Source: an uncultured Clostridia bacterium
GTDB taxonomy: Bacteria; Bacillota; Clostridia; Christensenellales; Aristaeellaceae
Assembly (NCBI GenBank): GCA_947166705.1
Contig: CAMVFE010000010.1
Location: forward strand, 1-58,826
Length of the DNA stretch: 58,826 bases
Direction: 5' to 3'
The position numbers and the translations under genes were made by a program. A model generated the notes under the pieces. That model made no database searches, had not been told where the DNA came from, and worked only from the letters and a program-made list of their open reading frames with translations. The number at the start of each line of letters is the position of its first letter. Within the stretch, counting starts at the first letter, position 1. Shown here one piece after another: positions 1 to 58,826 of the stretch.

Positions 1-2
1 TT

Positions 3-695
3 CTGATTCAGCATACGGAATCCGAGCATCACGTGAATCACCATATCGGGGCCCAGTATGAGTGGAATCTGACAGCACGGGGCAGGGAGCAGGCTTTTCG
101 GATCGGCAAATGGCTGAAGCGTGAAGGATGCGACCAGACCTGGTCCATGTTTGTATCTCCGCAGATTCGGGCCCGGCAGACCGCAGAAGAGATTAACCGA
201 AGCCTCGGTATCTCACCGGTTATTCGGGAAGAACTGCGGGAAGTAAATGCCGGAATGGGAAACGGCAAAACAAGGGAGTGGTATCGGACGAATGCGGCGC
301 CCAGGGGTGCAGTTTTTGATCCGGACCATCGGGATTTTCCGGACGCGGAATCGGATCGTGAACTGTGGAATCGGGTTTTGCCTTTCTTTCGGGACATGAT
401 CTCATCTTCTGCAGATCGGGTCATTGTTGTATCCCACGGAACAACGATCAGTTTTCTTCAGTCCATGATGGCCGGTCAGTCCGTGGAGGATCGGGGACGC
501 TTCCGCCTGAATGGAAGCAGCGGTTCTATCTCCCGTTATACAGTGGAAGACAGCGGCCGGGTCACAGCGATGTATCTCAATGCCCACGCAGACTACATCT
601 ACCGCCTGAAGGAGCCTGTCCGGCGGGACGCGCCGGAGGCCGCCGTGCGCCTCGCCGTCCGGCGCCGCCCGCTCTTTGGCTGCCGGACGGACTGA
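3..695 (+). CDS. Histidine phosphatase superfamily protein, 5'-truncated by the window edge
   Basis: The frame is open from the first bases, so the gene begins outside the window; a GTG at 33 is internal. The first visible residues, LIQHTESEHHVN, match the N-terminal phosphohistidine loop of this family, with QHT replacing the common RHG and the catalytic His kept. A second catalytic His lies in VVSHGTT near codon 144, and FVSPQIRARQTAE matches the family's substrate-arginine region. Members hydrolyse or transfer phosphate through a phosphohistidine. The substrate cannot be told. The C-terminal 25 residues are Arg/Ala-rich and unlike the family core, so the tail may be altered. The family call is firm, the function open. 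Confidence 0.85.
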   Translation: MIQHTESEHHVNHHIGAQYEWNLTARGREQAFRIGKWLKREGCDQTWSMFVSPQIRARQTAEEINRSLGISPVIREELREVNAGMGNGKTREWYRTNAAPRGAVFDPDHRDFPDAESDRELWNRVLPFFRDMISSSADRVIVVSHGTTISFLQSMMAGQSVEDRGRFRLNGSSGSISRYTVEDSGRVTAMYLNAHADYIYRLKEPVRRDAPEAAVRLAVRRRPLFGCRTD

Positions 696-842
696 GCCGT
701 CTTGTTCCATATCAATTTGTGAAAAGTGAATAACTTCCATCCTGGCCAACATACATCTTGTCACCGTGAAGAGAAAATATTACAATAAAATGGGCTTGGT
801 TACTTACCCGATCATTTTTCGCGAAGGGGTTGACCTGGATGA

Positions 843-1106
843 AGCGCTACGCCCGGCAGACAGGCAGCATGGCTGCTGGGCTGGCTGCCCATCGCCGCCA
901 ACCTTGAATACTCCGTCGCCGTGTTCCGGCTGAAGGATAACGAGCGAGCCCTGAAGATGAGCTTCATCGTCAACATGGTGATGTACGCCGCTTTCAGCGC
1001 GGCGATCATGAACTATGTGGGCGCAGTCTCGTGCAGCGTCATCGCGGTGACCACTGCCTCCTCCCTGCTCAGAAAAGAGAAGGAAACTGAAAAGCAGGCG
1101 AAATGA
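843..1106 (+). pseudogene. C-terminal remnant of a YgjV-like inner-membrane protein
   Basis: After an in-frame TGA at 840-842 the frame is open to 1106. It encodes a C-terminal half that looks like the YgjV family: GWLPIAANLEYSVAVF, a RLKDNERALK loop, then two hydrophobic segments and a charged tail (RKEKETEKQAK). Intact members are roughly twice as long. No ATG with a ribosome site precedes this frame (only a GTG at 921), and the N-terminal half is not recognisable upstream, although other frames across 790-880 carry some similar-looking residues. I read it as a decayed gene, truncated or frameshifted. The alternative is a 61-aa membrane protein from the GTG at 921. Confidence 0.55.
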
Positions 1107-1214
1107 AAGCGCCGGGGCAGGAGAAAAGAGATGAACCGGACGCGGCAGATTAGACACCGCATCTGCCGCTGTGATACAATGGCCGAAAGCACAGAAGGCC
1201 CGCTCCTGTGAGGA

Positions 1215-1313
1215 TTGGATGAGGCCTTCTGCGAAAGGAAATACAATTCCGATTTTGCCCGGGAGATGTCCCGCTCCGTAAGCCTGTACCTGCGGGATTT
1301 TGATCAGGAATAA
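1215..1313 (+). other. Short open frame of uncertain status (32 codons)
   Basis: A TTG at 1215 follows GTGAGGA and opens a 32-codon frame ending DFDQE-stop, rich in charged residues (FAREMSRSV). It could be the tail of a decayed gene like its neighbour at 843-1106, or chance. I recognise no family. The rest of 1107-1355 shows no gene, RNA or clear promoter to me. Confidence 0.2.
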
Positions 1314-1355
1314 AGAAGGAACGGCAGAATGACCAGTGAAAAGGAGACAGGAAGA

Positions 1356-1787
1356 ATGAAAAAACGGACAGGAATTGCGGCTCTGATTCTCAGCATCGCG
1401 GCGCTCGCGGCGGCGGTGGCGGCGCTCATCATCGTCAGCAGACCGGCGGAACAGCAGGATCCGGCGCCGGACGTGCAGTATGTGATGTACGTGGGAACCA
1501 ACGACAAGGATACGAACCAGCCGGTGCTCCCTCCGGAGGAGGCGAAAGCGAAGGCCCGGGAGATTCTGATCCGGCATCTCGGAGGCTACACGATACAGGA
1601 AGCCGACGGCGGCTGGGCCGACGGCGGGACGCTGTATACGGAATACACGATGGTGATTTACATGAGCGATACCGACACGGAAAAGGTACATGCCGTGGCC
1701 GATGAAATGATCAGCGCTTTCAATCAGAGCTCGGTGCTTATCCAGACTAACCGGACGCTGACCGAATTCTATTCCGGCGGGAACTGA
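1356..1787 (+). CDS. Small membrane-anchored protein, DUF3574-like
   Basis: The product is about 143 aa. The start chosen is the ATG at 1356 (MKKRTG), which has AGGAGACAGGAAGA in front; an ATG nine codons earlier (1329) also has a plausible site. Residues 5-30 form one hydrophobic segment rich in Ala (AALILSIAALAAAVAALIIV), an uncleaved anchor or signal. The soluble part starts YVMYVGTNDKD, continues through GGYTIQEADGGW and ends with a FNQSSVLIQT strand. That order resembles the DUF3574 fold, which I recall only from its pattern. The role is unknown. It is preceded by degraded genes and followed after 114 bp by a glycoside hydrolase, so no operon partner is evident. Confidence 0.6.
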   Translation: MKKRTGIAALILSIAALAAAVAALIIVSRPAEQQDPAPDVQYVMYVGTNDKDTNQPVLPPEEAKAKAREILIRHLGGYTIQEADGGWADGGTLYTEYTMVIYMSDTDTEKVHAVADEMISAFNQSSVLIQTNRTLTEFYSGGN

Positions 1788-1901
1788 GCGCTGCCGGCGG
1801 ATGCATGGCGGGATTCCTGAGCCTGCGCGCATCGCGGCCGAAGACTGCGGCGCCGGCCGGAAAGGACGGCGCCATGCTTCAGAGGACGGAGGAGGACCCG
1901 G

Positions 1902-3464
1902 ATGAAGCAGTATGAGATGTTTGAGCTTGTTTATGCCGGCCCGGAGCTTTCGGACAGCTGGGCGCAGATTGACCTGACGGCTGAGTTTTCCTGCGGGAAT
2001 GAGCGGAAAACCGTCAGGGGCTTCTATGACGGCGAAGGGCGGTATATCGTTCGCTTCCTGCCGGAGCGCACGGGGGAGTGGCGCTGGAAAATCCGCGGCG
2101 CGGTCAGCGCGGAGGGGACGGAGACCTGCGAACCGGCGGAAAACCGGCATGGGCCGGTGAGGGCGGCGGAGACGCATTTTGAATACCGGGACGGCACGCT
2201 GTTCATGCCCTTCGGCACCACCGTGTACGCGCTGGCGCACCAGGATGACGCACTGGTGGAGCAGACCCTGCAGAGCCTCCGGGAATCGCCCTTCAACAAG
2301 GTGCGGATGTGCGTCTTTCCCAAGCATTATGATTACAACCATAACGAACCGCCCTTTTACGCTTTTGAGAAAAAAACCGACGGAAGCTGGGACGTAAACC
2401 GGCCGTGCATCGCCTTCTGGCACCGGTTTGAACGCATCCTGGCGCGCATCTGGGCGGCGGGAATCCAGACGGATCTCATTCTGTTTCATCCTTATGACCG
2501 GTGGGGCTTTTCCAAAATGCCCCAGGCGGACAACCTGATCTACCTGGACTATCTGCTGCGCCGGCTGGCCGCGTTCCCGGACGTCTGGTGGAGCCTGGCG
2601 AACGAATATGACCTGAACATGGATGCGAAAAGCCTTGCCGACTGGGAGGAAATCGAGGAATATACCGCGGCCGGCGATCCCTTCCATCACCTGCTGTCCA
2701 ACCATAACTGCATGTGCTTCTGGGATGCCTCCCGGCCGAATGTGACCCACGCGAGCCTGCAGACCAAGGGCTTCTCCGAGATTCCCCGATGGATCCGGAC
2801 CTACCGGAAGCCCGTCGTGATTGACGAATGCTGCTACGAGGGCAACCTTCCTCATTTCTGGGGCAGCATCAGCGGGAAAGAGATGGCCCGCCGCTTCTGG
2901 CGCTGCTGCGCTTCCGGCGCATACTGCACCCACGGGGAAACCTTCCTTTCGGAGGATGAGATTCTCTGGTGGGCCAGGGGCGGCAGGCTGAAGGGAGAGA
3001 GCCCGAAACGCATCGCCTTCCTGCGGCAGGTTATGGAGAGCCTTCCGGGACCGCTGACGCCCCGGGAAGGCGGCTTCCTGGACCTGGCGAGGGCGGAGGG
3101 GCCGGTGAATTCCGAGGCGCTGCCTCCGGAGATGCGCGGTTTTTTCAGGATGTTCTCGGAGAGCGTCCACAGGATGACCGAGCAGGACCGGACGGCGCAC
3201 CTGGGCGGGGAACAGACCTGGGAGGGCCATTTCGGCGAGGAGGCGTACCTGACTTATTTCGACCTGCAGTGCTACGGCGAACAGACGCTGCATCTGCCCG
3301 AAGGCAAGGTTTACAGGGCCGAACTGATCGATGCCTGGAATATGACCCGCGAAACCATCGCGGAAGGCATCAGCGGGGAAACCACGCTGAAGCTGCCGGG
3401 GCGGGACAATCTGGCCCTGCTGGTCACCCGGATTCCGGCCGCTTCGGAAGCGGCTGAGGGGTGA
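1902..3464 (+). CDS. DUF5060/DUF5605-type glycoside hydrolase, cytoplasmic
   Basis: The product is 520 aa with no signal peptide, so it probably acts inside the cell on imported oligosaccharides. An N-terminal beta domain (about 1-90, with FYDGEGRYIVRFLPERTGEW) matches DUF5060. A TIM barrel follows (about 95-370). The likely acid/base Glu is E235 in WWSLANEYD and the likely nucleophile is E309 in VVIDECCYEG, at the ends of barrel strands 4 and 7 as in clan GH-A. The C-terminal beta region resembles DUF5605. GGAGGAGGACCCGG precedes the ATG. The GH2 gene at 3526 follows after 61 bp on the same strand, so the two are probably co-transcribed. The substrate is not deducible. Confidence 0.8.
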   Translation: MKQYEMFELVYAGPELSDSWAQIDLTAEFSCGNERKTVRGFYDGEGRYIVRFLPERTGEWRWKIRGAVSAEGTETCEPAENRHGPVRAAETHFEYRDGTLFMPFGTTVYALAHQDDALVEQTLQSLRESPFNKVRMCVFPKHYDYNHNEPPFYAFEKKTDGSWDVNRPCIAFWHRFERILARIWAAGIQTDLILFHPYDRWGFSKMPQADNLIYLDYLLRRLAAFPDVWWSLANEYDLNMDAKSLADWEEIEEYTAAGDPFHHLLSNHNCMCFWDASRPNVTHASLQTKGFSEIPRWIRTYRKPVVIDECCYEGNLPHFWGSISGKEMARRFWRCCASGAYCTHGETFLSEDEILWWARGGRLKGESPKRIAFLRQVMESLPGPLTPREGGFLDLARAEGPVNSEALPPEMRGFFRMFSESVHRMTEQDRTAHLGGEQTWEGHFGEEAYLTYFDLQCYGEQTLHLPEGKVYRAELIDAWNMTRETIAEGISGETTLKLPGRDNLALLVTRIPAASEAAEG

Positions 3465-3525
3465 AGCGGGGGACGCCTTTGAAAAAGGAAACGCCAAAGG
3501 AAAAAACAAAAAGGAGAACGTGACA

Positions 3526-6033
3526 ATGCGGAGCATGAAGATTAACCAGGGATGGGATTTCGCCCTGGGACCCATCGATCTCAGTAAACGGACGCAGGGA
3601 ATCTGGGGAGACCGGAAGGTGAACCTGCCCCATGATTACATGATCGAAAGCGACGTGTTTCCGGAGGCGGTGTCCGGCGGGGCCAGCGGATACTATAATG
3701 CCGGTACGGCCCACTACGCCAGGGAGATCGAGATTCCCGAAGCCTGGGGGAAGGACAGGATCGCCCTGCGGCTGGACGGAGCCATGATGAACGCCACGGT
3801 CGAAGTGAACGGCAATCTGGCCTGCCTCCAGCACTACGGCTACGCGCCCTTTGAGACGGACATCACCCGCCTGGTCTATCCCGGACAGAAGAACCGGATC
3901 GCCGTCACCGTGAATCCCAGCATGCAGCCCAATTCACGCTGGTACTCCGGCGCCGGCATGTTCCGGGGCGTGGAGCTGGTGCACACGCCCGCGCTGCACA
4001 TCGCCTTCGGCGGACTGTCCGGCTATACGAGGAAGATCGAATACGCTGCGGACGGTACCCCCGAAACCGCCTACCTGCAGGTGTCGGCAGAAATCCGGAA
4101 TGAGCTGGCGGAAAGCCGTATGGCCGAGGTGACCTTCGCGCTGACGGACGAGAAAACCGGCGAAACCGTCAGGACCAGCAAAGCGATGGCGCAGGTGAAC
4201 CCGCTGTCCTCCGCCACGGCGTACATGACCCTGACGGTTGACGCGCCCCGGCTATGGGATGACAGGCATCCTTATCTTTACCGCCTGCAGGCGGCCGTGA
4301 AGGACGCCGGCACCTTCAAAACCCATCTGATTCCAGCGGATCAGCCCACCGAGGATACCGAGAGCGTGCTGTTCGGCATCCGTACGATCGAAGCGGACGT
4401 GAAGCACGGTCTGCGGATCAACGGAAAGGAAGTCAAGCTCCGGGGCGGCTGCCTCCACCATGACAACGGGCCCATCGGCGCCGTGACGGTGTATGACGCC
4501 GAAGCCCGGAAGGTGAAGAAGCTCAAGGAAGTGGGCTTCAATGCCATCCGGACCACCCACAATCCGCCCTCCTCCGCCCTGATCGAGGCCTGCGACCGGC
4601 TGGGAATGTATGTGTTTGACGAGGCCTTCGACGCCTGGGGCATGGGAAAGCAGCCCGGGGATTACAACCAGTACTTCGCCACCGACTGGCAGAAGGACCT
4701 GACCGCCTTTGTCAGGCGGGACAGGTGCCACCCCTGCGTGGTTATCTGGTCCACCGGCAACGAAATTACGGAGCGCGGAGGCCTGAACGACGGCTACATT
4801 CTGGCCGCCAGGCTGGCGGAAACCATCCGCGCGCTCGATCCCAGCCGGCCCGTTTCCAACGGGATCTGCTCCTTCTGGAACGGGCTGGACGACATCACCC
4901 AGCAGGAGCAGATGCGCAGATGGAAGGAACAGCCGCAGAGCGGGATCCTGCAGAACGCGGATATCGGCGGGGAGGCGGACCTGCTCTGGGAGCAGTATAC
5001 CGAAGGCTTTACCAACGGGCTGGACGTGGTGGGCTACAACTACATGGAAAACAAATATGAGCAGGACCACCGGATGTTCCCGGAGCGGGTGATCCTGGGC
5101 AGCGAGAATTTCCCGAAGGAAATCGGCATGCACTGGCCGATGATCGAAAAGACCCCGTGGGTGATCGGCGATTTCACCTGGACGGCCTGGGATTATATCG
5201 GCGAGGCGGGCATCGGCAAGGCCACCTTCTATGAGCCCGGCGATCCCAACATCGGGAATCCCTGGGGCGCGCCCTCTCCCTTCCCCTGGCGCACGGCCAA
5301 CGACGCGGACATTGACATTACCGGCGCCATCCGGCCGCAGGGCGTGTACCGCCGCATCGTGTGGGGCAGCCGGGAAACAGGGCTGTTCTCCTATGACCCT
5401 GCCGTGACCGGCAAGGTGGAAACGCTTTCCAACTGGGGCTTCCCCGGCGTATGGCCGCGCTGGAACTGGGCGGGCAGGGAAGGATGCCCCGTGGATATCG
5501 CCGTGTTCAGCAGCGCGGAGGAAACGGAGCTGATCGTCAACGGGCGGAGCCTGGGCCGCAGGAAGGCCGGCGAGGCCCTGGTCCAGGATATGCCCCTGAC
5601 ATTTCTGTTCCACGCGGAATATCAGCCCGGCACGGTGGAGGCGGTCAGCTATACGGGAGGGAAGGAAGTATCCCGCACCGTGCTGAAAACCGCCGGCAGG
5701 CCCGCCGCGATCCGCCTGACCGCGGAAACGGAGGGCATGAAGGCGGACGGCGAATCCCTGTGCTATGTGAACGCGGAAGTGATCGACGAAAGCGGAATGA
5801 CGGTGCCCGACGCGGACATCCTGATGAAGGCGGAAGCCACAGGCGCCGCGGAACTGCTGGGCTTTGGCAGCGGGAACCCGGTGACGGCGGAAAACTACAG
5901 CACGGGCTGCTTCACGGCATACCAGGGAAAAACGCTCGCCGTGCTGCGGGCGGGGTATGAGCCGGGCAAAGCCGGGCTGAAGGTCTCGGCGGAGGGGCTT
6001 GGAGCCGCGGAAATCAGCCTGGATGTCAAATAA
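3526..6033 (+). CDS. Glycoside hydrolase family 2 protein (beta-galactosidase-like)
   Basis: The product is about 835 aa. The ATG at 3526 is preferred over a GTG at 3520 because AAGGAG ends 9 nt before it. The order is an N-terminal sugar-binding domain (GYYNAGTAHYAREIE...), an Ig-like domain, the TIM barrel (RGGCLHHDNG, AIRTTHNPPS), then DUF4982-like and further beta domains. The acid/base is E413 in STGNEIT and the nucleophile E527 in LGSENFP. No signal peptide is visible. With its neighbour it should remove terminal beta-linked sugars from imported glycans. Beta-galactosidase is the usual activity of this architecture, but beta-glucuronidase or another exo-activity is possible. Confidence 0.88.
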   Translation: MRSMKINQGWDFALGPIDLSKRTQGIWGDRKVNLPHDYMIESDVFPEAVSGGASGYYNAGTAHYAREIEIPEAWGKDRIALRLDGAMMNATVEVNGNLACLQHYGYAPFETDITRLVYPGQKNRIAVTVNPSMQPNSRWYSGAGMFRGVELVHTPALHIAFGGLSGYTRKIEYAADGTPETAYLQVSAEIRNELAESRMAEVTFALTDEKTGETVRTSKAMAQVNPLSSATAYMTLTVDAPRLWDDRHPYLYRLQAAVKDAGTFKTHLIPADQPTEDTESVLFGIRTIEADVKHGLRINGKEVKLRGGCLHHDNGPIGAVTVYDAEARKVKKLKEVGFNAIRTTHNPPSSALIEACDRLGMYVFDEAFDAWGMGKQPGDYNQYFATDWQKDLTAFVRRDRCHPCVVIWSTGNEITERGGLNDGYILAARLAETIRALDPSRPVSNGICSFWNGLDDITQQEQMRRWKEQPQSGILQNADIGGEADLLWEQYTEGFTNGLDVVGYNYMENKYEQDHRMFPERVILGSENFPKEIGMHWPMIEKTPWVIGDFTWTAWDYIGEAGIGKATFYEPGDPNIGNPWGAPSPFPWRTANDADIDITGAIRPQGVYRRIVWGSRETGLFSYDPAVTGKVETLSNWGFPGVWPRWNWAGREGCPVDIAVFSSAEETELIVNGRSLGRRKAGEALVQDMPLTFLFHAEYQPGTVEAVSYTGGKEVSRTVLKTAGRPAAIRLTAETEGMKADGESLCYVNAEVIDESGMTVPDADILMKAEATGAAELLGFGSGNPVTAENYSTGCFTAYQGKTLAVLRAGYEPGKAGLKVSAEGLGAAEISLDVK

Positions 6034-6136
6034 TCACCGATACGGCAGGACTGCCGGGCGGGACGGCCTCCGCATGCCGGGGGCCGTTTGCGCAGGCCGC
6101 GCTGCCGGCCATTCTTTCCGGACCGGAGGACAGAAG

Positions 6137-6775
6137 ATGTGCGGAAGGTATTATATTGAGGATTCTCCTGAGCTTCAGCCCCTGGCCGAAGCCATGAACC
6201 GTTCCCCGCTGGCGGACATATTCAGGCAGACCACGGCGGTCCTCTCGCAGGGTGAAATCAGCCCCGGAGCCGCGGCGCCCGTGATTGCGCTGAACCGGAG
6301 CGGCAGAAGGACGGTTTTTCCGATGAAATGGGGCTTCGGCGGAAAACCGCTGCTGATCAATGCGCGGACAGAGACGGCCGCGTTCAGGCCGGCTTTCAGG
6401 GATTCCTGGAGGAGCCGCCGGTGCGTGGTTCCCGCATCCTGGTATTTCGAATGGGAACACTTCCGCACGGCCGACGGAAAAAGAAGGACGGGCGGAAAAT
6501 ATAAGCTGCGGCCGATGGAGGATTCCCAGGCCTGGCTGTGCGGCCTGTACAGGATGGAGGAGGGGCTGCCCCATTTTGTGATTCTTACGAGGGAACCGGG
6601 AGAAGGCATCCGCTTCATTCATGACCGGATGCCGCTGATGCTTCCGGAGAGGCGCATCGACGAATGGATCAGCCCGGAAGCCGATCCGGTGGCGCTCATG
6701 CGGGAAGCCCGGACGGATATCCTCTTCGAACGGGTCAGCGCGAAGGAGCCTGCGGAAGGGACGGAGCGGAGATGA
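6137..6775 (+). CDS. SOS response-associated peptidase (YedK/HMCES family)
   Basis: The product is 212 aa and starts MCGRYYIE, the family hallmark: after Met removal Cys2 becomes the N-terminal nucleophile that links covalently to abasic sites in single-stranded DNA. GGAGGACAGAAG precedes the ATG at 6137, and no upstream start would leave Cys at position 2. Other family marks are KWGFGGKPLLINARTET, SWYFEWEH with the active-site Glu, and IHDRMPLML with the catalytic His. It is a cytoplasmic shield for DNA damage. It lies 103 bp after the GH2 gene and is probably unrelated to it. A short frame at 6772-6882 behind it is not convincing as a gene. Confidence 0.93.
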   Translation: MCGRYYIEDSPELQPLAEAMNRSPLADIFRQTTAVLSQGEISPGAAAPVIALNRSGRRTVFPMKWGFGGKPLLINARTETAAFRPAFRDSWRSRRCVVPASWYFEWEHFRTADGKRRTGGKYKLRPMEDSQAWLCGLYRMEEGLPHFVILTREPGEGIRFIHDRMPLMLPERRIDEWISPEADPVALMREARTDILFERVSAKEPAEGTERR

Positions 6776-6878
6776 AGATCAGCCGCTCCGCCGTCCGGGG
6801 AGGAGCGCCGGGAGGACTGAAAGGCAGAAAACCGGAACGATCAGGAACGCCGGAAGGCGTGAAAGGCGGGAACAGGAA

Positions 6879-7640
6879 ATGAAGGGAACCATACTGGAAC
6901 AGCTGTCATCGGGCCCGGTTTATCTGATCTGCGGCGCGATTATCCTCTTCGTGGGGGTCGTGTGCGCGGTGTTTATGGTGCGGGCATGGAAAGCGGGAAT
7001 CGCCATCGGCATGGACCGGGCCAGGATGAAAAGGGCGGTTACGGCGTCCGCGTCCTTTTCCGTCCTGCCGAGCGTGGGCATTCTGCTGGGCGTTATCGCG
7101 CTGAGCGGATCCCTGGGCGTTCCCTGGCCGTGGCTTCGGCTGAGCGTGATCGGAGCGCTCCATTACGAGACCCAGGTTGCGGCCGCGGCCGCGGAAGCCG
7201 CGGGGCTTCCGGAGCTGAGCGGGAGCGCCATGACGGCGCAGGCGTTCTCAACCATCGCGCTGCTGATGAGCGCGTGCATCATGTGGGGCATGATCCTTTC
7301 CACCCTTTTCAACCGGCGGTACCTGCACCGGCTTCACGGGCAGGGCGACAGAAAGGCGGGGGAGAAGAAGGGCGGATTCGGAGACGCGGCCATGAGCGCC
7401 ATGTTTATCGGCATGGTCAGCGCATACCTGGGCAGCTACCTTGGGGATTTCGTTTCCGGGAAGGGAAGGTTTGCCTTCCGGGGCAGCTGGACGCCCCTGG
7501 CCGCGGCAGCGGCCTCGGCGCTTGCCATGGCGTGCTTCACATGGCTGAGCGAGAAAAAGGGCATGAAGTGGCTGGATAATTTCTCCATTGCGGCGAGCAT
7601 GCTGGCCGGCATGGCCGCGGCGGTTGCCATCGGGAGGTAA
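6879..7640 (+). CDS. DUF5058-type multi-pass membrane protein
   Basis: The product is 253 aa with six to seven hydrophobic segments: about 13-35, 58-80, an Ala-rich stretch near 100-115, 125-145, 165-190, 205-222 and 232-252. A KKG/RKAGEKKGG cytoplasmic loop lies near 152-165. Features of the DUF5058 family as I know it are MVRAWKAGIAIGMD and SASFSVLPSVGILLGV. The partner gene starts 5 nt after its stop, with the ribosome site overlapping this gene's end, and an M20 peptidase overlaps the partner. This suggests a two-subunit carrier feeding a peptide or amide to the peptidase. That role is inference only. Confidence 0.75.
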   Translation: MKGTILEQLSSGPVYLICGAIILFVGVVCAVFMVRAWKAGIAIGMDRARMKRAVTASASFSVLPSVGILLGVIALSGSLGVPWPWLRLSVIGALHYETQVAAAAAEAAGLPELSGSAMTAQAFSTIALLMSACIMWGMILSTLFNRRYLHRLHGQGDRKAGEKKGGFGDAAMSAMFIGMVSAYLGSYLGDFVSGKGRFAFRGSWTPLAAAAASALAMACFTWLSEKKGMKWLDNFSIAASMLAGMAAAVAIGR

Positions 7641-7644
7641 TAGC

Positions 7645-8331
7645 ATGGAAAAGCGGGAAGAATATCTGGAACGTTATATGAGGAATACCCACCGGCTGGG
7701 ACGGGCGGCCAGCCTGGCGACGCTGGCCATGCTGCTGGGCGCGCCGTTTCTGATCGGTACGGTGCTCGGCGCCGGGCCGGATCTCGGTGCGGCAGCGAGG
7801 GGCTTCCTTTCGGCCGGACTGGTCTGGACCGTATCCAGCGTCGTGGAATTCCTCGTCTATACACCGATGCTCGGCGCGGGCGGAAGCTATCTGGCTTTCA
7901 TCACCGGAAACCTGATCAACATGAAGATTCCCTGCGCGATCAACGCGAAGGACATGGTGGGCGCAAAGTCCGGCACCCGGGAGAATGAGATCATCTCCAC
8001 GCTGTCCATTGCGACCTCGAGCCTGGTGACGATCGCGGTGCTGGCGGCGGGCGTGGCGCTGCTGACGCCGCTGCGCCCCGTGCTGCAGAGCGAGGTGCTG
8101 GCGCCGGCCTTTGCCAACGTGGTTCCGGCGCTGTTCGGCGCCATGGGATACAGGTATTACCGGCAGAACATCCGCCTCGCCGCGGTGCCGCTGATCATTA
8201 TGAGCCTGCTGTTCATCCTGATGCCCGGCCTGACCGGAAGCACCAGCATGATGATTATTCCCAGCGGCGCCATCGCCATCGCGCTGGCTTGGATGGAATA
8301 CCGGAAGCATCAGAAGGAGGGAAGGGCATGA
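7645..8331 (+). CDS. Multi-pass membrane protein, partner of the DUF5058-type protein
   Basis: The product is 228 aa from the ATG at 7645, with GGGAGG placed across the previous gene's last codons. Hydrophobic segments lie near 22-45, 57-80, 108-140, 150-165 and 175-215. A polar stretch between the second and third holds conserved-looking GNLINMKIPCAINAKDM followed by SGTRENEII, an unusual loop for a plain channel. Its stop overlaps the next start (ATGA), so translation of the M20 peptidase is coupled. I recognise no characterised family, only the recurring pairing with DUF5058 proteins. A transporter subunit is the best guess. Confidence 0.6.
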   Translation: MEKREEYLERYMRNTHRLGRAASLATLAMLLGAPFLIGTVLGAGPDLGAAARGFLSAGLVWTVSSVVEFLVYTPMLGAGGSYLAFITGNLINMKIPCAINAKDMVGAKSGTRENEIISTLSIATSSLVTIAVLAAGVALLTPLRPVLQSEVLAPAFANVVPALFGAMGYRYYRQNIRLAAVPLIIMSLLFILMPGLTGSTSMMIIPSGAIAIALAWMEYRKHQKEGRA

Positions 8332-9776
8332 CCGTGCTGTGGATCGTCTGCGGGCTCGCGGCGGCGCTCCTGTGCCTGCTGCTGGCCGCCGTTTTCCATA
8401 CGCTGGCGATGCCCTCCCTGAAATCTGATTATGTCCCGGATCCCGATCCTGCCAGGGCCGAGGCCTATGCGGAGAAGCTGAGCCGGATGATTCAGGCGGA
8501 GACCGTTTCCGTGCCGGAAACGGACCAGCGGGAGAAGTTCCTGGCCTTTCACAGGGTGCTGGAGGAGCTTTTTCCGAGGGTGCACGCAGAGCTGGAAAAG
8601 ACGGAAATTGACGGAAACCTGCTGTTTACCTGGCGGGGAAAATCGTCCGAAAAGCCGCTTGTACTGATGAGCCACCAGGATGTCGTGCCGGCGGAGGGAA
8701 CCTGGCTTCACGCGCCCTTCCTCGGGGAAATTGCGGAGGGCCGGGTGTGGGGCCGCGGCGCCGCGGATACAAAATGCTCCCTGATGGCCTTCCTGCAGGC
8801 CGCGGAGGAGATGCTTCAGGAGGGCTACATACCGGAGAGCGACGTTTACCTGTCCTCCTCCTGCACGGAGGAATGGGCCGGCGACGGCTGCCCAAAGCTG
8901 GTGGACGAGCTGGAGCGCAGGGGCGTCCGGCCCTGGCTGGTCTGCGACGAGGGCGGCGGGATCATTACGGAGCCCGTCGGCGGCATTCACGGGAATTTCG
9001 CGATGGTCGGCGTGTTCGAGAAGGGGAAGGCGGACGTCAGATTCACCGCCCGGTCCGGAGGCGGGCACGCGTCGGCCCCTTCAGCGCACAGCCCGGCGGC
9101 GCGGATCGCGGATTTCATCCATGAGGCGGAGCACAGGCGGGTTTTCCGGCGCAGGATGCCGCCGCAGGTGCAGGCCATGTTTGAGACCCTGGCGCCGTAC
9201 GCATCCTTCCCGCTGAAGCTGGTGTTCGGGAACATGTGGCTTTTCAAACCCCTGCTGCTGCAGGTACTTCCCCTTATTTCCGCCCAGGGCGGCGCCATGA
9301 TCCGGACCACCATGGCTTTCACCATGCTGAAGGGATCGGACGCGTACAACGTGATGCCCCAGGAGGCGTCGTTGGGCGCCAACCTCCGCTTCATTCCGCA
9401 CCAGGGCATGAAGGAAAGCCTGGAAATCGTTCGGAAGCTGGCGAAGAAGCACGGGCTGGAGATGGAGGTGTTTCACGCTTCGGATGTGTCCCGGGCGACG
9501 GATATCCACGGGGAGCCCTTCCGAACCGTACAGCGGGTCATCCGGGAAACCTTCCCGGGCTGCGCGGGAAGCCCCTATGTGATGACCGGGGCGACGGACG
9601 CGCGGTATTACGAGCGGATCTGCGACAGCGTCGTACGCTTCGCGCCGGTGGTTTACGGGCCGGAACAGATGAAGGGCATGCACGGGCTGAACGAGAATAT
9701 CGGAATCAGCTGCCTCCCCGGAGCCGTGGATTTTTATAAAAATCTGATCCGGGCAACCGGAGAAGGAGCGGAATGA
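8328..9776 (+). CDS. M20 family metallopeptidase (membrane-anchored)
   Basis: The product is 482 aa from the ATG at 8328, overlapping the previous stop by four bases. Residues 4-26 form a single hydrophobic anchor. The zinc-site motifs are in order: SHQDVVP (His and the adjacent catalytic Asp), GRGAADTK (bridging Asp), SCTEEWAGDG (catalytic Glu-Glu) and a C-terminal MTGATDARYYE with a ligand region near MHGLNE. A dimerisation domain lies in between (GGGHASAPSAHSPAARIADF). Length and anchor resemble the PM20D1/carboxypeptidase S branch of M20, which hydrolyses amide or dipeptide bonds. Translational coupling to two membrane proteins suggests its substrate or product is transported by them. Confidence 0.9.
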   Translation: MTVLWIVCGLAAALLCLLLAAVFHTLAMPSLKSDYVPDPDPARAEAYAEKLSRMIQAETVSVPETDQREKFLAFHRVLEELFPRVHAELEKTEIDGNLLFTWRGKSSEKPLVLMSHQDVVPAEGTWLHAPFLGEIAEGRVWGRGAADTKCSLMAFLQAAEEMLQEGYIPESDVYLSSSCTEEWAGDGCPKLVDELERRGVRPWLVCDEGGGIITEPVGGIHGNFAMVGVFEKGKADVRFTARSGGGHASAPSAHSPAARIADFIHEAEHRRVFRRRMPPQVQAMFETLAPYASFPLKLVFGNMWLFKPLLLQVLPLISAQGGAMIRTTMAFTMLKGSDAYNVMPQEASLGANLRFIPHQGMKESLEIVRKLAKKHGLEMEVFHASDVSRATDIHGEPFRTVQRVIRETFPGCAGSPYVMTGATDARYYERICDSVVRFAPVVYGPEQMKGMHGLNENIGISCLPGAVDFYKNLIRATGEGAE

Positions 9777-9853
9777 CCGGGCAGGGAACGGACACAGGAA
9801 CGGACCGGGGAATGCCGGATCGTACAAATATCCGGAAGGAACCGGCCGGAGCG

Positions 9854-9882
9854 TTGAAGAACGCGGGCCCGTGTGATAGAAT
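9854..9882 (+). promoter_or_regulatory. Sigma-A-type promoter for the YARHG protein gene
   Basis: TTGAAG at 9854-9859, a 17-bp spacer and TAGAAT at 9877-9882 give a good housekeeping promoter 75 bp before the ATG at 9958. It lies inside a short open frame (9773-9961), which argues that this frame is not a gene. Confidence 0.7.
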
Positions 9883-9957
9883 ACGGGAAATGAAACGCGG
9901 GATATGGCCGGAAAGAGGGAGCCCGCCGCACAACGGAAGGAAAGAGGAGGCTTATAA

Positions 9958-10902
9958 ATGACAGGAAAGCAGGCTGGGAAAAAACTGAACCGCGTGCTGG
10001 CCGCCGTGCTCTGCGGGGTGCTGATCGTGCTGTCCGCGCCCGCCGCCGGCTGGGCCGATTCGCTGTACATTATTCCGGACAGCAACACGCGCAAGCTGAC
10101 GGAGGAAGAGGTCTGGGGGTATCAGTACGATACGCTGCTGTATGCCTTCAACGAGATTTACGCGCGCCACGGGTATAAATTCGAAACAGGCAGCCGCTGC
10201 TACAACTGGTTCACGCAGATGCCCTGGTACAAGCCCAACGAGGAAGAGACGTCCACGAACCATCACGCCAGTTTTTCCCAGTGCTCCGCCATCGAGAACT
10301 ACAACCGGGACCTGATCGTGGCGGTTCGGAAGCAGATGCGCGCGACGGGCGATTACAACCCCCGCGGGAAGGGAATGCCCGTGCCGCCCAGCCAGGTGAA
10401 CAAACCCAGAGGCTTCGAGTTTGTGGAACTGAAGGCCGGGCAGAAGCTGCCGGTTTTTTCCGCGCCGTCTGAGAGCGCCTTCAGGGCCAACAACGGGAAA
10501 GCGCTGGTCAACACCAACGGCGCGGTCTACGCCCTGGGATATGACAACGGCTGGATGCTGATGCTCTATGAGGCGAACTACGCGGGACAGTACCGGGTGG
10601 GATACATCAACATGGCCAAGGTCAGAGGCAGGCAGCCGGCGCTGAATCAGCTGAGCTGGGACGGCAGCTCCTGCCAGGTCCTGCAGACCACGGCGCTGAC
10701 GGATGACCCCGCTCAGACCGGGAATCCCATGATCACGCTTCAGGCGGGCACGATCGTGACCTACCTGACGACGATGTTCAACACCGGTGCCTGGGATTAT
10801 ATCGAAACGACGGCCAACGGCCAGACCATCCGCGGGTTTGTGCCCCAGGGAACCCTGTCCGTGACCCCGGACAGCTCCGAGATGTACGACGGAGAGGGAT
10901 GA
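9958..10902 (+). CDS. Secreted YARHG-domain protein
   Basis: The product is 314 aa. A signal peptide (KKLNRVLAAVLCGVLIVLSAP...AGWA) ends near residue 33. The mature N-terminus holds a YARHG domain: NEIYARHGYKF, then CYNWFTQMPWYKP, an extracellular module common in Clostridia. Residues 160-310 form two SH3-like beta repeats (AGQKLPVFSAP..., SCQVLQTTALTDDPA...) that may bind cell wall. GGAAAGAGGAGG precedes the ATG. It is probably a cell-surface protein of unknown ligand, transcribed alone from its own promoter. Behind it a GC-rich stretch (10905-10960) ends in GGCTTTTT and may terminate, but I could not draw a convincing stem. Confidence 0.8.
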   Translation: MTGKQAGKKLNRVLAAVLCGVLIVLSAPAAGWADSLYIIPDSNTRKLTEEEVWGYQYDTLLYAFNEIYARHGYKFETGSRCYNWFTQMPWYKPNEEETSTNHHASFSQCSAIENYNRDLIVAVRKQMRATGDYNPRGKGMPVPPSQVNKPRGFEFVELKAGQKLPVFSAPSESAFRANNGKALVNTNGAVYALGYDNGWMLMLYEANYAGQYRVGYINMAKVRGRQPALNQLSWDGSSCQVLQTTALTDDPAQTGNPMITLQAGTIVTYLTTMFNTGAWDYIETTANGQTIRGFVPQGTLSVTPDSSEMYDGEG

Positions 10903-11000
10903 CCGCCCTCCGCCCGGCGAGGCGGCTTTCACCGGCGCCGGGGCTGCGGCTTTTTCAGACGGGAGCAGATCGTCTGACCCCGGAATACGGTTTTTCACCG

Positions 11001-11036
11001 CCCCTTCTTGCAATCGGAAGGGGCATTTGCTATAAT
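11001..11036 (+). promoter_or_regulatory. Promoter of the AlaRS-like gene, with the -35 box in a hairpin loop
   Basis: TTGCAA at 11008-11013, a 17-bp spacer and a perfect TATAAT at 11031-11036 lie 84 bp before the start codon. The -35 box is exactly the loop of an inverted repeat, CCCCTTC (11001-11007) and GAAGGGG (11017-11023). The repeat could be an operator or the tail of upstream transcription. The leader is too short for a T-box and shows no T-box consensus. Confidence 0.75.
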
Positions 11037-11119
11037 ATCCCGGCGCCTTTGATAACAGGGCTTCGCGGGCTTCCGGCGAGCGCCGGCGGCATGAATAAAT
11101 GAGGAGAAGAGGTACCGAC

Positions 11120-13093
11120 ATGAAAGAAATCACCTCAGCCGAGCTGCGGGAGAAGTTTTTGAGCTTCATGGAAAGCAAGGGACATCACCGGATTGAATCC
11201 GCCTCCGTGATTCCGGAAAACGATCCGACCGTTCTGTTTACGACGGCCGGCATGCATCCGCTGGTTCCCTATCTGATGGGAACGCCGCATCCCGCCGGGA
11301 GCCGGCTGACGGACGTGCAGAAGTGCATCCGGACCGGCGATATCGATGATGTCGGGGATCCCAGCCATCTGACTTTCTTTGAGATGCTGGGCAACTGGAG
11401 CCTGGGGGATTACTTCAAGAAGGAGATGATTCCCTGGAGCTGGGAATTCCTGACCAGCCCGGAATATCTGGGGCTTTCGAAGGACAGACTGGCGTTCACC
11501 GTTTTCGAGGGAGACGAGGACTGCCCGAGGGATACCGAAAGCTATGAGCTCTGGCGCAGCTGCGGCGTGAAGGAGGAAAACATCTTCTTCCTGCCCAAGG
11601 CGAACAACTGGTGGGGCCCCGCCGGAATTACGGGCCCCTGCGGCAGCGATACGGAAATGTTCATCATCACCGACAAGGAACCCTGCGGACCGGACTGCTC
11701 CCCCGCCTGCTCATGCGGGCGGTATCTGGAGATCTGGAACGACGTGTTCATGCAGTACAACAAGACCGCGGAGGGGAAATACGAGCCCCTGGCCAAGAAA
11801 AACGTGGACACGGGCATGGGCTTGGAGCGCACGGTGTGCGTGCTGAACGGCCGCAAAAGCGTCTATGAGATCGACGCTTTTGCCCGGATCCTGGGCCGGA
11901 TCGCGGAGCTGAGCGGGAAGGCTTACGAGGAAGACGAAGCGACGACGCGAGCTTTCCGGATCATCGCCGATCATATGCGCACCTCCACCTTCATCCTCGG
12001 GGATGACCGGGGGGTCAGCCCGTCCAATACGGACCAGGGATATATTCTGCGCCGCCTGATCCGCCGCGCGGTGCGCTACGGCATGCAGCTGGGCATGCCC
12101 GAGGGCTTCACGGTCGAGATCGCGAAGGTGATTATTGACCAGTACAAGGAAGTTTATCCCGAGCTGGAGCGGAACGCCGCCTTCGTCCTGGAGCAGCTGC
12201 AGCTGGAGGAAGCCCGTTTTGCCCGGACGCTGAAGCAGGGCGAGAAGGAATTCGAGAAAGTATACAACAACGTCTGCCAGACCCGGACGATGCTGGAGAG
12301 CATCCTGGCGGCGGAGGACGGCACGGCTCTGGCCAGGGAGCTGGCGGAGAGCAAGAAGCTGAGGCCCTCCCCCGATATGATGCCGATCATTGAGGCGGCC
12401 AAGGCCGGGGACGCCGCTGCGCTGGAGACGGCGGTCAGGACACGGATGGCCGGCCTGTCCACCATGGACGGGCGCAGCGCCTTCAAGCTCTACGATACCT
12501 ACGGCTTCCCGATCGAAATGACCCGGGAACTGGCGGCGGAGAAGGGGCTGTCCATCGACGAGGCGGATTTTGCCGAGCGGTTCAAAAAGCATCAGGAGCT
12601 GAGCCATCAGGGCGCGGATCAGAAATTCAAGGGCGGGCTCGCGGATCACAGCGAGCAGACGGCCCGCCTGCATACCGCGACCCATCTGCTGCACGCCGCG
12701 CTGCGGAAGGTGCTCGGGGACGAGGTGGCCCAGAAGGGCTCCAATATCACCGCGGAGCGGCTGCGGTTTGACTTCTCCTTCGGAAGGAAGATGACTCCCG
12801 AAGAGCTCGCGGAAGTGGAGCGGCTGGTGAATGCCGCGATTGACGCGAAGGTGCCGGTGGTCTGCGAGGAGATGACCGTGCCGGAGGCGAAGGCGAAGGG
12901 CGCGATCGGCCTGTTTGAGAGCAAGTACGGCGAGCGCGTGCGCACCTACAGGATGGGCGATTATTCCTTCGAAATCTGCGGCGGGCCCCACGCGGAGAAC
13001 ACGGGAGATCTGGGATCGTTCAAGATCCAGAAGGAAGAATCCTCCTCCGCGGGCGTGCGGCGGATCAAGGCGACCATCCAGCCCAAAGCGTAA
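11120..13093 (+). CDS. Alanine--tRNA ligase-like protein, short form lacking the C-Ala domain
   Basis: The product is 657 aa against about 870 in standard AlaRS. The class II catalytic domain is present (PTVLFTTAGMHPLVPYL, DVQKCIRTGDIDDVG, FFEMLGNWSLGDYFK, NTDQGYILRRLIRRAVRYG). The editing domain has its zinc-site motifs, TATHLLHAAL and CGGPHAENTG. The protein then ends with the editing domain, so the DHHA1/C-Ala tail is absent. A Cys-rich insert (CGPDCSPACSCGRY) sits before EIWNDVFMQYNK. The ATG at 11120 follows GAGGAGAAGAGGTACCGAC; an in-frame start at 11099 is less likely. It could be the cell's only AlaRS or a paralogue beside a full-length one. It has its own promoter and a strong terminator. 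Confidence 0.88.
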   Translation: MKEITSAELREKFLSFMESKGHHRIESASVIPENDPTVLFTTAGMHPLVPYLMGTPHPAGSRLTDVQKCIRTGDIDDVGDPSHLTFFEMLGNWSLGDYFKKEMIPWSWEFLTSPEYLGLSKDRLAFTVFEGDEDCPRDTESYELWRSCGVKEENIFFLPKANNWWGPAGITGPCGSDTEMFIITDKEPCGPDCSPACSCGRYLEIWNDVFMQYNKTAEGKYEPLAKKNVDTGMGLERTVCVLNGRKSVYEIDAFARILGRIAELSGKAYEEDEATTRAFRIIADHMRTSTFILGDDRGVSPSNTDQGYILRRLIRRAVRYGMQLGMPEGFTVEIAKVIIDQYKEVYPELERNAAFVLEQLQLEEARFARTLKQGEKEFEKVYNNVCQTRTMLESILAAEDGTALARELAESKKLRPSPDMMPIIEAAKAGDAAALETAVRTRMAGLSTMDGRSAFKLYDTYGFPIEMTRELAAEKGLSIDEADFAERFKKHQELSHQGADQKFKGGLADHSEQTARLHTATHLLHAALRKVLGDEVAQKGSNITAERLRFDFSFGRKMTPEELAEVERLVNAAIDAKVPVVCEEMTVPEAKAKGAIGLFESKYGERVRTYRMGDYSFEICGGPHAENTGDLGSFKIQKEESSSAGVRRIKATIQPKA

Positions 13094-13100
13094 GGGAACG

Positions 13101-13135
13101 CAGGCGCCGCGAAGAACGCGGCGCCTGTTTGTTTT
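13101..13135 (+). terminator. Rho-independent terminator
   Basis: Perfect 11-bp GC-rich stem (13101-13111 with 13117-13127), a 5-nt AAGAA loop and TTTGTTTT behind it. It lies 8 bp after the AlaRS-like stop codon. Confidence 0.9.
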
Positions 13136-13190
13136 CGCTCCCGCGGGGAACGGGGAAGCGGAACGGACAGAGCAAAGGAGAAGAACCGGG

Positions 13191-13757
13191 ATGAACGTGA
13201 ATGCGGAACATGAACTGAAAATGCTGCGGGAGAAGGGGATTTCCTCCGAGAATATATTTGACGGAACGATCCTGCATGTGCGGAAGGATCGGGTGGCCCT
13301 GCCCAACGGGGCGGAGGGAAACCGGGAGATCATCCGGCATATCGGCGCGGTCTGCGTGATTCCCGTGACGGAAAACAACGAAGTGATCGTGGAGAGGCAG
13401 TACCGGTATCCGATTGACCGGGTGATTACGGAGATCCCCGCCGGCAAGCTGGACAGCCGGGAGGAAGACCGCCTGTCCGCCGCGAAGCGGGAGCTGCGGG
13501 AGGAAACGGGCTATACCGCGGAGGAATGGATTCCGCTGGGCGATTTCCATCCCGCGCCGGCCTACAGCGACGAATATATCAGCATGTACATGGCAAGGGG
13601 ACTGCACCGGGGAGAAAGGCATCTGGACGCGGACGAGTTTCTGGATGTTTTTGCCGTGCCCCTGAAGGAACTGGCGGAGGATGTGATGGCCGGCAGGATC
13701 TCAGACGCGAAGACACAGACCGCCGTGCTGAAGGCGGCCAGGATTCTGGGGGTCTGA
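13191..13757 (+). CDS. NUDIX hydrolase, ADP-ribose pyrophosphatase-like
   Basis: The product is 188 aa. The Nudix box is intact: GKLDSREEDRLSAAKRELREETGY contains the GX5EX7REUXEE pattern near residues 83-105, with the metal-binding Glu residues. The upstream GAVCVIPVTENNEVIVERQYRYP and downstream GDFHPAPAYSDEY match ADP-ribose pyrophosphatases, which split ADP-ribose into AMP and ribose 5-phosphate. AAAGGAGAAGAACCGGG precedes the ATG at 13191. The next gene starts 4 nt after its stop, so the two are one transcription unit. Confidence 0.9.
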   Translation: MNVNAEHELKMLREKGISSENIFDGTILHVRKDRVALPNGAEGNREIIRHIGAVCVIPVTENNEVIVERQYRYPIDRVITEIPAGKLDSREEDRLSAAKRELREETGYTAEEWIPLGDFHPAPAYSDEYISMYMARGLHRGERHLDADEFLDVFAVPLKELAEDVMAGRISDAKTQTAVLKAARILGV

Positions 13758-13761
13758 CCGG

Positions 13762-14505
13762 ATGGACGGGCAGGCTGAAAAACGATTCCGCGAGATGGCG
13801 GAGCGCTCCTGGAGCCGGGGAATCCCATGCTGCACGGATTTCCTTGATCTGAGCGAACAGACGGCGCTGAATCAGATCCGGCGGAGCCTGCCGCAGCAGG
13901 AGATCCTGCTCTTCGGGGGCGCGGAAGGCTGCGAGCGGGTGATGGCCGGGTTCGGCCTGACGGAGGAGGAGAAGGATTCCCTTCCCATCGCCTGCGTGCG
14001 GATTTCCCCGAAGGGGGCCAGGTTTGCCGGGGACATGAGCCACCGGGACGTGCTCGGGGCGCTGATGAGCCTGGGCTTTGAACGGAGCCTGCTGGGGGAT
14101 ATCATCCTGCGGGATAAGGAGGCCTGGGTCTTCTGCGCGGAGCGGATCGCGGATTACCTCTGCGGAGGGCTGACCTCGGTCCGGCATACGCCCGTCCGGG
14201 CCGAGCGCACGGACGCTCCGCCTTCCGGGGAGCTGTTCCGCCTGCGCAGGGAGACGATCCAGGTTTCCTCCGAACGCATGGACGCGCTGGTTGCGCAGGC
14301 CTTCAGACTGAGCCGGGGGAATGCCCAGAGCCTGTTTTCGGCCGGGAAGGTTTTTCTGGACGGAGCGGAATGCCTGCGGACGGACGCCGAACCCCGGGAG
14401 GGGCAGATTGTCTCCGTCCGGGGGCTGGGCCGCTTCCGCTATATCGGCGCGGAATCCCGGAGCCGGAAGGGAAAATGGAACACGGTGATTGAGAGATATA
14501 TATGA
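13762..14505 (+). CDS. YlmH-like S4-domain RNA-binding protein
   Basis: The product is 247 aa. The N-terminal part (about 1-150) has family-typical LFGGAEGCERVMAGFG and RDVLGALMSLGFERSLLGDI. A C-terminal S4 domain begins ISSERMDALVA-like (VSSERMDALVAQAFRLSRG) and continues SAGKVFLDGAECLRTD, the usual RNA-binding S4 signature. YlmH proteins of Firmicutes bind ribosomes and take part in rescue of stalled 50S-peptidyl-tRNA complexes. Here the gene is not beside the sepF/divIVA cluster where ylmH often lies. It follows the Nudix gene by 4 nt. I am sure of the family and less of its exact role in this organism. Confidence 0.85.
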   Translation: MDGQAEKRFREMAERSWSRGIPCCTDFLDLSEQTALNQIRRSLPQQEILLFGGAEGCERVMAGFGLTEEEKDSLPIACVRISPKGARFAGDMSHRDVLGALMSLGFERSLLGDIILRDKEAWVFCAERIADYLCGGLTSVRHTPVRAERTDAPPSGELFRLRRETIQVSSERMDALVAQAFRLSRGNAQSLFSAGKVFLDGAECLRTDAEPREGQIVSVRGLGRFRYIGAESRSRKGKWNTVIERYI

Positions 14506-14584
14506 GACGGCGAAACCGGACGGACGAAGGCCTGAGCGAACCGGGACCGGTATCGAGAAACCATCCGCCGGAGGAAACAGACAG

Positions 14585-16411
14585 ATGTCAGAGAAAGATT
14601 TTTACAGCCGCCAGATGTCCACCGGAACGCTGATCCGGCGGTTTGTTCCCTATTACCGCAAATATCTGCCGACCCTGCTTTTCGACCTGTTCTGCGCATG
14701 CCTGACCACCGTATGCGAGCTCGCGCTCCCGATGATCGTGCGTGAGATCACCGGCCGGGCCGCCATGGGAGGGATCGGCGAGCTGACCACCGGCTTTATC
14801 CTGCGGATCGGGGCACTTTACCTGGTCCTGCGCTGCGTCGACGCGGCGGGGAACTACTTCATGCAGTCCGTGGGGCACATCATGGGGTCCCGGCTGGAGA
14901 CGGATATGCGGACAGACCTTTTCCACCACCTGCAGCAGCTGTCCTTCAGCTACTACTCCTCCACCAAGGTCGGCCAGATCATGAGCCGGATTACATCCGA
15001 CCTGTTTGAGGTGACGGAATTCGCGCACCACTGCCCGGAGGAATTCCTGATCGCCGGCGTGAAAATGACCGTGGGGTTCGCGCTGCTGATCGGGATGAAC
15101 GTGCCGCTGACCCTGCTGATGTTCTCCGTACTGCCCGGCATGGTCTTTTTCGCGCTGAAGTTCAACCGGAAATTCCGGCAGGCGTTCCGGAAGCGCAACC
15201 GGCAGGTGGGAGAGATCAACGCGCAGGTGGAGGACAGCCTGCTGGGAATCCGGGTGGTGAAATCCTTTGCCAATGAAGACCTGGAAGAGCGCAAATTCGA
15301 CGAGGGCAACCGGAAGTTTCTGGAGTATAAGGCGGTCAGCTACCGTTACATGGCGCAGTTCGGAACGAGCAACCGGGTTTTTGACGGCCTGATGTACATC
15401 ATCGTCGTGGTCGCCGGCGCCCTTTTCATCCGCGGCGGAACCCTGTCCGTAGCGGATTATACGGCGTACCTGCTCTACACCCAGGTGCTGCTTTCCTCCA
15501 TCCGGCGGATCGTCGAATTTATCGAGCAGTTTCAGCGCGGCATGACCGGGATTGAGCGGTTCTATGAAATCATGGACGCGCCGGAGGAGATCCGGGACGC
15601 GCCGGACGCGGTGGAGCTTAAGGATGTCCGCGGCGCGGTGGAATTCCGGAATGTCGGGTTCCATTACGCGGACGATGAAACCGAGGTGCTGCATCACCTG
15701 AACCTGTCCGTGAAGCCGGGACAGTCCGTCGCGCTGGTGGGCCCGTCCGGCAGCGGAAAGACCACGCTGTGCAGCCTGATTCCCAGGTTTTACGATGTGA
15801 CGGAAGGCAGCGTCCTGATCGACGGGCAGGACGTGAAGCATCTGACGCAGCGCAGCCTGCGCCGGGCCATCGGCATGGTGCAGCAGGACGTATATCTCTT
15901 CTCCGGCACGGTGCTGGAGAATATCCTGTACGGAAAGCCGGGAGCGGCCAGGGAGGAGGCCGTGGAAGCGGCCAGAATGGCCGGCGCCCACGAGTTTATC
16001 GAGGCGCTTCCCCAGGGCTACGATACCTACGTGGGCGAGCGGGGCGTCCGCCTTTCGGGCGGGCAGAAGCAGCGGATCTCCATCGCGCGGGTTTTCCTGA
16101 AGAATCCGCCGGTCCTCGTGCTGGATGAGGCGACCTCCGCGCTGGACAACGAGAGCGAGCGGCTGGTGCAGCAGTCCCTGGAAAAGCTGGCGCGCGGCCG
16201 CACCGTCTTCACCATCGCCCACCGGCTGACGACCATCCGCAGCGCGGACGTCATCTGGGTTCTGACGGAGCGGGGCGTCGAGGAAACGGGAACCCATGAG
16301 GAGCTGATGGCCCGCGGGGGCATTTACGCGCGGCTGTACCGGATGTATACCGAACGGCCGGAGAGGAGCGAATCCGGCCGCGGCCCGGAAGCCGCCGGAC
16401 AAAATTCCTGA
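14585..16411 (+). CDS. ABC transporter, fused permease and ATP-binding protein (MsbA/MdlB type)
   Basis: The product is 608 aa from the ATG at 14585 behind GGAGGAAACAGACAG; the longer frame from 14489 would overlap the YlmH-like gene. Residues about 25-320 are the six-helix exporter domain. The ATPase has Walker A GPSGSGKTT, signature LSGGQKQRIS, Walker B VLVLDEATSALD and switch His in IAHRLTT. This type works as a homo- or heterodimer exporting lipids, peptides or drugs from the cytoplasmic membrane. No partner half-transporter is adjacent, so a homodimer is likely. Its start lies 80 bp past the YlmH-like stop, and a beta-mannosidase follows. Confidence 0.93.
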   Translation: MSEKDFYSRQMSTGTLIRRFVPYYRKYLPTLLFDLFCACLTTVCELALPMIVREITGRAAMGGIGELTTGFILRIGALYLVLRCVDAAGNYFMQSVGHIMGSRLETDMRTDLFHHLQQLSFSYYSSTKVGQIMSRITSDLFEVTEFAHHCPEEFLIAGVKMTVGFALLIGMNVPLTLLMFSVLPGMVFFALKFNRKFRQAFRKRNRQVGEINAQVEDSLLGIRVVKSFANEDLEERKFDEGNRKFLEYKAVSYRYMAQFGTSNRVFDGLMYIIVVVAGALFIRGGTLSVADYTAYLLYTQVLLSSIRRIVEFIEQFQRGMTGIERFYEIMDAPEEIRDAPDAVELKDVRGAVEFRNVGFHYADDETEVLHHLNLSVKPGQSVALVGPSGSGKTTLCSLIPRFYDVTEGSVLIDGQDVKHLTQRSLRRAIGMVQQDVYLFSGTVLENILYGKPGAAREEAVEAARMAGAHEFIEALPQGYDTYVGERGVRLSGGQKQRISIARVFLKNPPVLVLDEATSALDNESERLVQQSLEKLARGRTVFTIAHRLTTIRSADVIWVLTERGVEETGTHEELMARGGIYARLYRMYTERPERSESGRGPEAAGQNS

Positions 16412-16561
16412 AACACCTTGACGGAGGACACGGACTGGGGTATGCTTCGGCTGAATACGGCAGGGCGGGATCCGGGGGGGAAGGAGAAGAGCGAAATCCG
16501 CGCTCCCGGAGGTTCCCGAATCCTGCGCGGACTAAAAACACCGGAAGGCGGGGTAAAACGA

Positions 16562-19030
16562 ATGAAGGCTGTTTCTCTCAACGGTTCCTGGCAGATGAGA
16601 TGCACGGAGGAAAAGGACTGGCACGATGCCGTGGTTCCGGGTACGGTTTACACGGATCTGCTCAGGGACGGGCTTATGGAGGACCCCTTCTGGCGGGAAA
16701 ACGAGCGGAAGGCCTTTGACCTGATGCAGAAGGATTATGAATACAGGAGGACCTTTACGCTGGACGGGGATATGCTGGGCGCGGACGCGGCCATCCTGCG
16801 CTGTGAGGGACTGGATACGCTCTGCCATATTTACCTGAACGGGGAAAAGCTGGCGGACGCGGACAACATGCACCGGACGTGGGAATGGGAAGCTCTGGGC
16901 CTGCTGCGGCCGGGCGAGAATGAAATCCGCGTCCTGTTCGATTCCCCCCTGAAGTACATTGCCGCGGAGAATGAAAAACGCCCCTGCTGGCAGAGCACGG
17001 ACGGAACGCCCGGATTCCCGCATATCCGGAAGACGCACTGCCAGTTCGGCTGGGACTGGGGTCCCAGGCTTCCCGACGCGGGAATCTGGCGGGATATCAC
17101 CCTGCTGTTTGTCACCGGGGGCCGGGTGCCGGACGTCCTGGTCATGCAGGAACACGAGGCCGGAAAAGTGACGCTGAAGATCGCCCCCGAAATGGAACTG
17201 AAGGGGAATCTGAAGAGCGTGGAGACCCGGATCGAGGTGACCTCGCCGGATGGCAGAACCTATCCGGCGGACGAAGCCGGCACGGTGGTTATCGACGATC
17301 CGCAGCTCTGGTGGCCTTCCGGATACGGCGCGCAGCCCCTTTACACGGTATCCGTCACCCTGTGGGTGAACGGACGGGAGGAGGACCGCTGGGTCCGCCG
17401 AATCGGGCTGAGAACGATGACGGTATCCCGGGAGAAGCAGGAGGACGGCGAGGAATTCTGCCATGTTGTGAACGGCGTGAAGGTCTTCGCGATGGGCGGG
17501 GACTACATTCCGGAGGACAACCTTTTCGGAAGGCTCACGCCGGAGCGCACGCGGCGCCTGCTTGAGGACGCGAAGCTGGCCAACTTCAACGCCGTCCGCG
17601 TATGGGGAGGCGGCTACTATCCGCCGGACTGGTTCTATGACGCGTGCGACGAGCTGGGCCTGATGGTCTGGCAGGACTTCATGTTCGCCTGCGCGTACTA
17701 CGATCTGACGGACAGCTTTGAGGAGAGCATCATTGCCGAGGCGTCGGACAATATCCGGCGGCTTCGCCATCACGCCTCCCTCGCGCTGCTGTGCGGAAAC
17801 AACGAAATGGAGGAGTTCCACTATTTCCCGATCGCGGCGGAGTTCCGGGAGGGAAAGACCGACCGCACCCTGGCCAGGCCTTCCCATCACGCGGACTATA
17901 TCAAGATGTTTGAATACATCCTGCCGAAGCTGGTCCGGGAATACGCGCCGCAGACCTATTACTGGCCAAGCTCTCCCTCCTCCGGAGGAAGCTTTGACGA
18001 TCCGCAGGATCCTTCCCGGGGCGATGTCCACTACTGGGATGTATGGCACGGGGAGAAACCCTTTACGGACTACCGTACCCATCGTTTCCGCTACGTCAGC
18101 GAGTTCGGCTTCCAGTCCTTCCCCTCGCTGCCCACCGTGGAAAGCTTTACGCTGCCGGGGGACCGGAACATCTTCTCCCGGGTGATGGAGCGCCATCAGC
18201 GCAACAAATCCGCCAACGGGAAGATCCTCAGCTATGTGAGCCAGACCTATCGGTATCCGAAGGATTTCGACCACCTGCTGTACTGCTCCCAGCTGCTTCA
18301 GGCGGACGCGATCCGGTGCGGCGTCGAACACTGGCGGCGGGACCGGGAATACTGCAAAGGAACCATTATCTGGCAGCTGAACGACTGCTGGCCTGTCGCC
18401 TCCTGGGCTTCCATCGACTACTTCGGCCGGTGGAAGGCGCTGCATTATGCCGCGAAGCGCTTCTTTGCGCCGGTGCTGCTTTCATGCGAGGAACGCGGCG
18501 AAGTGGATCAGAATCCGCATATCAACGAATTCCATCCCGCGCCGATCGAATGCGGAGCCCGGCTGTGCCTGAGCAACGAAAGCCTGAACCCCGTAAGCGG
18601 AGAGGTCGTCTGGTCGCTGCGGCACGCGGACGGCTCCGTGATCCGGGAGGGACGGGAGAAGGCGGCCGCCGGGGCTCTGACGTCCATGTGGCTGGAAAAC
18701 CTCATCTTCCCGGAGGCCAGCGTGACCGGAGACTATTTCAGCTACAGCTTCACTGCGGAGGACGGAAGCATTTCCTCGGGAAGCGTGCTGTTCTGTGCGC
18801 CGAAGCACTTTGAGTGGGTGAATCCCGGCCTCACGGTGCGGCGGGAGGGAGACGAGCTGATCGTGGCCGCCTCGGCCTTCGCGAAGTCCATTGAGATCCG
18901 CAGCGAGGATCCGGATCTCCTGCTGAGCGATAATTACTTCGACATGAATCCCGGAGAAAGGCGCGTTCGCATTCTGCGGGGCACGGCGGAGAATCCCTCC
19001 GTCCGGAGCGTTTACGATATGGCGGACTGA
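16562..19030 (+). CDS. Beta-mannosidase, glycoside hydrolase family 2
   Basis: The product is 822 aa from the ATG at 16562 (MKAVSLNGSW), with GGAAGGCGGGG upstream; in-frame sequence from 16418 lacks family similarity. The beta domains include WHDAVVPGTVYTDL and GWDWGPRLPDAGIW, typical of GH2 beta-mannosidases. The acid/base is E415 in CGNNEMEE and the nucleophile E514 in YVSEFGFQSFP. VWGGGYYPPDWFYDACDELG fits the barrel. There is no signal peptide, so it should release beta-linked mannose from imported manno-oligosaccharides or N-glycan cores. It may work with the GH2 enzyme at 3526 and with UxuA at 36397. A bidirectional terminator follows. Confidence 0.92.
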   Translation: MKAVSLNGSWQMRCTEEKDWHDAVVPGTVYTDLLRDGLMEDPFWRENERKAFDLMQKDYEYRRTFTLDGDMLGADAAILRCEGLDTLCHIYLNGEKLADADNMHRTWEWEALGLLRPGENEIRVLFDSPLKYIAAENEKRPCWQSTDGTPGFPHIRKTHCQFGWDWGPRLPDAGIWRDITLLFVTGGRVPDVLVMQEHEAGKVTLKIAPEMELKGNLKSVETRIEVTSPDGRTYPADEAGTVVIDDPQLWWPSGYGAQPLYTVSVTLWVNGREEDRWVRRIGLRTMTVSREKQEDGEEFCHVVNGVKVFAMGGDYIPEDNLFGRLTPERTRRLLEDAKLANFNAVRVWGGGYYPPDWFYDACDELGLMVWQDFMFACAYYDLTDSFEESIIAEASDNIRRLRHHASLALLCGNNEMEEFHYFPIAAEFREGKTDRTLARPSHHADYIKMFEYILPKLVREYAPQTYYWPSSPSSGGSFDDPQDPSRGDVHYWDVWHGEKPFTDYRTHRFRYVSEFGFQSFPSLPTVESFTLPGDRNIFSRVMERHQRNKSANGKILSYVSQTYRYPKDFDHLLYCSQLLQADAIRCGVEHWRRDREYCKGTIIWQLNDCWPVASWASIDYFGRWKALHYAAKRFFAPVLLSCEERGEVDQNPHINEFHPAPIECGARLCLSNESLNPVSGEVVWSLRHADGSVIREGREKAAAGALTSMWLENLIFPEASVTGDYFSYSFTAEDGSISSGSVLFCAPKHFEWVNPGLTVRREGDELIVAASAFAKSIEIRSEDPDLLLSDNYFDMNPGERRVRILRGTAENPSVRSVYDMAD

Positions 19031-19100
19031 GCCGCCTGCGGCGGAGGCTGACGGGCGGACCCGGACTCCGCGGGAAAAGAAGCCGCTTTCAGGGACAAAA

Positions 19101-19138
19101 AAGCCTGCTTCGGATTTTTATCCGGAGCAGGCTTTTGC
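19101..19138. terminator. Bidirectional terminator between beta-mannosidase and birA
   Basis: A 15-bp stem with one G-U pair (19101-19115 with 19120-19134) closes a TTTT loop, with A-runs before and T-runs after. It serves the plus-strand beta-mannosidase and the minus-strand bioY-birA unit. Confidence 0.88.
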
Positions 19139-19175
19139 ATATATCGGGAAGCAGACGGATCAGCCGGCGCGGGAA

Positions 19176-20144
19176 TCAGAACCGAATGCTGATCTCCCCC
19201 GAATGAAGGAGACGGACGGAGCCGTCAGCCATGCGCACGCGCAGGGAATAGTCCGGCGCAAGCTCCAGCGCCTCGGCGGGTAGCGGCTCCTTCCCCGGCT
19301 CCAGCACGCGGATGGGACGGCCCAGCACGACGGAGCGCCGGCGGTAGGACTCGAAGAGCGCAGGATCATCCGGCCGGGCGGAATACGCCATCAGCCGGTC
19401 CAGCACGCCGGCGGCCAGCCTGTTCCGCAGATCCGGAACTGGCGCGTCGCCGAAGACGGCGCCGGCCGTATCCCGGATATCCTCCGGAAAGTCTCCCGCG
19501 GGAACCCGGGTATTGATTCCGATTCCGACAATCATATAGCTGAGGCGGCCGGATTCAAGATCCAGGCCGGCTTCGGTCAGAATGCCGCAGACCTTCCGTC
19601 CGCCGAGAAAGAGATCGTTGACCCACTTGATGCCGACCCGGACATCGGCCAGGGATTCGATGGCCTCGGCCGCGGCAACCGCGGCGCAGGCCGTGAAGCG
19701 CACCGCTTCGGAGGCCTTCAGCGACGGCCGGAGCAGCAGGCTCAGGTAGATCCCGGAGCCGGAGGGGGAATAGAAGCTGCGTCCCAGACGCCCGCGTCCC
19801 GCTGTCTGGCTGCCGGCGACCAGCGCCAGACCCTCCGGAGCATCCTCCAGCGCGAGCTGCTTCAGAACCGTATTCGTTGAGGAGATGACCGGATAAAAGC
19901 GGACATCCAGGCCGGGGCGGGTCAGGAAGCGCCGGATTCCCTCCGCGGAGAGCACGTCATGGCCGCCGTTGAGCCGGTGCCCCTTTCGGGGAACGGATTC
20001 AATCGGCCAGCCTTCCTGCCTGAGGCGGGAAACCGCCTTCCAGACGGCGGAGCGGGTCACGCCCAGCCCGGCGGCGAGATCGCCCCCGGAAATAAAATCA
20101 CCGGGCGCGCGGGAAAGGGCGGCAAGAACTTCTTCCCGAATCAT
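19176..20144 (-). CDS. birA: Bifunctional biotin ligase and biotin operon repressor
   Basis: The product is 322 aa. Residues 1-60 form a winged HTH (GDLAAGLGVTRSAVWKAVSRLR). The ligase core has SSTNTVLKQL, the adenylate loop AGRGRLGRSFYSPSG and the catalytic KWVNDLFLGGRKVCGIL, then a C-terminal SH3-like domain. It makes biotinyl-AMP and attaches biotin to carboxylase carrier proteins. With the HTH it should also repress when loaded with biotinyl-AMP. It lies 52 bp behind bioY on the same strand, downstream of a perfect BirA operator at 20787-20817, so it probably controls its own expression and biotin uptake together. Confidence 0.94.
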   Translation of the reverse strand: MIREEVLAALSRAPGDFISGGDLAAGLGVTRSAVWKAVSRLRQEGWPIESVPRKGHRLNGGHDVLSAEGIRRFLTRPGLDVRFYPVISSTNTVLKQLALEDAPEGLALVAGSQTAGRGRLGRSFYSPSGSGIYLSLLLRPSLKASEAVRFTACAAVAAAEAIESLADVRVGIKWVNDLFLGGRKVCGILTEAGLDLESGRLSYMIVGIGINTRVPAGDFPEDIRDTAGAVFGDAPVPDLRNRLAAGVLDRLMAYSARPDDPALFESYRRRSVVLGRPIRVLEPGKEPLPAEALELAPDYSLRVRMADGSVRLLHSGEISIRF

Positions 20145-20196
20145 GGCAAAACCTCCGAAGACGCGTCGGGGAGGGAAAGGCTGCCGGGGACGTGCC

Positions 20197-20730
20197 TCAG
20201 ATCCTGCCGTGCAGGCGGCGAGCCAGGAAAACCGCCAGGCCGGCCTTGACCGCGTCCGGAATCAGATAGGGCAGGACGCAGAGGCTGAGGGCGGTGCCCA
20301 GGGAAACGGGACCGGACGGAGCGCTGTAGACCAGCATGAACCAGACCGTTCCGAAGGCATAGCAGAGCAGGATTCCTGCCGCCATGGCCAGCAGAAGGGG
20401 AAGCCAGGAATCCTTCCATCTGCGGGCGGCCAGGCCGACCACCAGAGCGGTCAGGACAAAACCCAGAATGTACCCGCCTGTGGGACCGAGCAGGACGCCG
20501 GGACCGCCCCGGAATCCCGAAAAAACGGGAACGCCCAGGGCGCCGAGCAGAATATACGCGGCGACGGCGGCAGTACCGATCCGCGGCCCCAGCAGAGCCG
20601 CAGTCAGGCAGACCGCGAAGGTCTGCAGCGTAAAGGGGATGACCGTGGGGATAGAGATCCAGGAGCAGATCGCAATCAGCGCGATGCTGACCGCCGCCCG
20701 GGCAAGGTCACGGACAGAAAGGCCGGACAA
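20197..20730 (-). CDS. bioY: Biotin transporter BioY (ECF S component)
   Basis: The product is 177 aa with six predicted helices. Family residues include TVIPFTLQTFAVCLTAALLG and GPTGGYILGF, the BioY core that binds biotin in the membrane. Biosynthesis genes are not in view, so the cell may rely on uptake. The start is a TTG at 20730, with GGGAGG 8 nt upstream; the nearby ATG is out of frame. The energising ECF module genes are not adjacent, suggesting shared EcfA/A'/T as in group II ECF systems. Transcription starts from the operator-promoter at 20764-20817. Confidence 0.93.
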   Translation of the reverse strand: MSGLSVRDLARAAVSIALIAICSWISIPTVIPFTLQTFAVCLTAALLGPRIGTAAVAAYILLGALGVPVFSGFRGGPGVLLGPTGGYILGFVLTALVVGLAARRWKDSWLPLLLAMAAGILLCYAFGTVWFMLVYSAPSGPVSLGTALSLCVLPYLIPDAVKAGLAVFLARRLHGRI

Positions 20731-20763
20731 AAAGCATTCCTCCCGAAAAAGATTTCGGGAGAC

Positions 20764-20817
20764 AGCATAGCATCCCTGCCGGGAAATGTCAACCTGATTA
20801 AGGGAAAACGGTTGACA
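20764..20817 (-). promoter_or_regulatory. bioY-birA promoter with BirA operator
   Basis: On the minus strand TTGACA (20787-20792), a 17-bp spacer and TATGCT (20764-20769) form the promoter. Overlapping the -35 box is an inverted repeat with TGTCAACC at 20787-20794 and GGTTGACA at 20810-20817, separated by exactly 15 bp. This is the classical BirA box geometry. Transcripts would start near 20757, inside a small 8-bp hairpin (20741-20760) that also covers part of the bioY ribosome site. Confidence 0.92.
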
Positions 20818-20835
20818 ATTAACGGAGCCGCGCCC

Positions 20836-20869
20836 AACAAAGAAGGCAGGCCGCAGGACGCGGACTGCC
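20836..20869 (-). terminator. Terminator of the HPt gene unit
   Basis: On the minus strand a 10-bp stem with one mismatch (20860-20869 with 20845-20854) is followed by TTCTTTGTT. It lies about 35 bp after the HPt stop codon. Confidence 0.65.
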
Positions 20870-20902
20870 GATTAATCAGCTTCGGAAGCGCGGCGGAAGG
20901 AA

Positions 20903-21241
20903 TCAGAGAAGGGCGTCCAGCTCGGCCTTCCGGGCGGAAAGCTCCTCGAGCAGCGGCGTATAATCCGTATCCGTACGGGCGCGGAGAAGCTCCGTGATCT
21001 CCTGAACGGGACGGCTGAGGGGCGTCAGGGACAGGTTCGCGTAAACGCCCTTCAGCGCATGGGCCAGTTCAAAGGCCCGGTCCAGATCCTTCGCGGCGAT
21101 GGCCTCCTTCAGATCCTCCACATGACGGTCTCCCTTCAGGGCGGCAAAGAGGCCCAGGTAGAAGGATTCCATGTTCATGCAGCGGCGCAGGCCGTCATCC
21201 ACATCCGCGCCGAAGGCACGGAGCGCGTCGAGAGTAATCAT
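20903..21241 (-). CDS. Histidine phosphotransfer (HPt) domain protein
   Basis: The product is 112 aa from the ATG at 21241, with AGGAGG 9 nt upstream; a GTG six bases earlier is too close to that site. The helical HPt motif is FELAHALKGVYANLSL, with the phosphorylatable His in AHALKG near residue 60. Such proteins relay phosphate between receiver domains. It lies 54 bp behind the REC/GGDEF-like/EAL gene on the same strand. The receiver of that protein is the obvious partner, but no sensor kinase is nearby. Confidence 0.85.
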   Translation of the reverse strand: MITLDALRAFGADVDDGLRRCMNMESFYLGLFAALKGDRHVEDLKEAIAAKDLDRAFELAHALKGVYANLSLTPLSRPVQEITELLRARTDTDYTPLLEELSARKAELDALL

Positions 21242-21295
21242 GTTCACATACCTCCTGAATCAACCGGTCCAAAGGGCTGAAAGGGAAAGCCGGAA

Positions 21296-22993
21296 TCATC
21301 TCCGGGCGGCAAGCTCCCGCTCGATCAGACGGTCAAACTCCTCCGGCGGAAGCGGCCTTGAGAAATAGAATCCCTGAATGATGTCGCAGCCCGCGTCCTT
21401 CAGCAGGGCGTACTGCTGCTCCGTCTCAACGCCCTCGGCAATCACCGGAACGGACAGGAAGCGGGCGATCTCCAGCATCAGCTTCACGATATGGAGATCC
21501 TTTTCGCTGGAGGCGATGTTGTGAATGAACCCCATATCCAGCTTCAGGGCATCCATCGGCAGGGAGGTGAGCATATTGAGGGAGGAATAGCCGGAGCCGA
21601 AATCGTCCATCTCCACACGGAAGCCCGCTTCGCGAAGCCTCCCTACGGTTTCAACGAGATTGAAGCGCTGATTCGTATAGGCGGATTCCGTGATTTCCAG
21701 AAGCAGGTCGGAAGGGGAAAGCCCGTTCAGGCGGAGAACCTCCTGCAGGCGGCTTTCCAGATCCGGATGGAAAAGATCCACCCGGGATACGTTGACGGAA
21801 ACGGGAAGGGAAAAACCGAAGCGGTCCCGCCAGGAACGGATCTGGGCGGCGGCCTGCGTCCAGACGAAATGATCCAGCCGGGAGATGAGCCCGTTGTCCT
21901 CAAAAAGGGGAATAAACTCCGAGGGGGAAATGGCCCCGTGCACCGGATGGAACCAGCGCACCAGCGCCTCCGCGCTGGAAAGGACCGGCCGGGCGCCCTG
22001 GATGTGATACTTCGGCTGAAATACAACCCGGAACTGGCCGGAGCTCAGCGCGGAATCCATCTCCGAGAGCAGGCGGCCGTCATGCAGCTCCTTTTCGTGC
22101 AGGGCGTTGTCATAATAGGCGCACTCCGTGGCATACCTTCCCCGAAGCCGCCCGCAGGCCGCGCCGGCCCGGTCGAAGCGCTGCTCCAGGGAAACGGAGG
22201 AATCCACCTGCGGATAGATGCCCACCCGGACGGTGATTTTCTTGCTTCCCAGGCGTTCCCCCAGCGAGGCGAGGGCGGGCAGGAGGGAGGACTCATAATC
22301 CTCCCGGTGATGCAGATAAAGGCAGAAATTATCGGAACCGCTGCGGCAGGCCAGGCCCTCCTTCTCCCCCTGGAAGCGGCCGATGACATCCGCGACGGAG
22401 CGGAGCAGGCGGTCGCCCAGGGACCGGCCGTAGAGCTCGTTGATCAGATGGAAACGGTTGATATTGATGACCACGGCATCCATGGACTGCCCGGATTCGT
22501 AGCGGTCCCGGAGGCGGGCGTACTGCAGAAAGAAATCATGCGTATACAGCCCGGTCAGGGCATCGCGCTCCGTCTCCCGGATGATCTGCCTGTCCTCGGC
22601 CAGCTCGATGGCCCGGTTGACCCGGGCAGCGACGACCTCCGGCACATAGGGCTTGGGAATGAAATCGACGGCGCCAAGCTGCAGGCTTTCCACCTCCGCC
22701 ACATTCTCCGAGGTCAGAACGATCACGGGAATGCGGCGGAGCAACGGATCCGCCTGCAGGGTGCGAAGCACCTCATAGCCGCCCATGACCGGCATCAGCA
22801 GGTCCAGCAGCACCAGGCTTAGACGCTGCCCGTGGTCGCGGAGGACATCCAGGGCCTCCTGGCCGTTGGACGCGTGAAAAACATCATGATCCCTTCCGAT
22901 AATATTGGCCATGATCTGCCGGCTGACCTGATCGTCATCCACGAGCAGGACATTCCGCCGCATTCCCTGGCCGCGCCTGTATACTTCCTGCAT
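21296..22993 (-). CDS. Response regulator with degenerate GGDEF and intact EAL domain (c-di-GMP phosphodiesterase)
   Basis: The product is 565 aa. The receiver (about 10-130) has VDDDQ, phospho-acceptor Asp in LVLLDLLMP and the switch Lys in PKPY. A GGDEF-fold domain follows (about 140-290) but its signature is SGSDNF, so cyclase activity is unlikely. The EAL domain (about 305-560) keeps EALVRW, NVSR, EITESAY, DDFGSGYSSL, KLD, AEGVET and QGFYFSRP, all the metal and catalytic residues of an active phosphodiesterase. It should lower c-di-GMP when phosphorylated. It is placed between glyS and the HPt gene, 53-54 bp from each. AAGGAG is 9 nt before the ATG. Confidence 0.92.
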   Translation of the reverse strand: MQEVYRRGQGMRRNVLLVDDDQVSRQIMANIIGRDHDVFHASNGQEALDVLRDHGQRLSLVLLDLLMPVMGGYEVLRTLQADPLLRRIPVIVLTSENVAEVESLQLGAVDFIPKPYVPEVVAARVNRAIELAEDRQIIRETERDALTGLYTHDFFLQYARLRDRYESGQSMDAVVININRFHLINELYGRSLGDRLLRSVADVIGRFQGEKEGLACRSGSDNFCLYLHHREDYESSLLPALASLGERLGSKKITVRVGIYPQVDSSVSLEQRFDRAGAACGRLRGRYATECAYYDNALHEKELHDGRLLSEMDSALSSGQFRVVFQPKYHIQGARPVLSSAEALVRWFHPVHGAISPSEFIPLFEDNGLISRLDHFVWTQAAAQIRSWRDRFGFSLPVSVNVSRVDLFHPDLESRLQEVLRLNGLSPSDLLLEITESAYTNQRFNLVETVGRLREAGFRVEMDDFGSGYSSLNMLTSLPMDALKLDMGFIHNIASSEKDLHIVKLMLEIARFLSVPVIAEGVETEQQYALLKDAGCDIIQGFYFSRPLPPEEFDRLIERELAARR

Positions 22994-23046
22994 GATCCAT
23001 TGCTCCTTATCAGAGACGGGAGAGGGATACTTCCGCGGGCTGCGGG

Positions 23047-24426
23047 TCAGAACCGCATTCTCTCCTCGATCCAGCCGCGGACATCCTTCAGCGGGATGCG
23101 GACCTGCTCCATGGTATCCCGGTCCCGGATGGTGACGGACTGCGTTTCCTCGGTTTCAAAATCCACGCAGATGGAGAAGGGCGTGCCGATTTCATCCTGA
23201 CGGCGGTACCGCTTGCCGATGGAGCCCGTTTCGTCGTATTCGACCGGGAAATATTTCGTCAGTTCGGCGTGAATTTCGGACGCCAGGGCGCCCAGCTTGT
23301 TCTTCTGCAGGGGAAGCACCGCGGCCTTGTAGGGCGCGAGGGCGGGGTGCAGATGCAGCACATTGCGGACATCTCCGCCCTCCAGCTCCTGCTCCTCATA
23401 GGCGTTGCAGAGGAAGGCGAGCAGCATTCTGTCCACCCCGAGGGAGGGCTCGATGCAGTAGGGGATATATTTTTCATTGGTCACGGGATCCAGGTATTCC
23501 ATGGTTTTTCCGGAATGATTCTGATGCTGGGTCAGGTCATAATCCGTCCGGTCCGCCACGCCCCAGAGCTCGCCCCAGCCGAAGGGGAAGAGGAACTCGA
23601 AATCCGTGGTGGCCTTGGAATAGAAAGCCAGCTTTTCGGGCTCGTGATCCCGGAGGCGGAGGCTTTCCTCCTTGATGCCCAGGGAGAGAAGCCAGTCCCG
23701 GCAGAAGGAGCGCCAGTAGTTGAACCACTCCAGGTCCTCCCCGGGCTTGCAGAAGAATTCAAGCTCCATCTGCTCAAACTCGCGGACGCGGAAGATAAAG
23801 TTGCCGGGGGTGATCTCATTGCGGAAGGATTTTCCGATCTGCGCAATGCCGGCGGGAAGCTTTTTCCGCGTCGTGCGCATCACGTTCTGGAAGTTGACGA
23901 AGATGCCCTGCGCCGTCTCCGGCCGGAGATAGATCTCATTGGCGGAGTCCTCGTTTACCCCCGCAAAGGTTTTGAACATCAGATTAAACTGACGGATGCC
24001 CGTAAAATCCTTTTTCCCGCAGACGGGGCAGACAATGTCGTGGGACTGGATGAAGGATTCGAGCTCCGCGTTCGTCCAGCCGTCCCCGGTTTCCTCACCC
24101 TTGGTGAAGTCCTCGATCAGCTTGTCCGCACGGAAGCGGGCCTTGCAGGCGCGGCAGTCCATCAGCGGATCATTGAACCCGCCCACATGGCCGCTGGCGA
24201 CCCAGACCTCCCGGTTCATCAGGATGGCCGAATCCAGCCCGGTATTGTACTTGCTTTCCTGGACGAACTTCTGCCACCAGGCCTTCTTGATATTGTTCTT
24301 CAGCTCCACGCCCAGCGGGCCGTAATCCCACGTGTTCGCCAGTCCGCCGTATATCTCCGAGCCGGCGAAAATAAATCCTCTGCCCTTGCAGAGCGCCACC
24401 AGCTTATCCATCGTCAGTTCCGCCAT
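23047..24426 (-). CDS. glyS: Glycine--tRNA ligase, single-chain type
   Basis: The product is 459 aa, the alpha2 homodimeric GlyRS. The start chosen is the ATG at 24426 ([18 protein letters not shown]) behind GGGAGGATGGCAGT. Class II motifs include [20 protein letters not shown] with [38 protein letters not shown] and the final [20 protein letters not shown]-containing insertion is typical. The C-terminal anticodon-binding domain ends in GWIEERMRF. It charges tRNA-Gly. Its own promoter lies at 24474-24502 and the leader is only about 40 nt, without a T-box. The signalling genes behind it may be read through from the same promoter. Confidence 0.96.
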
Positions 24427-24473
24427 ACTGCCATCCTCCCTGAAGCGTCTGAAATCAGTTTTTTCCATATGGT

Positions 24474-24502
24474 ATCTTAAAAGGGGGGCGTTTGTTTGTC
24501 AA
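24474..24502 (-). promoter_or_regulatory. glyS promoter
   Basis: On the minus strand TTGACA (24497-24502), a 17-bp spacer and TAAGAT (24474-24479) lie 48 bp before the glyS start. Confidence 0.82.
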
Positions 24503-24555
24503 GGAGAAGATTGGCGGACAGAGAGGAACGCTGCCCGGAGGAAACGGGGAGATGA

Positions 24556-24584
24556 TTGAAAGCGGGGGCGGTTTATGATAAGAT
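24556..24584 (+). promoter_or_regulatory. ftsY promoter
   Basis: TTGAAA (24556-24561), a 17-bp spacer and TAAGAT (24579-24584), divergent from the glyS promoter. It covers the first codons of the longest possible ftsY frame, so that frame's start cannot be the real one. Confidence 0.75.
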
Positions 24585-24669
24585 CAACGGCGGCGGTTTT
24601 CCGCGCGAAGAGGCGGCGGCCGCGGAGAAATCCGGTTCAAAATCGCAGACGACGGGGGAGATGAACACG

Positions 24670-25602
24670 GTGAGCGACGAAAAGAAAAGGAAAGGCCTTT
24701 TTGCGCGGCTGCGCGAGGGGCTGAGCAAAACCCGGGGCAGCATGACCGAGAAAGTGGACGAGATGGTCCGGGACCGGCGCAGGGTGGACGAGGATTTCTA
24801 CGAAGAGCTGGAGGATATCCTGGTCATGGCGGACTGCGGCATGAAAGCCACGACCGTCATCATCGGCGAGCTGAGGAAGCGGGTTGAGCAGCGCAGGGTG
24901 AAGGACGCGGCGGAAGCCCGGGAAATCCTGAAGGAAATCATGATCGAACAGATGGACGTCCCGCGGCCGCCGCTCCGGTGGCCGATGGTGATGCTGATGG
25001 TCGGGGTGAACGGCGTCGGAAAGACGACCACCATCGGGAAGCTGGCGCTGCGGTTCCAGAGCATCGGACGCCGCGTCATGCTGTGCGCGGGGGATACGTT
25101 CCGCGCCGCGGCGGCCGAGCAGCTGACCGTCTGGGCGGAGCGGGCGCGGGTGCCCATCGTGAAGCATGAGGAGGGGGCCGACCCCGCGGCCGTGGTATTT
25201 GACGCCATCCGGAGCGCAAAGGCACAGGGCGCTGATCTGCTGATCGTTGATACAGCCGGCAGGCTGCATAACAAGAAAAACCTGATGGACGAGCTGAACA
25301 AGATACGCAGGGTGATTGACCGGGAGTATCCGGAAGCGGATACCCGCTGCATCCTCGTGCTGGACGCCACCACGGGACAGAACGGGCTGCAGCAGGCGCG
25401 CGCCTTCAAGGAAACGGCGGAGATCGGAGGCATCATCCTGACCAAGCTGGACGGAACCGCTCGCGGCGGCATCGCGCTGGCCATCCGGCAGGAGCTGGAG
25501 GTGCCGGTCTGGTATGTCGGCGTGGGAGAAGGAATCGACGATCTGCAGCCCTTCCAGGCGAAGGATTTCGTGAACGCGCTGTTCGGCGACGGAGAAGACT
25601 GA
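24670..25602 (+). CDS. ftsY: Signal recognition particle receptor FtsY
   Basis: The product is about 310 aa. GGGGGAG lies 9 nt before the GTG at 24670 (start SDEKKRKGLFARL); an ATG at 24661 is too close to that site. The N domain holds LREGLSKTRG and EELEDILVMADCG. The G domain has G1 GVNGVGKTTTIGK near residue 112, AGDTFRAAAAEQL, VDTAGRLHNKK, TKLDGTARGG and GVGEGIDDLQPF. It docks SRP-ribosome complexes at the membrane. It lies upstream of secD and secF, giving a protein-export cluster, although secD has its own promoter. Confidence 0.95.
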   Translation: MSDEKKRKGLFARLREGLSKTRGSMTEKVDEMVRDRRRVDEDFYEELEDILVMADCGMKATTVIIGELRKRVEQRRVKDAAEAREILKEIMIEQMDVPRPPLRWPMVMLMVGVNGVGKTTTIGKLALRFQSIGRRVMLCAGDTFRAAAAEQLTVWAERARVPIVKHEEGADPAAVVFDAIRSAKAQGADLLIVDTAGRLHNKKNLMDELNKIRRVIDREYPEADTRCILVLDATTGQNGLQQARAFKETAEIGGIILTKLDGTARGGIALAIRQELEVPVWYVGVGEGIDDLQPFQAKDFVNALFGDGED

Positions 25603-25619
25603 GGCAGCCGGATAAAACC

Positions 25620-25648
25620 TTGACTTCTTTCGATCCGAAGGCTATAAT
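25620..25648 (+). promoter_or_regulatory. secDF promoter
   Basis: TTGACT (25620-25625), a 17-bp spacer and a perfect TATAAT (25643-25648), 38 bp before the secD start. Confidence 0.85.
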
Positions 25649-25686
25649 CATTTCATTGCGTTTACACAAAGGAGGATGTGTCTGCG

Positions 25687-27003
25687 ATGAAATCCCAGAA
25701 AAAGCGCGGCAGCCGGAAGGGCTCCATTGCCGCGCTGTGCATTGTGCTGGTATGCACAGTCGTGCTGGGCATCCTGGGCGCCTGCGGCTGGAGCATTCCG
25801 CCGCGCGGGCTGTACAGGGTCATGCCCTGGCTCCCCACCACGAATATGGACCGCTGGCCCCAGGTGCTTTCCCTGGGCCTGGATCTGCGGGGAGGCATGT
25901 ATGTCGAGTATTCCACGAAGGCTCCGGAGGGGTCCGAAGCGGATTTCGGCAGCCTGATGAACGGAACGATTTCCATTATCCAGCAGCGCCTGGCCGACAA
26001 GGGCTACACGGAAGCGAACGTCCAGCAGATCGGCGGGGACGGGATCCGCGTGGAAATCCCGGACGTGCAGGATGACACCGTGCTGGATCTGATCGGCGCG
26101 GCGGCGAAGCTGGAGTTCCGGAATCCCGACGGCGAGGTCTTTATGACCGGCGACATGGTGAAGACCGCCACCTACTATTATGCCGAGGGCGACCACCAGG
26201 TGGCCTTTACCCTGACGGACGAAGGAGCGAAGCTCTTCGGCGACGTGACCAGCCAGAATATCGGCCGGCAGATCGCCATCTATCTCGACGGCGAGGAACT
26301 GATTTCCCCCACCGTGCAGAGTGCCATCACCAACGGCTCCGGCGTGATTAACGGCATGGGCAGCGCGGACCGCGCAACGACCATCGCCGCGAAGATTCAA
26401 AGCGGCGCCCTGCCGCTGGAGCTGACCCAGCAGAAGGTGGACAAGGTTTCCGCCACGCTGGGGCGCGACGCGCTGAGCTCCTCCGTGCTGGCGGCGATCA
26501 TCGGCATTCTGCTGGTTATGGCCCTGATGATTGTCCGCTACCGCCTCAACGGCGTGGTGGCTTCCTGGGCCCTGACGATCTATACGATCGTGCTGTTCAT
26601 GCTCATCGCCGTGTTCCACATTCAGCTGACGCTGCCGGGCCTGGCCGGCGTCGTGCTGGGTATCGGCATGGCGGTGGACGCCAACGTCATCATCTTTGAG
26701 CGCTTCAACGAGGAAGTCCGCGCGGGACGGAACATCCGGACCGCCGTGCGCACCGGATTCAAGAACGCCATGAGCGCGATCCTTGACTCCAATATCACGA
26801 CGCTGATTGCGGGCGTTGTGCTGCTGATCTACGGCACCGGCTCCATCCAGGGCTTCGCGAAGACCCTGCTGCTCGGCGTAGTGGTGTCCATGTTCTCCGC
26901 GATTCTGGTGACCCGCTTCCTGATGAACCGGCTGGTGAACGCCGGATGCGTGAAGGAGAGCCTGTACACCAGGGTGCCCGCGGAAAAGGAGGTGGAAGCG
27001 TGA
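25687..27003 (+). CDS. secD: Protein translocase subunit SecD
   Basis: The product is 438 aa. AAAGGAGG suits the ATG at 25687 (MKSQKKRG), not the GTG at 25678. A first membrane segment covers about 14-33. The periplasmic-type region carries the family signature LGLDLRGGMYVEY near residue 63. The C-terminal half has five membrane segments with VLGIGMAVDANVIIFERFNEE, the conserved RND-type SecD stretch. With SecF it uses proton motive force to help proteins across after SecA. Its stop overlaps the secF start (TGATG). Confidence 0.96.
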   Translation: MKSQKKRGSRKGSIAALCIVLVCTVVLGILGACGWSIPPRGLYRVMPWLPTTNMDRWPQVLSLGLDLRGGMYVEYSTKAPEGSEADFGSLMNGTISIIQQRLADKGYTEANVQQIGGDGIRVEIPDVQDDTVLDLIGAAAKLEFRNPDGEVFMTGDMVKTATYYYAEGDHQVAFTLTDEGAKLFGDVTSQNIGRQIAIYLDGEELISPTVQSAITNGSGVINGMGSADRATTIAAKIQSGALPLELTQQKVDKVSATLGRDALSSSVLAAIIGILLVMALMIVRYRLNGVVASWALTIYTIVLFMLIAVFHIQLTLPGLAGVVLGIGMAVDANVIIFERFNEEVRAGRNIRTAVRTGFKNAMSAILDSNITTLIAGVVLLIYGTGSIQGFAKTLLLGVVVSMFSAILVTRFLMNRLVNAGCVKESLYTRVPAEKEVEA

Positions 27004-27899
27004 TGAAAATGAAAATTCAGAACCGCTCCAAAACCTGCCTGATCGTCTCCGGCGCCATTATCGCCCTGGCCCTGATCCTGACCATTTTCGGCCGCGGGAT
27101 CAATCTGGGGATTGATTTCGAAGGCGGACTTTCCATGGAGTACGACCTGAAGCAGACGGCCGTGAAGGGCGATCTGGAAGGCATCCTCGGAGAGATGGGC
27201 GTCAAGTCCAGCACCGTGACCTATCAGGGCGCCGGGGAGAACGAGGCCGTCATCCGCATCAAGGACGTGGCGGAGGACGACATTCAGAACATTCAGTCCC
27301 AGTTTGAGGAAAAGGTGAAGGAGAAGTATCCGGAAGCCGTATCCGTGGGCGACGTCAACTACGTGGGTCCCGTGGCCGGCGCCACGCTGGTCCGCAACGC
27401 GGTCATTTCCGTACTGCTCGCGGCTGCGCTGATGCTGGTCTACATCGCGATCCGCTTCGACCTGAACAGCGGCCTGAGCGCGGTGTTCGGCCTGCTGCAT
27501 GACGTGCTGATCATGCTCAGCTTCATGGTCATCTTCCGCAGCGTGATTCAGATGAATTCCTCCTTTATTGCCGCTGCGCTGACCATCGTGGGATACTCCA
27601 TCAACAATACCATCGTGATCTTCGACAGAATCCGCGAAAACGCGAAGAAGTATCCCGCCATGGCCCGGGCCGAGGTGACGAACATCTCCATTCAGGAGAG
27701 CCTCGGCCGGACGCTGACCACGACGGCCACGACCCTGATCACCATTGTGGCGCTCTGCATTCTGGGCGTTGCCAGCATCCGCGAGTTTGCGCTGCCGATC
27801 ATCGTCGGCATTCTGAGCGGCGTCTACAGCGCGAACATGATCAACGGCTATGTGTGGGCTTTCCTCGAGGAACGCCGCCGCAGCCGCAAGGCGAAATAA
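27003..27899 (+). CDS. secF: Protein translocase subunit SecF
   Basis: The product is 298 aa from the ATG at 27003, overlapping the secD stop. Signatures are GINLGIDFEGGLSMEY near residue 37 and the membrane-core stretch TIVGYSINNTIVIFDRIREN near residue 200. Six membrane segments are visible. Many Bacillota fuse secD and secF into one gene; here they are separate but translationally coupled. A terminator follows 18 bp after the stop. Confidence 0.96.
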   Translation: MKMKIQNRSKTCLIVSGAIIALALILTIFGRGINLGIDFEGGLSMEYDLKQTAVKGDLEGILGEMGVKSSTVTYQGAGENEAVIRIKDVAEDDIQNIQSQFEEKVKEKYPEAVSVGDVNYVGPVAGATLVRNAVISVLLAAALMLVYIAIRFDLNSGLSAVFGLLHDVLIMLSFMVIFRSVIQMNSSFIAAALTIVGYSINNTIVIFDRIRENAKKYPAMARAEVTNISIQESLGRTLTTTATTLITIVALCILGVASIREFALPIIVGILSGVYSANMINGYVWAFLEERRRSRKAK

Positions 27900-27916
27900 G
27901 ACCGGAGAAGTCTGCA

Positions 27917-27949
27917 GGGAGGCCGCGGCAGCGGCCTCCCGTTCTCTTT
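27917..27949 (+). terminator. Terminator after secF
   Basis: Perfect 10-bp GC-rich stem (27917-27926 with 27931-27940), GGCA loop, then GTTCTCTTT. It may be leaky, because recJ follows after 19 bp without a clear promoter of its own. Confidence 0.75.
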
Positions 27950-27967
27950 CAGGAGGAAGACCGGAAC

Positions 27968-30076
27968 ATGGCGATGCAGGAATACAGGAAGCGGTACACC
28001 GGGCCGGTCAGAAAGCTGCCGGGCCTTCCCGACTGGGAGAGCGAACTGCTCTGCGCGCGGGGAATCGATTCCCCCGAAAAGGCGGAAAAGTATCTGAACC
28101 CCTGCCTGGAGGACCTTCATGATCCGCTCCGGATGCAGGATATGGACAAGGCGCTGAAGCTGATCTGGGAAGCCGCGGACACCGGAGAGCGCGTCATGGT
28201 TTACGGCGATTACGACGTGGACGGGATCAGCGCGGTCACCATCCTGCTGGAGACGCTGCGGGAAGCCGGGGTGCAGGCGGACTTCAGAATCCCGCTCCGG
28301 CACAGCGAGGGCTACGGGCTGAACGCGCAGGCCGTAAGGGAGATCGCGGAGAACTACCGGATGCTGATTACCGTGGACTGCGGAATCGCCAATGCGGAGG
28401 AGGTCAGGCTGGCCAGGGAGCTGGGAATGCGGGTGATCGTGACGGACCACCATGAGGTTCCGCAGCAGCTGCCACCGGCGGATGCCGTCCTGAATCCGCT
28501 GCTGGGGGATTATCCCTTCCGAAGGCTCTGCGGAGCCGGCGTCGCACTGAAAATCTGCCAGGCGCTGCGCGGCCGGGAAAGCATGGAGCGCAGGCTGGAG
28601 GTTGCAGCGCTGGCGACCGTGGCGGACATCGTGCCGCTGACGGATGAGAACCGGGTTATCGTCCGGGAAGGGATGCGCCGCATGGAGGGAAGCGCCAGGC
28701 CGGGCCTGCAGGCGCTGATGCAGAAGGCACAGATCAGGCCCCCGGTCCGGTCGGAGGATATCGCCTTCCGGCTCGCACCAAGGCTGAACGCCGCCGGAAG
28801 GCTCGGCGATGCCGCGCTGGGCGTCCGGCTGCTGATGACCGAGGATCCGGCGGAGGCGCTGGAGATCGCGGAAAAGCTTGAGCAGAGCAACCGGGAGCGG
28901 CAGGAACAGGAGCGGCAGATTCTGAAGGAGGCGGAAACGCTGCTGCCGGAGCAGGCGGACCTGAGCAGGGACCGGATTATCATCCTGGAGGGAAAGGAAT
29001 GGAATACCGGGCTGATCGGCCTGGCGGCGGGAAAGCTGTGCGAAAAATACCACCATCCGGCCATCGTCCTGAGCAGGCAGGGAGAGAAGGCAGTCGGCAG
29101 CTGCCGGTCCATACCCGGGATCAACATCTGGGAGATGCTGAACGCGTGCGATGACGGCCGCGGCGGAGAGAGCTTCTTCGTCCGCTTCGGCGGGCACGCG
29201 CAGGCGGCCGGGCTGACGATTCAGGCGGAGCGGATTCCCGAGCTGCGGGAGAGGCTGAACGACGCGATCCGGACGCGATGCGACGACCGCTGCTTCCTGC
29301 CGGTACGGGAATACGACACGGAGCTGGAGCTGGAGCGGGTCAGCCTGGAGCTGATCCGGAACCTTGAAGCGCTTGAGCCGACGGGCTGCGGAAACCCGGA
29401 ACCGGTTTTCCGGTGCCGCGGCGCCGCCGTACAGGAATGCCGCCCGGTGGGAAAGGACGGGAGCCATCTGAAGCTGAAGCTGCTGGAGGGAACGGCGCTG
29501 CTGGACGGGATCGGCTTCGGGCTCGGAGCGGAGGCGGAACGGACGGGAGAACGGCTGGATGTGCTCTATCAGCCTGCGCGGAATGAATTCAACGGGAAGG
29601 TGACGGCCCAGCTGCAGGTCAGGGCGGTCCGGCCCGCGGGAAAGAACGGCGGGGAACCGGGAAACGAGCGGGATTTTTTCCTGGACTGCGTGCAGGAAAT
29701 GGGCGCGCTTTCAGCGAAAAAAACAGATCATATTCCGACGGGCCTGCGGCCGGAGCACCTGCTGAAGGAACGGCTGGACAGGGTGGACGCCTCCCGCGAA
29801 GCGATCGGAAAGGTCTGGAAGGCCATGGCCGCCGCGCCGGACGCGGGCCCGGCCGTCCTGGCGGAGCTGACCGGCATGCCCGAGGAGGAGATCCTCTTCG
29901 CGCTGGCTGTCTTTGAACAGCTGGGACTGATCCGGTGGGACCGGGCTGCCGGCCGCGCGGAACGACTGCCGTCCGCCCGAAAGACGGAGCTGGATGCCAG
30001 CCCGGCGGTCCGATATATCATTAACCTGCGGAGGAACAGGGCCGGGGAGGACACGCCGGATTCCGGACGGACCTGA
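27968..30076 (+). CDS. recJ: Single-stranded-DNA-specific exonuclease RecJ
   Basis: The product is 702 aa from the ATG at 27968, with CAGGAGG upstream. The DHH domain has YGDYDVDGISA, TVDCGIAN and TDHHEVP (D160). LAPRLNAAGRLGDA links to the DHHA1 domain (SCRSIPGINIWEML, FGGHAQAAGLTI). An OB-fold domain and a 130-residue C-terminal extension follow, as in Firmicutes RecJ. It degrades single strands 5' to 3' in recombination and mismatch or base excision repair. rel follows 54 bp downstream. Confidence 0.94.
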   Translation: MAMQEYRKRYTGPVRKLPGLPDWESELLCARGIDSPEKAEKYLNPCLEDLHDPLRMQDMDKALKLIWEAADTGERVMVYGDYDVDGISAVTILLETLREAGVQADFRIPLRHSEGYGLNAQAVREIAENYRMLITVDCGIANAEEVRLARELGMRVIVTDHHEVPQQLPPADAVLNPLLGDYPFRRLCGAGVALKICQALRGRESMERRLEVAALATVADIVPLTDENRVIVREGMRRMEGSARPGLQALMQKAQIRPPVRSEDIAFRLAPRLNAAGRLGDAALGVRLLMTEDPAEALEIAEKLEQSNRERQEQERQILKEAETLLPEQADLSRDRIIILEGKEWNTGLIGLAAGKLCEKYHHPAIVLSRQGEKAVGSCRSIPGINIWEMLNACDDGRGGESFFVRFGGHAQAAGLTIQAERIPELRERLNDAIRTRCDDRCFLPVREYDTELELERVSLELIRNLEALEPTGCGNPEPVFRCRGAAVQECRPVGKDGSHLKLKLLEGTALLDGIGFGLGAEAERTGERLDVLYQPARNEFNGKVTAQLQVRAVRPAGKNGGEPGNERDFFLDCVQEMGALSAKKTDHIPTGLRPEHLLKERLDRVDASREAIGKVWKAMAAAPDAGPAVLAELTGMPEEEILFALAVFEQLGLIRWDRAAGRAERLPSARKTELDASPAVRYIINLRRNRAGEDTPDSGRT

Positions 30077-30130
30077 GGGTCCGGAAGCGATGAAAATACA
30101 GAACCCGGCAATCTGAAAGGGGGGAATAAG

Positions 30131-32338
30131 ATGAGCTTTGCATCCTACGAAGCGATGCCGCTGAGCACCATGACCGCGCGGATTCAGAAGTATGATCCCG
30201 GAGAGGGATACCGGCTTGTGGAGAAAGCCTGGAGCTTTGCGGAGAAGGCTCATGAGGGACAGGTGCGCAAGAGCGGCGAGCCTTACTTTATTCACCCCTG
30301 CTTCGTCGCCAGCATCCTGACGGACCTGATGATTGATCCGCCCACCATCGCCGCGGGACTGCTGCATGATACGGTGGAGGACTGCGAAGGGATCACGCTG
30401 GACACGATCCGGACGGAATTCGGCGACGAGGTGGCCGAGCTGGTGGACGGCGTGACCAAGCTGAACCGGCTGGATTTTGCCAACCGCGAGGAGGCGCAGG
30501 CCGAGAGCGTCCGGAAGATGATCCTCGCCATGGGCAGGGATATCCGCGTCGTTCTGATCAAGCTGGCGGACCGGCTGCACAATATGTATACGCTGAGATA
30601 TCAGCCCCAGGACAGGCAGAAGGCCATCGCCCGGGAAACGCTGGATATTTACGCGCCGCTGGCGCACAGGCTGGGCGTATACGCCCTGAAGCAGGACCTG
30701 GAGGACCTGAGCCTGAAGTATCTGGATCCGGACGGGTACAACAACATCGTCCACCTGGTGGGCATGAAACGGGCTGAGCGCGAGGAGAGCATCCGCCTGG
30801 TGATTGACGAGCTGAGCGCGAAGCTGGATGAACAGCATATTCACTTCGACATCGACGGAAGATCCAAGCATTTCTATTCGATCTACCGCAAGATGGTGCT
30901 TCAGCACAAGACCTTCGACCAGATCTATGACCTGATTGCCATCCGCGTGATCGTGGACACGGTGCCGGACTGCTATGCCGTGCTCGGAATCGTGCATACG
31001 CTGTGGAACCAGGTGCCGGGACGCTTCAAGGATTATATCTCCGTGCCCAAGGCCAACATGTACCAGAGCCTGCATACCACGGTCATGGGCGGCCGGAAGA
31101 TGCCCTTCCCGTTCGAGGTGCAGATCCGCACCTGGGAAATGCACCGGATCGCGGAGTACGGCATCGCGGCCCACTGGCGGTATAAGGAAGGCAAGACCAA
31201 GGGCGACGAGCTGGACCACAAGCTGACATGGGTCCGGCAGATCCTGGACTGGTCCAGCGATACGCGGGACAGCAGGGAATTCATCGACACGCTGAAAACG
31301 GATCTGTTTGACGACGAGGTCTTCCTTTTCACGCCCAAGGGTGACGTGATCTCCATGCCGAAGGGGTCCACCCCGCTGGATTTCGCCTATCGGATTCATT
31401 CCGCTGTCGGCAACAAGTGCACGGGGGCGAAGGTGAACGGCAAGCTGGTGCCCCTTGAAACGGAGCTGGCGACCGGCGACCGGGTCGAAATCATGACGTC
31501 CGCGTCCAGCAAGGGCCCGTCCTCCGACTGGATCCGCATCTGCAAGACGCCCCAGGCCAAGGCGAAGATCCGGCAGTATCTGAAGAAGGAGCTCCGGCAG
31601 GAGAACCTGGTGCTGGGCAGGGAGATGATCGAGCACGAATGCGCGCGGCGCGGCGTCCGGCTCGGCGAGATCGCCCGGCCCGAGACCTATGAATCCATGC
31701 TGAAGAAATACGGCTTCAGCGAATTTGACGATATCTGCTGCGCGGTGGGATATGGCGGCATGGCCGCCCAGTACGTGGTCAGCAGGCTGATTGACGAACA
31801 GCGGGGCCGGGAGGCGCCCGCGGCGCCGGAAATTCCCGAGGAGATTCCGGATGAGGTCAGCGAGAAGCAGCTGACGCAGCGCAGGGCCAACCACGGCATC
31901 GTGATGTCGGGCAATGAGGACCTGGATATACCGATCCGGTTCGCCCGCTGCTGCAGCCCCGTGCCAGGGGACGAAATCGTCGGATATATCACGCGGGGCA
32001 GGGGCGTCACCATTCACAAGGCGGAATGCCCCAACGCCGCCAGCGCGGAGCCGGAACGCCGGATTTCCGTGGAATGGGCGACGGAAAGCGGCGGATCCTT
32101 CTATGCCTCGATCAAGATCCTGGTTTACGACCGCGTGAACATGCTGGGAGAGATCGCCTCCATCATCGGCGAGATGAACGTTTCCATCAAGGCGGCCCAG
32201 GTGCAGACGGATGACAAGACCCGGATATCCACGCTGAAGCTGACGCTGGACGTCGCGTCCCGGGAGCAGATGGACCGGGTGATTCAGGCGGTCCGCAACA
32301 AGGCGGACGTTCTGGATGTATACCGGGTGACCGGATAA
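30131..32338 (+). CDS. rel: Bifunctional (p)ppGpp synthetase/hydrolase (RelA/SpoT homologue)
   Basis: The product is 735 aa. The HD hydrolase domain (about 45-195) keeps its metal motifs, with HPCFVASILTDL and LLHDTVEDC, so hydrolysis should be active. The synthetase domain (about 235-360) has GRSKHFYSIYRKM, YDLIAIRVIVD and YQSLHTTVMG. TGS (about 390-455), a zinc-finger-like region with FARCCSPVPGDEIVGYITRG, and ACT (about 660-735) follow. This is the long ribosome-associated stringent factor. GGGGGGAATAAG precedes the ATG. The neighbours hemZ and dtd are the usual company of rel in Firmicutes. Confidence 0.96.
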   Translation: MSFASYEAMPLSTMTARIQKYDPGEGYRLVEKAWSFAEKAHEGQVRKSGEPYFIHPCFVASILTDLMIDPPTIAAGLLHDTVEDCEGITLDTIRTEFGDEVAELVDGVTKLNRLDFANREEAQAESVRKMILAMGRDIRVVLIKLADRLHNMYTLRYQPQDRQKAIARETLDIYAPLAHRLGVYALKQDLEDLSLKYLDPDGYNNIVHLVGMKRAEREESIRLVIDELSAKLDEQHIHFDIDGRSKHFYSIYRKMVLQHKTFDQIYDLIAIRVIVDTVPDCYAVLGIVHTLWNQVPGRFKDYISVPKANMYQSLHTTVMGGRKMPFPFEVQIRTWEMHRIAEYGIAAHWRYKEGKTKGDELDHKLTWVRQILDWSSDTRDSREFIDTLKTDLFDDEVFLFTPKGDVISMPKGSTPLDFAYRIHSAVGNKCTGAKVNGKLVPLETELATGDRVEIMTSASSKGPSSDWIRICKTPQAKAKIRQYLKKELRQENLVLGREMIEHECARRGVRLGEIARPETYESMLKKYGFSEFDDICCAVGYGGMAAQYVVSRLIDEQRGREAPAAPEIPEEIPDEVSEKQLTQRRANHGIVMSGNEDLDIPIRFARCCSPVPGDEIVGYITRGRGVTIHKAECPNAASAEPERRISVEWATESGGSFYASIKILVYDRVNMLGEIASIIGEMNVSIKAAQVQTDDKTRISTLKLTLDVASREQMDRVIQAVRNKADVLDVYRVTG

Positions 32339-32393
32339 GAGAGAGACGGCCGCCGGACAGGGCTGGGCTGACTCCGGGGCCTGGAGTAACAAG

Positions 32394-33890
32394 ATGAGCG
32401 CTTTGGAACAATATCTGGAGACGATTCAGCCGGAGCTGATCAATACAGCCCGGCTTTTTGGCATGGCGGACGATATGGGCCGGTTCCGGATCCGCGCGGA
32501 GGAATCGGACGGATGCTATCGGATTACGGTATCGGCGGGGGAGGAGAGCGCGGTCCGGTCCGCGCCCGTTCCCGAGGCGGAGGAGGAACGTACGAGGGAA
32601 CTGCACCGGAAGAGGGCGGCCAGGCGGCTGTGCAGGCAGACGCTGTACGACCTGTGCAGGAAAATGACGGGAATCCGGCCGCCCTGGGGCAGCCTGACCG
32701 GGGTGCGCCCGACGCATCTGATGCTGGAGGCTCTCGAGGAGGGACTGACTCCGGAGGAAAGCATCCGGCGGCTTGAAAGGGATTTTGACGTCACCCCGGA
32801 AAAAGCGGAGCTTCTGGCGCGGATCGCCGAAGTGCAGCGGGAGCTTCCGCCGCCCGGAGATGCGTGGATGGATGTTTACATCGGAATTCCGTTCTGTACG
32901 ACCCGGTGCGCCTACTGCTCCTTTTCCTCGGGCGAGCTCGGCGACGGAAGGCTTGTGGCGCCCTATATGAACGCGCTGGAGAGGGAGATGCGGGCGGGGG
33001 CGGAGATCCTGGAGGCGAGCGGGCGAAGGCTCCGGGCGGTCTATGTCGGGGGCGGGACGCCGACCGCGCTGCCGGAAGAGGCTTTCGCGCGGCTGATCGG
33101 GGACATCCGGACGCTTTTCCCCGGAGCCATGGAGGTCACGGTGGAGGCGGGACGCCCGGACACCCTGACGCGGGGAAAGCTTCAGGCTGTCCGCCGGGCA
33201 GGGATCGGGCGGATCTCCATCAATCCGCAGACCATGAACGACCGGACACTGAGGGCGATCGGGCGCGCGCATACGGCGCAGCAGGTGCGGGATGCCTATC
33301 AGATGGCCCGGGAGGAGCATATTCCGCATATCAACATGGATGTGATCGCAGGCCTGCCGGGGGAGGAGCCCCGGGATTTTGCCCATACGATGGAGGAGGC
33401 GCTGGCGCTCCGGCCGGAAAGCCTTACCGTGCATACGCTGGCAATCAAACGGTCCTCCGCCTGGGGAAACAGGCTCCTGAATCCCGGCGCGGACCCCTCC
33501 GCGGGAAACAGGCCGGAAAAGGAAGGCGGCGAAAAGGAAAAGCACCTTCTCCTACCCTCCGGGGAAACGGCGACTGAGATGGTGCGGATGGGCCGTGAAA
33601 CGGCGGGCAACATGGGGATGAGGCCCTATTACCTGTACAAGCAGAAGTACATGGCGGGGAACCTTGAAAACACAGGGTATGCCCTGCCGGGACATGAATG
33701 CGTCTACAATGTTGATATCATGGAGGAAACCTCCCACATCCTGGCCATGGGGGCGGGCGGAATCTCCAAAAGAATCTATCCGGACGAAGGGCACATCGGA
33801 CGGGCGCCGAACGTCAGCGAGATCGAGACCTATATCGACCGGCTGGAGGAAATGATCCGGCGGAAGCGCGCCCTTTTTCTGGAAGGATAA
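32394..33890 (+). CDS. hemZ: Coproporphyrinogen dehydrogenase-like radical SAM protein HemZ
   Basis: The product is 498 aa. The radical SAM cluster motif is C168-x3-C172-x2-C175 (CTTRCAYC), followed by SF as in HemN-type enzymes. VYVGGGTPTAL, VEAGRPDTLT, GIGRISINPQTM and DVIAGLPGEE are family stretches. The 150-residue N-terminal extension with KMTGIRPPWGSLTGVRPTHL marks the HemZ branch. The annotated reaction is oxygen-independent decarboxylation of coproporphyrinogen III, but many HemZ/HemN-like proteins have other or unknown roles, and no other heme gene is in view. It lies 55 bp behind rel. Confidence 0.9.
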   Translation: MSALEQYLETIQPELINTARLFGMADDMGRFRIRAEESDGCYRITVSAGEESAVRSAPVPEAEEERTRELHRKRAARRLCRQTLYDLCRKMTGIRPPWGSLTGVRPTHLMLEALEEGLTPEESIRRLERDFDVTPEKAELLARIAEVQRELPPPGDAWMDVYIGIPFCTTRCAYCSFSSGELGDGRLVAPYMNALEREMRAGAEILEASGRRLRAVYVGGGTPTALPEEAFARLIGDIRTLFPGAMEVTVEAGRPDTLTRGKLQAVRRAGIGRISINPQTMNDRTLRAIGRAHTAQQVRDAYQMAREEHIPHINMDVIAGLPGEEPRDFAHTMEEALALRPESLTVHTLAIKRSSAWGNRLLNPGADPSAGNRPEKEGGEKEKHLLLPSGETATEMVRMGRETAGNMGMRPYYLYKQKYMAGNLENTGYALPGHECVYNVDIMEETSHILAMGAGGISKRIYPDEGHIGRAPNVSEIETYIDRLEEMIRRKRALFLEG

Positions 33891-33938
33891 TACAGGGAAC
33901 CCGGCGAGAAGAGGCGGCGGGGAGGGAAAAGGGACGCG

Positions 33939-34388
33939 TCAGAAAAGCTTTTCCGAATCCAGCAGGATGGTGACCGGGCCCTCATTGACGAGAGAAACCT
34001 GCATCTCCGTGCGAAAGCGGCCGGTTTCCACATGCACGCCGGCTTCCCGCCAGAAGTCGATCAGACGGAGATACATCTCGCTGGCCATCTCCGGCTTTGC
34101 CGCGCGGATATAGCTCGGCCTGCGGCCGCCGCGGGCATCGCCGTAGAGCGTGAACTGGCTGACGGCGAGAATGGAGCCGTTTGTGTCCAGAACCGACCTG
34201 TTCATGACACCGTTCTCATCGTCGAAAATACGGAGATGAAGTACCTTCTCCGCAATATATTTCAGATCTGCCGGGCCGTCCGTCGCGGACACGCCCAGGA
34301 GGACCATCATTCCGGGACCGATGGCCCCGGCCGTTTCGCCGGAAACTTTTACGGAAGCGGAAGAAACCCGCTGGACCACAGCGCGCAT
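33939..34388 (-). CDS. dtd: D-aminoacyl-tRNA deacylase
   Basis: The product is 149 aa from the ATG at 34388 (MRAVVQRVSSASV). The signature residues are SQFTLYGDARGGRRPSY near 77-93 and NEGPVTILLDS near the end, where the Gly-cisPro-type loop proofreads chirality. It removes D-amino acids and mischarged Gly from tRNAs in the cytoplasm. GGGGAAAGGA lies 10 nt upstream. The frame extends upstream to 34736, but that part has no family similarity. It converges with hemZ. I see no terminator in the 48 bp between them. Confidence 0.95.
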   Translation of the reverse strand: MRAVVQRVSSASVKVSGETAGAIGPGMMVLLGVSATDGPADLKYIAEKVLHLRIFDDENGVMNRSVLDTNGSILAVSQFTLYGDARGGRRPSYIRAAKPEMASEMYLRLIDFWREAGVHVETGRFRTEMQVSLVNEGPVTILLDSEKLF

Positions 34389-34648
34389 GGCAAAAACATC
34401 CTTTCCCCAAACAAATCCCGGGAGGCGGAATCCGGGCGCCTCAGCGGCCGGGAATGCCCGGGAGCGCCGGGAATGGCTGCCGGGCAGCGGCCTGAGGCCG
34501 GGAACATCATACCGAAAGAACGGAAAAAGCGCAAGCCCGGCGGCGGACGTCACCGGGAAGGAAAACGGGCTCAGGCTGCCGGAGGAAGGCGCGGAAAAAC
34601 CGTGAAGCGCAAAGGCGTGTTCCGGCCCTGAGCCGCGGGAAATTATGC

Positions 34649-34678
34649 TTGTGGGAGGCCGGATGATCGTGATATAAT
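34649..34678 (+). promoter_or_regulatory. Promoter of the XRE/H1-like gene
   Basis: TTGTGG (34649-34654), an 18-bp spacer and TATAAT (34673-34678), 48 bp before the ATG at 34727. Confidence 0.6.
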
Positions 34679-34726
34679 TCCTGAAAAGGCAGATCCCGGA
34701 AAGAAGCATAGAAGGAGGAAAGACAG

Positions 34727-35434
34727 ATGGCGGCAAAGAAAGTGGGCGTGCTGGTCAAGGAAGCCCGGACCGCGGCAGGGCTGACGCAGGAAAAGCTGGC
34801 CAGGACGGCCGGGGAAAAGCTGACGGCGGCGGATATCAGCAAATGCGAGAGAGGCGAGGCGGATCTGACGGCAGCGCAGCTGAAAAAGATCGCTGTGGCC
34901 TGCAAAGTGACCCAGGCGTCCCTGGTGAACGCGCCGAAGAATCTGAGCGCGGCAGCGGCCCGGAAAGCGGCGGCCGCGAAGAACGCCGAAACCGCGAAGA
35001 AGGCGGCTTCCCCGAAGGGCGCTGCCGACAAAAAGGCATCTGCGTCCACGACGGCCGCGAAATCTTCCCAGGCCGCGAAGAAGACTCAGGCGGCAAAGCC
35101 TTCCGCGGCTGCGGCGAAAAAGCCCGCGGGCGCCCAGAGCGCCCCGGCGGCCTCCACCAGGAAGACGGCGGCGAAAAAGCCGGCCGTACCGGCGAACGCC
35201 AATACTTCCATGAAGGTGACGGCAGCGGAACAGAAGCTGATCCAGGCCTACCGGGGAGCGACGGGAGACCGGAAAAAGGCGGCGCTGAAGCTGCTGAACG
35301 GCGAATACGGGGATACGGTGGACAAGCTCCTTTCCGTCACCAACGGGACGGCTGCTTCCTCATCCTCTTCCGGACCGGACCTGCTGGGAGATATGCTGGG
35401 CGGCGTGCTGGGAAATCTGTTTGGCGGCAAATAA
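34727..35434 (+). CDS. XRE-type HTH protein with a histone-H1-like Ala/Lys-rich tail
   Basis: The product is 235 aa in three parts. Residues 5-67 are an XRE-type HTH (LVKEARTAAGLTQEKLA, ISKCERGEADLTAAQLKKIA). Residues about 72-160 are a low-complexity Ala/Lys/Pro/Ser stretch with AAKK/AAKP repeats, as in bacterial H1-like or AlgP-type DNA-compacting tails. Residues about 162-205 form a small predicted helical domain (AAEQKLIQAYRGATGDRKKAALKLL), then a Ser run and a Gly-rich end (GDMLGGVLGNLFGGK). AGGAGG precedes the ATG. It may be a nucleoid-associated or broad regulator; no target is visible. The function is not established. Confidence 0.75.
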   Translation: MAAKKVGVLVKEARTAAGLTQEKLARTAGEKLTAADISKCERGEADLTAAQLKKIAVACKVTQASLVNAPKNLSAAAARKAAAAKNAETAKKAASPKGAADKKASASTTAAKSSQAAKKTQAAKPSAAAAKKPAGAQSAPAASTRKTAAKKPAVPANANTSMKVTAAEQKLIQAYRGATGDRKKAALKLLNGEYGDTVDKLLSVTNGTAASSSSSGPDLLGDMLGGVLGNLFGGK

Positions 35435-35468
35435 GCCCTCCCTGGGAGAACATTTGAATCCGTTTTCA

Positions 35469-35493
35469 GAGGCTGCCGCCTGTCGGCGGCCTC
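35469..35493 (+). terminator. Possible weak terminator
   Basis: A GC-rich imperfect stem (35469-35480 with 35484-35493) with a TGT loop and only a short CTT tract. It lies 35 bp after the XRE gene. Confidence 0.4.
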
Positions 35494-35521
35494 CTTGCCT
35501 GTAAGAAGGAGGATATCCCGG

Positions 35522-36322
35522 ATGAATAAAGTTTACGGATGCTTTCCCGGAGGGAAGCATAAGGCGCTGACCATGAGCTATGACGACGGGCGGGTGCAGG
35601 ACCGGAAACTGGTGGAGATTTTCAACCGCTGCGGGATCCGCGGAACATTTCACCTGAACAGCGGGCTGATGGACCAGGAAAACAGGATCTCCCCCGACGA
35701 GATTCCCGCCCTGTACGCGGGGCATGAGGTCGCCTGCCATACGGTGACACATCCGACCATTGCCCGCTGTCCACTGCCGGAGACCGCAGAGGAGGTTCTG
35801 GAGGACAGAAGGAGGCTGGAGGCCTGGACGGGCTGTCCGGTCCGGGGAATGAGCTATCCCAACGGATCCGTAAGCCGGGAGATCGAGCAGCTGCTGCCTG
35901 CGTGCGGCATCAGGTACAGCCGGATCACCGGCTCCAGCGAAAGCTTTGCGCTGCCCGAGAATCCTTACAGATGGCAGGCCACCTGCCACCACAACCACAA
36001 GCTGCTTGAGCTTGGCAAGGAATTCCTGGCGCTTTACAAGAAGCAGTATCTGTACCTGATGTATGTCTGGGGACACAGCTACGAATTTGACGACCGCGGA
36101 AACTGGAACCTGATGGAGGAATTCTGTCGCATGATGGGCGGACAGGAGGATATCTGGTACTGCACCAATATCGAATTCATGGACTGCATGGACGATTTCA
36201 GGCGCCTGCAGTTTGCAGCGGATAATTCTTTCGTGTATAATCCCTCCGTACGGGACTGCTGGATCACCGTGAACGACGGAATCCCGGTACGCGTCCCCGG
36301 CGGGAGCCAGATTTCGCTCTGA
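35522..36322 (+). CDS. Polysaccharide deacetylase family protein (NodB-like), cytoplasmic
   Basis: The product is 266 aa from the ATG at 35522, with AAGGAGG 9 nt upstream. NodB motif 1 is TMSYDDGRVQD (the second Asp binds metal), motif 2 is HTVTHPT, and SYPNGS corresponds to motif 3. There is no signal peptide, so the substrate is probably an intracellular or nucleoside-like sugar rather than cell wall. LMYVWGHSYEFDD near the end is typical of this single-domain subgroup. uxuA follows 74 bp behind on the same strand, which suggests shared sugar metabolism. Confidence 0.85.
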   Translation: MNKVYGCFPGGKHKALTMSYDDGRVQDRKLVEIFNRCGIRGTFHLNSGLMDQENRISPDEIPALYAGHEVACHTVTHPTIARCPLPETAEEVLEDRRRLEAWTGCPVRGMSYPNGSVSREIEQLLPACGIRYSRITGSSESFALPENPYRWQATCHHNHKLLELGKEFLALYKKQYLYLMYVWGHSYEFDDRGNWNLMEEFCRMMGGQEDIWYCTNIEFMDCMDDFRRLQFAADNSFVYNPSVRDCWITVNDGIPVRVPGGSQISL

Positions 36323-36396
36323 ACCGACCTGTTCCGTGAGGACGAAAGTTCGGGAACGAAGCATCATATTGAATCATCCGGAAGGAGCAACGGCCC

Positions 36397-37467
36397 ATGA
36401 AAATGACATTTCGGTGGTACGGCAGGAAGACGGATCCGATTCCCCTGAAGTATATCAGACAGATTCCCGGCGTGAGCGGGCTGATGGGCCTGCTTGAAAA
36501 ACCTGCGGGGGAGGACTGGCCGGAGGATGAATTTGCCGCGCTGAAGAGGGAAGTGAACGAAGCGGGGCTGGAAATCGAAGTCATCGAATCCGTGAACGTC
36601 CACGAGGATATCAAGACAGGACTTCCGTCCCGGGACAAGTATATCGAAAACTACATCTCCACGGTCAGAATGCTGGCCCGGCACGGCGTGAAGGTGATCA
36701 TCTACAACTTCATGCCCGTTTTTGACTGGCTGAGGACAGACCTGGCCCGGGTCATTCCTGAGGACGGCAGCAACAGCCTCTACTTCGACGAGCGGGATCT
36801 GGGCGCCATGGGCCCGCTTGAAATCGTCCGAAAAACCGCGGAAGGCAGCAGAGGTTTCACCCTGCCGGGCTGGGAACCGGAAAGGCTTGCCCTGCTGGAA
36901 ACCACGCTGAAGCAGTACGAAGGCATGACCGGCGACGACCTGCGGAAGAACTACAGATATTTCCTGGACGCCGTGATCACGGTCTGCGAGGAGAACGGCG
37001 TGCGTATGGCCTGCCACCCGGATGATCCTGCATGGCCGATCTTCGGCCTGCCGCGGATTGCGCACAGCCGGGAGGATTTCGACCGGATCGTGGCGCTGCA
37101 TGACAGCCCGGCGAATACGGTGTGCCTCTGCACAGGATCACTGGGCAGCAATCCGGACAACGATATTCCGGCGATCATCCGGCATTTCGGCAGCATGAAC
37201 CGGATCGGCGCCATGCATGTCCGCAACGTGAAGTATCTGGGCTATCATCATTTCCGCGAAGCCGCCCACCTGAGCTCGGAAGGAGATCTGGATCTGTACG
37301 AGATCATGAAAGCGGTCCATGAAACCTGTCCCGATACGTACATCCGCCCGGATCACGGGCGGATGATCTGGGACGAAAAAGGGCGCCCGGGATACGGCCT
37401 TTACGACAGGGCGCTCGGCGCGGCCTACCTGAACGGCCTGTGGGAAGCGCTGGAGAAGAATGGATAA
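36397..37467 (+). CDS. uxuA: Mannonate dehydratase
   Basis: The product is 356 aa, a TIM-barrel enzyme that dehydrates D-mannonate to 2-keto-3-deoxy-gluconate in glucuronate catabolism. Family stretches are [20 protein letters not shown] at the N-terminus, [32 protein letters not shown] with metal-binding His and Asp, [12 protein letters not shown] (Cys ligand), HVRNVKYL and [16 protein letters not shown] precedes the ATG. The rest of the glucuronate pathway is not in the window. Confidence 0.95.
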
Positions 37468-37511
37468 CGAATCGGACAGCCGGGCGCTGATTCCGGGAAA
37501 GGAAGGATAAT

Positions 37512-38687
37512 ATGCGGCATTTAGGATGGGCAGCGATTGCAGCCGCCCTGATGCTGACGGCGACCTCCGCGGCCTGCGCGGAAACCAAGCCCGTGACAGC
37601 CGGGGAAATCGATCAATTGACAGAACAGGTCAGGACGATGATGGTCCAGGAAAAACCGCTGAACAATCCCCTGGCGGAGGAGGCCTTTTCGGAGGACGGC
37701 TATGCCTGGCAGTTCGATTTCGGCGTCGTTTATACCGAACGGAGCAGCGACGCCGCAACGGCCGGCATCAATGCCTACCAGCTTATGGACAGCGAAACAG
37801 CCGGCCCCCGGGGGATCAGCCTGGACTGGGAAGTGAACCAGGTGATGGAAGCGGTTCCCTGCGATAACGAAGAGATGAAAGGAACCTTTCAGGAGGCTTT
37901 GCTGTATCTGGAAGGAAGCCCGGAGGAAGCCTTCTGCTACGGGCGGGTCCTGCGGGACGGGCAGCGGATTGCCGCCATCGAATACGGCTCGGTGGACGCG
38001 AAGTCGGGCAGGAGAACCGCGATGATTCTGGGAATCAGCGGCGACGGCGTGGCCTCCATCCGGGTAGAGAATTCCCCGGAGGTCCTGAGCGCGGAGGATA
38101 TCGCCGAACGCTACGGGGAGATGGAAGCGCTTTCCCGGGAATATCGGTATTCCCGCGTGCCCAGGAGCCGGAACGGCGCGGATCTGGAAATGTTCCACGA
38201 AGGGGACCTGGATTTTACCGCGCTGAGCTATCGGACAGCGGAACCCGAAATCATGGGCGAGAACGTGGAGGATATGCTGATCGACAACGATGACGGGACC
38301 TGGCTCCGCCGGGTGGACGGGGACGGATTTGAGGCTGTTTTCACCTGCGACAGCAGGGGGAAGAATGCCCGCCTGGTCAGCTACGCGATCCTGAGCCCGG
38401 ATCTGGAAGGCCCGCGGGGCGTCCGGCTGGGAGATCAGTTCTATGAGGATTTCACCCGTTTCCGCAGCGGGGAAGGCGAACTGGATCAGCAGGGACTGAC
38501 GGAAGTGCTGTACGGGCAGGTCGGAACCGCCCCCTACGGACTGGCGGAATACGGAGACGGCACAGAGATGGCGCTGCGCTATGTGACGCCGACGCTGGGA
38601 GGGCCTGACGTGGAGCTGCTGCTCAGATATCATGACACGGTGCTGTCGGAAATCATTCTGCATACGCTGGAAGAGGATGAATCGTAA
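37512..38687 (+). CDS. Secreted protein of unknown function with an internal duplication
   Basis: The product is 391 aa with a signal peptide (about 1-23, ending SAACAE). The mature protein looks like two related halves. One contains SETAGPRGISLDWEVNQVM near residue 95 and the other SPDLEGPRGVRLGDQFYED near 295, each followed by an acidic linker and a strand-rich stretch (AFCYGRVLRDGQRIAAIEYG and YGLAEYGDGTEMALRYVTP). I recognise no named family. Its stop overlaps the start of the next gene (TAATG), so the two proteins are made together. AAGGAAGGATAAT precedes the ATG. Confidence 0.7.
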   Translation: MRHLGWAAIAAALMLTATSAACAETKPVTAGEIDQLTEQVRTMMVQEKPLNNPLAEEAFSEDGYAWQFDFGVVYTERSSDAATAGINAYQLMDSETAGPRGISLDWEVNQVMEAVPCDNEEMKGTFQEALLYLEGSPEEAFCYGRVLRDGQRIAAIEYGSVDAKSGRRTAMILGISGDGVASIRVENSPEVLSAEDIAERYGEMEALSREYRYSRVPRSRNGADLEMFHEGDLDFTALSYRTAEPEIMGENVEDMLIDNDDGTWLRRVDGDGFEAVFTCDSRGKNARLVSYAILSPDLEGPRGVRLGDQFYEDFTRFRSGEGELDQQGLTEVLYGQVGTAPYGLAEYGDGTEMALRYVTPTLGGPDVELLLRYHDTVLSEIILHTLEEDES

Positions 38688-40594
38688 TGTGGATCGACCT
38701 GAGCTGCCCGGCGGAGGTCATCGGGACGGAACTGGTGCCGGAGGAGAACCTTGTCCGCCTGATCCTGATGGATCTGACGGACCGGGGAATTGACTCGTGC
38801 GAGGCAACGGTCCGGATACTGGACCGCGGGGAAGAGGAGACCGGCCGGGCCGTACACAGAGCCAGAGCGCTGAAGGGACGGCCTCACAGCGTTTTTTCCA
38901 TGACGGTGCCGTTTGAACTGACGGAAAAGGCATTCCGCGCCGAAGCCAGGCTGGACAAGGTGTGGTTCGACGACAACGACGTATGGCGGAGAAACCCTTC
39001 CAGAGAAATCGAATACGAATCCAACGCGCTTGAGCCGGGAAACGACCTGAACGCGCTGAAATTCGTCGCGGGAAACACTGCGGTGGGCTTTCCCAGCCAG
39101 CAGGCGGAGCTCTGGATCTGCGTATGCGGACGTCCCAACGCGAACTCGGAGGCCTTCTGCGGCCGCTGCCAGAGGCAGCGGGAGATGATTTTCCGCCAGT
39201 TTCAGCGCGGAGAGGTGCTGCGCCAGGTCAGCCAGAGAGAGCGCCAGCTGGAGCTGCAGACCCGGGGAGCCCGGGAGGAAACGGCGCAGATGCAGCGCCT
39301 TCGCGAGGAGGAATATAACCGGAAGCAGGTCGTCCGAAAGAGAAGGAAGGCGCTGCTGACCTTCCTGGCCGCAGCGCTTGCGCTGACAGCAGCCGTATTC
39401 TGGGGCGCTGAGCCCGGCCTGCGGCTCTGGAGCGCAGAAAAAGCACTGCGGGAAGACCGCCTGGAAGACGCCAGGGCGACGCTGGATTCGCTGGGGCAGT
39501 TTCCCGGCGCACCGGGCCTTCGGAGGGAGACGGAGATCAGGATTGCCCGCAGGGACGGAGAAGCCGCGGCGGCCGATGAATCGGCTTTCCCGGAGGAACG
39601 GATGGCGGAAACCGTCTCCGCGCTTCGGGAGAAAGGCGACGGAGAGGATGACAGCAATCTGGCGGACCGGGTGGAGCTCTCGATGGCCAGGGCGCTGCTG
39701 AAGGCAGGAAAGGCCGACCGGGCGGAGGATATCGCGAAACGCCTTCCGGAAACGACGGAGGGGCGGGACACCCTGCTTCGTGACTGCACTTTCTTCCGGG
39801 GAGAGCAGGCGCTGCGGGAGAACCGCTACGGGGACGCGAGAACCTTTTTTCTGAGTCTTGAGAATGACCCTGATGCCGCCCTGAAGGCAGAGGAGGCGCT
39901 CTACGAGGACGGGCTGGCCCGCATGGAGGCGGGCGAATACGACGCGGCGATTGAATGCTTTACAGAGCTGGGGAATTACCAGGACAGCCCGGGCATGATT
40001 TCCAAGAGCATGTATCTGAAAGCCTCCGTCCTGGAAAGCCAGGGAAAGATGGAGGAGGCCCGGCAGGCTTATCTGGCGGCAGGGAACTGGGAGGATGCGG
40101 AGGAGCGCGCCCAGAGCATCCGCTGGAACCAGGCGGAAGGCTTCCTGGAGGCAAAGGATTACGCTTCGGCGCTGCCGATCTATCAGGAGATGGACGGCTA
40201 CGAGGACGCCCGGGATAAGTGGATCCTCTGCGCCACGGAGGTTGCCCGGACGGCGTACCGCCAGCGGGAATACCTGATGGCCGCGGGCTATCTGGAAAAC
40301 CTTCCCGAACAGACGCGGGAGGCGAAGCAGATCCTGACCCGAGCCCTGTATCTGGGCGCCAAGGCAGCGGCGGACAGGGGAGAGCTGGAAGAAGCGGTCT
40401 CCCTGATGGAACGCGTTTCCACTTACGGAGACGCGCAGAAAAACATCCGCAACTGGCGGATGGAGATCGCCCAGCAGCGGATGGACGAGGGAAAGTATGA
40501 GGAAGCGAAGGCCGTCCTGCAGCCGGTCGCGGATCAGTATCAGGCCCAGAAGCTGCTGAAAGAGATCGAGAAGATGCTGGCTCCGGAAGAGTAA
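38687..40594 (+). CDS. Membrane protein with zinc ribbon, coiled coil and TPR-like repeats
   Basis: The product is 635 aa. A beta-rich N-terminal domain (1-140) precedes a zinc-ribbon-like CVCGRPNANSEAFCGRC near 146. A charged Glu/Arg/Gln coiled coil (about 165-220) leads into one membrane segment (about 222-243). After it come at least six TPR-like helical pairs to the C-terminus (EEALYEDGLARMEAGEYD, ESQGKMEEARQAYLAAG, DRGELEEAVSLMERVS). The topology suggests a cytoplasmic sensor part and an external or assembly TPR part. Coupling to the secreted protein before it suggests joint work at the cell surface. There is no named family and no known function. Confidence 0.7.
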   Translation: MWIDLSCPAEVIGTELVPEENLVRLILMDLTDRGIDSCEATVRILDRGEEETGRAVHRARALKGRPHSVFSMTVPFELTEKAFRAEARLDKVWFDDNDVWRRNPSREIEYESNALEPGNDLNALKFVAGNTAVGFPSQQAELWICVCGRPNANSEAFCGRCQRQREMIFRQFQRGEVLRQVSQRERQLELQTRGAREETAQMQRLREEEYNRKQVVRKRRKALLTFLAAALALTAAVFWGAEPGLRLWSAEKALREDRLEDARATLDSLGQFPGAPGLRRETEIRIARRDGEAAAADESAFPEERMAETVSALREKGDGEDDSNLADRVELSMARALLKAGKADRAEDIAKRLPETTEGRDTLLRDCTFFRGEQALRENRYGDARTFFLSLENDPDAALKAEEALYEDGLARMEAGEYDAAIECFTELGNYQDSPGMISKSMYLKASVLESQGKMEEARQAYLAAGNWEDAEERAQSIRWNQAEGFLEAKDYASALPIYQEMDGYEDARDKWILCATEVARTAYRQREYLMAAGYLENLPEQTREAKQILTRALYLGAKAAADRGELEEAVSLMERVSTYGDAQKNIRNWRMEIAQQRMDEGKYEEAKAVLQPVADQYQAQKLLKEIEKMLAPEE

Positions 40595-40612
40595 TCAGCG
40601 AAAGGACTGCCT

Positions 40613-41902
40613 ATGGAGAAAAAATGGATTCCGGAGCTGGACGGCCTTCGGGTGCTGATGATCCTGATCGTCAGCTGGTACCACATCTGGCAGCAGAGCT
40701 GGCTTACCCCTGTCATCGGAGGCTATTCGCTGGACTACCTGCTGCGAAGCGGGTACCTGTGGGTGGACGGAACCGTGCTTCTGAGCGCTTTTCTGCTGTA
40801 TCTTCCCTATGCGGGCGTATCCGTCCGGGGAATGCAGATGCCTGACATACGGATCTTCTACCGGAGAAGGGCGCGCAGGATCCTGCCGGGATATTATACG
40901 ATCCTCCTTCTGACCTTCTTTGGGATCTGCATACCTTTCGGACTGTATACAAGCCCCCAGTACATGGTGAAGGATGCAGTCACCCACCTGACCTTTACCT
41001 TCCCGTTTTTCAGGGATACATACATCAGCACACCGCTTGGAGCGGCCTGCTGGACGCTGGCGATCGAGACGCAGGCCTACATTCTGTTTCCCTGGATGGC
41101 CCGCGCCTCGCTGAAGCATCCGGTAAAAACCTTCGGATGGATGCTTGCGGCCTGCTTCGGATTCCGGCTCTGGTGTCTGTGGAGCCTGAGCGATTTCAAT
41201 ATGGTGGTTAACCAGCTGCTCAATTTTCTGGATCTGTATGTGCTGGGATGCCTGATGGCGCTGGGATATGAGAGGCTCCGCATGCGCGAAGCACGGAGGG
41301 GGGAGATCGCGAAGGGAAGCAGGTGGATTGCTACCGGCCTGTTCCTGCTGGCCTTCTGGGGCCTGCTGCGTATGGCGAGGATCCAGGCGGCGTCCAGCGT
41401 ATACAGCGCGGAGCAGGGCATCGCGGGATGGATCGGAAGACTGCTCGGTATGGGACCCTTCAACAGCAACTATCCCATTATTCAGCGGAATCAGATGCTG
41501 TACAGGCCGGTGTTCGGCGTTCTCTTCGGAACGCTGATCCTTTCCGCCCCCTTCAGCCTGAAGCCGCTGCGGAAGATTCTGGGAAACAGGCTGACGCATT
41601 TCCTGGCCGGAATCAGCATGAACTACTATTTGGCGCATCAGACGGTGATCGTTCATATGCGCCGGGTGGGATTTCCGCCCAGCGAGCACGAATTTCCAAA
41701 CCAGGCGGGAGAACAGCCGTGGCAGACGCAGTATGTGGCGCTGGCCTTCCTGCTTTCCCTGGCGGCGGCTGCGGCTGTGACCTGGCTGGCTGAAAAGCCG
41801 ATTCAGAGGTGGATCGACCGCCGGGAAAGCGCCCCGGGGAGGACCGGCGGGACAGCGGAGGAAAGCCCGGGTAAAACGGAACACGGAGGAAAGCCCGGAT
41901 AA
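40613..41902 (+). CDS. Acyltransferase family 3 membrane protein
   Basis: The product is 429 aa with about ten membrane helices. The acyltransferase-3 signature is at the N-terminus: PELDGLRVLMILIVSWYH, with the catalytic-type His, then YRRRARRILPGYY with the conserved Arg. WTLAIETQAYILFP is the usual loop region. Members O-acetylate or O-succinylate cell-wall and surface glycans. It follows the TPR protein by 18 bp, so the three genes 37512-41902 form one unit. A cell-envelope role for the unit is inferred from this. Confidence 0.88.
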   Translation: MEKKWIPELDGLRVLMILIVSWYHIWQQSWLTPVIGGYSLDYLLRSGYLWVDGTVLLSAFLLYLPYAGVSVRGMQMPDIRIFYRRRARRILPGYYTILLLTFFGICIPFGLYTSPQYMVKDAVTHLTFTFPFFRDTYISTPLGAACWTLAIETQAYILFPWMARASLKHPVKTFGWMLAACFGFRLWCLWSLSDFNMVVNQLLNFLDLYVLGCLMALGYERLRMREARRGEIAKGSRWIATGLFLLAFWGLLRMARIQAASSVYSAEQGIAGWIGRLLGMGPFNSNYPIIQRNQMLYRPVFGVLFGTLILSAPFSLKPLRKILGNRLTHFLAGISMNYYLAHQTVIVHMRRVGFPPSEHEFPNQAGEQPWQTQYVALAFLLSLAAAAAVTWLAEKPIQRWIDRRESAPGRTGGTAEESPGKTEHGGKPG

Positions 41903-41924
41903 GACGGAACAGCGGAGAGAGAAT

Positions 41925-41955
41925 GAAAAAACAGTCCTCCCTGAAGGGAGAACTG
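41925..41955 (-). terminator. Terminator of the AraC-type gene
   Basis: On the minus strand a 9-bp stem with one mismatch (41947-41955 with 41932-41940) is followed by a run of six T and ATTC. It lies 35 bp behind the AraC stop codon. Confidence 0.75.
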
Positions 41956-41989
41956 CCAAATCGTTTGATCCGGATGGAGAGAAAGCTGT

Positions 41990-42898
41990 TTATTTTTTCT
42001 CTTTCCGGGTGACGCCGCGGATGGTGGCATTCGGATCAGAGGCCTGCTTCATGAAGGCGCTGGGACTGATCCCGACGATGTTCTTGAACTGCTTGGAGAA
42101 ATGGTAGGGATCCTGCATGCCGACCTCAATGCCGGCCTGGCGGACAGAGTAATTCTGATCCCTCAGCAACTCCTTGGCGCGTTCCATCTTGCAGTGCAGC
42201 ACATAGCTGAGCGGGGGCATGCCGACCTCGGCCACAAAACGTTTGCGGAAGGTTTCCATCGGCATGCGGGAGATGGCGGCCATTTCGGCCAGGGAATAAT
42301 TATCCCGGTACTGATTGGCCCGCAGCGCATCCACGACCTTGGCAATTTCATGGCTCAGCATCGCATCCATCGCGACCGGCTGGCCCCAGTGGCTGGCAAT
42401 CATCCCATAGAGCAGATGCTGCAGCTGATAGGTCGCGTCAGAGCTTCCGGAATGGCGGACGATCACCTGAACGATCTGGGAAGCCAGATACAGCTGGCTG
42501 GGAAGAGCGCCCTGCCGAAGGGGCATATGCAGGAGGGCTCCCATCTTCCGTACGACGAGCGGACTCAGCGGTCCCTCAAGCGCGATCCAGAGGCAGTGCC
42601 CATGGCCTTCCGTTTCCAGGGATGCGGGCCTGTCCCCTCCGGGAAGGAAGCAGGTTGAGCCGGCCTTGAGAGAGAGCTCGTGCTGATCCCACCGCAGCAG
42701 AACATCGCCGGATTCCACCGCGAGCCAAATCCACTGCTCATGCTCGCGGAGCGGATAGACCCCCTTTTCGAGCACGAAGCTGCCGGCCGCGTGAATCCAG
42801 GCGCCGCTGGCCAGCGTCAGACTGCCTGGCTTGTGAAATCCTTCAACAGCCAGAGAAGCAAGCTCCTCCGGAATAATCTGCAAAAAGAAGGAATCCAT
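41990..42898 (-). CDS. AraC family transcriptional regulator
   Basis: The product is 302 aa. A cupin-like sensor domain (about 15-135, with HEQWIWLAVESGDVLL and LKAGSTCFLPGG) is followed by a typical AraC double-HTH domain (about 200-290). The first HTH is SLAEMAAISRMPMETFRKRF; the second reads SVRQAGIEVGMQDPYHFSKQFK, with the family signature. GGAGGG precedes the ATG. It should respond to a sugar or similar ligand. It is divergent from a glycosyltransferase and has its own promoter. Its target is not evident. Confidence 0.92.
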   Translation of the reverse strand: MDSFFLQIIPEELASLAVEGFHKPGSLTLASGAWIHAAGSFVLEKGVYPLREHEQWIWLAVESGDVLLRWDQHELSLKAGSTCFLPGGDRPASLETEGHGHCLWIALEGPLSPLVVRKMGALLHMPLRQGALPSQLYLASQIVQVIVRHSGSSDATYQLQHLLYGMIASHWGQPVAMDAMLSHEIAKVVDALRANQYRDNYSLAEMAAISRMPMETFRKRFVAEVGMPPLSYVLHCKMERAKELLRDQNYSVRQAGIEVGMQDPYHFSKQFKNIVGISPSAFMKQASDPNATIRGVTRKEKK

Positions 42899-42944
42899 GG
42901 CTTTCCCTCCGTCCTATGTGACCATATTATACAAATTCACGTTC

Positions 42945-42973
42945 AGTATACATTTGTCGGTTCCGAATGTCAA
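42945..42973 (-). promoter_or_regulatory. Promoter of the AraC-type gene
   Basis: On the minus strand TTGACA (42968-42973), a 17-bp spacer and TATACT (42945-42950), 46 bp before the ATG. Confidence 0.8.
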
Positions 42974-43025
42974 TGGGTCGCGAAAAATATATCCGGAAGA
43001 AAATGATCAGAATCAGGAGCGAATC

Positions 43026-44507
43026 ATGATGAGCAGGTGGCAGAGATTCAGGGAATATGCGGAGACGCACGGCATTCAGTATACGCTTTACCGCTGCGGC
43101 GAGAAGCTGGGGCAGGCGGCGCTGGGGACTTGGGACCGCAAATGGCGAAAGGAAAAGGCTTCGGAGGAAACGCTGCGCCTGCAGAGGGAGAATCCGCCGA
43201 AGGCCGGGCTGATCAGCGTCGTGATTCCGGTATATAATACGAAGCCCGTATTTCTGAAGGAGCTGCTGGAAAGCCTGACCGCTCAGAGCTATCCGGAGTG
43301 GGAGGCCATCCTGTATGACGGCGGAAGCACGAGGCGCGAGACGGTTTCCCTGCTGGACAGGGCCGCAGAAGAAGAAAAGCGCTTCCATGTCGTTCACGCC
43401 GCGGAAAACCTGGGAATTGCCGGGAACACCAACGAAGCCATCCGAAGGGCTTCGGGGGAGTATATCGCGCTGTGCGATCATGACGATATCCTGACGCCGG
43501 ACGCGCTGTGGCGCATGGCGGAAGCGATCGAAAAGGACGATCCGGATCTGCTTTATTCGGACGAGGACATGATCACGGAAAACGGAAAGAGGCATATGGA
43601 TCCGCATCGGAAACCGGGCTATCAGCCTGAAACGCTGGCCGCGGAAAATTATATGAGCCATCTGGGCGTTATCCGGGCCCGGACGCTCCGGGAGGTCGGC
43701 GGCCTGCGCGAGGGATACGACGGCAGCCAGGACCATGAGCTCTATCTCCGCATCGCTGCCCATACACGGAGAATCGTACACGTTCCCTACATCCTGTACA
43801 GCTGGCGGAAGGTGAAGTCCTCGATGAGCAGAACGCATCTGGATCAGTGCCTGGCGGCGGGCTGCAGGGCCAACGAGGATCTGTCGGCGATTCCGGTTAC
43901 GGCAGTGCCGGTGGACCGGAAAATCCGGCTGTGGTATGACTTCCCCCGGGGAAAGATCACGGAAGCGGTCATCTTCAGCAGCACGGAAGAAGCCTGCAGG
44001 GCAGCGCTGGAGGATCTGGAACAGGCGGCGCCATGGCCGGGCCTGACTGCGACGCTGGCAGTGACGGATCTGGAAGGGCTGTACGAAGCCCTGAACCAGG
44101 CGGCGGAGGAGAGCACGGCGGATTATCTGCTTTTCCTGGATGCGGCGGGAATGGTGGAAACCCGTCATTTCTTCCGCGAACTGCTGATGTATGCGCAGAT
44201 GGACGGCGTGGGCGGCGTGACGCCCGTGCTGATTGACCGGAAGAACAGGATTACCTTTGGGGGATGGGTAAAGGGGCAGAATGATCAGGCGGGACTGAAA
44301 AACGGGGCAGGCGGTCCGCGGGACCGCATGAATAAGGTCCATAATGTTGACGGAGTATCCCCGTGCTGCATGATGGTCCGGCGGGATCAGTTTGTCCCCT
44401 TCGGGACGGAGAATCCCGGGAGAAGATATGTCTATACGCCCCATGCGGTATTTCTCTGCGAGGACGAGGAGGTCCTGAAGCTTTCCCCGACGGTTCCTGT
44501 TCCATAA
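43026..44507 (+). CDS. Family 2 glycosyltransferase, apparently shortened
   Basis: The product is 493 aa from the ATG at 43026 (AGGAG upstream); the next codon is also ATG. The GT2 domain (about 58-270) has SVVIPVYNTKPVFLKELLESL, ALCDHDDILTPDAL (donor-binding DHDD) and the SQDHELYLRIA acceptor region. A second, degenerate GT2-like part follows (TADYLLFLDAAGM). Near the end CCMMVRRDQF runs straight into YVYTPHAVF, while related two-domain enzymes have about 40 residues between these motifs. This suggests an in-frame deletion in the second domain. It probably acts in surface glycan synthesis. Confidence 0.85.
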   Translation: MMSRWQRFREYAETHGIQYTLYRCGEKLGQAALGTWDRKWRKEKASEETLRLQRENPPKAGLISVVIPVYNTKPVFLKELLESLTAQSYPEWEAILYDGGSTRRETVSLLDRAAEEEKRFHVVHAAENLGIAGNTNEAIRRASGEYIALCDHDDILTPDALWRMAEAIEKDDPDLLYSDEDMITENGKRHMDPHRKPGYQPETLAAENYMSHLGVIRARTLREVGGLREGYDGSQDHELYLRIAAHTRRIVHVPYILYSWRKVKSSMSRTHLDQCLAAGCRANEDLSAIPVTAVPVDRKIRLWYDFPRGKITEAVIFSSTEEACRAALEDLEQAAPWPGLTATLAVTDLEGLYEALNQAAEESTADYLLFLDAAGMVETRHFFRELLMYAQMDGVGGVTPVLIDRKNRITFGGWVKGQNDQAGLKNGAGGPRDRMNKVHNVDGVSPCCMMVRRDQFVPFGTENPGRRYVYTPHAVFLCEDEEVLKLSPTVPVP

Positions 44508-44576
44508 GGAGCGGGGGAGGACGTCGGATCGGCTTTCTTCGTACCGCTGATTGCACGGAAAATGAATAAAACCCAG

Positions 44577-44610
44577 AAAAAGCGCTTCCCGGTTTGGTCC
44601 GGGAAGCGCT
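44577..44610 (-). terminator. Terminator of the SH3/PG-binding protein gene
   Basis: A perfect 12-bp stem (44581-44592 with 44599-44610) and a 6-nt loop, followed on the minus strand by TTTTTCTGGGTTTT. On the plus strand the T-tract is poor, so it mainly serves the minus strand. Confidence 0.85.
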
Positions 44611-44626
44611 TCCTGTCGGATTGGGA

Positions 44627-46582
44627 TTATTTGTGCCCGTTGGGGGCGTTTTCATAGGCGACGTTGATCGCTTCAGTATGCAGGCTGTCCACCTTCTTGC
44701 TGCCGTGCGTCCAGCTGTTGGTGAAGTGGATGCACAGGACGCCGTTGAAATCATTGGTCCTGATGGTCTGGTCCTTCGCGTCATGCGGAATGCCGTAAAG
44801 CGAGCAGGCGAAGGTCCGGTTGCCGATCGTGATCAGGCATGGACGGCGCTGATAGAGGTTCTTGCTGGCAATTTCAGAAGAAGCATTTACGCCGTAGGCC
44901 TTGCAGAGACGCGCGGTATCCGCCGCGGTCAGGGGTTCGGCGTCCACGTGGTAGCCGCCGCTCCAGCGGTGCGCCCACCAGACGATGCCGGTCTTGACAT
45001 CATAGACCTTATAGTTCTTACCCTTTTCCCACAGGGAATTGATGCCGCCGGTCCACCAGTCGATCTTTTCGGCCGGATAAAGCGTCATGGACAGATTGCT
45101 GGAATCTCCGGCGCCTACAGGAACGGTTCCGTAAAGAGAATGCTGCGTGGCCGGACCCGCAATGCCGTCTACGGAGAGCTTCTTGGCCTTCTGATAGTTT
45201 TTGACGGCTTTTTCCACCGCGGAGGTATATTTGCTGGTAACGCTGCCGGTGAAATAGCCCTGGTCCTTCAGCGCCTGAACAAGCCGCTGGACCGCGCTTC
45301 CGGTGGAGCCCAGCTTCAGGGTGGGATAGGAGGCCTCCACCTGGGAACCTCCGCTGCCGGTAATGACAGCGCCGGTAGGCGCCTCGGTGGGAACCGGGGT
45401 CGGGGTGGAAGAACCGTCCGAGTTAACGATGCTGATATAGCTGGCGTGAATATATCCGGACCCCAGGGTATTGTGCTTGACGTGGTACCAGGCGACACCG
45501 TTCACGGTGGTCGGGGAACCGTAATACGGCATGACAACGCCCTTGTCCACTCTGCCGATCATCGCGGAATAACCCGCCTTGGTGCGCAGGTTGACCGCGC
45601 TGGCCGTGGTCTTGACATATCCGGTTGCGGAGGAGTCCGTAACAACAGGAGCGGAAACCTCCGTATCTTCTGAACCGGAGCCGGAGCCGCCGCTGGAAGA
45701 GACCTTTACGACATCGCTGCGCAGATAACCGCGGCTGCCTTCATATTCAACATAATACCAGGTGTAGCCGCTCTTCTGAATGGGCGATGAATAATAGGGA
45801 AGGGTCCTTCCCTTTCCGACCTGCCTGACGGTTGTGCCGGCCGGCGTGGAACGAAGGTTGCAGCCCCCTTTGGTGGTGGTGATATATCCCCGCGCGCCTG
45901 ACGCGGAGGAAGACCCTGAGGAGGAAGCTGCGGGAGCGGGAGCGGAGGCGCCGGTGCTGGTGTTGATCAGCCGGACACAGTCCTCCCGGACATAATACGT
46001 TTTTCCACCTTTGGAAACAGGATACCAGGTATAACCGCCCGCCGTTTCGGCAGAGCCCGCGAGAGGCAGGGATGTGCCTGATTCCTCCCAGTCATAATCC
46101 CTGTCAAAGGTGCCGTTGGGGGAATTCCTCATATGGCAGGAGGAAAGGATCAGCTGAACGGCATTATAGCCCTTTGTCGCATTCGAATTTGAGGAGCTGG
46201 GAGAAGGCGTGGCCGTCGGACTGACCGTGACGGAAGCGGCATTGCCGCCGCTGAGCACCCGGATGAATTCGCTGTTGACGTAACCCTTCTGGTTGTCATA
46301 GCTGACACCGTACCAGTAATCTTCTCCGACGTCCCCCGGGATGCTGGTAATACTGACCACTGTGCCGCGGTCAAACTTCATGAGGCTGCGATATTTCTTT
46401 CCGGGTCCTTCCCGGAAGTTCGTTCCGCCGCTGGTAATGGAACCGGTTGTTCCGCTGGCTGCCTCAGTGGAGCCATCTGACTCGGCGATGGCCCGGGAAA
46501 CAGAAAGATGATCCGGAATCAAAGAGATCCCGATACAAGCAGCCAGGATAAGGGCCAGGATACGGCCGGACTTCTTCGTCAT
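44627..46582 (-). CDS. Secreted protein with SH3 repeats, peptidoglycan-binding domain and an unassigned C-terminal domain
   Basis: The product is 651 aa with a signal peptide (about 1-34). Four bacterial SH3-type repeats follow: GGTNFREGPGKKYRSLMKF, SSCHMRNSPNGTF, GGCNLRSTPAGTTV and SAVNLRTKAGYSAMIG. Ser/Thr/Pro linkers separate them. A peptidoglycan-binding-1 domain (LKLGSTGSAVQRLVQALKDQGY to DGIAGPATQHSLYG) lies near 425-485. The last 150 residues (IDWWTGG, IVWWAHRWSGGYHVD, CIHFTNSWTHGSKKVD, LHTEAINVAYEN) hold repeated His and Trp and look like an enzyme fold I cannot name. A cell-wall hydrolase or wall-binding role is likely. It has its own promoter. Confidence 0.85.
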   Translation of the reverse strand: MTKKSGRILALILAACIGISLIPDHLSVSRAIAESDGSTEAASGTTGSITSGGTNFREGPGKKYRSLMKFDRGTVVSITSIPGDVGEDYWYGVSYDNQKGYVNSEFIRVLSGGNAASVTVSPTATPSPSSSNSNATKGYNAVQLILSSCHMRNSPNGTFDRDYDWEESGTSLPLAGSAETAGGYTWYPVSKGGKTYYVREDCVRLINTSTGASAPAPAASSSGSSSASGARGYITTTKGGCNLRSTPAGTTVRQVGKGRTLPYYSSPIQKSGYTWYYVEYEGSRGYLRSDVVKVSSSGGSGSGSEDTEVSAPVVTDSSATGYVKTTASAVNLRTKAGYSAMIGRVDKGVVMPYYGSPTTVNGVAWYHVKHNTLGSGYIHASYISIVNSDGSSTPTPVPTEAPTGAVITGSGGSQVEASYPTLKLGSTGSAVQRLVQALKDQGYFTGSVTSKYTSAVEKAVKNYQKAKKLSVDGIAGPATQHSLYGTVPVGAGDSSNLSMTLYPAEKIDWWTGGINSLWEKGKNYKVYDVKTGIVWWAHRWSGGYHVDAEPLTAADTARLCKAYGVNASSEIASKNLYQRRPCLITIGNRTFACSLYGIPHDAKDQTIRTNDFNGVLCIHFTNSWTHGSKKVDSLHTEAINVAYENAPNGHK

Positions 46583-46618
46583 CGTGAATCACCTCGGTAA
46601 ATAGCATTTCACAGGCTT

Positions 46619-46647
46619 ATTTTATTGCAAAATTGTTACGGTGTCAA
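46619..46647 (-). promoter_or_regulatory. Promoter of the SH3/PG-binding protein gene
   Basis: On the minus strand TTGACA (46642-46647), a 17-bp spacer and TAAAAT (46619-46624), 36 bp before the ATG, which is preceded by GAGGTGATTCACG. The stretch upstream is very AT-rich, like an UP element. Confidence 0.82.
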
Positions 46648-46694
46648 CAGAATAATTAAGAAAAATTGAAAATTTTAAATTGAAAATCGCAAAT

Positions 46695-46723
46695 AAAAAA
46701 GCGGATGCTTCAGCGGCATCCGC
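46695..46723 (-). terminator. Terminator of leuS
   Basis: On the minus strand an 8-bp stem (46716-46723 with 46701-46708) with a 7-nt loop is followed by TTTTTTATTT. It starts 17 bp behind the leuS stop. Confidence 0.9.
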
Positions 46724-46739
46724 TTGTGAGAGCCTGTAA

Positions 46740-49163
46740 TTATTTTACAACAATATTAACAATTCGTCCCTTGACATAGATTTCCTTCACGACGGTTTTC
46801 CCACCCATGGCTGTCTGAACATTTTTGACGGCATGGGCTTTTTCCAGAACGGAAGCCTGATCCTCATCCACCGCGATCTCTACGGTCGCGCGGACTTTCC
46901 CGTTCACCTGGACAGGGATCTGAATGGTATCCTCTTTGATCTTTTCCTCATCCCATGCAGGCCAGGCTTCCAGGGCGAGGCTTTCCGAATGGCCGAAGAT
47001 CTGCCAGATTTCCTCTCCGATGTGAGGGCAGACGCAGGAGATCATTTTGATAAAGCTCTCGGCGTATTCTTTGGGGCAGGAACCGTTTTTATAACACGCG
47101 TTCACGAAAATCATCATCTGGCTGATCGCCGTATTGAAGCCGAGCGACTCATAATCCTGCGTGACCTTCTTAACCGTCTGATGGTAGACCCGCTCCAGGC
47201 TTCCGTCATTTTCGGCGGAAAGATTCTCTTCGTTTGTGAAGAAAGCCCAGACCCGGTTCAGGAAGCGGCGTGCGCCCTCCACACCCTGCTTGCTCCAGGG
47301 CTTGGATACTTCGAGCGGCCCCATAAACATCTCGTACAGGCGAAGGGTATCCGCGCCGTAGTCCCGTACGATATCGCTGGGGTTGACAACGAATTCGGGG
47401 AAACGCTTGCCCATCTTGATGCCGTTTTCCCCAAGAATCATCCCCTGGTGAACCAGCTTTTGGAACGGCTCCTTAACCGGGCTGATCCCCTTGTCATAAA
47501 GGTAGCGGTTCCAGATCCGGCTGTACATCAGGTGACCGACCGCGTGCTCGGGGCCGCCGATGTAAAGATCCACCGGAAGCCAGTGCTTCAGGAGCTCGGG
47601 ATCAGCAAGGGCCTGGTCGTTCTGAGGATCAATATAGCGCATATAGTACCAGCTGGAGCCGGCGGAACCGGGCATGGTTGAGGTTTCCCGGGTTCCCCGG
47701 ACGCCGTTGCGGTCGTACTTTTTCCACTCCACGGCGTTTTCGAGAGGCGCTTTACCGTTCTTGCTCTTGTAATCTTCCAGTTCAGGCAGAACGAGCGGAA
47801 GCTCATCATCCGGGAGAGGGTACAGACCGCCGTCTTCAGTATGCACGATCGGAACGGGCTCGCCCCAGTAACGCTGGCGTGCAAAGATCCATTCCCGGAA
47901 ATGATAGTTAACGGTACGCCTGGCGACGCCCATCTTTTCCAGCTTGGCTGTGATAGCTTCCTTGGCTTCCTCGACGGTAAGGCCGTTGAATTCGCCGGAA
48001 TTGATCAGTGTGCAGCCCTTCCCGAGATAATCCTGCTTTTCGAAGGCGTGCTCTGTGCAGTCCCTTCCGGAAATGACCTGAATCATGGGAATGTGATGCG
48101 CCTGCGCGTACTCAAAGTCGCGCTGGTCGTGGCTGGGGACGGCCATGACTGCGCCGGTTCCGTAACTGGCGAGGACGAAATCGCCGATAAAGAGCTCCGC
48201 TTCCTTGCCGTTTACGGGATTGATGCAGGTGACACCCTCCAGACGGCAGCCGCTTTTGCCTTTATTCAGTTCCGTCCGGTCCATATCGTTTTTTCTGCGG
48301 GTTTCTTCAATATAAGCTTTGACTTCTTCCTGATTTCTGATTCGGGGCATCAGATCCTGGACCAGCTGACCGTCCGGAGCCAGGACCATGAAGGTGATCC
48401 CGAAAATCGTCTCGATACAGGTGGTGAAGATGCTGAACTCGCCGCCGCCTACAATCTGGAATTTAACCTCGACGCCTTCGGATTTGCCGATCCAGTGGCG
48501 CTGCATGTCTTTCGTGCTCTCGGGCCAGTCAATGGTTTCCAGCCCCTCAAGTAGCTTTTCCGCAAAAGCCGGCTGATTAATCACCCACTGCTTCATGTTT
48601 TTCCGGATGACCGGATATCCGCCCCGCTCACTTTTGCCGTCGATGACTTCATCATTGGAAAGAACGGTACCCAGCTCCTCGCACCAGTTCACCGGCATAT
48701 CGATATACTGCGCATAACCATCCAGAAACAGCTGCTTGAAAATCCATTGCGTCCATTTATAAAACCTGGGATCGCTTGTGGCGACCATTTTGGACCAGTC
48801 GTAGTCAAAACCCAGTTCTTTCAGCTGGCGGCTGAAGGTTTCGATATTATGCGCAGTAAATCCCTCGGGATGGTTTCCCGTGCTGATCGCGTACTGTTCA
48901 GCGGGCAAACCAAAGCTGTCGTATCCCATGGGATGGAGCACGTTATAGCCCTGCATCCGCTTCATCCGGCTGACGATATCTGTAGCGGTATAGCCTTCCG
49001 GATGCCCGGCGTGGAGACCGACGCCGCTGGGATAGGGGAACATATCCAGCGCATAGAATTTCGGCCTGGAGAAATCCCATACGTCCGTGCGGAAGGTCTG
49101 ATGCTCCTCCCAATATTTTTGCCATTTGGGTTCGATTACTTTGGGTTCATAAATCCGTTCCAT
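46740..49163 (-). CDS. leuS: Leucine--tRNA ligase with a variant KMSKS loop
   Basis: The product is 807 aa from the ATG at 49163 (MERIYEPKVIEPKWQKYW). The class I HIGH element is GVGLHAGHPEGYTA. The CP1 editing domain is present (TTCIETIFGITFMVLAP, GTGAVMAVPSHDQRD). The KMSKS loop reads KMGKR at 47403-47417, with VVNPSDIVRDYGADTLRLY after it. The tRNA-binding C-terminal region ends VKGRIVNIVVK. The enzyme attaches Leu to tRNA-Leu. The leader after the promoter is about 30 nt, so no T-box fits. An in-frame extension to 49322 has no homology. Confidence 0.95.
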   Translation of the reverse strand: MERIYEPKVIEPKWQKYWEEHQTFRTDVWDFSRPKFYALDMFPYPSGVGLHAGHPEGYTATDIVSRMKRMQGYNVLHPMGYDSFGLPAEQYAISTGNHPEGFTAHNIETFSRQLKELGFDYDWSKMVATSDPRFYKWTQWIFKQLFLDGYAQYIDMPVNWCEELGTVLSNDEVIDGKSERGGYPVIRKNMKQWVINQPAFAEKLLEGLETIDWPESTKDMQRHWIGKSEGVEVKFQIVGGGEFSIFTTCIETIFGITFMVLAPDGQLVQDLMPRIRNQEEVKAYIEETRRKNDMDRTELNKGKSGCRLEGVTCINPVNGKEAELFIGDFVLASYGTGAVMAVPSHDQRDFEYAQAHHIPMIQVISGRDCTEHAFEKQDYLGKGCTLINSGEFNGLTVEEAKEAITAKLEKMGVARRTVNYHFREWIFARQRYWGEPVPIVHTEDGGLYPLPDDELPLVLPELEDYKSKNGKAPLENAVEWKKYDRNGVRGTRETSTMPGSAGSSWYYMRYIDPQNDQALADPELLKHWLPVDLYIGGPEHAVGHLMYSRIWNRYLYDKGISPVKEPFQKLVHQGMILGENGIKMGKRFPEFVVNPSDIVRDYGADTLRLYEMFMGPLEVSKPWSKQGVEGARRFLNRVWAFFTNEENLSAENDGSLERVYHQTVKKVTQDYESLGFNTAISQMMIFVNACYKNGSCPKEYAESFIKMISCVCPHIGEEIWQIFGHSESLALEAWPAWDEEKIKEDTIQIPVQVNGKVRATVEIAVDEDQASVLEKAHAVKNVQTAMGGKTVVKEIYVKGRIVNIVVK

Positions 49164-49199
49164 AACGCCTCTTCCGATCCTTTCCGAAACAGTGGAACG

Positions 49200-49229
49200 A
49201 GTATAACATAAAGAGGAAGCAAACTTCAA
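49200..49229 (-). promoter_or_regulatory. leuS promoter
   Basis: On the minus strand TTGAAG (49224-49229), an 18-bp spacer and TATACT (49200-49205), 36 bp before the start codon. Confidence 0.75.
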
Positions 49230-49315
49230 GAGCAGATGATTGACGGGAAGCGGCATCCTGTCAGGCATATCGCCGCAAAAACATCGTAAAAATCGAACCT
49301 TTCTCAAAAAAAGAG

Positions 49316-49344
49316 TGGACAAAAGGGAAATACTTTGCTATAAT
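49316..49344 (+). promoter_or_regulatory. Promoter of the tRNA-Thr/tRNA-Pro pair
   Basis: TGGACA (49316-49321), a 17-bp spacer and TATAAT (49339-49344), 16 bp before the first tRNA. Confidence 0.8.
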
Positions 49345-49360
49345 CTCCGTTGCTGGTTGT

Positions 49361-49436
49361 GCCGATGTGGCTCAGTTGGTAGAGCAGCCGATTCGTAATC
49401 AGCAGGTCAGGGGTTCGAGTCCCCTCATCGGCTCCA
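49361..49436 (+). tRNA. tRNA-Thr (anticodon CGT)
   Basis: A complete cloverleaf with 7-bp acceptor stem, D-arm GCTC/GAGC, anticodon loop TTCGTAA, T-arm with TTCGAGT and encoded CCA. The anticodon stem has a C-A mismatch at positions 29 and 41 (49389 and 49401). Confidence 0.95.
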
Positions 49437-49440
49437 GCTT

Positions 49441-49514
49441 CGAGGTGTAGCGCAGTTTGGTAGCGCGTTTGGTTCGGGACCAAAAGGCCGCGGGTTCGAA
49501 TCCCGCCACTTCGA
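49441..49514 (+). tRNA. tRNA-Pro (anticodon CGG)
   Basis: Cloverleaf with acceptor stem CGAGGTG/CACTTCG, D-arm GCGC/GCGC, anticodon loop TTCGGGA and T-loop TTCGAAT. CCA is not encoded. Its 3' end from the T-loop onward is the left attachment repeat of the island that follows. Confidence 0.94.
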
Positions 49515-49515
49515 C
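49495..49515 (+). repeat. attL direct repeat
   Basis: Twenty-one bases covering the T-loop, 3' stem and discriminator of tRNA-Pro. They are identical to 57324-57344. Confidence 0.92.
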
Positions 49516-49521
49516 AGAAAT

Positions 49522-49556
49522 CCCCCTGTGAAATCAACGTTCACAGGGGGTTTCTT
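49522..49556 (+). terminator. Island-borne terminator behind tRNA-Pro
   Basis: Perfect 11-bp stem (49522-49532 with 49540-49550), 7-nt loop, then TTTCTT. It replaces the tRNA terminator displaced to 57346. Confidence 0.88.
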
Positions 49557-49564
49557 ATGCCATT

Positions 49565-49586
49565 GTACCCCAACCGTACCCCAACC
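49565..49586 (+). repeat. Tandem 11-bp repeats at the left end (probable integrase arm sites)
   Basis: GTACCCCAACC occurs twice head to tail. The same motif pair, slightly varied, lies near the right end at 57176-57196 in the same orientation, as expected for arm-type integrase sites. Confidence 0.6.
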
Positions 49587-49593
49587 AAGTTTT

Positions 49594-50787
49594 TTAGCTG
49601 TTGACAGCCTTTATGAATTTCTGCATCCGGTCAGCAGAATTGGCTTTCATTTCTTCTGTAACATGACTATAAACATCAAGGGTAAATGCAACGGTTGCAT
49701 GCCCGAGATTTTCGGATACAGTTTTTATATCATCTCCATTCTGAATTGATAGGGTTGCGTATGTATGCCGCAAATCATGAAACCGGATATTTCCCAATCC
49801 AATTTTTTCAAGTATCAGCTTTACATGATTGTAGACTGTTCTGCTGCTTACGTGTTCACCGATTTCATTGGTAAAGACAAGGTTGTCTTTATTCTCAAAA
49901 CCATATTTAAGGCGGTTTTTTGCCTGTTCTGCCCGTTCTTTTTTCAATGCATCCATAACAAGGGGAGCAGGCTTAATGAGCCTGAATTTACCATTTTTAG
50001 GGCTTGAGAACGTATAATTTCCTCTGCCTTGCATACGGTCATTCCGTAATTGCTTTTCAACCTTGATGATACCCTTGTCAAAGTCCACACAATCCCAAGT
50101 CAGACCTATAATTTCACCTTGCCGAAGTCCGGTGAACAGATCAATAAAATACAGGTTTTCGAATGTATCGCCCTTGATTGCTTGCAAGAATAAGGTGATA
50201 TTGTCGCCCTGTATGACATTCATTTCTTTCTTTTCAACACGGGGAAGAATACAGGAATCGCAAGGATTTGTTTTGATATATCCAGATAATACCGCCTGTG
50301 CAAAACACTTGTGAAGCACACCATGCAGGTTTTTAACGGATTTAGCAGACAGCCCGGAACAATTCAAAATCCGCTTTTTATCATTTTCAACAATGGTAAT
50401 GGCATGCGGTTTCTGACTTTCATTGTAAAACCGCTGAATCAACGGAGCATTGACTTTCTGAAGCTTATAACTTCCAAGAAACGGCTTAATATGGATTTTT
50501 CCAAGATATCCATACTGTTCTTTTGTGGAAGGTTTTACATCTGACAGATATTCCGTTTTCCATGCATCAAACCATTCAGCAACAGTAATTGTTTCGGGTT
50601 TGACATATATTCCATTGTCCAGATCAAAGGTAACAGATGACAGCTTTTTCCTGACTTCTGCTTGAGTTTTTCCATAAACCGACCGCCTGACTGTCTGACC
50701 GTTTTCAACAACTGAATACCTGCCTTCCCAACTTCCGTTTGCACGTTTCCTGATGTTTCCTTCTCCGTTCGCGCGTTTCTTGGCCAT
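49594..50787 (-). CDS. int: Tyrosine recombinase (island integrase)
   Basis: The product is 397 aa. The N-terminal arm-binding domain (about 1-60, NGEGNIRKRANGSWEGRYSV) is of the AP2-like kind seen in Tn916/phage integrases. A SAM-like core-binding domain follows (about 65-165). The catalytic residues are Arg in TGLRQGEI, His and Arg in FHDLRHTYA, His in ENLGHATV and Tyr in LDVYSHV. It should insert the island into tRNA-Pro and, with the excisionase, remove it. It lies 79 bp from attL. It is cotranscribed with the repressor, whose stop is 4 nt before its start. Confidence 0.95.
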   Translation of the reverse strand: MAKKRANGEGNIRKRANGSWEGRYSVVENGQTVRRSVYGKTQAEVRKKLSSVTFDLDNGIYVKPETITVAEWFDAWKTEYLSDVKPSTKEQYGYLGKIHIKPFLGSYKLQKVNAPLIQRFYNESQKPHAITIVENDKKRILNCSGLSAKSVKNLHGVLHKCFAQAVLSGYIKTNPCDSCILPRVEKKEMNVIQGDNITLFLQAIKGDTFENLYFIDLFTGLRQGEIIGLTWDCVDFDKGIIKVEKQLRNDRMQGRGNYTFSSPKNGKFRLIKPAPLVMDALKKERAEQAKNRLKYGFENKDNLVFTNEIGEHVSSRTVYNHVKLILEKIGLGNIRFHDLRHTYATLSIQNGDDIKTVSENLGHATVAFTLDVYSHVTEEMKANSADRMQKFIKAVNS

Positions 50788-50791
50788 GTCA

Positions 50792-51505
50792 TCAATCCCC
50801 CGTTTCTTCTTTTCTTTCCTTCATGATTCTTTTTCGTATGCCGTCCAACTTGGCATCGACTATGCTTTTCATTGCGTAGAATAACAACTCAGGCTCGATC
50901 AAAGTCTGATGGTTCTTATCTTGCAGGATCACGTCAAACGCATAAATTGGAAACAATGCCTTTTCTGTTTGATAATCTGGAGAACGTACGGACAGCCAAC
51001 TATTTATTTCGTCTATGAACAAGTAAGCGTACATCATTGAAATCAGTTCGCGCCCTTCTGTGCGAGATAGTAGCCAATTGATCAATCGAAGAAACTCTGC
51101 GGGATAGATCGATTCAACATTGTAATCTCCATTAAAATTCTTTGCCGGGCTGGTTCCGTACAATTCTTCTCCCGGGGCGTATCCGTCAACCCATCTAATA
51201 GGAAAAGGCTTATCTCCCTCCGCCGCTGCGAGTGCTTTCAAGAACTCAAGAGATTCGTTTGTAAGACCGAGGTCAGCTACAACTTGATTTGTTGAATCAA
51301 TTCCCGTGAGCAACCACATCTTGTCAATTTCCAAAACCTCGCAAATCTCGTCCACATATTTCATGTAGCTTTTTTTCGATTCATTCTCCCATTCAGATAT
51401 GACAGAACGAGGCACTTGTCCCAATTTCTCGGCAAATTCAACTTGTGAGAATCCTTTTTTCTTTCTGGCCTGTCGTATCCTTCTTCCAACCGTTTCCGTC
51501 TCCAT
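50792..51505 (-). CDS. XRE-family repressor of the island (Stl/CI-like position)
   Basis: The product is 237 aa. The N-terminal HTH (about 5-62) reads GRRIRQARKKKGFSQVEFAEKLGQVPRSVISEWEN. The remaining 170 residues have no LexA/CI autoprotease signature (no evident Ser-Lys dyad), and contain EFLRLINWLLSRTEG and YPAEF stretches I cannot assign. In SaPIs the master repressor Stl has the same position and is released by a phage protein, not by self-cleavage. That fits but is inference. It diverges from xis across a 140-bp control region with palindromes. Confidence 0.85.
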   Translation of the reverse strand: METETVGRRIRQARKKKGFSQVEFAEKLGQVPRSVISEWENESKKSYMKYVDEICEVLEIDKMWLLTGIDSTNQVVADLGLTNESLEFLKALAAAEGDKPFPIRWVDGYAPGEELYGTSPAKNFNGDYNVESIYPAEFLRLINWLLSRTEGRELISMMYAYLFIDEINSWLSVRSPDYQTEKALFPIYAFDVILQDKNHQTLIEPELLFYAMKSIVDAKLDGIRKRIMKERKEETGD

Positions 51506-51537
51506 TTTTTGTCATCCCCCTTTGTGATTCGTCATTT

Positions 51538-51587
51538 GTCGCGCATTGCGACTCTATATTTATTCTGTCGCGTTCGTATGATATAAT
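51538..51587. promoter_or_regulatory. Divergent control region of the island: palindrome and rightward -10
   Basis: A perfect palindrome GTCGC-N5-GCGAC lies at 51538-51552. GTCGCG recurs at 51568-51573 and GAACGC appears at 51620-51625. A TATAAT at 51582-51587 faces xis, with only a weak AT-rich -35. The palindrome is the likely repressor operator. Confidence 0.55.
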
Positions 51588-51645
51588 AACTGCATGGGAA
51601 TGTCAATATGATATTTCCCGAACGCAAGAGACGGAGGAACAAAAA

Positions 51646-51846
51646 ATGGAAACAACGACAACAAACAACCTCAAAGCAACCCTGACAGTACCAGAATCCG
51701 CCGCGTTCTTGGGAATTGGCAAGACGTTCGCTTATCAGCTCATCCATGAGCCTGGCTTCCCTGCTTTCAAGATCGGCGGCAAGATTCTCGTGGATCGAGC
51801 GCGTCTGGAGCAGTGGAAGGAAGAGAGGCTGCGGGAGGGGATTTGA
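51646..51846 (+). CDS. xis: Excisionase-like small HTH protein
   Basis: The product is 66 aa from the ATG at 51646, with GGAGGAAC upstream. LTVPESAAFLGIGKTFAYQLIHEPGFPAFKIGGKILVDRARLEQW is a MerR-type winged HTH of the helix_turn_helix_17/excisionase class, nearly full length for the family. As the first gene of the rightward operon it probably bends att DNA to favour excision. Its stop overlaps the next start (TGATG). Confidence 0.88.
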   Translation: METTTTNNLKATLTVPESAAFLGIGKTFAYQLIHEPGFPAFKIGGKILVDRARLEQWKEERLREGI

Positions 51847-52100
51847 TGACGGAGAAGCAACGACTGCACTTCAAGCCATCAGAGCTTGTCGCTCTCGAGG
51901 TTTTGTTACAAGCAGAAACCGAGCGTCCCAATCTGGATTTGGATGAAGCAAAAAACCTTCTGCACTGTTTGCTGAAAGTCCAACGGGCGGAGGCGCGATA
52001 TGCTACAGAGCGGGTCAAATGGGCGGAGGCTGTTGCGAGTCTGGCAGAACAGTCTGTGAGCGTGACCGAAAAGCGGTTGCAAGAAATAGAGCGGGGGTAG
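51846..52100 (+). CDS. Small coiled-coil protein of the island, unknown
   Basis: The product is 84 aa, starting at the ATG that overlaps the xis stop. It is mostly helical and charged (LLQAETERPNLDLDEAKNLLHCLLKVQRAEARYATERVKW), with no membrane segment and no family I know. Its overlap with xis and the gene 5 bp behind show it is translated as part of the early operon. Confidence 0.65.
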   Translation: MTEKQRLHFKPSELVALEVLLQAETERPNLDLDEAKNLLHCLLKVQRAEARYATERVKWAEAVASLAEQSVSVTEKRLQEIERG

Positions 52101-52104
52101 AGAG

Positions 52105-52398
52105 TTGGCAAGCATTGTGGCTGAATATGCCAACCATGCATTTAGGGTGTACTTTTCGCCGTGGCGCGAAAGAGTAGAGCGACCAGCAGACAAGGCAAAC
52201 GTTACGGCTTGCGAAGCCGCTTTATCCGGCCTGTCCGATTCTGACCGGAAAATGCTGGAGATGGTTTATACAAGCGGCTACAAATCAATCAATCAGGCCG
52301 TGAAAGCGGTTTCCGTGGAGACGGGAACACCAGAGGTCAGGCTTTGGCAACTGATCAGGAAGGCAACACGTGGTTTTGCTACCGCGCGGGGGCTGTGA
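52105..52398 (+). CDS. Small protein with sigma-region-4-like HTH
   Basis: The product is 97 aa from a TTG at 52105 behind GAGCGGGGGTAGAGAG. The second half, LSDSDRKMLEMVYTSGY...VRLWQLIRKATRGFATARG, resembles the region-4 HTH of sigma factors and of phage late activators such as ArpU or RinA. The first half is unassigned. A DNA-binding or regulatory role is plausible but not shown. Confidence 0.6.
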   Translation: MASIVAEYANHAFRVYFSPWRERVERPADKANVTACEAALSGLSDSDRKMLEMVYTSGYKSINQAVKAVSVETGTPEVRLWQLIRKATRGFATARGL

Positions 52399-52461
52399 GG
52401 AACAGCCTACCAAACATGGGCAACCGCACAAACGCTGTGCGGAAACTTTCAGAGGGGAAAA

Positions 52462-53652
52462 ATGGCAGAAGTTTTAAAAGGCGGACAAGCTCAACAGCTT
52501 GACAAGGCCGAAAAAATCCTTGGCGGGACAGTCAATCAAGCTGTCAAACAACAACAGCCAGAGAAGCAACATAAAGCTGTTCCGAAACTAAAGCCGCATA
52601 AGGCGGAGGACTTCAACGGAAAAGAAATCGCGGAAGTCATGCCGATTATAGGTGATGGTCTTCTTTATCCGGGGCTTGCATTGTTGGCATCTCCGCCCAA
52701 AATGGGCAAGTCATATCTCGCGCTTGACTTGGCTGTTTGTGTGGCATCCGGTCAACCATTTCTTTCACGTCAGGTTTGCCGCTCTGGTTCGGTTTTGTAT
52801 GTAGATCTCGAAGGGAAATTGAACCGGACACAATTACGATTGCGGGAAATGGGCGTGGACTCTGTCCCTGACAAGCTTGAAATCGTTTTTTCAGACAGAG
52901 AAAACGATATCCGGAGAGTTGATAGCGGATTTTTGGAGCAGTTAGAACAGTGGCTCTCTGAGCATCCTGACGCGGTGCTTGTTGTCGTGGATATGTTTCG
53001 CTCCATTGATGGCAGAACTGGCCTCAAAGAAAACGATTATGAAGCAAAGTCGCGCTCATTGGGACTGTTGCAAAACCTTGCTCTTAACAGAGATATTTCC
53101 ATCCTGTGTCTGATGCACACGCGCAAGGGGAACGGCTTCAATTCGGAGCCACAAGACGTCTTTGAGCAGATTATCGGGTCTGTTGGCCAGTTCGCTACAG
53201 CCGATTGCGCGTGGATGATTACTGGCAAACGGAAGGAGCAACGGAAAACATTCTCCGTCTTGTGCCGGGACAGCTCGCGCGGGGAGGAAACGTATGAAAT
53301 TGCGTTTTCTAATTTTCACTATCGAATGCTTGGAACAAAAGATGAATGCGAGGAAGACGACAAACGCAAGCAGTATGAAACAGACAGTGTCGTTTTCACC
53401 ATCAAAAAGTTATTAGAGACAGATCGTTCATGGAGCGGCACTGCGTCCGAACTGTCTGAAGAAGTCCTAAAGCTGACGGGGGAATATATCGGTGACTCGA
53501 AAAAAGCTGGTAATCAAATCCGGAACAGGCAATTCATGTTGCTTAAAAACGATGGGATTGAGACGATTTTCCCAGGCAGGAATGGCGGAAGGGGTCGTGT
53601 ATTTACGTTCAAACGGTCAAGAACGCCAAAACAAGAGCGGATTGATTTGTGA
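52462..53652 (+). CDS. RepA-like AAA ATPase, island replication initiator/helicase
   Basis: The product is 396 aa. The RecA-like core (about 55-280) has Walker A SPPKMGKSYLALDLA near residue 77, Walker B VLVVVDMFRSIDG and a C-terminal sensor region (LCLMHTRKG, with IIGSVGQFATADCAWMI). This matches the AAA_25/RSF1010 RepA hexameric helicase group used by plasmids and satellites. The C-terminal 100 residues look like a winged helix (SGTASELSEEVLKLTGEY). GAGGGGAAAA precedes the ATG. The iteron array begins just behind its stop, as in SaPI rep-ori modules. Confidence 0.88.
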   Translation: MAEVLKGGQAQQLDKAEKILGGTVNQAVKQQQPEKQHKAVPKLKPHKAEDFNGKEIAEVMPIIGDGLLYPGLALLASPPKMGKSYLALDLAVCVASGQPFLSRQVCRSGSVLYVDLEGKLNRTQLRLREMGVDSVPDKLEIVFSDRENDIRRVDSGFLEQLEQWLSEHPDAVLVVVDMFRSIDGRTGLKENDYEAKSRSLGLLQNLALNRDISILCLMHTRKGNGFNSEPQDVFEQIIGSVGQFATADCAWMITGKRKEQRKTFSVLCRDSSRGEETYEIAFSNFHYRMLGTKDECEEDDKRKQYETDSVVFTIKKLLETDRSWSGTASELSEEVLKLTGEYIGDSKKAGNQIRNRQFMLLKNDGIETIFPGRNGGRGRVFTFKRSRTPKQERIDL

Positions 53653-53655
53653 TTG

Positions 53656-53910
53656 TGACGAAAAGTGACGAATCCAGCAAAGCAATTTTCGCCACAAAAT
53701 CGGCATTACTAAAACGTTTTGTTGAATTCGTCACTTTCGTCACTGAATCCCCGTAAAAGCCTTGTGTTATAAGGGGTTTTGGGGTGTGACGAATCTTTAA
53801 AAGAGGGGTTGATTTTCGTCACAAGATTGACGAATGTGACGATTGTGACGATTGTGACAAATTGACGAAAAAGACAAATGTGACAAAAAATTTTTATATA
53901 TTCTTTATGT
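53656..53910. other. Candidate iteron-type replication origin
   Basis: TGACGA occurs on the plus strand at 53656, 53666, 53787, 53828, 53837, 53846 and 53863, and as TCGTCA at 53728, 53737 and 53816. TGACAA variants are at 53855 and 53881. The copies at 53828-53855 are spaced exactly 9 bp. An AT-only stretch (53885-53905) follows directly, a likely unwinding region. No gene lies in 53653-53968. The position behind the RepA-like gene supports an origin. Confidence 0.65.
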
Positions 53911-53968
53911 AAGGACTGGAAGAAGAAATAGAGACCAGCTTTACACGATAAAAAGAAAGGAGATATGC

Positions 53969-54238
53969 TTGCAGAAAACCGATTTCTTGGATGACTTCAA
54001 CTGGCCTGACGGTAAATCTCCGGGCTGTATAGTCGAACTTGAGAGAAAGCTACGGCGGAGGTTAAAGCGGTCAGGGCTGGGATTGGTGTCAGATCGAACT
54101 GCCTTCATTGATCCGCATTATTGTGGAGGGTATGCGATCTGTTCGGAAGACTGCTTTCTTGCCGGGAGAAATTTCAATCTTACTATTCCCGAGGTTGAGG
54201 AATGGATAGAAACTCACTGCAGGGGGCCGGATGTATAA
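53969..54238 (+). CDS. Small protein of the island, unknown
   Basis: The product is 89 aa from a TTG at 53969, with AAAGGAG 6 nt upstream; the ATG beside it is out of frame and stops after nine codons. The sequence has KLRRRLKRSGLGLV, then CGGYAICSEDCFLAG and a NLTIPEVEEWIE helix. Three Cys residues may bind metal. No family is recognised. It is placed between the origin and a 470-bp stretch without genes. Confidence 0.5.
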   Translation: MQKTDFLDDFNWPDGKSPGCIVELERKLRRRLKRSGLGLVSDRTAFIDPHYCGGYAICSEDCFLAGRNFNLTIPEVEEWIETHCRGPDV

Positions 54239-54711
54239 GTTTTGGCTATGCATAATTGCCGAAAAAGTAATGCATAAGTCATGTATATTTGGAGAGATAT
54301 ACACGAACTTTTGCATAATATTAATGGCAAGTATGCTATGGTTTGAATTGTTACCATATTTAACAGAAATGGCTGTTTTAAGGCTTTTCAACTCTTCGTG
54401 AAACAATAGTTTTACGAATAGTTGAAGCATGACGGCCTTGTATGCATACCAGAAATGACAAATGTTCTGTCAGTATATTGTGTCTGCGTGATCCAAGCAC
54501 CAGAGAATACAGATTGTCGAGAGCAACAGCAGCTTTCCCGACAAAGGCAATCCTGTGGATTGCCGCTGACAGTCCGTCCTGCTTTCCTGCGGCTGTGGTG
54601 TGGTGCTTCCCGAATACTTACCCCAACCCGTGGGAATACTGGCAAGCAGTTTGAATGCAGATGAGACATCTGAGCTGACCGAATTTGCAAAAAGAGAAAA
54701 AGGAGGAACAC
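54239..54711. other. Intergenic stretch without a convincing gene
   Basis: The first 190 bp are AT-rich. A strong 40-nt hairpin lies at 54387-54426. The part 54470-54660 is GC-richer with several small inverted repeats (for example CAATCC-TGT-GGATTG) and one copy of the TTACCCCAACC motif at 54618-54628. Short frames here lack ribosome sites and family likeness. A small RNA, a promoter region for the packaging genes or a packaging signal could all be hidden here. Confidence 0.4.
54387..54426. repeat. 18-bp hairpin with AATA loop
   Basis: The arms 54387-54404 and 54409-54426 pair over 18 bp with one C-A mismatch and one G-U pair around a 4-nt loop. No T-run follows on either strand, so it does not look like an ordinary terminator. 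Confidence 0.75.
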
Positions 54712-55017
54712 ATGATAAACAACGATTGGAACGCTTTTCTGGAGCGGGTTTTACGTGAATTTAGAGCAAGAGCGAAAGACGATGTCGCCGAATGCATCCG
54801 TAAGCATCTTCCGCTCAGTTACTGCATTGACTGTCTGCAAGGCAAAAAGGATGTGATAATACGGGAAATCGGCAAGTATATAGACATGGAAAGAACGGAT
54901 GCCGCAATGATCGAGAAAGCCTTTGCTTGTCCTGAGGGAACAGCTGCAAGGCAATGGGCGGAGTTGATGCTTGATGCGTATGCGGCGGGAGAAGCAGAGG
55001 AGGATGATGATTCCTGA
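54712..55017 (+). CDS. Small acidic-tailed protein upstream of terS, unknown
   Basis: The product is 101 aa from the ATG at 54712, with AGGAGG 5 nt upstream. It is helical, with LERVLREFRARAKDDVAECIRKHL, a Cys pair in YCIDCLQGKKD, and an acidic end (AGEAEEDDDS). Its stop overlaps the TerS-like start (TGATG), so it is coupled to the packaging gene. No family is recognised. A packaging helper is possible from position only. Confidence 0.6.
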   Translation: MINNDWNAFLERVLREFRARAKDDVAECIRKHLPLSYCIDCLQGKKDVIIREIGKYIDMERTDAAMIEKAFACPEGTAARQWAELMLDAYAAGEAEEDDDS

Positions 55018-55637
55018 TGGAGATGCGACGGGAAGCGGGAAGAACAGCAGACGACATGTCGGAGGAGCTGATACGGACAAGATCTCGGAAGATGTATCCT
55101 GCTTCGAATGAGAGCAATGTAAGCCGCGAGGATTACTTCCAAAGTTTGATCCATGATAGCATTGAAACAGTCCAGGCTTCCTTTCCTGAGTTTTGCAGGG
55201 AAGAAGGAATCACTGTCAGAGCGGGGAAGGTCAACCTTTCCGACTTTGATGCAGTTGCAAAAGCTGCTTTCCGGTTCGTATCAGCATGTGAGAAAGCGAG
55301 TCGACCGCCGACGTTTAGCCTGCTGTGTGCGTCGCTTGGGCTAAGTAGACAGCGAGTTTACGAGGTCATGCGGACACGGCGCGACCGGACGACCGAGTTT
55401 CTGTCTGTACTACAGACTGTTTTCGCTGGACTGATGGAAACGGCTTTGCTTGATCGAAGAGTTTCAGAAGCTGGAGCAATTTTCGGCTTGAAAAACAGTG
55501 GTCAGGGGTATGCTGACCGTACAGAGCTGTTTGTCGATAATGGCTTGCGAGCGGATGTCTACGAGAGCGGAGATCCTGAGGAGATTGCCCGGAGGTATTT
55601 GTCCGGGATGGCACAACCAACAGAAGGAAAGGAGTAA
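55017..55637 (+). CDS. Terminase small subunit-like protein
   Basis: The product is 206 aa. The HTH region SRPPTFSLLCASLGLSRQRVYEVM resembles the DNA-binding part of Firmicutes phage small terminases (typically PTFSGLCLWLGISRQT). The later AGAIFGLKNSGQGYADRTEL matches their C-terminal hallmark (FxLKNxxGYxDxxE). A preceding helix-rich 90 residues may be the oligomerisation part. Small terminases choose the DNA to package. In a satellite, its own TerS diverts helper capsids. No large terminase is present in the island. The match is from memory of family patterns. Confidence 0.7.
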   Translation: MEMRREAGRTADDMSEELIRTRSRKMYPASNESNVSREDYFQSLIHDSIETVQASFPEFCREEGITVRAGKVNLSDFDAVAKAAFRFVSACEKASRPPTFSLLCASLGLSRQRVYEVMRTRRDRTTEFLSVLQTVFAGLMETALLDRRVSEAGAIFGLKNSGQGYADRTELFVDNGLRADVYESGDPEEIARRYLSGMAQPTEGKE

Positions 55638-55642
55638 AGAAA

Positions 55643-55993
55643 ATGGAAAAAAATTGGAGCGAAGAAATCAAAGCATTGAGGCGGGAGATTGATTGTATGG
55701 ATATTGCAAGGAAGGCTGTGCAGTTTGGTTTTGACTCTGCCTCCGCTGGCAAGATCGCAAAATGGATGGTAGGTGCTGCGGATCCTGAAGGTGCATTGCA
55801 AGCAATATCAACAATCTGGATGCAGCGTGAAAGGGATCTCAAAAAACAACTGATGGATGGCGTTCCTCGTAAGACGGTGTCTTCTTCTCCGTCTGTCTCC
55901 AAGGAGCAGCTCGACGGGATGAGCTACAGAGAGCGGGTTGACTTTGCGGAAGCCAATCCAGAGCAGTATGAGCGGTTGATGGGAAGAGCATAA
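55643..55993 (+). CDS. Capsid-scaffold-like protein of the island
   Basis: The product is 116 aa, 5 nt behind the TerS-like gene, with AAGGAAAGGAGTAAAGAAA upstream. The N-terminal half is helical (EEIKALRREIDCMDIARKAVQFG), followed by GAADPEGALQAISTIWMQRERDLKKQLMDG, a Pro/Ser/Val linker, and the end SYRERVDFAEANPEQYERLM. That order and final motif resemble phage scaffolding proteins (DUF4355-like), whose C-terminus binds capsid protein. In SaPIs, CpmB is an alternative scaffold that makes small capsids. The same role here is speculative. Confidence 0.45.
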   Translation: MEKNWSEEIKALRREIDCMDIARKAVQFGFDSASAGKIAKWMVGAADPEGALQAISTIWMQRERDLKKQLMDGVPRKTVSSSPSVSKEQLDGMSYRERVDFAEANPEQYERLMGRA

Positions 55994-55995
55994 AA

Positions 55996-56031
55996 AGAAC
56001 CGGGGCGGTTATTCGCTCCGGTTCTCTTCTT
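55996..56031 (+). terminator. Terminator of the packaging module
   Basis: A 12-bp stem with one G-U pair (55996-56007 with 56014-56025), 6-nt loop, then CTTCTT. A group II intron starts directly behind it. Confidence 0.85.
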
Positions 56032-56433
56032 GTGTGCCGGGCATGGCACAATTCTAGCGGGTGAAAGTCCCGTCACGGGTAGTTACCGCCAAGTGTAGCG
56101 AACCGCAAGCTGCTGTCAGCAATGGCAGGAGGGGAAGAAGCGGTGTAGCAAAGCCGAGGAGCCTACGAACAGAAACCGGTGAGGACATCTCCAAGGTGGC
56201 CAACTCCAGATTGGGCCTGTACCGCAGATGCGGTATGAATGTAGTCAACTATCTGCTGAGCCAGAAAGTTCTTTCCTTGCCAAATAAGAAAGAGAAACGA
56301 CCTGGACTGGTCGATCCTCTCGCTTATTACCTGAGAAATACTTGAACCCATGTTACGATGTAGCGCCGTATACCAGACCGGTATGTACGGTGCAATGGGA
56401 GGGGCGAGGGCTAATACCCTCCCTCTACCCTAT
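56032..56433 (+). ncRNA. ORF-less group II intron (boundaries approximate)
   Basis: The 5' end reads GTGTGCCGGGCATGG, the usual group II GUGYG start, and the next 150 bases resemble domain I of bacterial group II introns. Domain V is at about 56362-56394: AGC triad, stem GCGCCGT/ACGGTGC, 2-nt GT bulge, ATACC/GGTAT and AGAC loop. Domain VI-like sequence with an AY end follows. Only 400 nt are present, and no reverse transcriptase or maturase is encoded. Splicing would need protein from elsewhere. The position behind a terminator hairpin is that favoured by group IIC introns. Confidence 0.78.
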
Positions 56434-56620
56434 TCCATTCCTCGTTAGAAAGCCCCATTTCGGACCTGATTAGCCGTTGAATCATCCCATTTACTGTTTC
56501 CCCGTTTTTATCCGCAAACGCCTTTATTTGACCCTTCCGGCCCCTTGGAACCGTGATGTAAATTCGTTCCAAATGCTTCTCGTTCCAGCATCGTGACCAA
56601 TCGGTTTGATTTTTACCCAT
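56411..56620 (-). CDS. Ribbon-helix-helix (Arc-like) small protein
   Basis: The product is 69 aa from the ATG at 56620, with GGGGTGG upstream. HLERIYITVPRGRKGQIKAFADKNGETVNGMIQRLIRSEMGL is a typical RHH pattern: a strand, then two helices with GETVNGMI. Such proteins bind DNA as dimers, often as repressors or antitoxins. The last six codons (RVEGGY) lie in the 3' end of the group II intron, so the original tail was replaced. A perfect palindrome upstream (56746-56761) is a likely operator. Confidence 0.75.
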   Translation of the reverse strand: MGKNQTDWSRCWNEKHLERIYITVPRGRKGQIKAFADKNGETVNGMIQRLIRSEMGLSNEEWNRVEGGY

Positions 56621-56745
56621 CTGATCCACCCCACAAAAGGAATCCGGGAATAAAATATCACACTTTCCGCAGAGCAAACTATAGTTTTTAAAATGTAAGA
56701 CTTCTGTCACCAAAACGAAAAACGCAAGTGCTATATTTTTTATGG

Positions 56746-56761
56746 CTACTAACGTTAGTAG
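56746..56761. promoter_or_regulatory. Perfect 16-bp palindrome, candidate RHH operator
   Basis: CTACTAACGTTAGTAG lies in the divergent region between the RHH gene and the 103-aa gene, 29 bp before the latter's ATG. A TATATT -10-like sequence is 8 bp to its left on the plus strand. Confidence 0.6.
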
Positions 56762-56789
56762 TTAATTAAAAAGAAAAGGGGAAAAGAAA

Positions 56790-57101
56790 ATGGATATCAG
56801 AGCGGAGCTGATGGGGCTTGAAGCAGACCTGACACGAGTTGTGCATTATGTTTATAGGGCGCACATTTTGATATCGAAGGCCACTGAAGAAACCGTCATT
56901 TTCCCTTGGGAACGAAGAAAACAAACAACAGCAGAAGCAATGCAGACGCAACAAATAAAAGAATCGTGCGTCAAAGATGTTTTGATCGAAGCAGCGGATG
57001 AAGGTCTGGCAATAGCAAACGACTTTGCCGAAGATTTATTTGATCGATTTGAAACATTGATTGAAGCATTGAATGAATCAGAATCTGTAAAAGAAACCTG
57101 A
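56790..57101 (+). CDS. Small helical protein at the island's right end, unknown
   Basis: The product is 103 aa, with AAAAGGGGAAAAGAAA before the ATG. It is acidic and helical (LMGLEADLTRVVHYVYRAHILISKATEE, EGLAIANDFAEDLFDRFETLIEALNESE), with no membrane segment or known motif. It is divergent from the RHH gene across a palindrome, so it may be controlled by it. It could be an accessory (cargo) gene, for example an anti-phage or host-interaction factor, but nothing in the sequence shows this. A terminator follows. Confidence 0.6.
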   Translation: MDIRAELMGLEADLTRVVHYVYRAHILISKATEETVIFPWERRKQTTAEAMQTQQIKESCVKDVLIEAADEGLAIANDFAEDLFDRFETLIEALNESESVKET

Positions 57102-57115
57102 AAGCGCAAGCAACA

Positions 57116-57150
57116 GGGGGAGACGTAAAGCCGTTTCCCCCTTTATTTTT
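57116..57150 (+). terminator. Terminator of the island's last gene
   Basis: A 10-bp stem with one G-U pair (57116-57125 with 57132-57141), 6-nt loop, then TTTATTTTT. Confidence 0.9.
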
Positions 57151-57175
57151 CAAGCTTTCTGCTGGATTTTTTTTA

Positions 57176-57196
57176 TACCCCAACCTTACCCCAACA
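57176..57196 (+). repeat. Tandem 10-11-bp repeats at the right end (probable integrase arm sites)
   Basis: TACCCCAACC followed directly by TTACCCCAACA, the counterpart of the left-end repeats, 128 bp from attR. Confidence 0.6.
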
Positions 57197-57323
57197 AGCT
57201 TGTTACAGCATGGGAAAGCGTGATACTTGGCATAAAACCAAAAAGCTGAGAAACATTGATTTTTCAAGCTCTACGATATTAGATGGCATAACCTGATATT
57301 ATGCGGAAAAGCCGTTCGGATAA

Positions 57324-57344
57324 TTCGAATCCCGCCACTTCGAC
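57324..57344 (+). repeat. attR direct repeat
   Basis: Exact 21-bp copy of the tRNA-Pro 3' end. It is followed at once by a terminator hairpin that must have belonged to the tRNA operon before integration. Confidence 0.92.
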
Positions 57345-57345
57345 T

Positions 57346-57387
57346 CCCCGGGACATTGAAGATCAATGCTCCCGGGGTTTTGCTTTT
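57346..57387 (+). terminator. Original terminator of the tRNA-Pro operon, displaced by the island
   Basis: A long GC-rich stem (57346-57359 with 57363-57377, one bulge) followed by TTTTGCTTTT, directly behind attR. Between here and 57527 I see no gene. Confidence 0.85.
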
Positions 57388-57527
57388 CCTGCGGATTTTC
57401 CGATTCTTTCCGGTTTGCAACCTACCGGGTTGCAGCGGGGCGATGAGGCACTTTGCGGCGAACCTGAAAATGCCTTTTCCGTAAATTTCCGGAAATGACT
57501 GTTTTTTTCTTCAGCGGAAATGTCCTA

Positions 57528-57556
57528 TTTAAAAAATCTGCGGCCTGGGGTATGAT
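57528..57556 (+). promoter_or_regulatory. Possible promoter of the leader-MFS unit
   Basis: TATGAT at 57551-57556 with a weak TTTAAA 17 bp upstream (57528-57533), 71 bp before the leader ORF. The -10 is good, the -35 poor. Confidence 0.45.
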
Positions 57557-57626
57557 AACAATGTGGTTTTCTTCAGGAGCTTTCCGCAGGAATGAGCAAT
57601 AATCTCTGAAACGGGAGGAAAAGAAA

Positions 57627-57689
57627 GTGAAACACACCAGATGGGGGATATCGTTAGCCGCAGATGCTTTTGCTCCGCGCAAGGCCTGA
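57627..57689 (+). CDS. Leader peptide upstream of the MFS gene (20 codons)
   Basis: A GTG at 57627 with GGGAGG 8 nt upstream opens a frame for MKHTRWGISLAADAFAPRKA and a TGA stop. The last codons overlap sequences that can pair with the MFS ribosome site (57666-57676) and with a long downstream arm (57677-57700). Leader ORFs before drug-efflux genes commonly sense ribosome-stalling antibiotics. That this one does so is inference from its site and pairing. Confidence 0.6.
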   Translation: MKHTRWGISLAADAFAPRKA

Positions 57690-57780
57690 TAAAGGACGAA
57701 ACCTGCACGGAGCGATCGGGACCTTTTCGTCCGATCAGGCTTTGCGCTGCATGAAAATATCAACATGTAAGGAGCAAAGC
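57666..57780 (+). promoter_or_regulatory. Putative translational attenuator before the MFS gene
   Basis: Arm 57677-57701 pairs with 57724-57747 in a long stem with a small internal bulge. In addition 57666-57676 (GCTTTTGCTCC) is complementary to 57771-57780 (GGAGCAAAGC), the MFS ribosome site, over 10 bp with one bulged base. A smaller alternative stem (57713-57719 with 57731-57736) competes with the long one. No T-run follows, so control would act on translation, not termination. Confidence 0.6.
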
Positions 57781-57781
57781 C

Positions 57782-58826
57782 ATGAATAAACATTCTTTTA
57801 AACAACTTCACAGTTTTCTTTTGCTGTGGGGATCACAGACCGTATTCCAGCTTGGGACGGCCATGACGGATTATGCGGTGATTATCTGGGTATACAGCAG
57901 GAAAGGAACCGCGTCCAGCGTGACCCTGCTGACGGTATGCACTTTTCTGCCGACGATCTTCTTCCGCTTTCTGGCCGGAAGCGTGGTGGACCGGCAGAAC
58001 AAAAAGCGCATTATGCTGACGGCGGACCTGCTGGCAGCTTACGGGACGCTGGCAGTGTTTTTGCTGCATTCCACGGATGTCCTACAGATCTGGCACCTGT
58101 ATGTGATCAACTTCCTGCTCAGTTTTATGAACGCCTTCCAGGAGCCAGCCTCCTTTGTCGCTGTCAGCCTGCTGGTTCCGAAGGAGCGCTATGCCCGGGC
58201 CGGCGGCCTGCAGGGGTTCGGCGGGGCGGCGGTATCCATTCTGGCACCGGCGCTGGGAGCACTGCTGCTTGCAGCCGGCGGACTGAACCTGGTGCTGATT
58301 GTCGACCTGGCAACTTTTGCTGTCGCCTTCCTGGTGCTGCTGTTCCTGATCCGGATTCCGGAGCCGGAACGGCAGGCAACGGAAGAGGAACCATTTTCAA
58401 AGACCTGCCTGGCAGGAATCCGTTATCTGAAGGAACATACGGCTATCCTGCGGATAACCCTGTTCCTTGCGGTGATCAATTTTTTGGCGAAACTGGGCAA
58501 CGACGGGATGCTTTCTCCCTTTATCCTGGGCCGGACGGGTAATAACCAGTCCGTGCTGGGCATGGTGGAAAGCTTTACGGCCATGGGCGTGCTGCCCGGG
58601 AGTCTGCTGGCAACCCTGATGAAGCCGGCGAAAAAACGGACCCGGTTAATCTTTATTGCCACAGGCCTGGTTTTTTCCGGAAACATTATCCAGGGCCTGA
58701 CATTCCGCCCGTGGCTGTGGTGCGCCGCGGCGTTCGGAAGCTATCTGATGGCGGCCGTAATGAACGTAAACATGGATATCCTGATGCGGGAAAAGGTCCC
58801 CATGGAGATGCAGGGACGGGTGTTCT
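57782..58826 (+). CDS. MFS efflux transporter, macrolide-efflux-like, truncated by the window end
   Basis: Starts at the ATG at 57782 (MNKHSFKQLHSFLLLWGSQT) with AAGGAG 8 nt upstream and is open to the last base, 348 codons seen. At least nine membrane helices are visible. The loop AGSVVDRQNKKRIMLTADLL is MFS motif A between helices 2 and 3. The pattern FQLGTAMTDYAVIIWVY near helix 1 is like the Mef/enterobactin-exporter branch of drug:proton antiporters. The C-terminal helices are outside the window. The leader peptide and RNA structure before it suggest induction by a translation inhibitor. The substrate is unknown. Confidence 0.85.
   Translation, partial: MNKHSFKQLHSFLLLWGSQTVFQLGTAMTDYAVIIWVYSRKGTASSVTLLTVCTFLPTIFFRFLAGSVVDRQNKKRIMLTADLLAAYGTLAVFLLHSTDVLQIWHLYVINFLLSFMNAFQEPASFVAVSLLVPKERYARAGGLQGFGGAAVSILAPALGALLLAAGGLNLVLIVDLATFAVAFLVLLFLIRIPEPERQATEEEPFSKTCLAGIRYLKEHTAILRITLFLAVINFLAKLGNDGMLSPFILGRTGNNQSVLGMVESFTAMGVLPGSLLATLMKPAKKRTRLIFIATGLVFSGNIIQGLTFRPWLWCAAAFGSYLMAAVMNVNMDILMREKVPMEMQGRVF

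Follow-up and report, generated by a model that had tools for sequence, protein, structure and literature searches.

Descriptions of the Gram-positive PICIs, in the consulted part of PMC6092414, give them a common plan. The regulators are divergent, the integrase gene stands to the left of the repressor gene and reads the same way, and xis, the replication genes, the origin and terS run rightward. The replication module holds a primase homologue and an initiator, the typical size is about 15 kb, and attachment sites are described there as never occupied by prophages. The same part lists nearest orthologues among PICI-specific genes, a repressor that is released by a helper protein and not cleaved, and phage-dependent induction, packaging and interference. 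Satellites are given as 7-20 kb in the available text of PMC13376191.

The locus compared here lies in a window of 58,826 nucleotides, the whole stretch analysed, from an uncultured Clostridia bacterium. Judged from its sequence, a 7.85-kb insert in a tRNA gene is very probably a PICI-like phage satellite, which agrees with the SaPI/PICI plan proposed in an earlier note on this DNA. The island lies between two 21-bp att copies in tRNA-Pro, leaving the tRNA intact and supplying its terminator (Table 1). Its gene order is that of the PICIs, with divergent regulators, the integrase on the left, and xis, replication, origin and terS on the right. Like CpmB, a short protein carries the C-terminal coat-binding part of a scaffold, a likeness drawn from scaffold homology and not from CpmB sequence. 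The island is, however, smaller than the PICI norm, and its attachment site is not free of prophages: contig C10 of genome G225 has a 44-nt copy of the tRNA-Pro end, with a tyrosine integrase some 260 bp away and a 645-aa TerL on the same contig. For replication the island has one AAA_25 ATPase followed by iterons, with no Pfam primase family and weak PHROG primase/helicase matches.

Table 1. Features of the island and its target gene, in window positions.
Feature	Position	Strand	Evidence or remark
tRNA-Pro(cgg), integration target, intact at island's left end	49441..49515	+	ARAGORN; Rfam RF00005 70 bits
attL core, 21 bp	49495..49515	+	exact repeat, tRNA-Pro 3' end
Hairpin terminator, island-borne	49522..49550	+	takes the place of the host tRNA terminator of empty sites
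Two TACCCCAACC repeats, 11 bp apart	49566..49586	+	probable left integrase arm sites
Tyrosine integrase, 397 aa	49594..50787	-	PF00589 1.3e-22
XRE master repressor, 237 aa, N-terminal HTH	50792..51505	-	HTH_3 3e-10
Divergent promoter region	51506..51645	.	consensus matches
Excisionase (HTH_17 / Tn916 Xis-like), 66 aa	51646..51846	+	PF12728 4.1e-12; TIGR01764 above cut-off
84-aa protein	51846..52100	+	no informative family
97-aa sigma-region-4-like protein	52105..52398	+	phrog_248 transcriptional activator 0.015
RepA-like AAA_25 replication ATPase, 396 aa	52462..53652	+	PF13481 3.2e-30
Probable origin	53650..53915	.	direct and inverted TGACGA iterons; AT-rich stretch behind them
89-aa ORF	53969..54238	+	no informative family
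101-aa acidic protein upstream of TerS	54712..55017	+	no family above chance
Terminase small subunit (TerS), 206 aa, GP3_package type	55017..55637	+	
Mini-scaffold p116, 116 aa	55643..55993	+	homologue of C-terminal half of phage head scaffolding proteins
Terminator closing TerS / mini-scaffold operon	55996..56025	+	
ORF-less group II intron-like RNA, ends approximate	56034..56434	+	RF00029, RF02003; directly behind operon terminator
Ribbon-helix-helix (CopG-like) protein, accessory or regulator	56411..56713	-	PF07878 0.005, below cut-off
103-aa protein	56790..57101	+	no informative family
Terminator	57115..57142	+	
Two TACCCCAAC repeats, 11 bp apart	57176..57196	+	probable right integrase arm sites
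attR core, 21 bp	57324..57344	+	host tRNA terminator then at ~57345-57380

The exact direct repeat from the tRNA-Pro 3' end is the sole 21-mer present twice in the window, and GC content is 45.7% within the island against 61.4% at window positions 1-46000. The earlier note had proposed looking for an empty tRNA-Pro site in sister genomes, and such sites were seen: the tRNA-side and right-flank matches overlap by exactly 21 nt in at least five of them (G026, G201, G223, G091, G232). In 5 of 13 sister loci (L063, L065, L066, L073, L074) tRNA-Pro is followed directly by the attR-side terminator, and in L072 a copied tRNA end of 48 nt immediately precedes the same terminator as stands 3' of attR here. 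Beside attL lies the integrase, as had been noted; it is 55% identical to that of an island in the same tRNA-Pro of G225 (L064), which has a similar TACCGCAAC pair beside its att.

The divergence of the XRE repressor from an excisionase operon was confirmed, and no S24, IrrE or peptidase domain was matched in the repressor, in keeping with the claim that it lacks an evident autoprotease. Its promoter is predicted from an 11/12 sigma-70-like match on the minus strand (51606-51578), in a scan that gave 12 promoters against 9.9 expected; a GTCGCgcattGCGAC palindrome lies in the divergent region at 51538-51552. The 97-aa protein weakly resembles phage late activators, and model A4 (hmmsearch) matches its relatives in five of eight islands, three of the five being within the model. 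The pairing of a RepA-like ATPase with an iteron array also held: 10 TGACGA copies fall within 53650-53900 and the rest of the island has one, while 2000 first-order Markov samples of the region averaged 0.33 copies and never exceeded 3. Relatives of RepA were found in L107, in five IMG/VR contigs, in L061 (tRNA-Trp, 11.9 kb, TerS absent) and in L062 (tRNA-Leu, no repeat detected); RepA itself matched no solved structure by sequence at E 0.01.

A plasmid-type RepA could also belong to a mobilizable, IME-like element that is moved by another element's conjugation. In L114 an integrase is found together with an AAA_25 RepA and a relaxase of the Mob_Pre type (PF01076 1e-20), and the related island of G249 carries a short FtsK-like motor. 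This reading is nevertheless extremely improbable here, as the island has no relaxase or coupling protein family, and conjugation has no known use for a TerS or a scaffold half. The scanned island proteins (Pfam, PHROG, NCBIfam, PADLOC) include no TerL, portal, capsid, tail, lysis, relaxase or conjugation family, just as described beforehand, and since there is no shell or tail gene the island probably needs another phage for movement.

The TerS call stood in part. The protein matches PF16677 (P22 gp3 type) at 8e-4 and 19.9 bits, below the curated cut-off of 29.4, which 4 of 10 TerS homologues exceed. Two of those four, in L109 and L110, are not linked to the window TerS by phmmer, but are linked by profile A1. 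The predicted structure supports a fold of the PF16677 type, with TM-scores of about 0.4 and an rmsd near 20 Å across the whole model; pLDDT is a middling 60.8, rising to about 80 at residues 70-145, and the rows listed under P22 gp3 appear unrelated (Dicer, RIG-I, phycocyanins). By sequence, the TerS profile matched no solved structure under E 0.01 (best 0.028). Integrase relatives are present in 1776 phage records. By tblastn, nothing related to the window TerS came up among 50,697 phage and 72,556 plasmid records, and two IMG/VR scans with this protein gave no relative. The TerS of G221 had no tblastn relative in the phage or plasmid records, and that of G220 had three records, namely H6/1, where TerS-TerL-portal is annotated, and two human faecal scaffolds that lack annotation. 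One faecal scaffold, MT837742, was rejected as packaging evidence: it has a TerS and a primase-like end with no TerL-sized ORF in 6.3 kb, its link to a particle-purified study (PMC8361208, seen in part) is a guess from sample and country, and its sister scaffold L115 resembles plain bacterial DNA by eye. If the island is a satellite, packaging would likely proceed by its own TerS.

The predicted scaffold-like gene was borne out by shuffling. The p116 protein matches the C-terminal half of the TP901-1 and SoJo scaffolds with z 13.4 and 12.7 (500 shuffles, 0 as high), against 0.7 for the phi187 scaffold and 3.1 for Javan503 (7/500 as high). The G249 protein matches Javan503 and phi187 with z 11.9 and 9.2, against 2.1 and 1.8 for the other two, and five other island proteins, used as a control on these four scaffolds, reached a z no higher than 2.2 (200 shuffles). 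The hhalign E-value is flattered, because its four scaffolds were chosen among tblastn hits. The 41 contigs of a scaffold pattern scan include many near-copies of TP901-1, and its patterns came from an alignment including TP901-1 and SoJo. The scaffold tail ends like EQYERLMGRA, and the nearest one found, EEYERLMGRT in L164, makes L164 a first candidate for the type of helper. The scaffold profile gave a single row against solved structures by sequence (E 1.5).

These genes could also be the remaining left arm of a formerly full prophage, from which the TerL, head, tail and lysis genes were deleted and whose scaffold gene was cut by the deletion. The integrase, repressor and xis belong to types found generally in phages, p116 is without the N-terminal scaffold half, and a full prophage, G220:C94, holds a TerS relative and a scaffold related to profile A3. 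We consider such a remnant very improbable, however. TerS and p116 lie 5 nt apart with separate starts and one terminator behind them, and the pair recurs in G249, where the second protein matches another scaffold subtype; in TP901-1 the scaffold gene adjoins that of the major head protein, and the stretch examined holds no terminase gene. Moreover, the window's island and seven related ones, which span 5.3-9.6 kb, are alike in their compact gene content and have intact tRNA repeats. The mini-scaffold is present in two of these eight.

As a satellite gene, p116 is a probable head size determinant, and we lean slightly towards head-size redirection by this mini-scaffold. It may instead be a decoy that jams helper head assembly while the island is packaged as concatemers in normal heads. 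According to the consulted part of PMC6893505, CpmA alone leads to aberrant shells and SaPIs without size redirection package well in large heads, but CpmB, a scaffold-tail mimic, redirects size jointly with CpmA. This last point counts both ways, because no CpmA is recognised in the island, and the decoy seems rather unlikely.

TerS matches came from 10 family genomes, all but G020 examined for context; among 12 order genomes, context was read in all but G030, G337, G359, G427 and G595. Two weak first-round matches, G021 and G196, showed no island on inspection. The island-end test, which left out L108, L109 and L157, found neither tRNA nor repeat at L110 and L154.

A prophage with a related TerL, for which a check had been proposed, did not turn up in the PF03354 search of the island's own genome, a 71%-complete MAG; a TerL of this family was found in 10 of 45 genus genomes. 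Among nine TerL stretches, the ORF preceding TerL starts MATKGRKPLP or MATRGRKPLP in L144, L145 and L147; that of L144 is Terminase_4 (PF05119) and not of the GP3 type. Mini-scaffold profile A9 had no match in the other 44 genus genomes at E 0.05. Among 308 family genomes, profile A3 matched only the window, G249 and the G220 prophage scaffold, the last at positions 5-69 and not in the tail. The scaffold-profile and PF03354 TerL searches thus found no helper phage.

At the right end, the ribbon-helix-helix protein has a relative in the G249 island (1.6e-9). The group II intron-like RNA was absent from the earlier note; it matches RF00029 at 35.6 bits (E 5e-4) and RF02003 at 25.2 bits (E 0.025), in each case short of the gathering score.

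An intron-like insertion together with an absent resident helper could mean that this is an inert copy from a true satellite lineage, now fixed in the strain. We find this improbable, as the main reading frames are open, the RNA lies behind the terminator and breaks no recognised gene, and satellites do not require a resident helper.

A PICI-like satellite with the following cycle is, as a whole, the explanation that we hold likely. The XRE repressor would keep the divergent xis-rep operon silent until bound by a helper-phage protein. Xis and the integrase would then excise the island as a circle, which RepA would replicate from the iteron origin 3' of its own gene. The island TerS would mark island DNA for the helper TerL in place of the helper's TerS, while p116, keeping only the coat-binding scaffold half, would compete with the helper scaffold and yield small heads with room for about 8 kb, which would exclude the helper genome.

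No description of such elements from gut Clostridia was found in the literature searched, by title or abstract opening. The islands provide a defined set of candidate satellites in gut Clostridia known from MAGs. It is possible, at a little under an even chance, that gut Clostridia host a distinct line of tiny satellites, 5-10 kb long, in which the packaging module can consist of a TerS and a mini-scaffold cut from their own helper's scaffold. The window's island matches the TP901-1/SoJo scaffold type and the G249 island the Javan503/phi187 type, so the piracy of scaffold tails would have more than one origin outside the SaPIs. If true, the scaffold tail would identify the phages that each satellite robs. 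The suggested rules are that a satellite can redirect head size by retaining only the coat-binding half of its helper's scaffold, and that the sequence of this half points to the helper.

Compared with known systems, the island resembles the SaPI1-type PICIs of Staphylococcus aureus in being att-bounded, with integrase and repressor genes pointing left, xis and replication genes pointing right, an origin behind rep, its own TerS and a short scaffold-C-terminus protein (CpmB in SaPI1). It differs from SaPI1 in being about half the size, in its AAA_25 RepA with no primase family matched, in a TerS of the P22 gp3 (PF16677) type, and in a TP901-1-like mini-scaffold of 116 aa where CpmB has about 72. 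No CpmA, Ppi or virulence gene is recognised, and the host is a Clostridia lineage with kin from ruminant gut. The minimalist PICMIs of Vibrionaceae share its very small genome and reduced gene content but reportedly encode no capsid remodelling gene (PMC10803314, in the part available), whereas the island has a TerS and a scaffold half. The StCI of S. thermophilus are likewise described, in the text consulted (PMC13376191), as phage satellites in which att repeats enclose int, regulators and replication genes. TP901-1 and other P335-type phages share the C-terminal half of the head scaffolding protein with p116, but they are full phages, unlike the island.

Judged from its sequence, the element at 49495-57344 is most likely a small Clostridia satellite that carries half a scaffold gene adjoining a terminase small subunit (TerS) gene, and is new in that form. 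A literature search at the level of titles and abstracts found no earlier description of such Clostridia elements; the SatelliteFinder survey may list some.

The earlier note placed the element between 21-bp direct repeats from the 3' end of tRNA-Pro. Both island ends are exact copies of the tRNA-Pro(cgg) 3' end, this is the sole 21-mer present twice in the window, and the tRNA is still complete with the island inserted. The proposed check for an empty site was run on sister genomes, and in at least five of the genus (G026, G201, G223, G091 and G232) the stretch matching the tRNA side and the one matching the right flank share exactly these 21 nt. Thirteen sister tRNA-Pro loci (L063-L075) were inspected. 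The terminator behind attR here stands directly behind tRNA-Pro in five of them (L063, L065, L066, L073, L074), and in L072 it comes after 48 nt copied from the tRNA end; the rest have different DNA or different terminators there. The island carries its own terminator inside attL, so the tRNA still has one once the island is integrated. Pairs of TACCCCAACC at 11 bp spacing near both island ends are as expected of integrase arm sites, for which they are candidates. An island in G225 has a similar repeat pair next to its att site, and its integrase is 55% identical. Across the genus the tRNA-Pro end appears to be a hot spot for integration: the 21-mer is present three times in L067 and twice in each of L071, L072, L073 and L074, and the terminators that follow the copies differ.

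Features of the window island, related TerS islands and other loci
Feature	Position	tRNA site	Size
Window island	49495-57344	tRNA-Pro(cgg)	7.83 kb
Island-borne hairpin terminator	49522-49550, just inside attL		
TACCCCAACC pair, left	49566 + 49577		
TACCCCAACC single stray copy	54619		
TACCCCAACC pair, right	57176 + 57187		
p116, mini-scaffold	55643-55993 (+)		116 aa
Group II intron-like RNA, ORF-less	about 56034-56434		
74% copy of its 3' part	G000:C37:6692-6861		
Island L056		tRNA-Arg	9.6 kb
Island L057		tRNA-Thr	9.55 kb
Island L105		tRNA-Pro(ggg)	9.5 kb
Island L106		tRNA-Arg	8.0 kb
Island L107 (G249)		tRNA-Thr	9.26 kb
Island L155		tRNA-Arg	8.25 kb
Island L156		tRNA-Leu	5.3 kb
FtsK/SpoIIIE-like short motor protein, TerS island	L107:6304-7059		251 aa
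FtsK/SpoIIIE-like short motor protein, prophage contig	L109:6144-6935		263 aa
TerL-like prophage protein with LAGLIDADG domain (G220)	L140:8916-11000		

The gene order is as the earlier note had it, with a leftward integrase and XRE repressor opposed to an xis operon. Rightward, xis is followed by proteins of 84 aa and 97 aa (the latter sigma-region-4-like), an AAA_25 RepA and the probable origin, and then by an 89-aa ORF, a 101-aa protein, TerS and p116. Past the terminator behind p116 come the intron-like RNA and the genes for an RHH protein (opposite strand) and a 103-aa protein. Pfam and NCBIfam give the repressor HTH matches only, with no S24 or IrrE domain. The iteron array of the note is borne out, with TGACGA ten times in 251 bp of the probable origin, followed by an AT-rich stretch (2000 Markov samples: mean 0.33, maximum 3). 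The intron-like RNA matches group II domains D1-D4 and then D5-D6 in order, both under gathering score. It lies immediately behind the hairpin terminator, a position typical of class C introns.

TerS matches occur in 12 of 396 order-level genomes, the window's own counted. Among 13 genomes whose TerS surroundings were inspected, eight have islands bounded by tRNA-end repeats, one (G220) a full prophage, and four (G032, G494, G296, G312) surroundings without class assignment. All eight islands have an integrase (weakly matched in L056 and L105), a replication protein and TerS. The replication proteins are AAA_25 (three), DUF927 (two), VapE, D5 with an NrS-1 polymerase domain, and DUF3987. Among the island ORFs, those longer than 350 aa code for integrases or replication proteins, plus a serine recombinase in L056 and L105, and the 278-349-aa island ORFs of no known family matched no structural PHROG (phage protein family). 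Such proteins near TerS in L056, L057, L105, L110 and L155 are loosely alike (15-21% identity) and are possible helper-interference or head genes. The smallest island, L156, has hardly more than int, a regulator, AAA_25 and TerS. The nearest gene order to the window island is in L107 (int, xis, AAA_25, 110 aa, 97-aa-like, TerS, mini-scaffold, RHH), and only two of the eight carry a mini-scaffold.

Two prophages, the failure of the helper searches and the presence of a mini-scaffold in only two of eight islands count against the satellite reading. A TerS relative lies inside the full prophage on G220:C94, which encodes an SPP1-type portal, a scaffold akin to profile A3 (a profile that also matches the window island and G249) and several long ORFs of tail-like appearance, and a TerL-bearing prophage in G225 occupies the same tRNA-Pro end as the window island. 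The integrase of the latter (L142, G225:C10) adjoins a 44-nt copy of that end, and it is possibly a competitor or helper of the island. Searches for PF03354-family TerL in the island's own genome and genus, and with the mini-scaffold profile A9 in the genus, identified no helper phage. The G220 TerL-like protein has a T7-like nuclease domain below cut-off adjoining its LAGLIDADG domain, perhaps an intein. A human faecal scaffold (L111, MT837742) combines a primase-like end with a GP3-type TerS that shares 42% identity with the G220 protein; no TerL-sized ORF was seen in its 6.3 kb.

The scaffold assignment of p116 draws on several comparisons. Under an E limit of 5, tblastn matched p116 to 31 phage records at modest E-values (3e-3 to 1); among the 15 of 31 matches listed, the informatively named ones are scaffolds (TP901-1 in two records, one of them named SFP; P335, SoJo, Tubberson, LLC-1) and the others unannotated or hypothetical. 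The 105-aa G249 homologue hit PHROG 172 (head scaffolding protein) with an E of 2.5e-4, and its matches in Streptococcus, at 1e-4, are named "capsid and scaffold" proteins. The matches cover scaffold C-terminal ends, for p116 residues 100-218 of 220 in TP901-1 and 174-247 of 248 in SoJo, and for the G249 protein 83-189 of 189 in Javan503 and 135-207 of 207 in phi187. Shuffled scaffolds never scored as high (0 of 500 for p116 paired with TP901-1 and SoJo; none for the G249 protein paired with Javan503 and phi187), and the crossed pairs are weak. Profile-profile comparison with phage scaffolds gave 97.5% against 0.1% for a control alignment, with an E of 6e-12 that is flattered by picking the scaffolds among hits. 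An IMG/VR scan for the scaffold tail, with patterns from an alignment containing TP901-1 and SoJo, found 41 contigs, many of them near-copies of TP901-1; for both reasons these do not count as 41 independent cases. In all 41, no more than 5 residues separate the end of the match from the C terminus of the ORF. The ORF has at least 188 aa in 37, has 110 aa in L197 and L199, and is truncated at the contig end in L194 and L201. In L166 the next ORF after the scaffold is a coat protein (PF25209, 7e-13).

The SaPI/PICI plan of the earlier note was supported. The island most likely works like a PICI (phage-inducible island) and is not filed as one because it departs from the printed criteria in size and private att site. 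A parallel for p116 is CpmB, a head-size protein of the Staphylococcus aureus island SaPI1. CpmB carries the coat-binding motif found at the C terminus of its helper's scaffold, competes with that scaffold for its site and shifts the head from T=7 to T=4 (PMC5644958, PMC6893505). Because CpmB keeps that motif and alters the T number, we infer that p116, as an apparent C-terminal half of a scaffold, would likewise compete with a helper's scaffold and shift head size.
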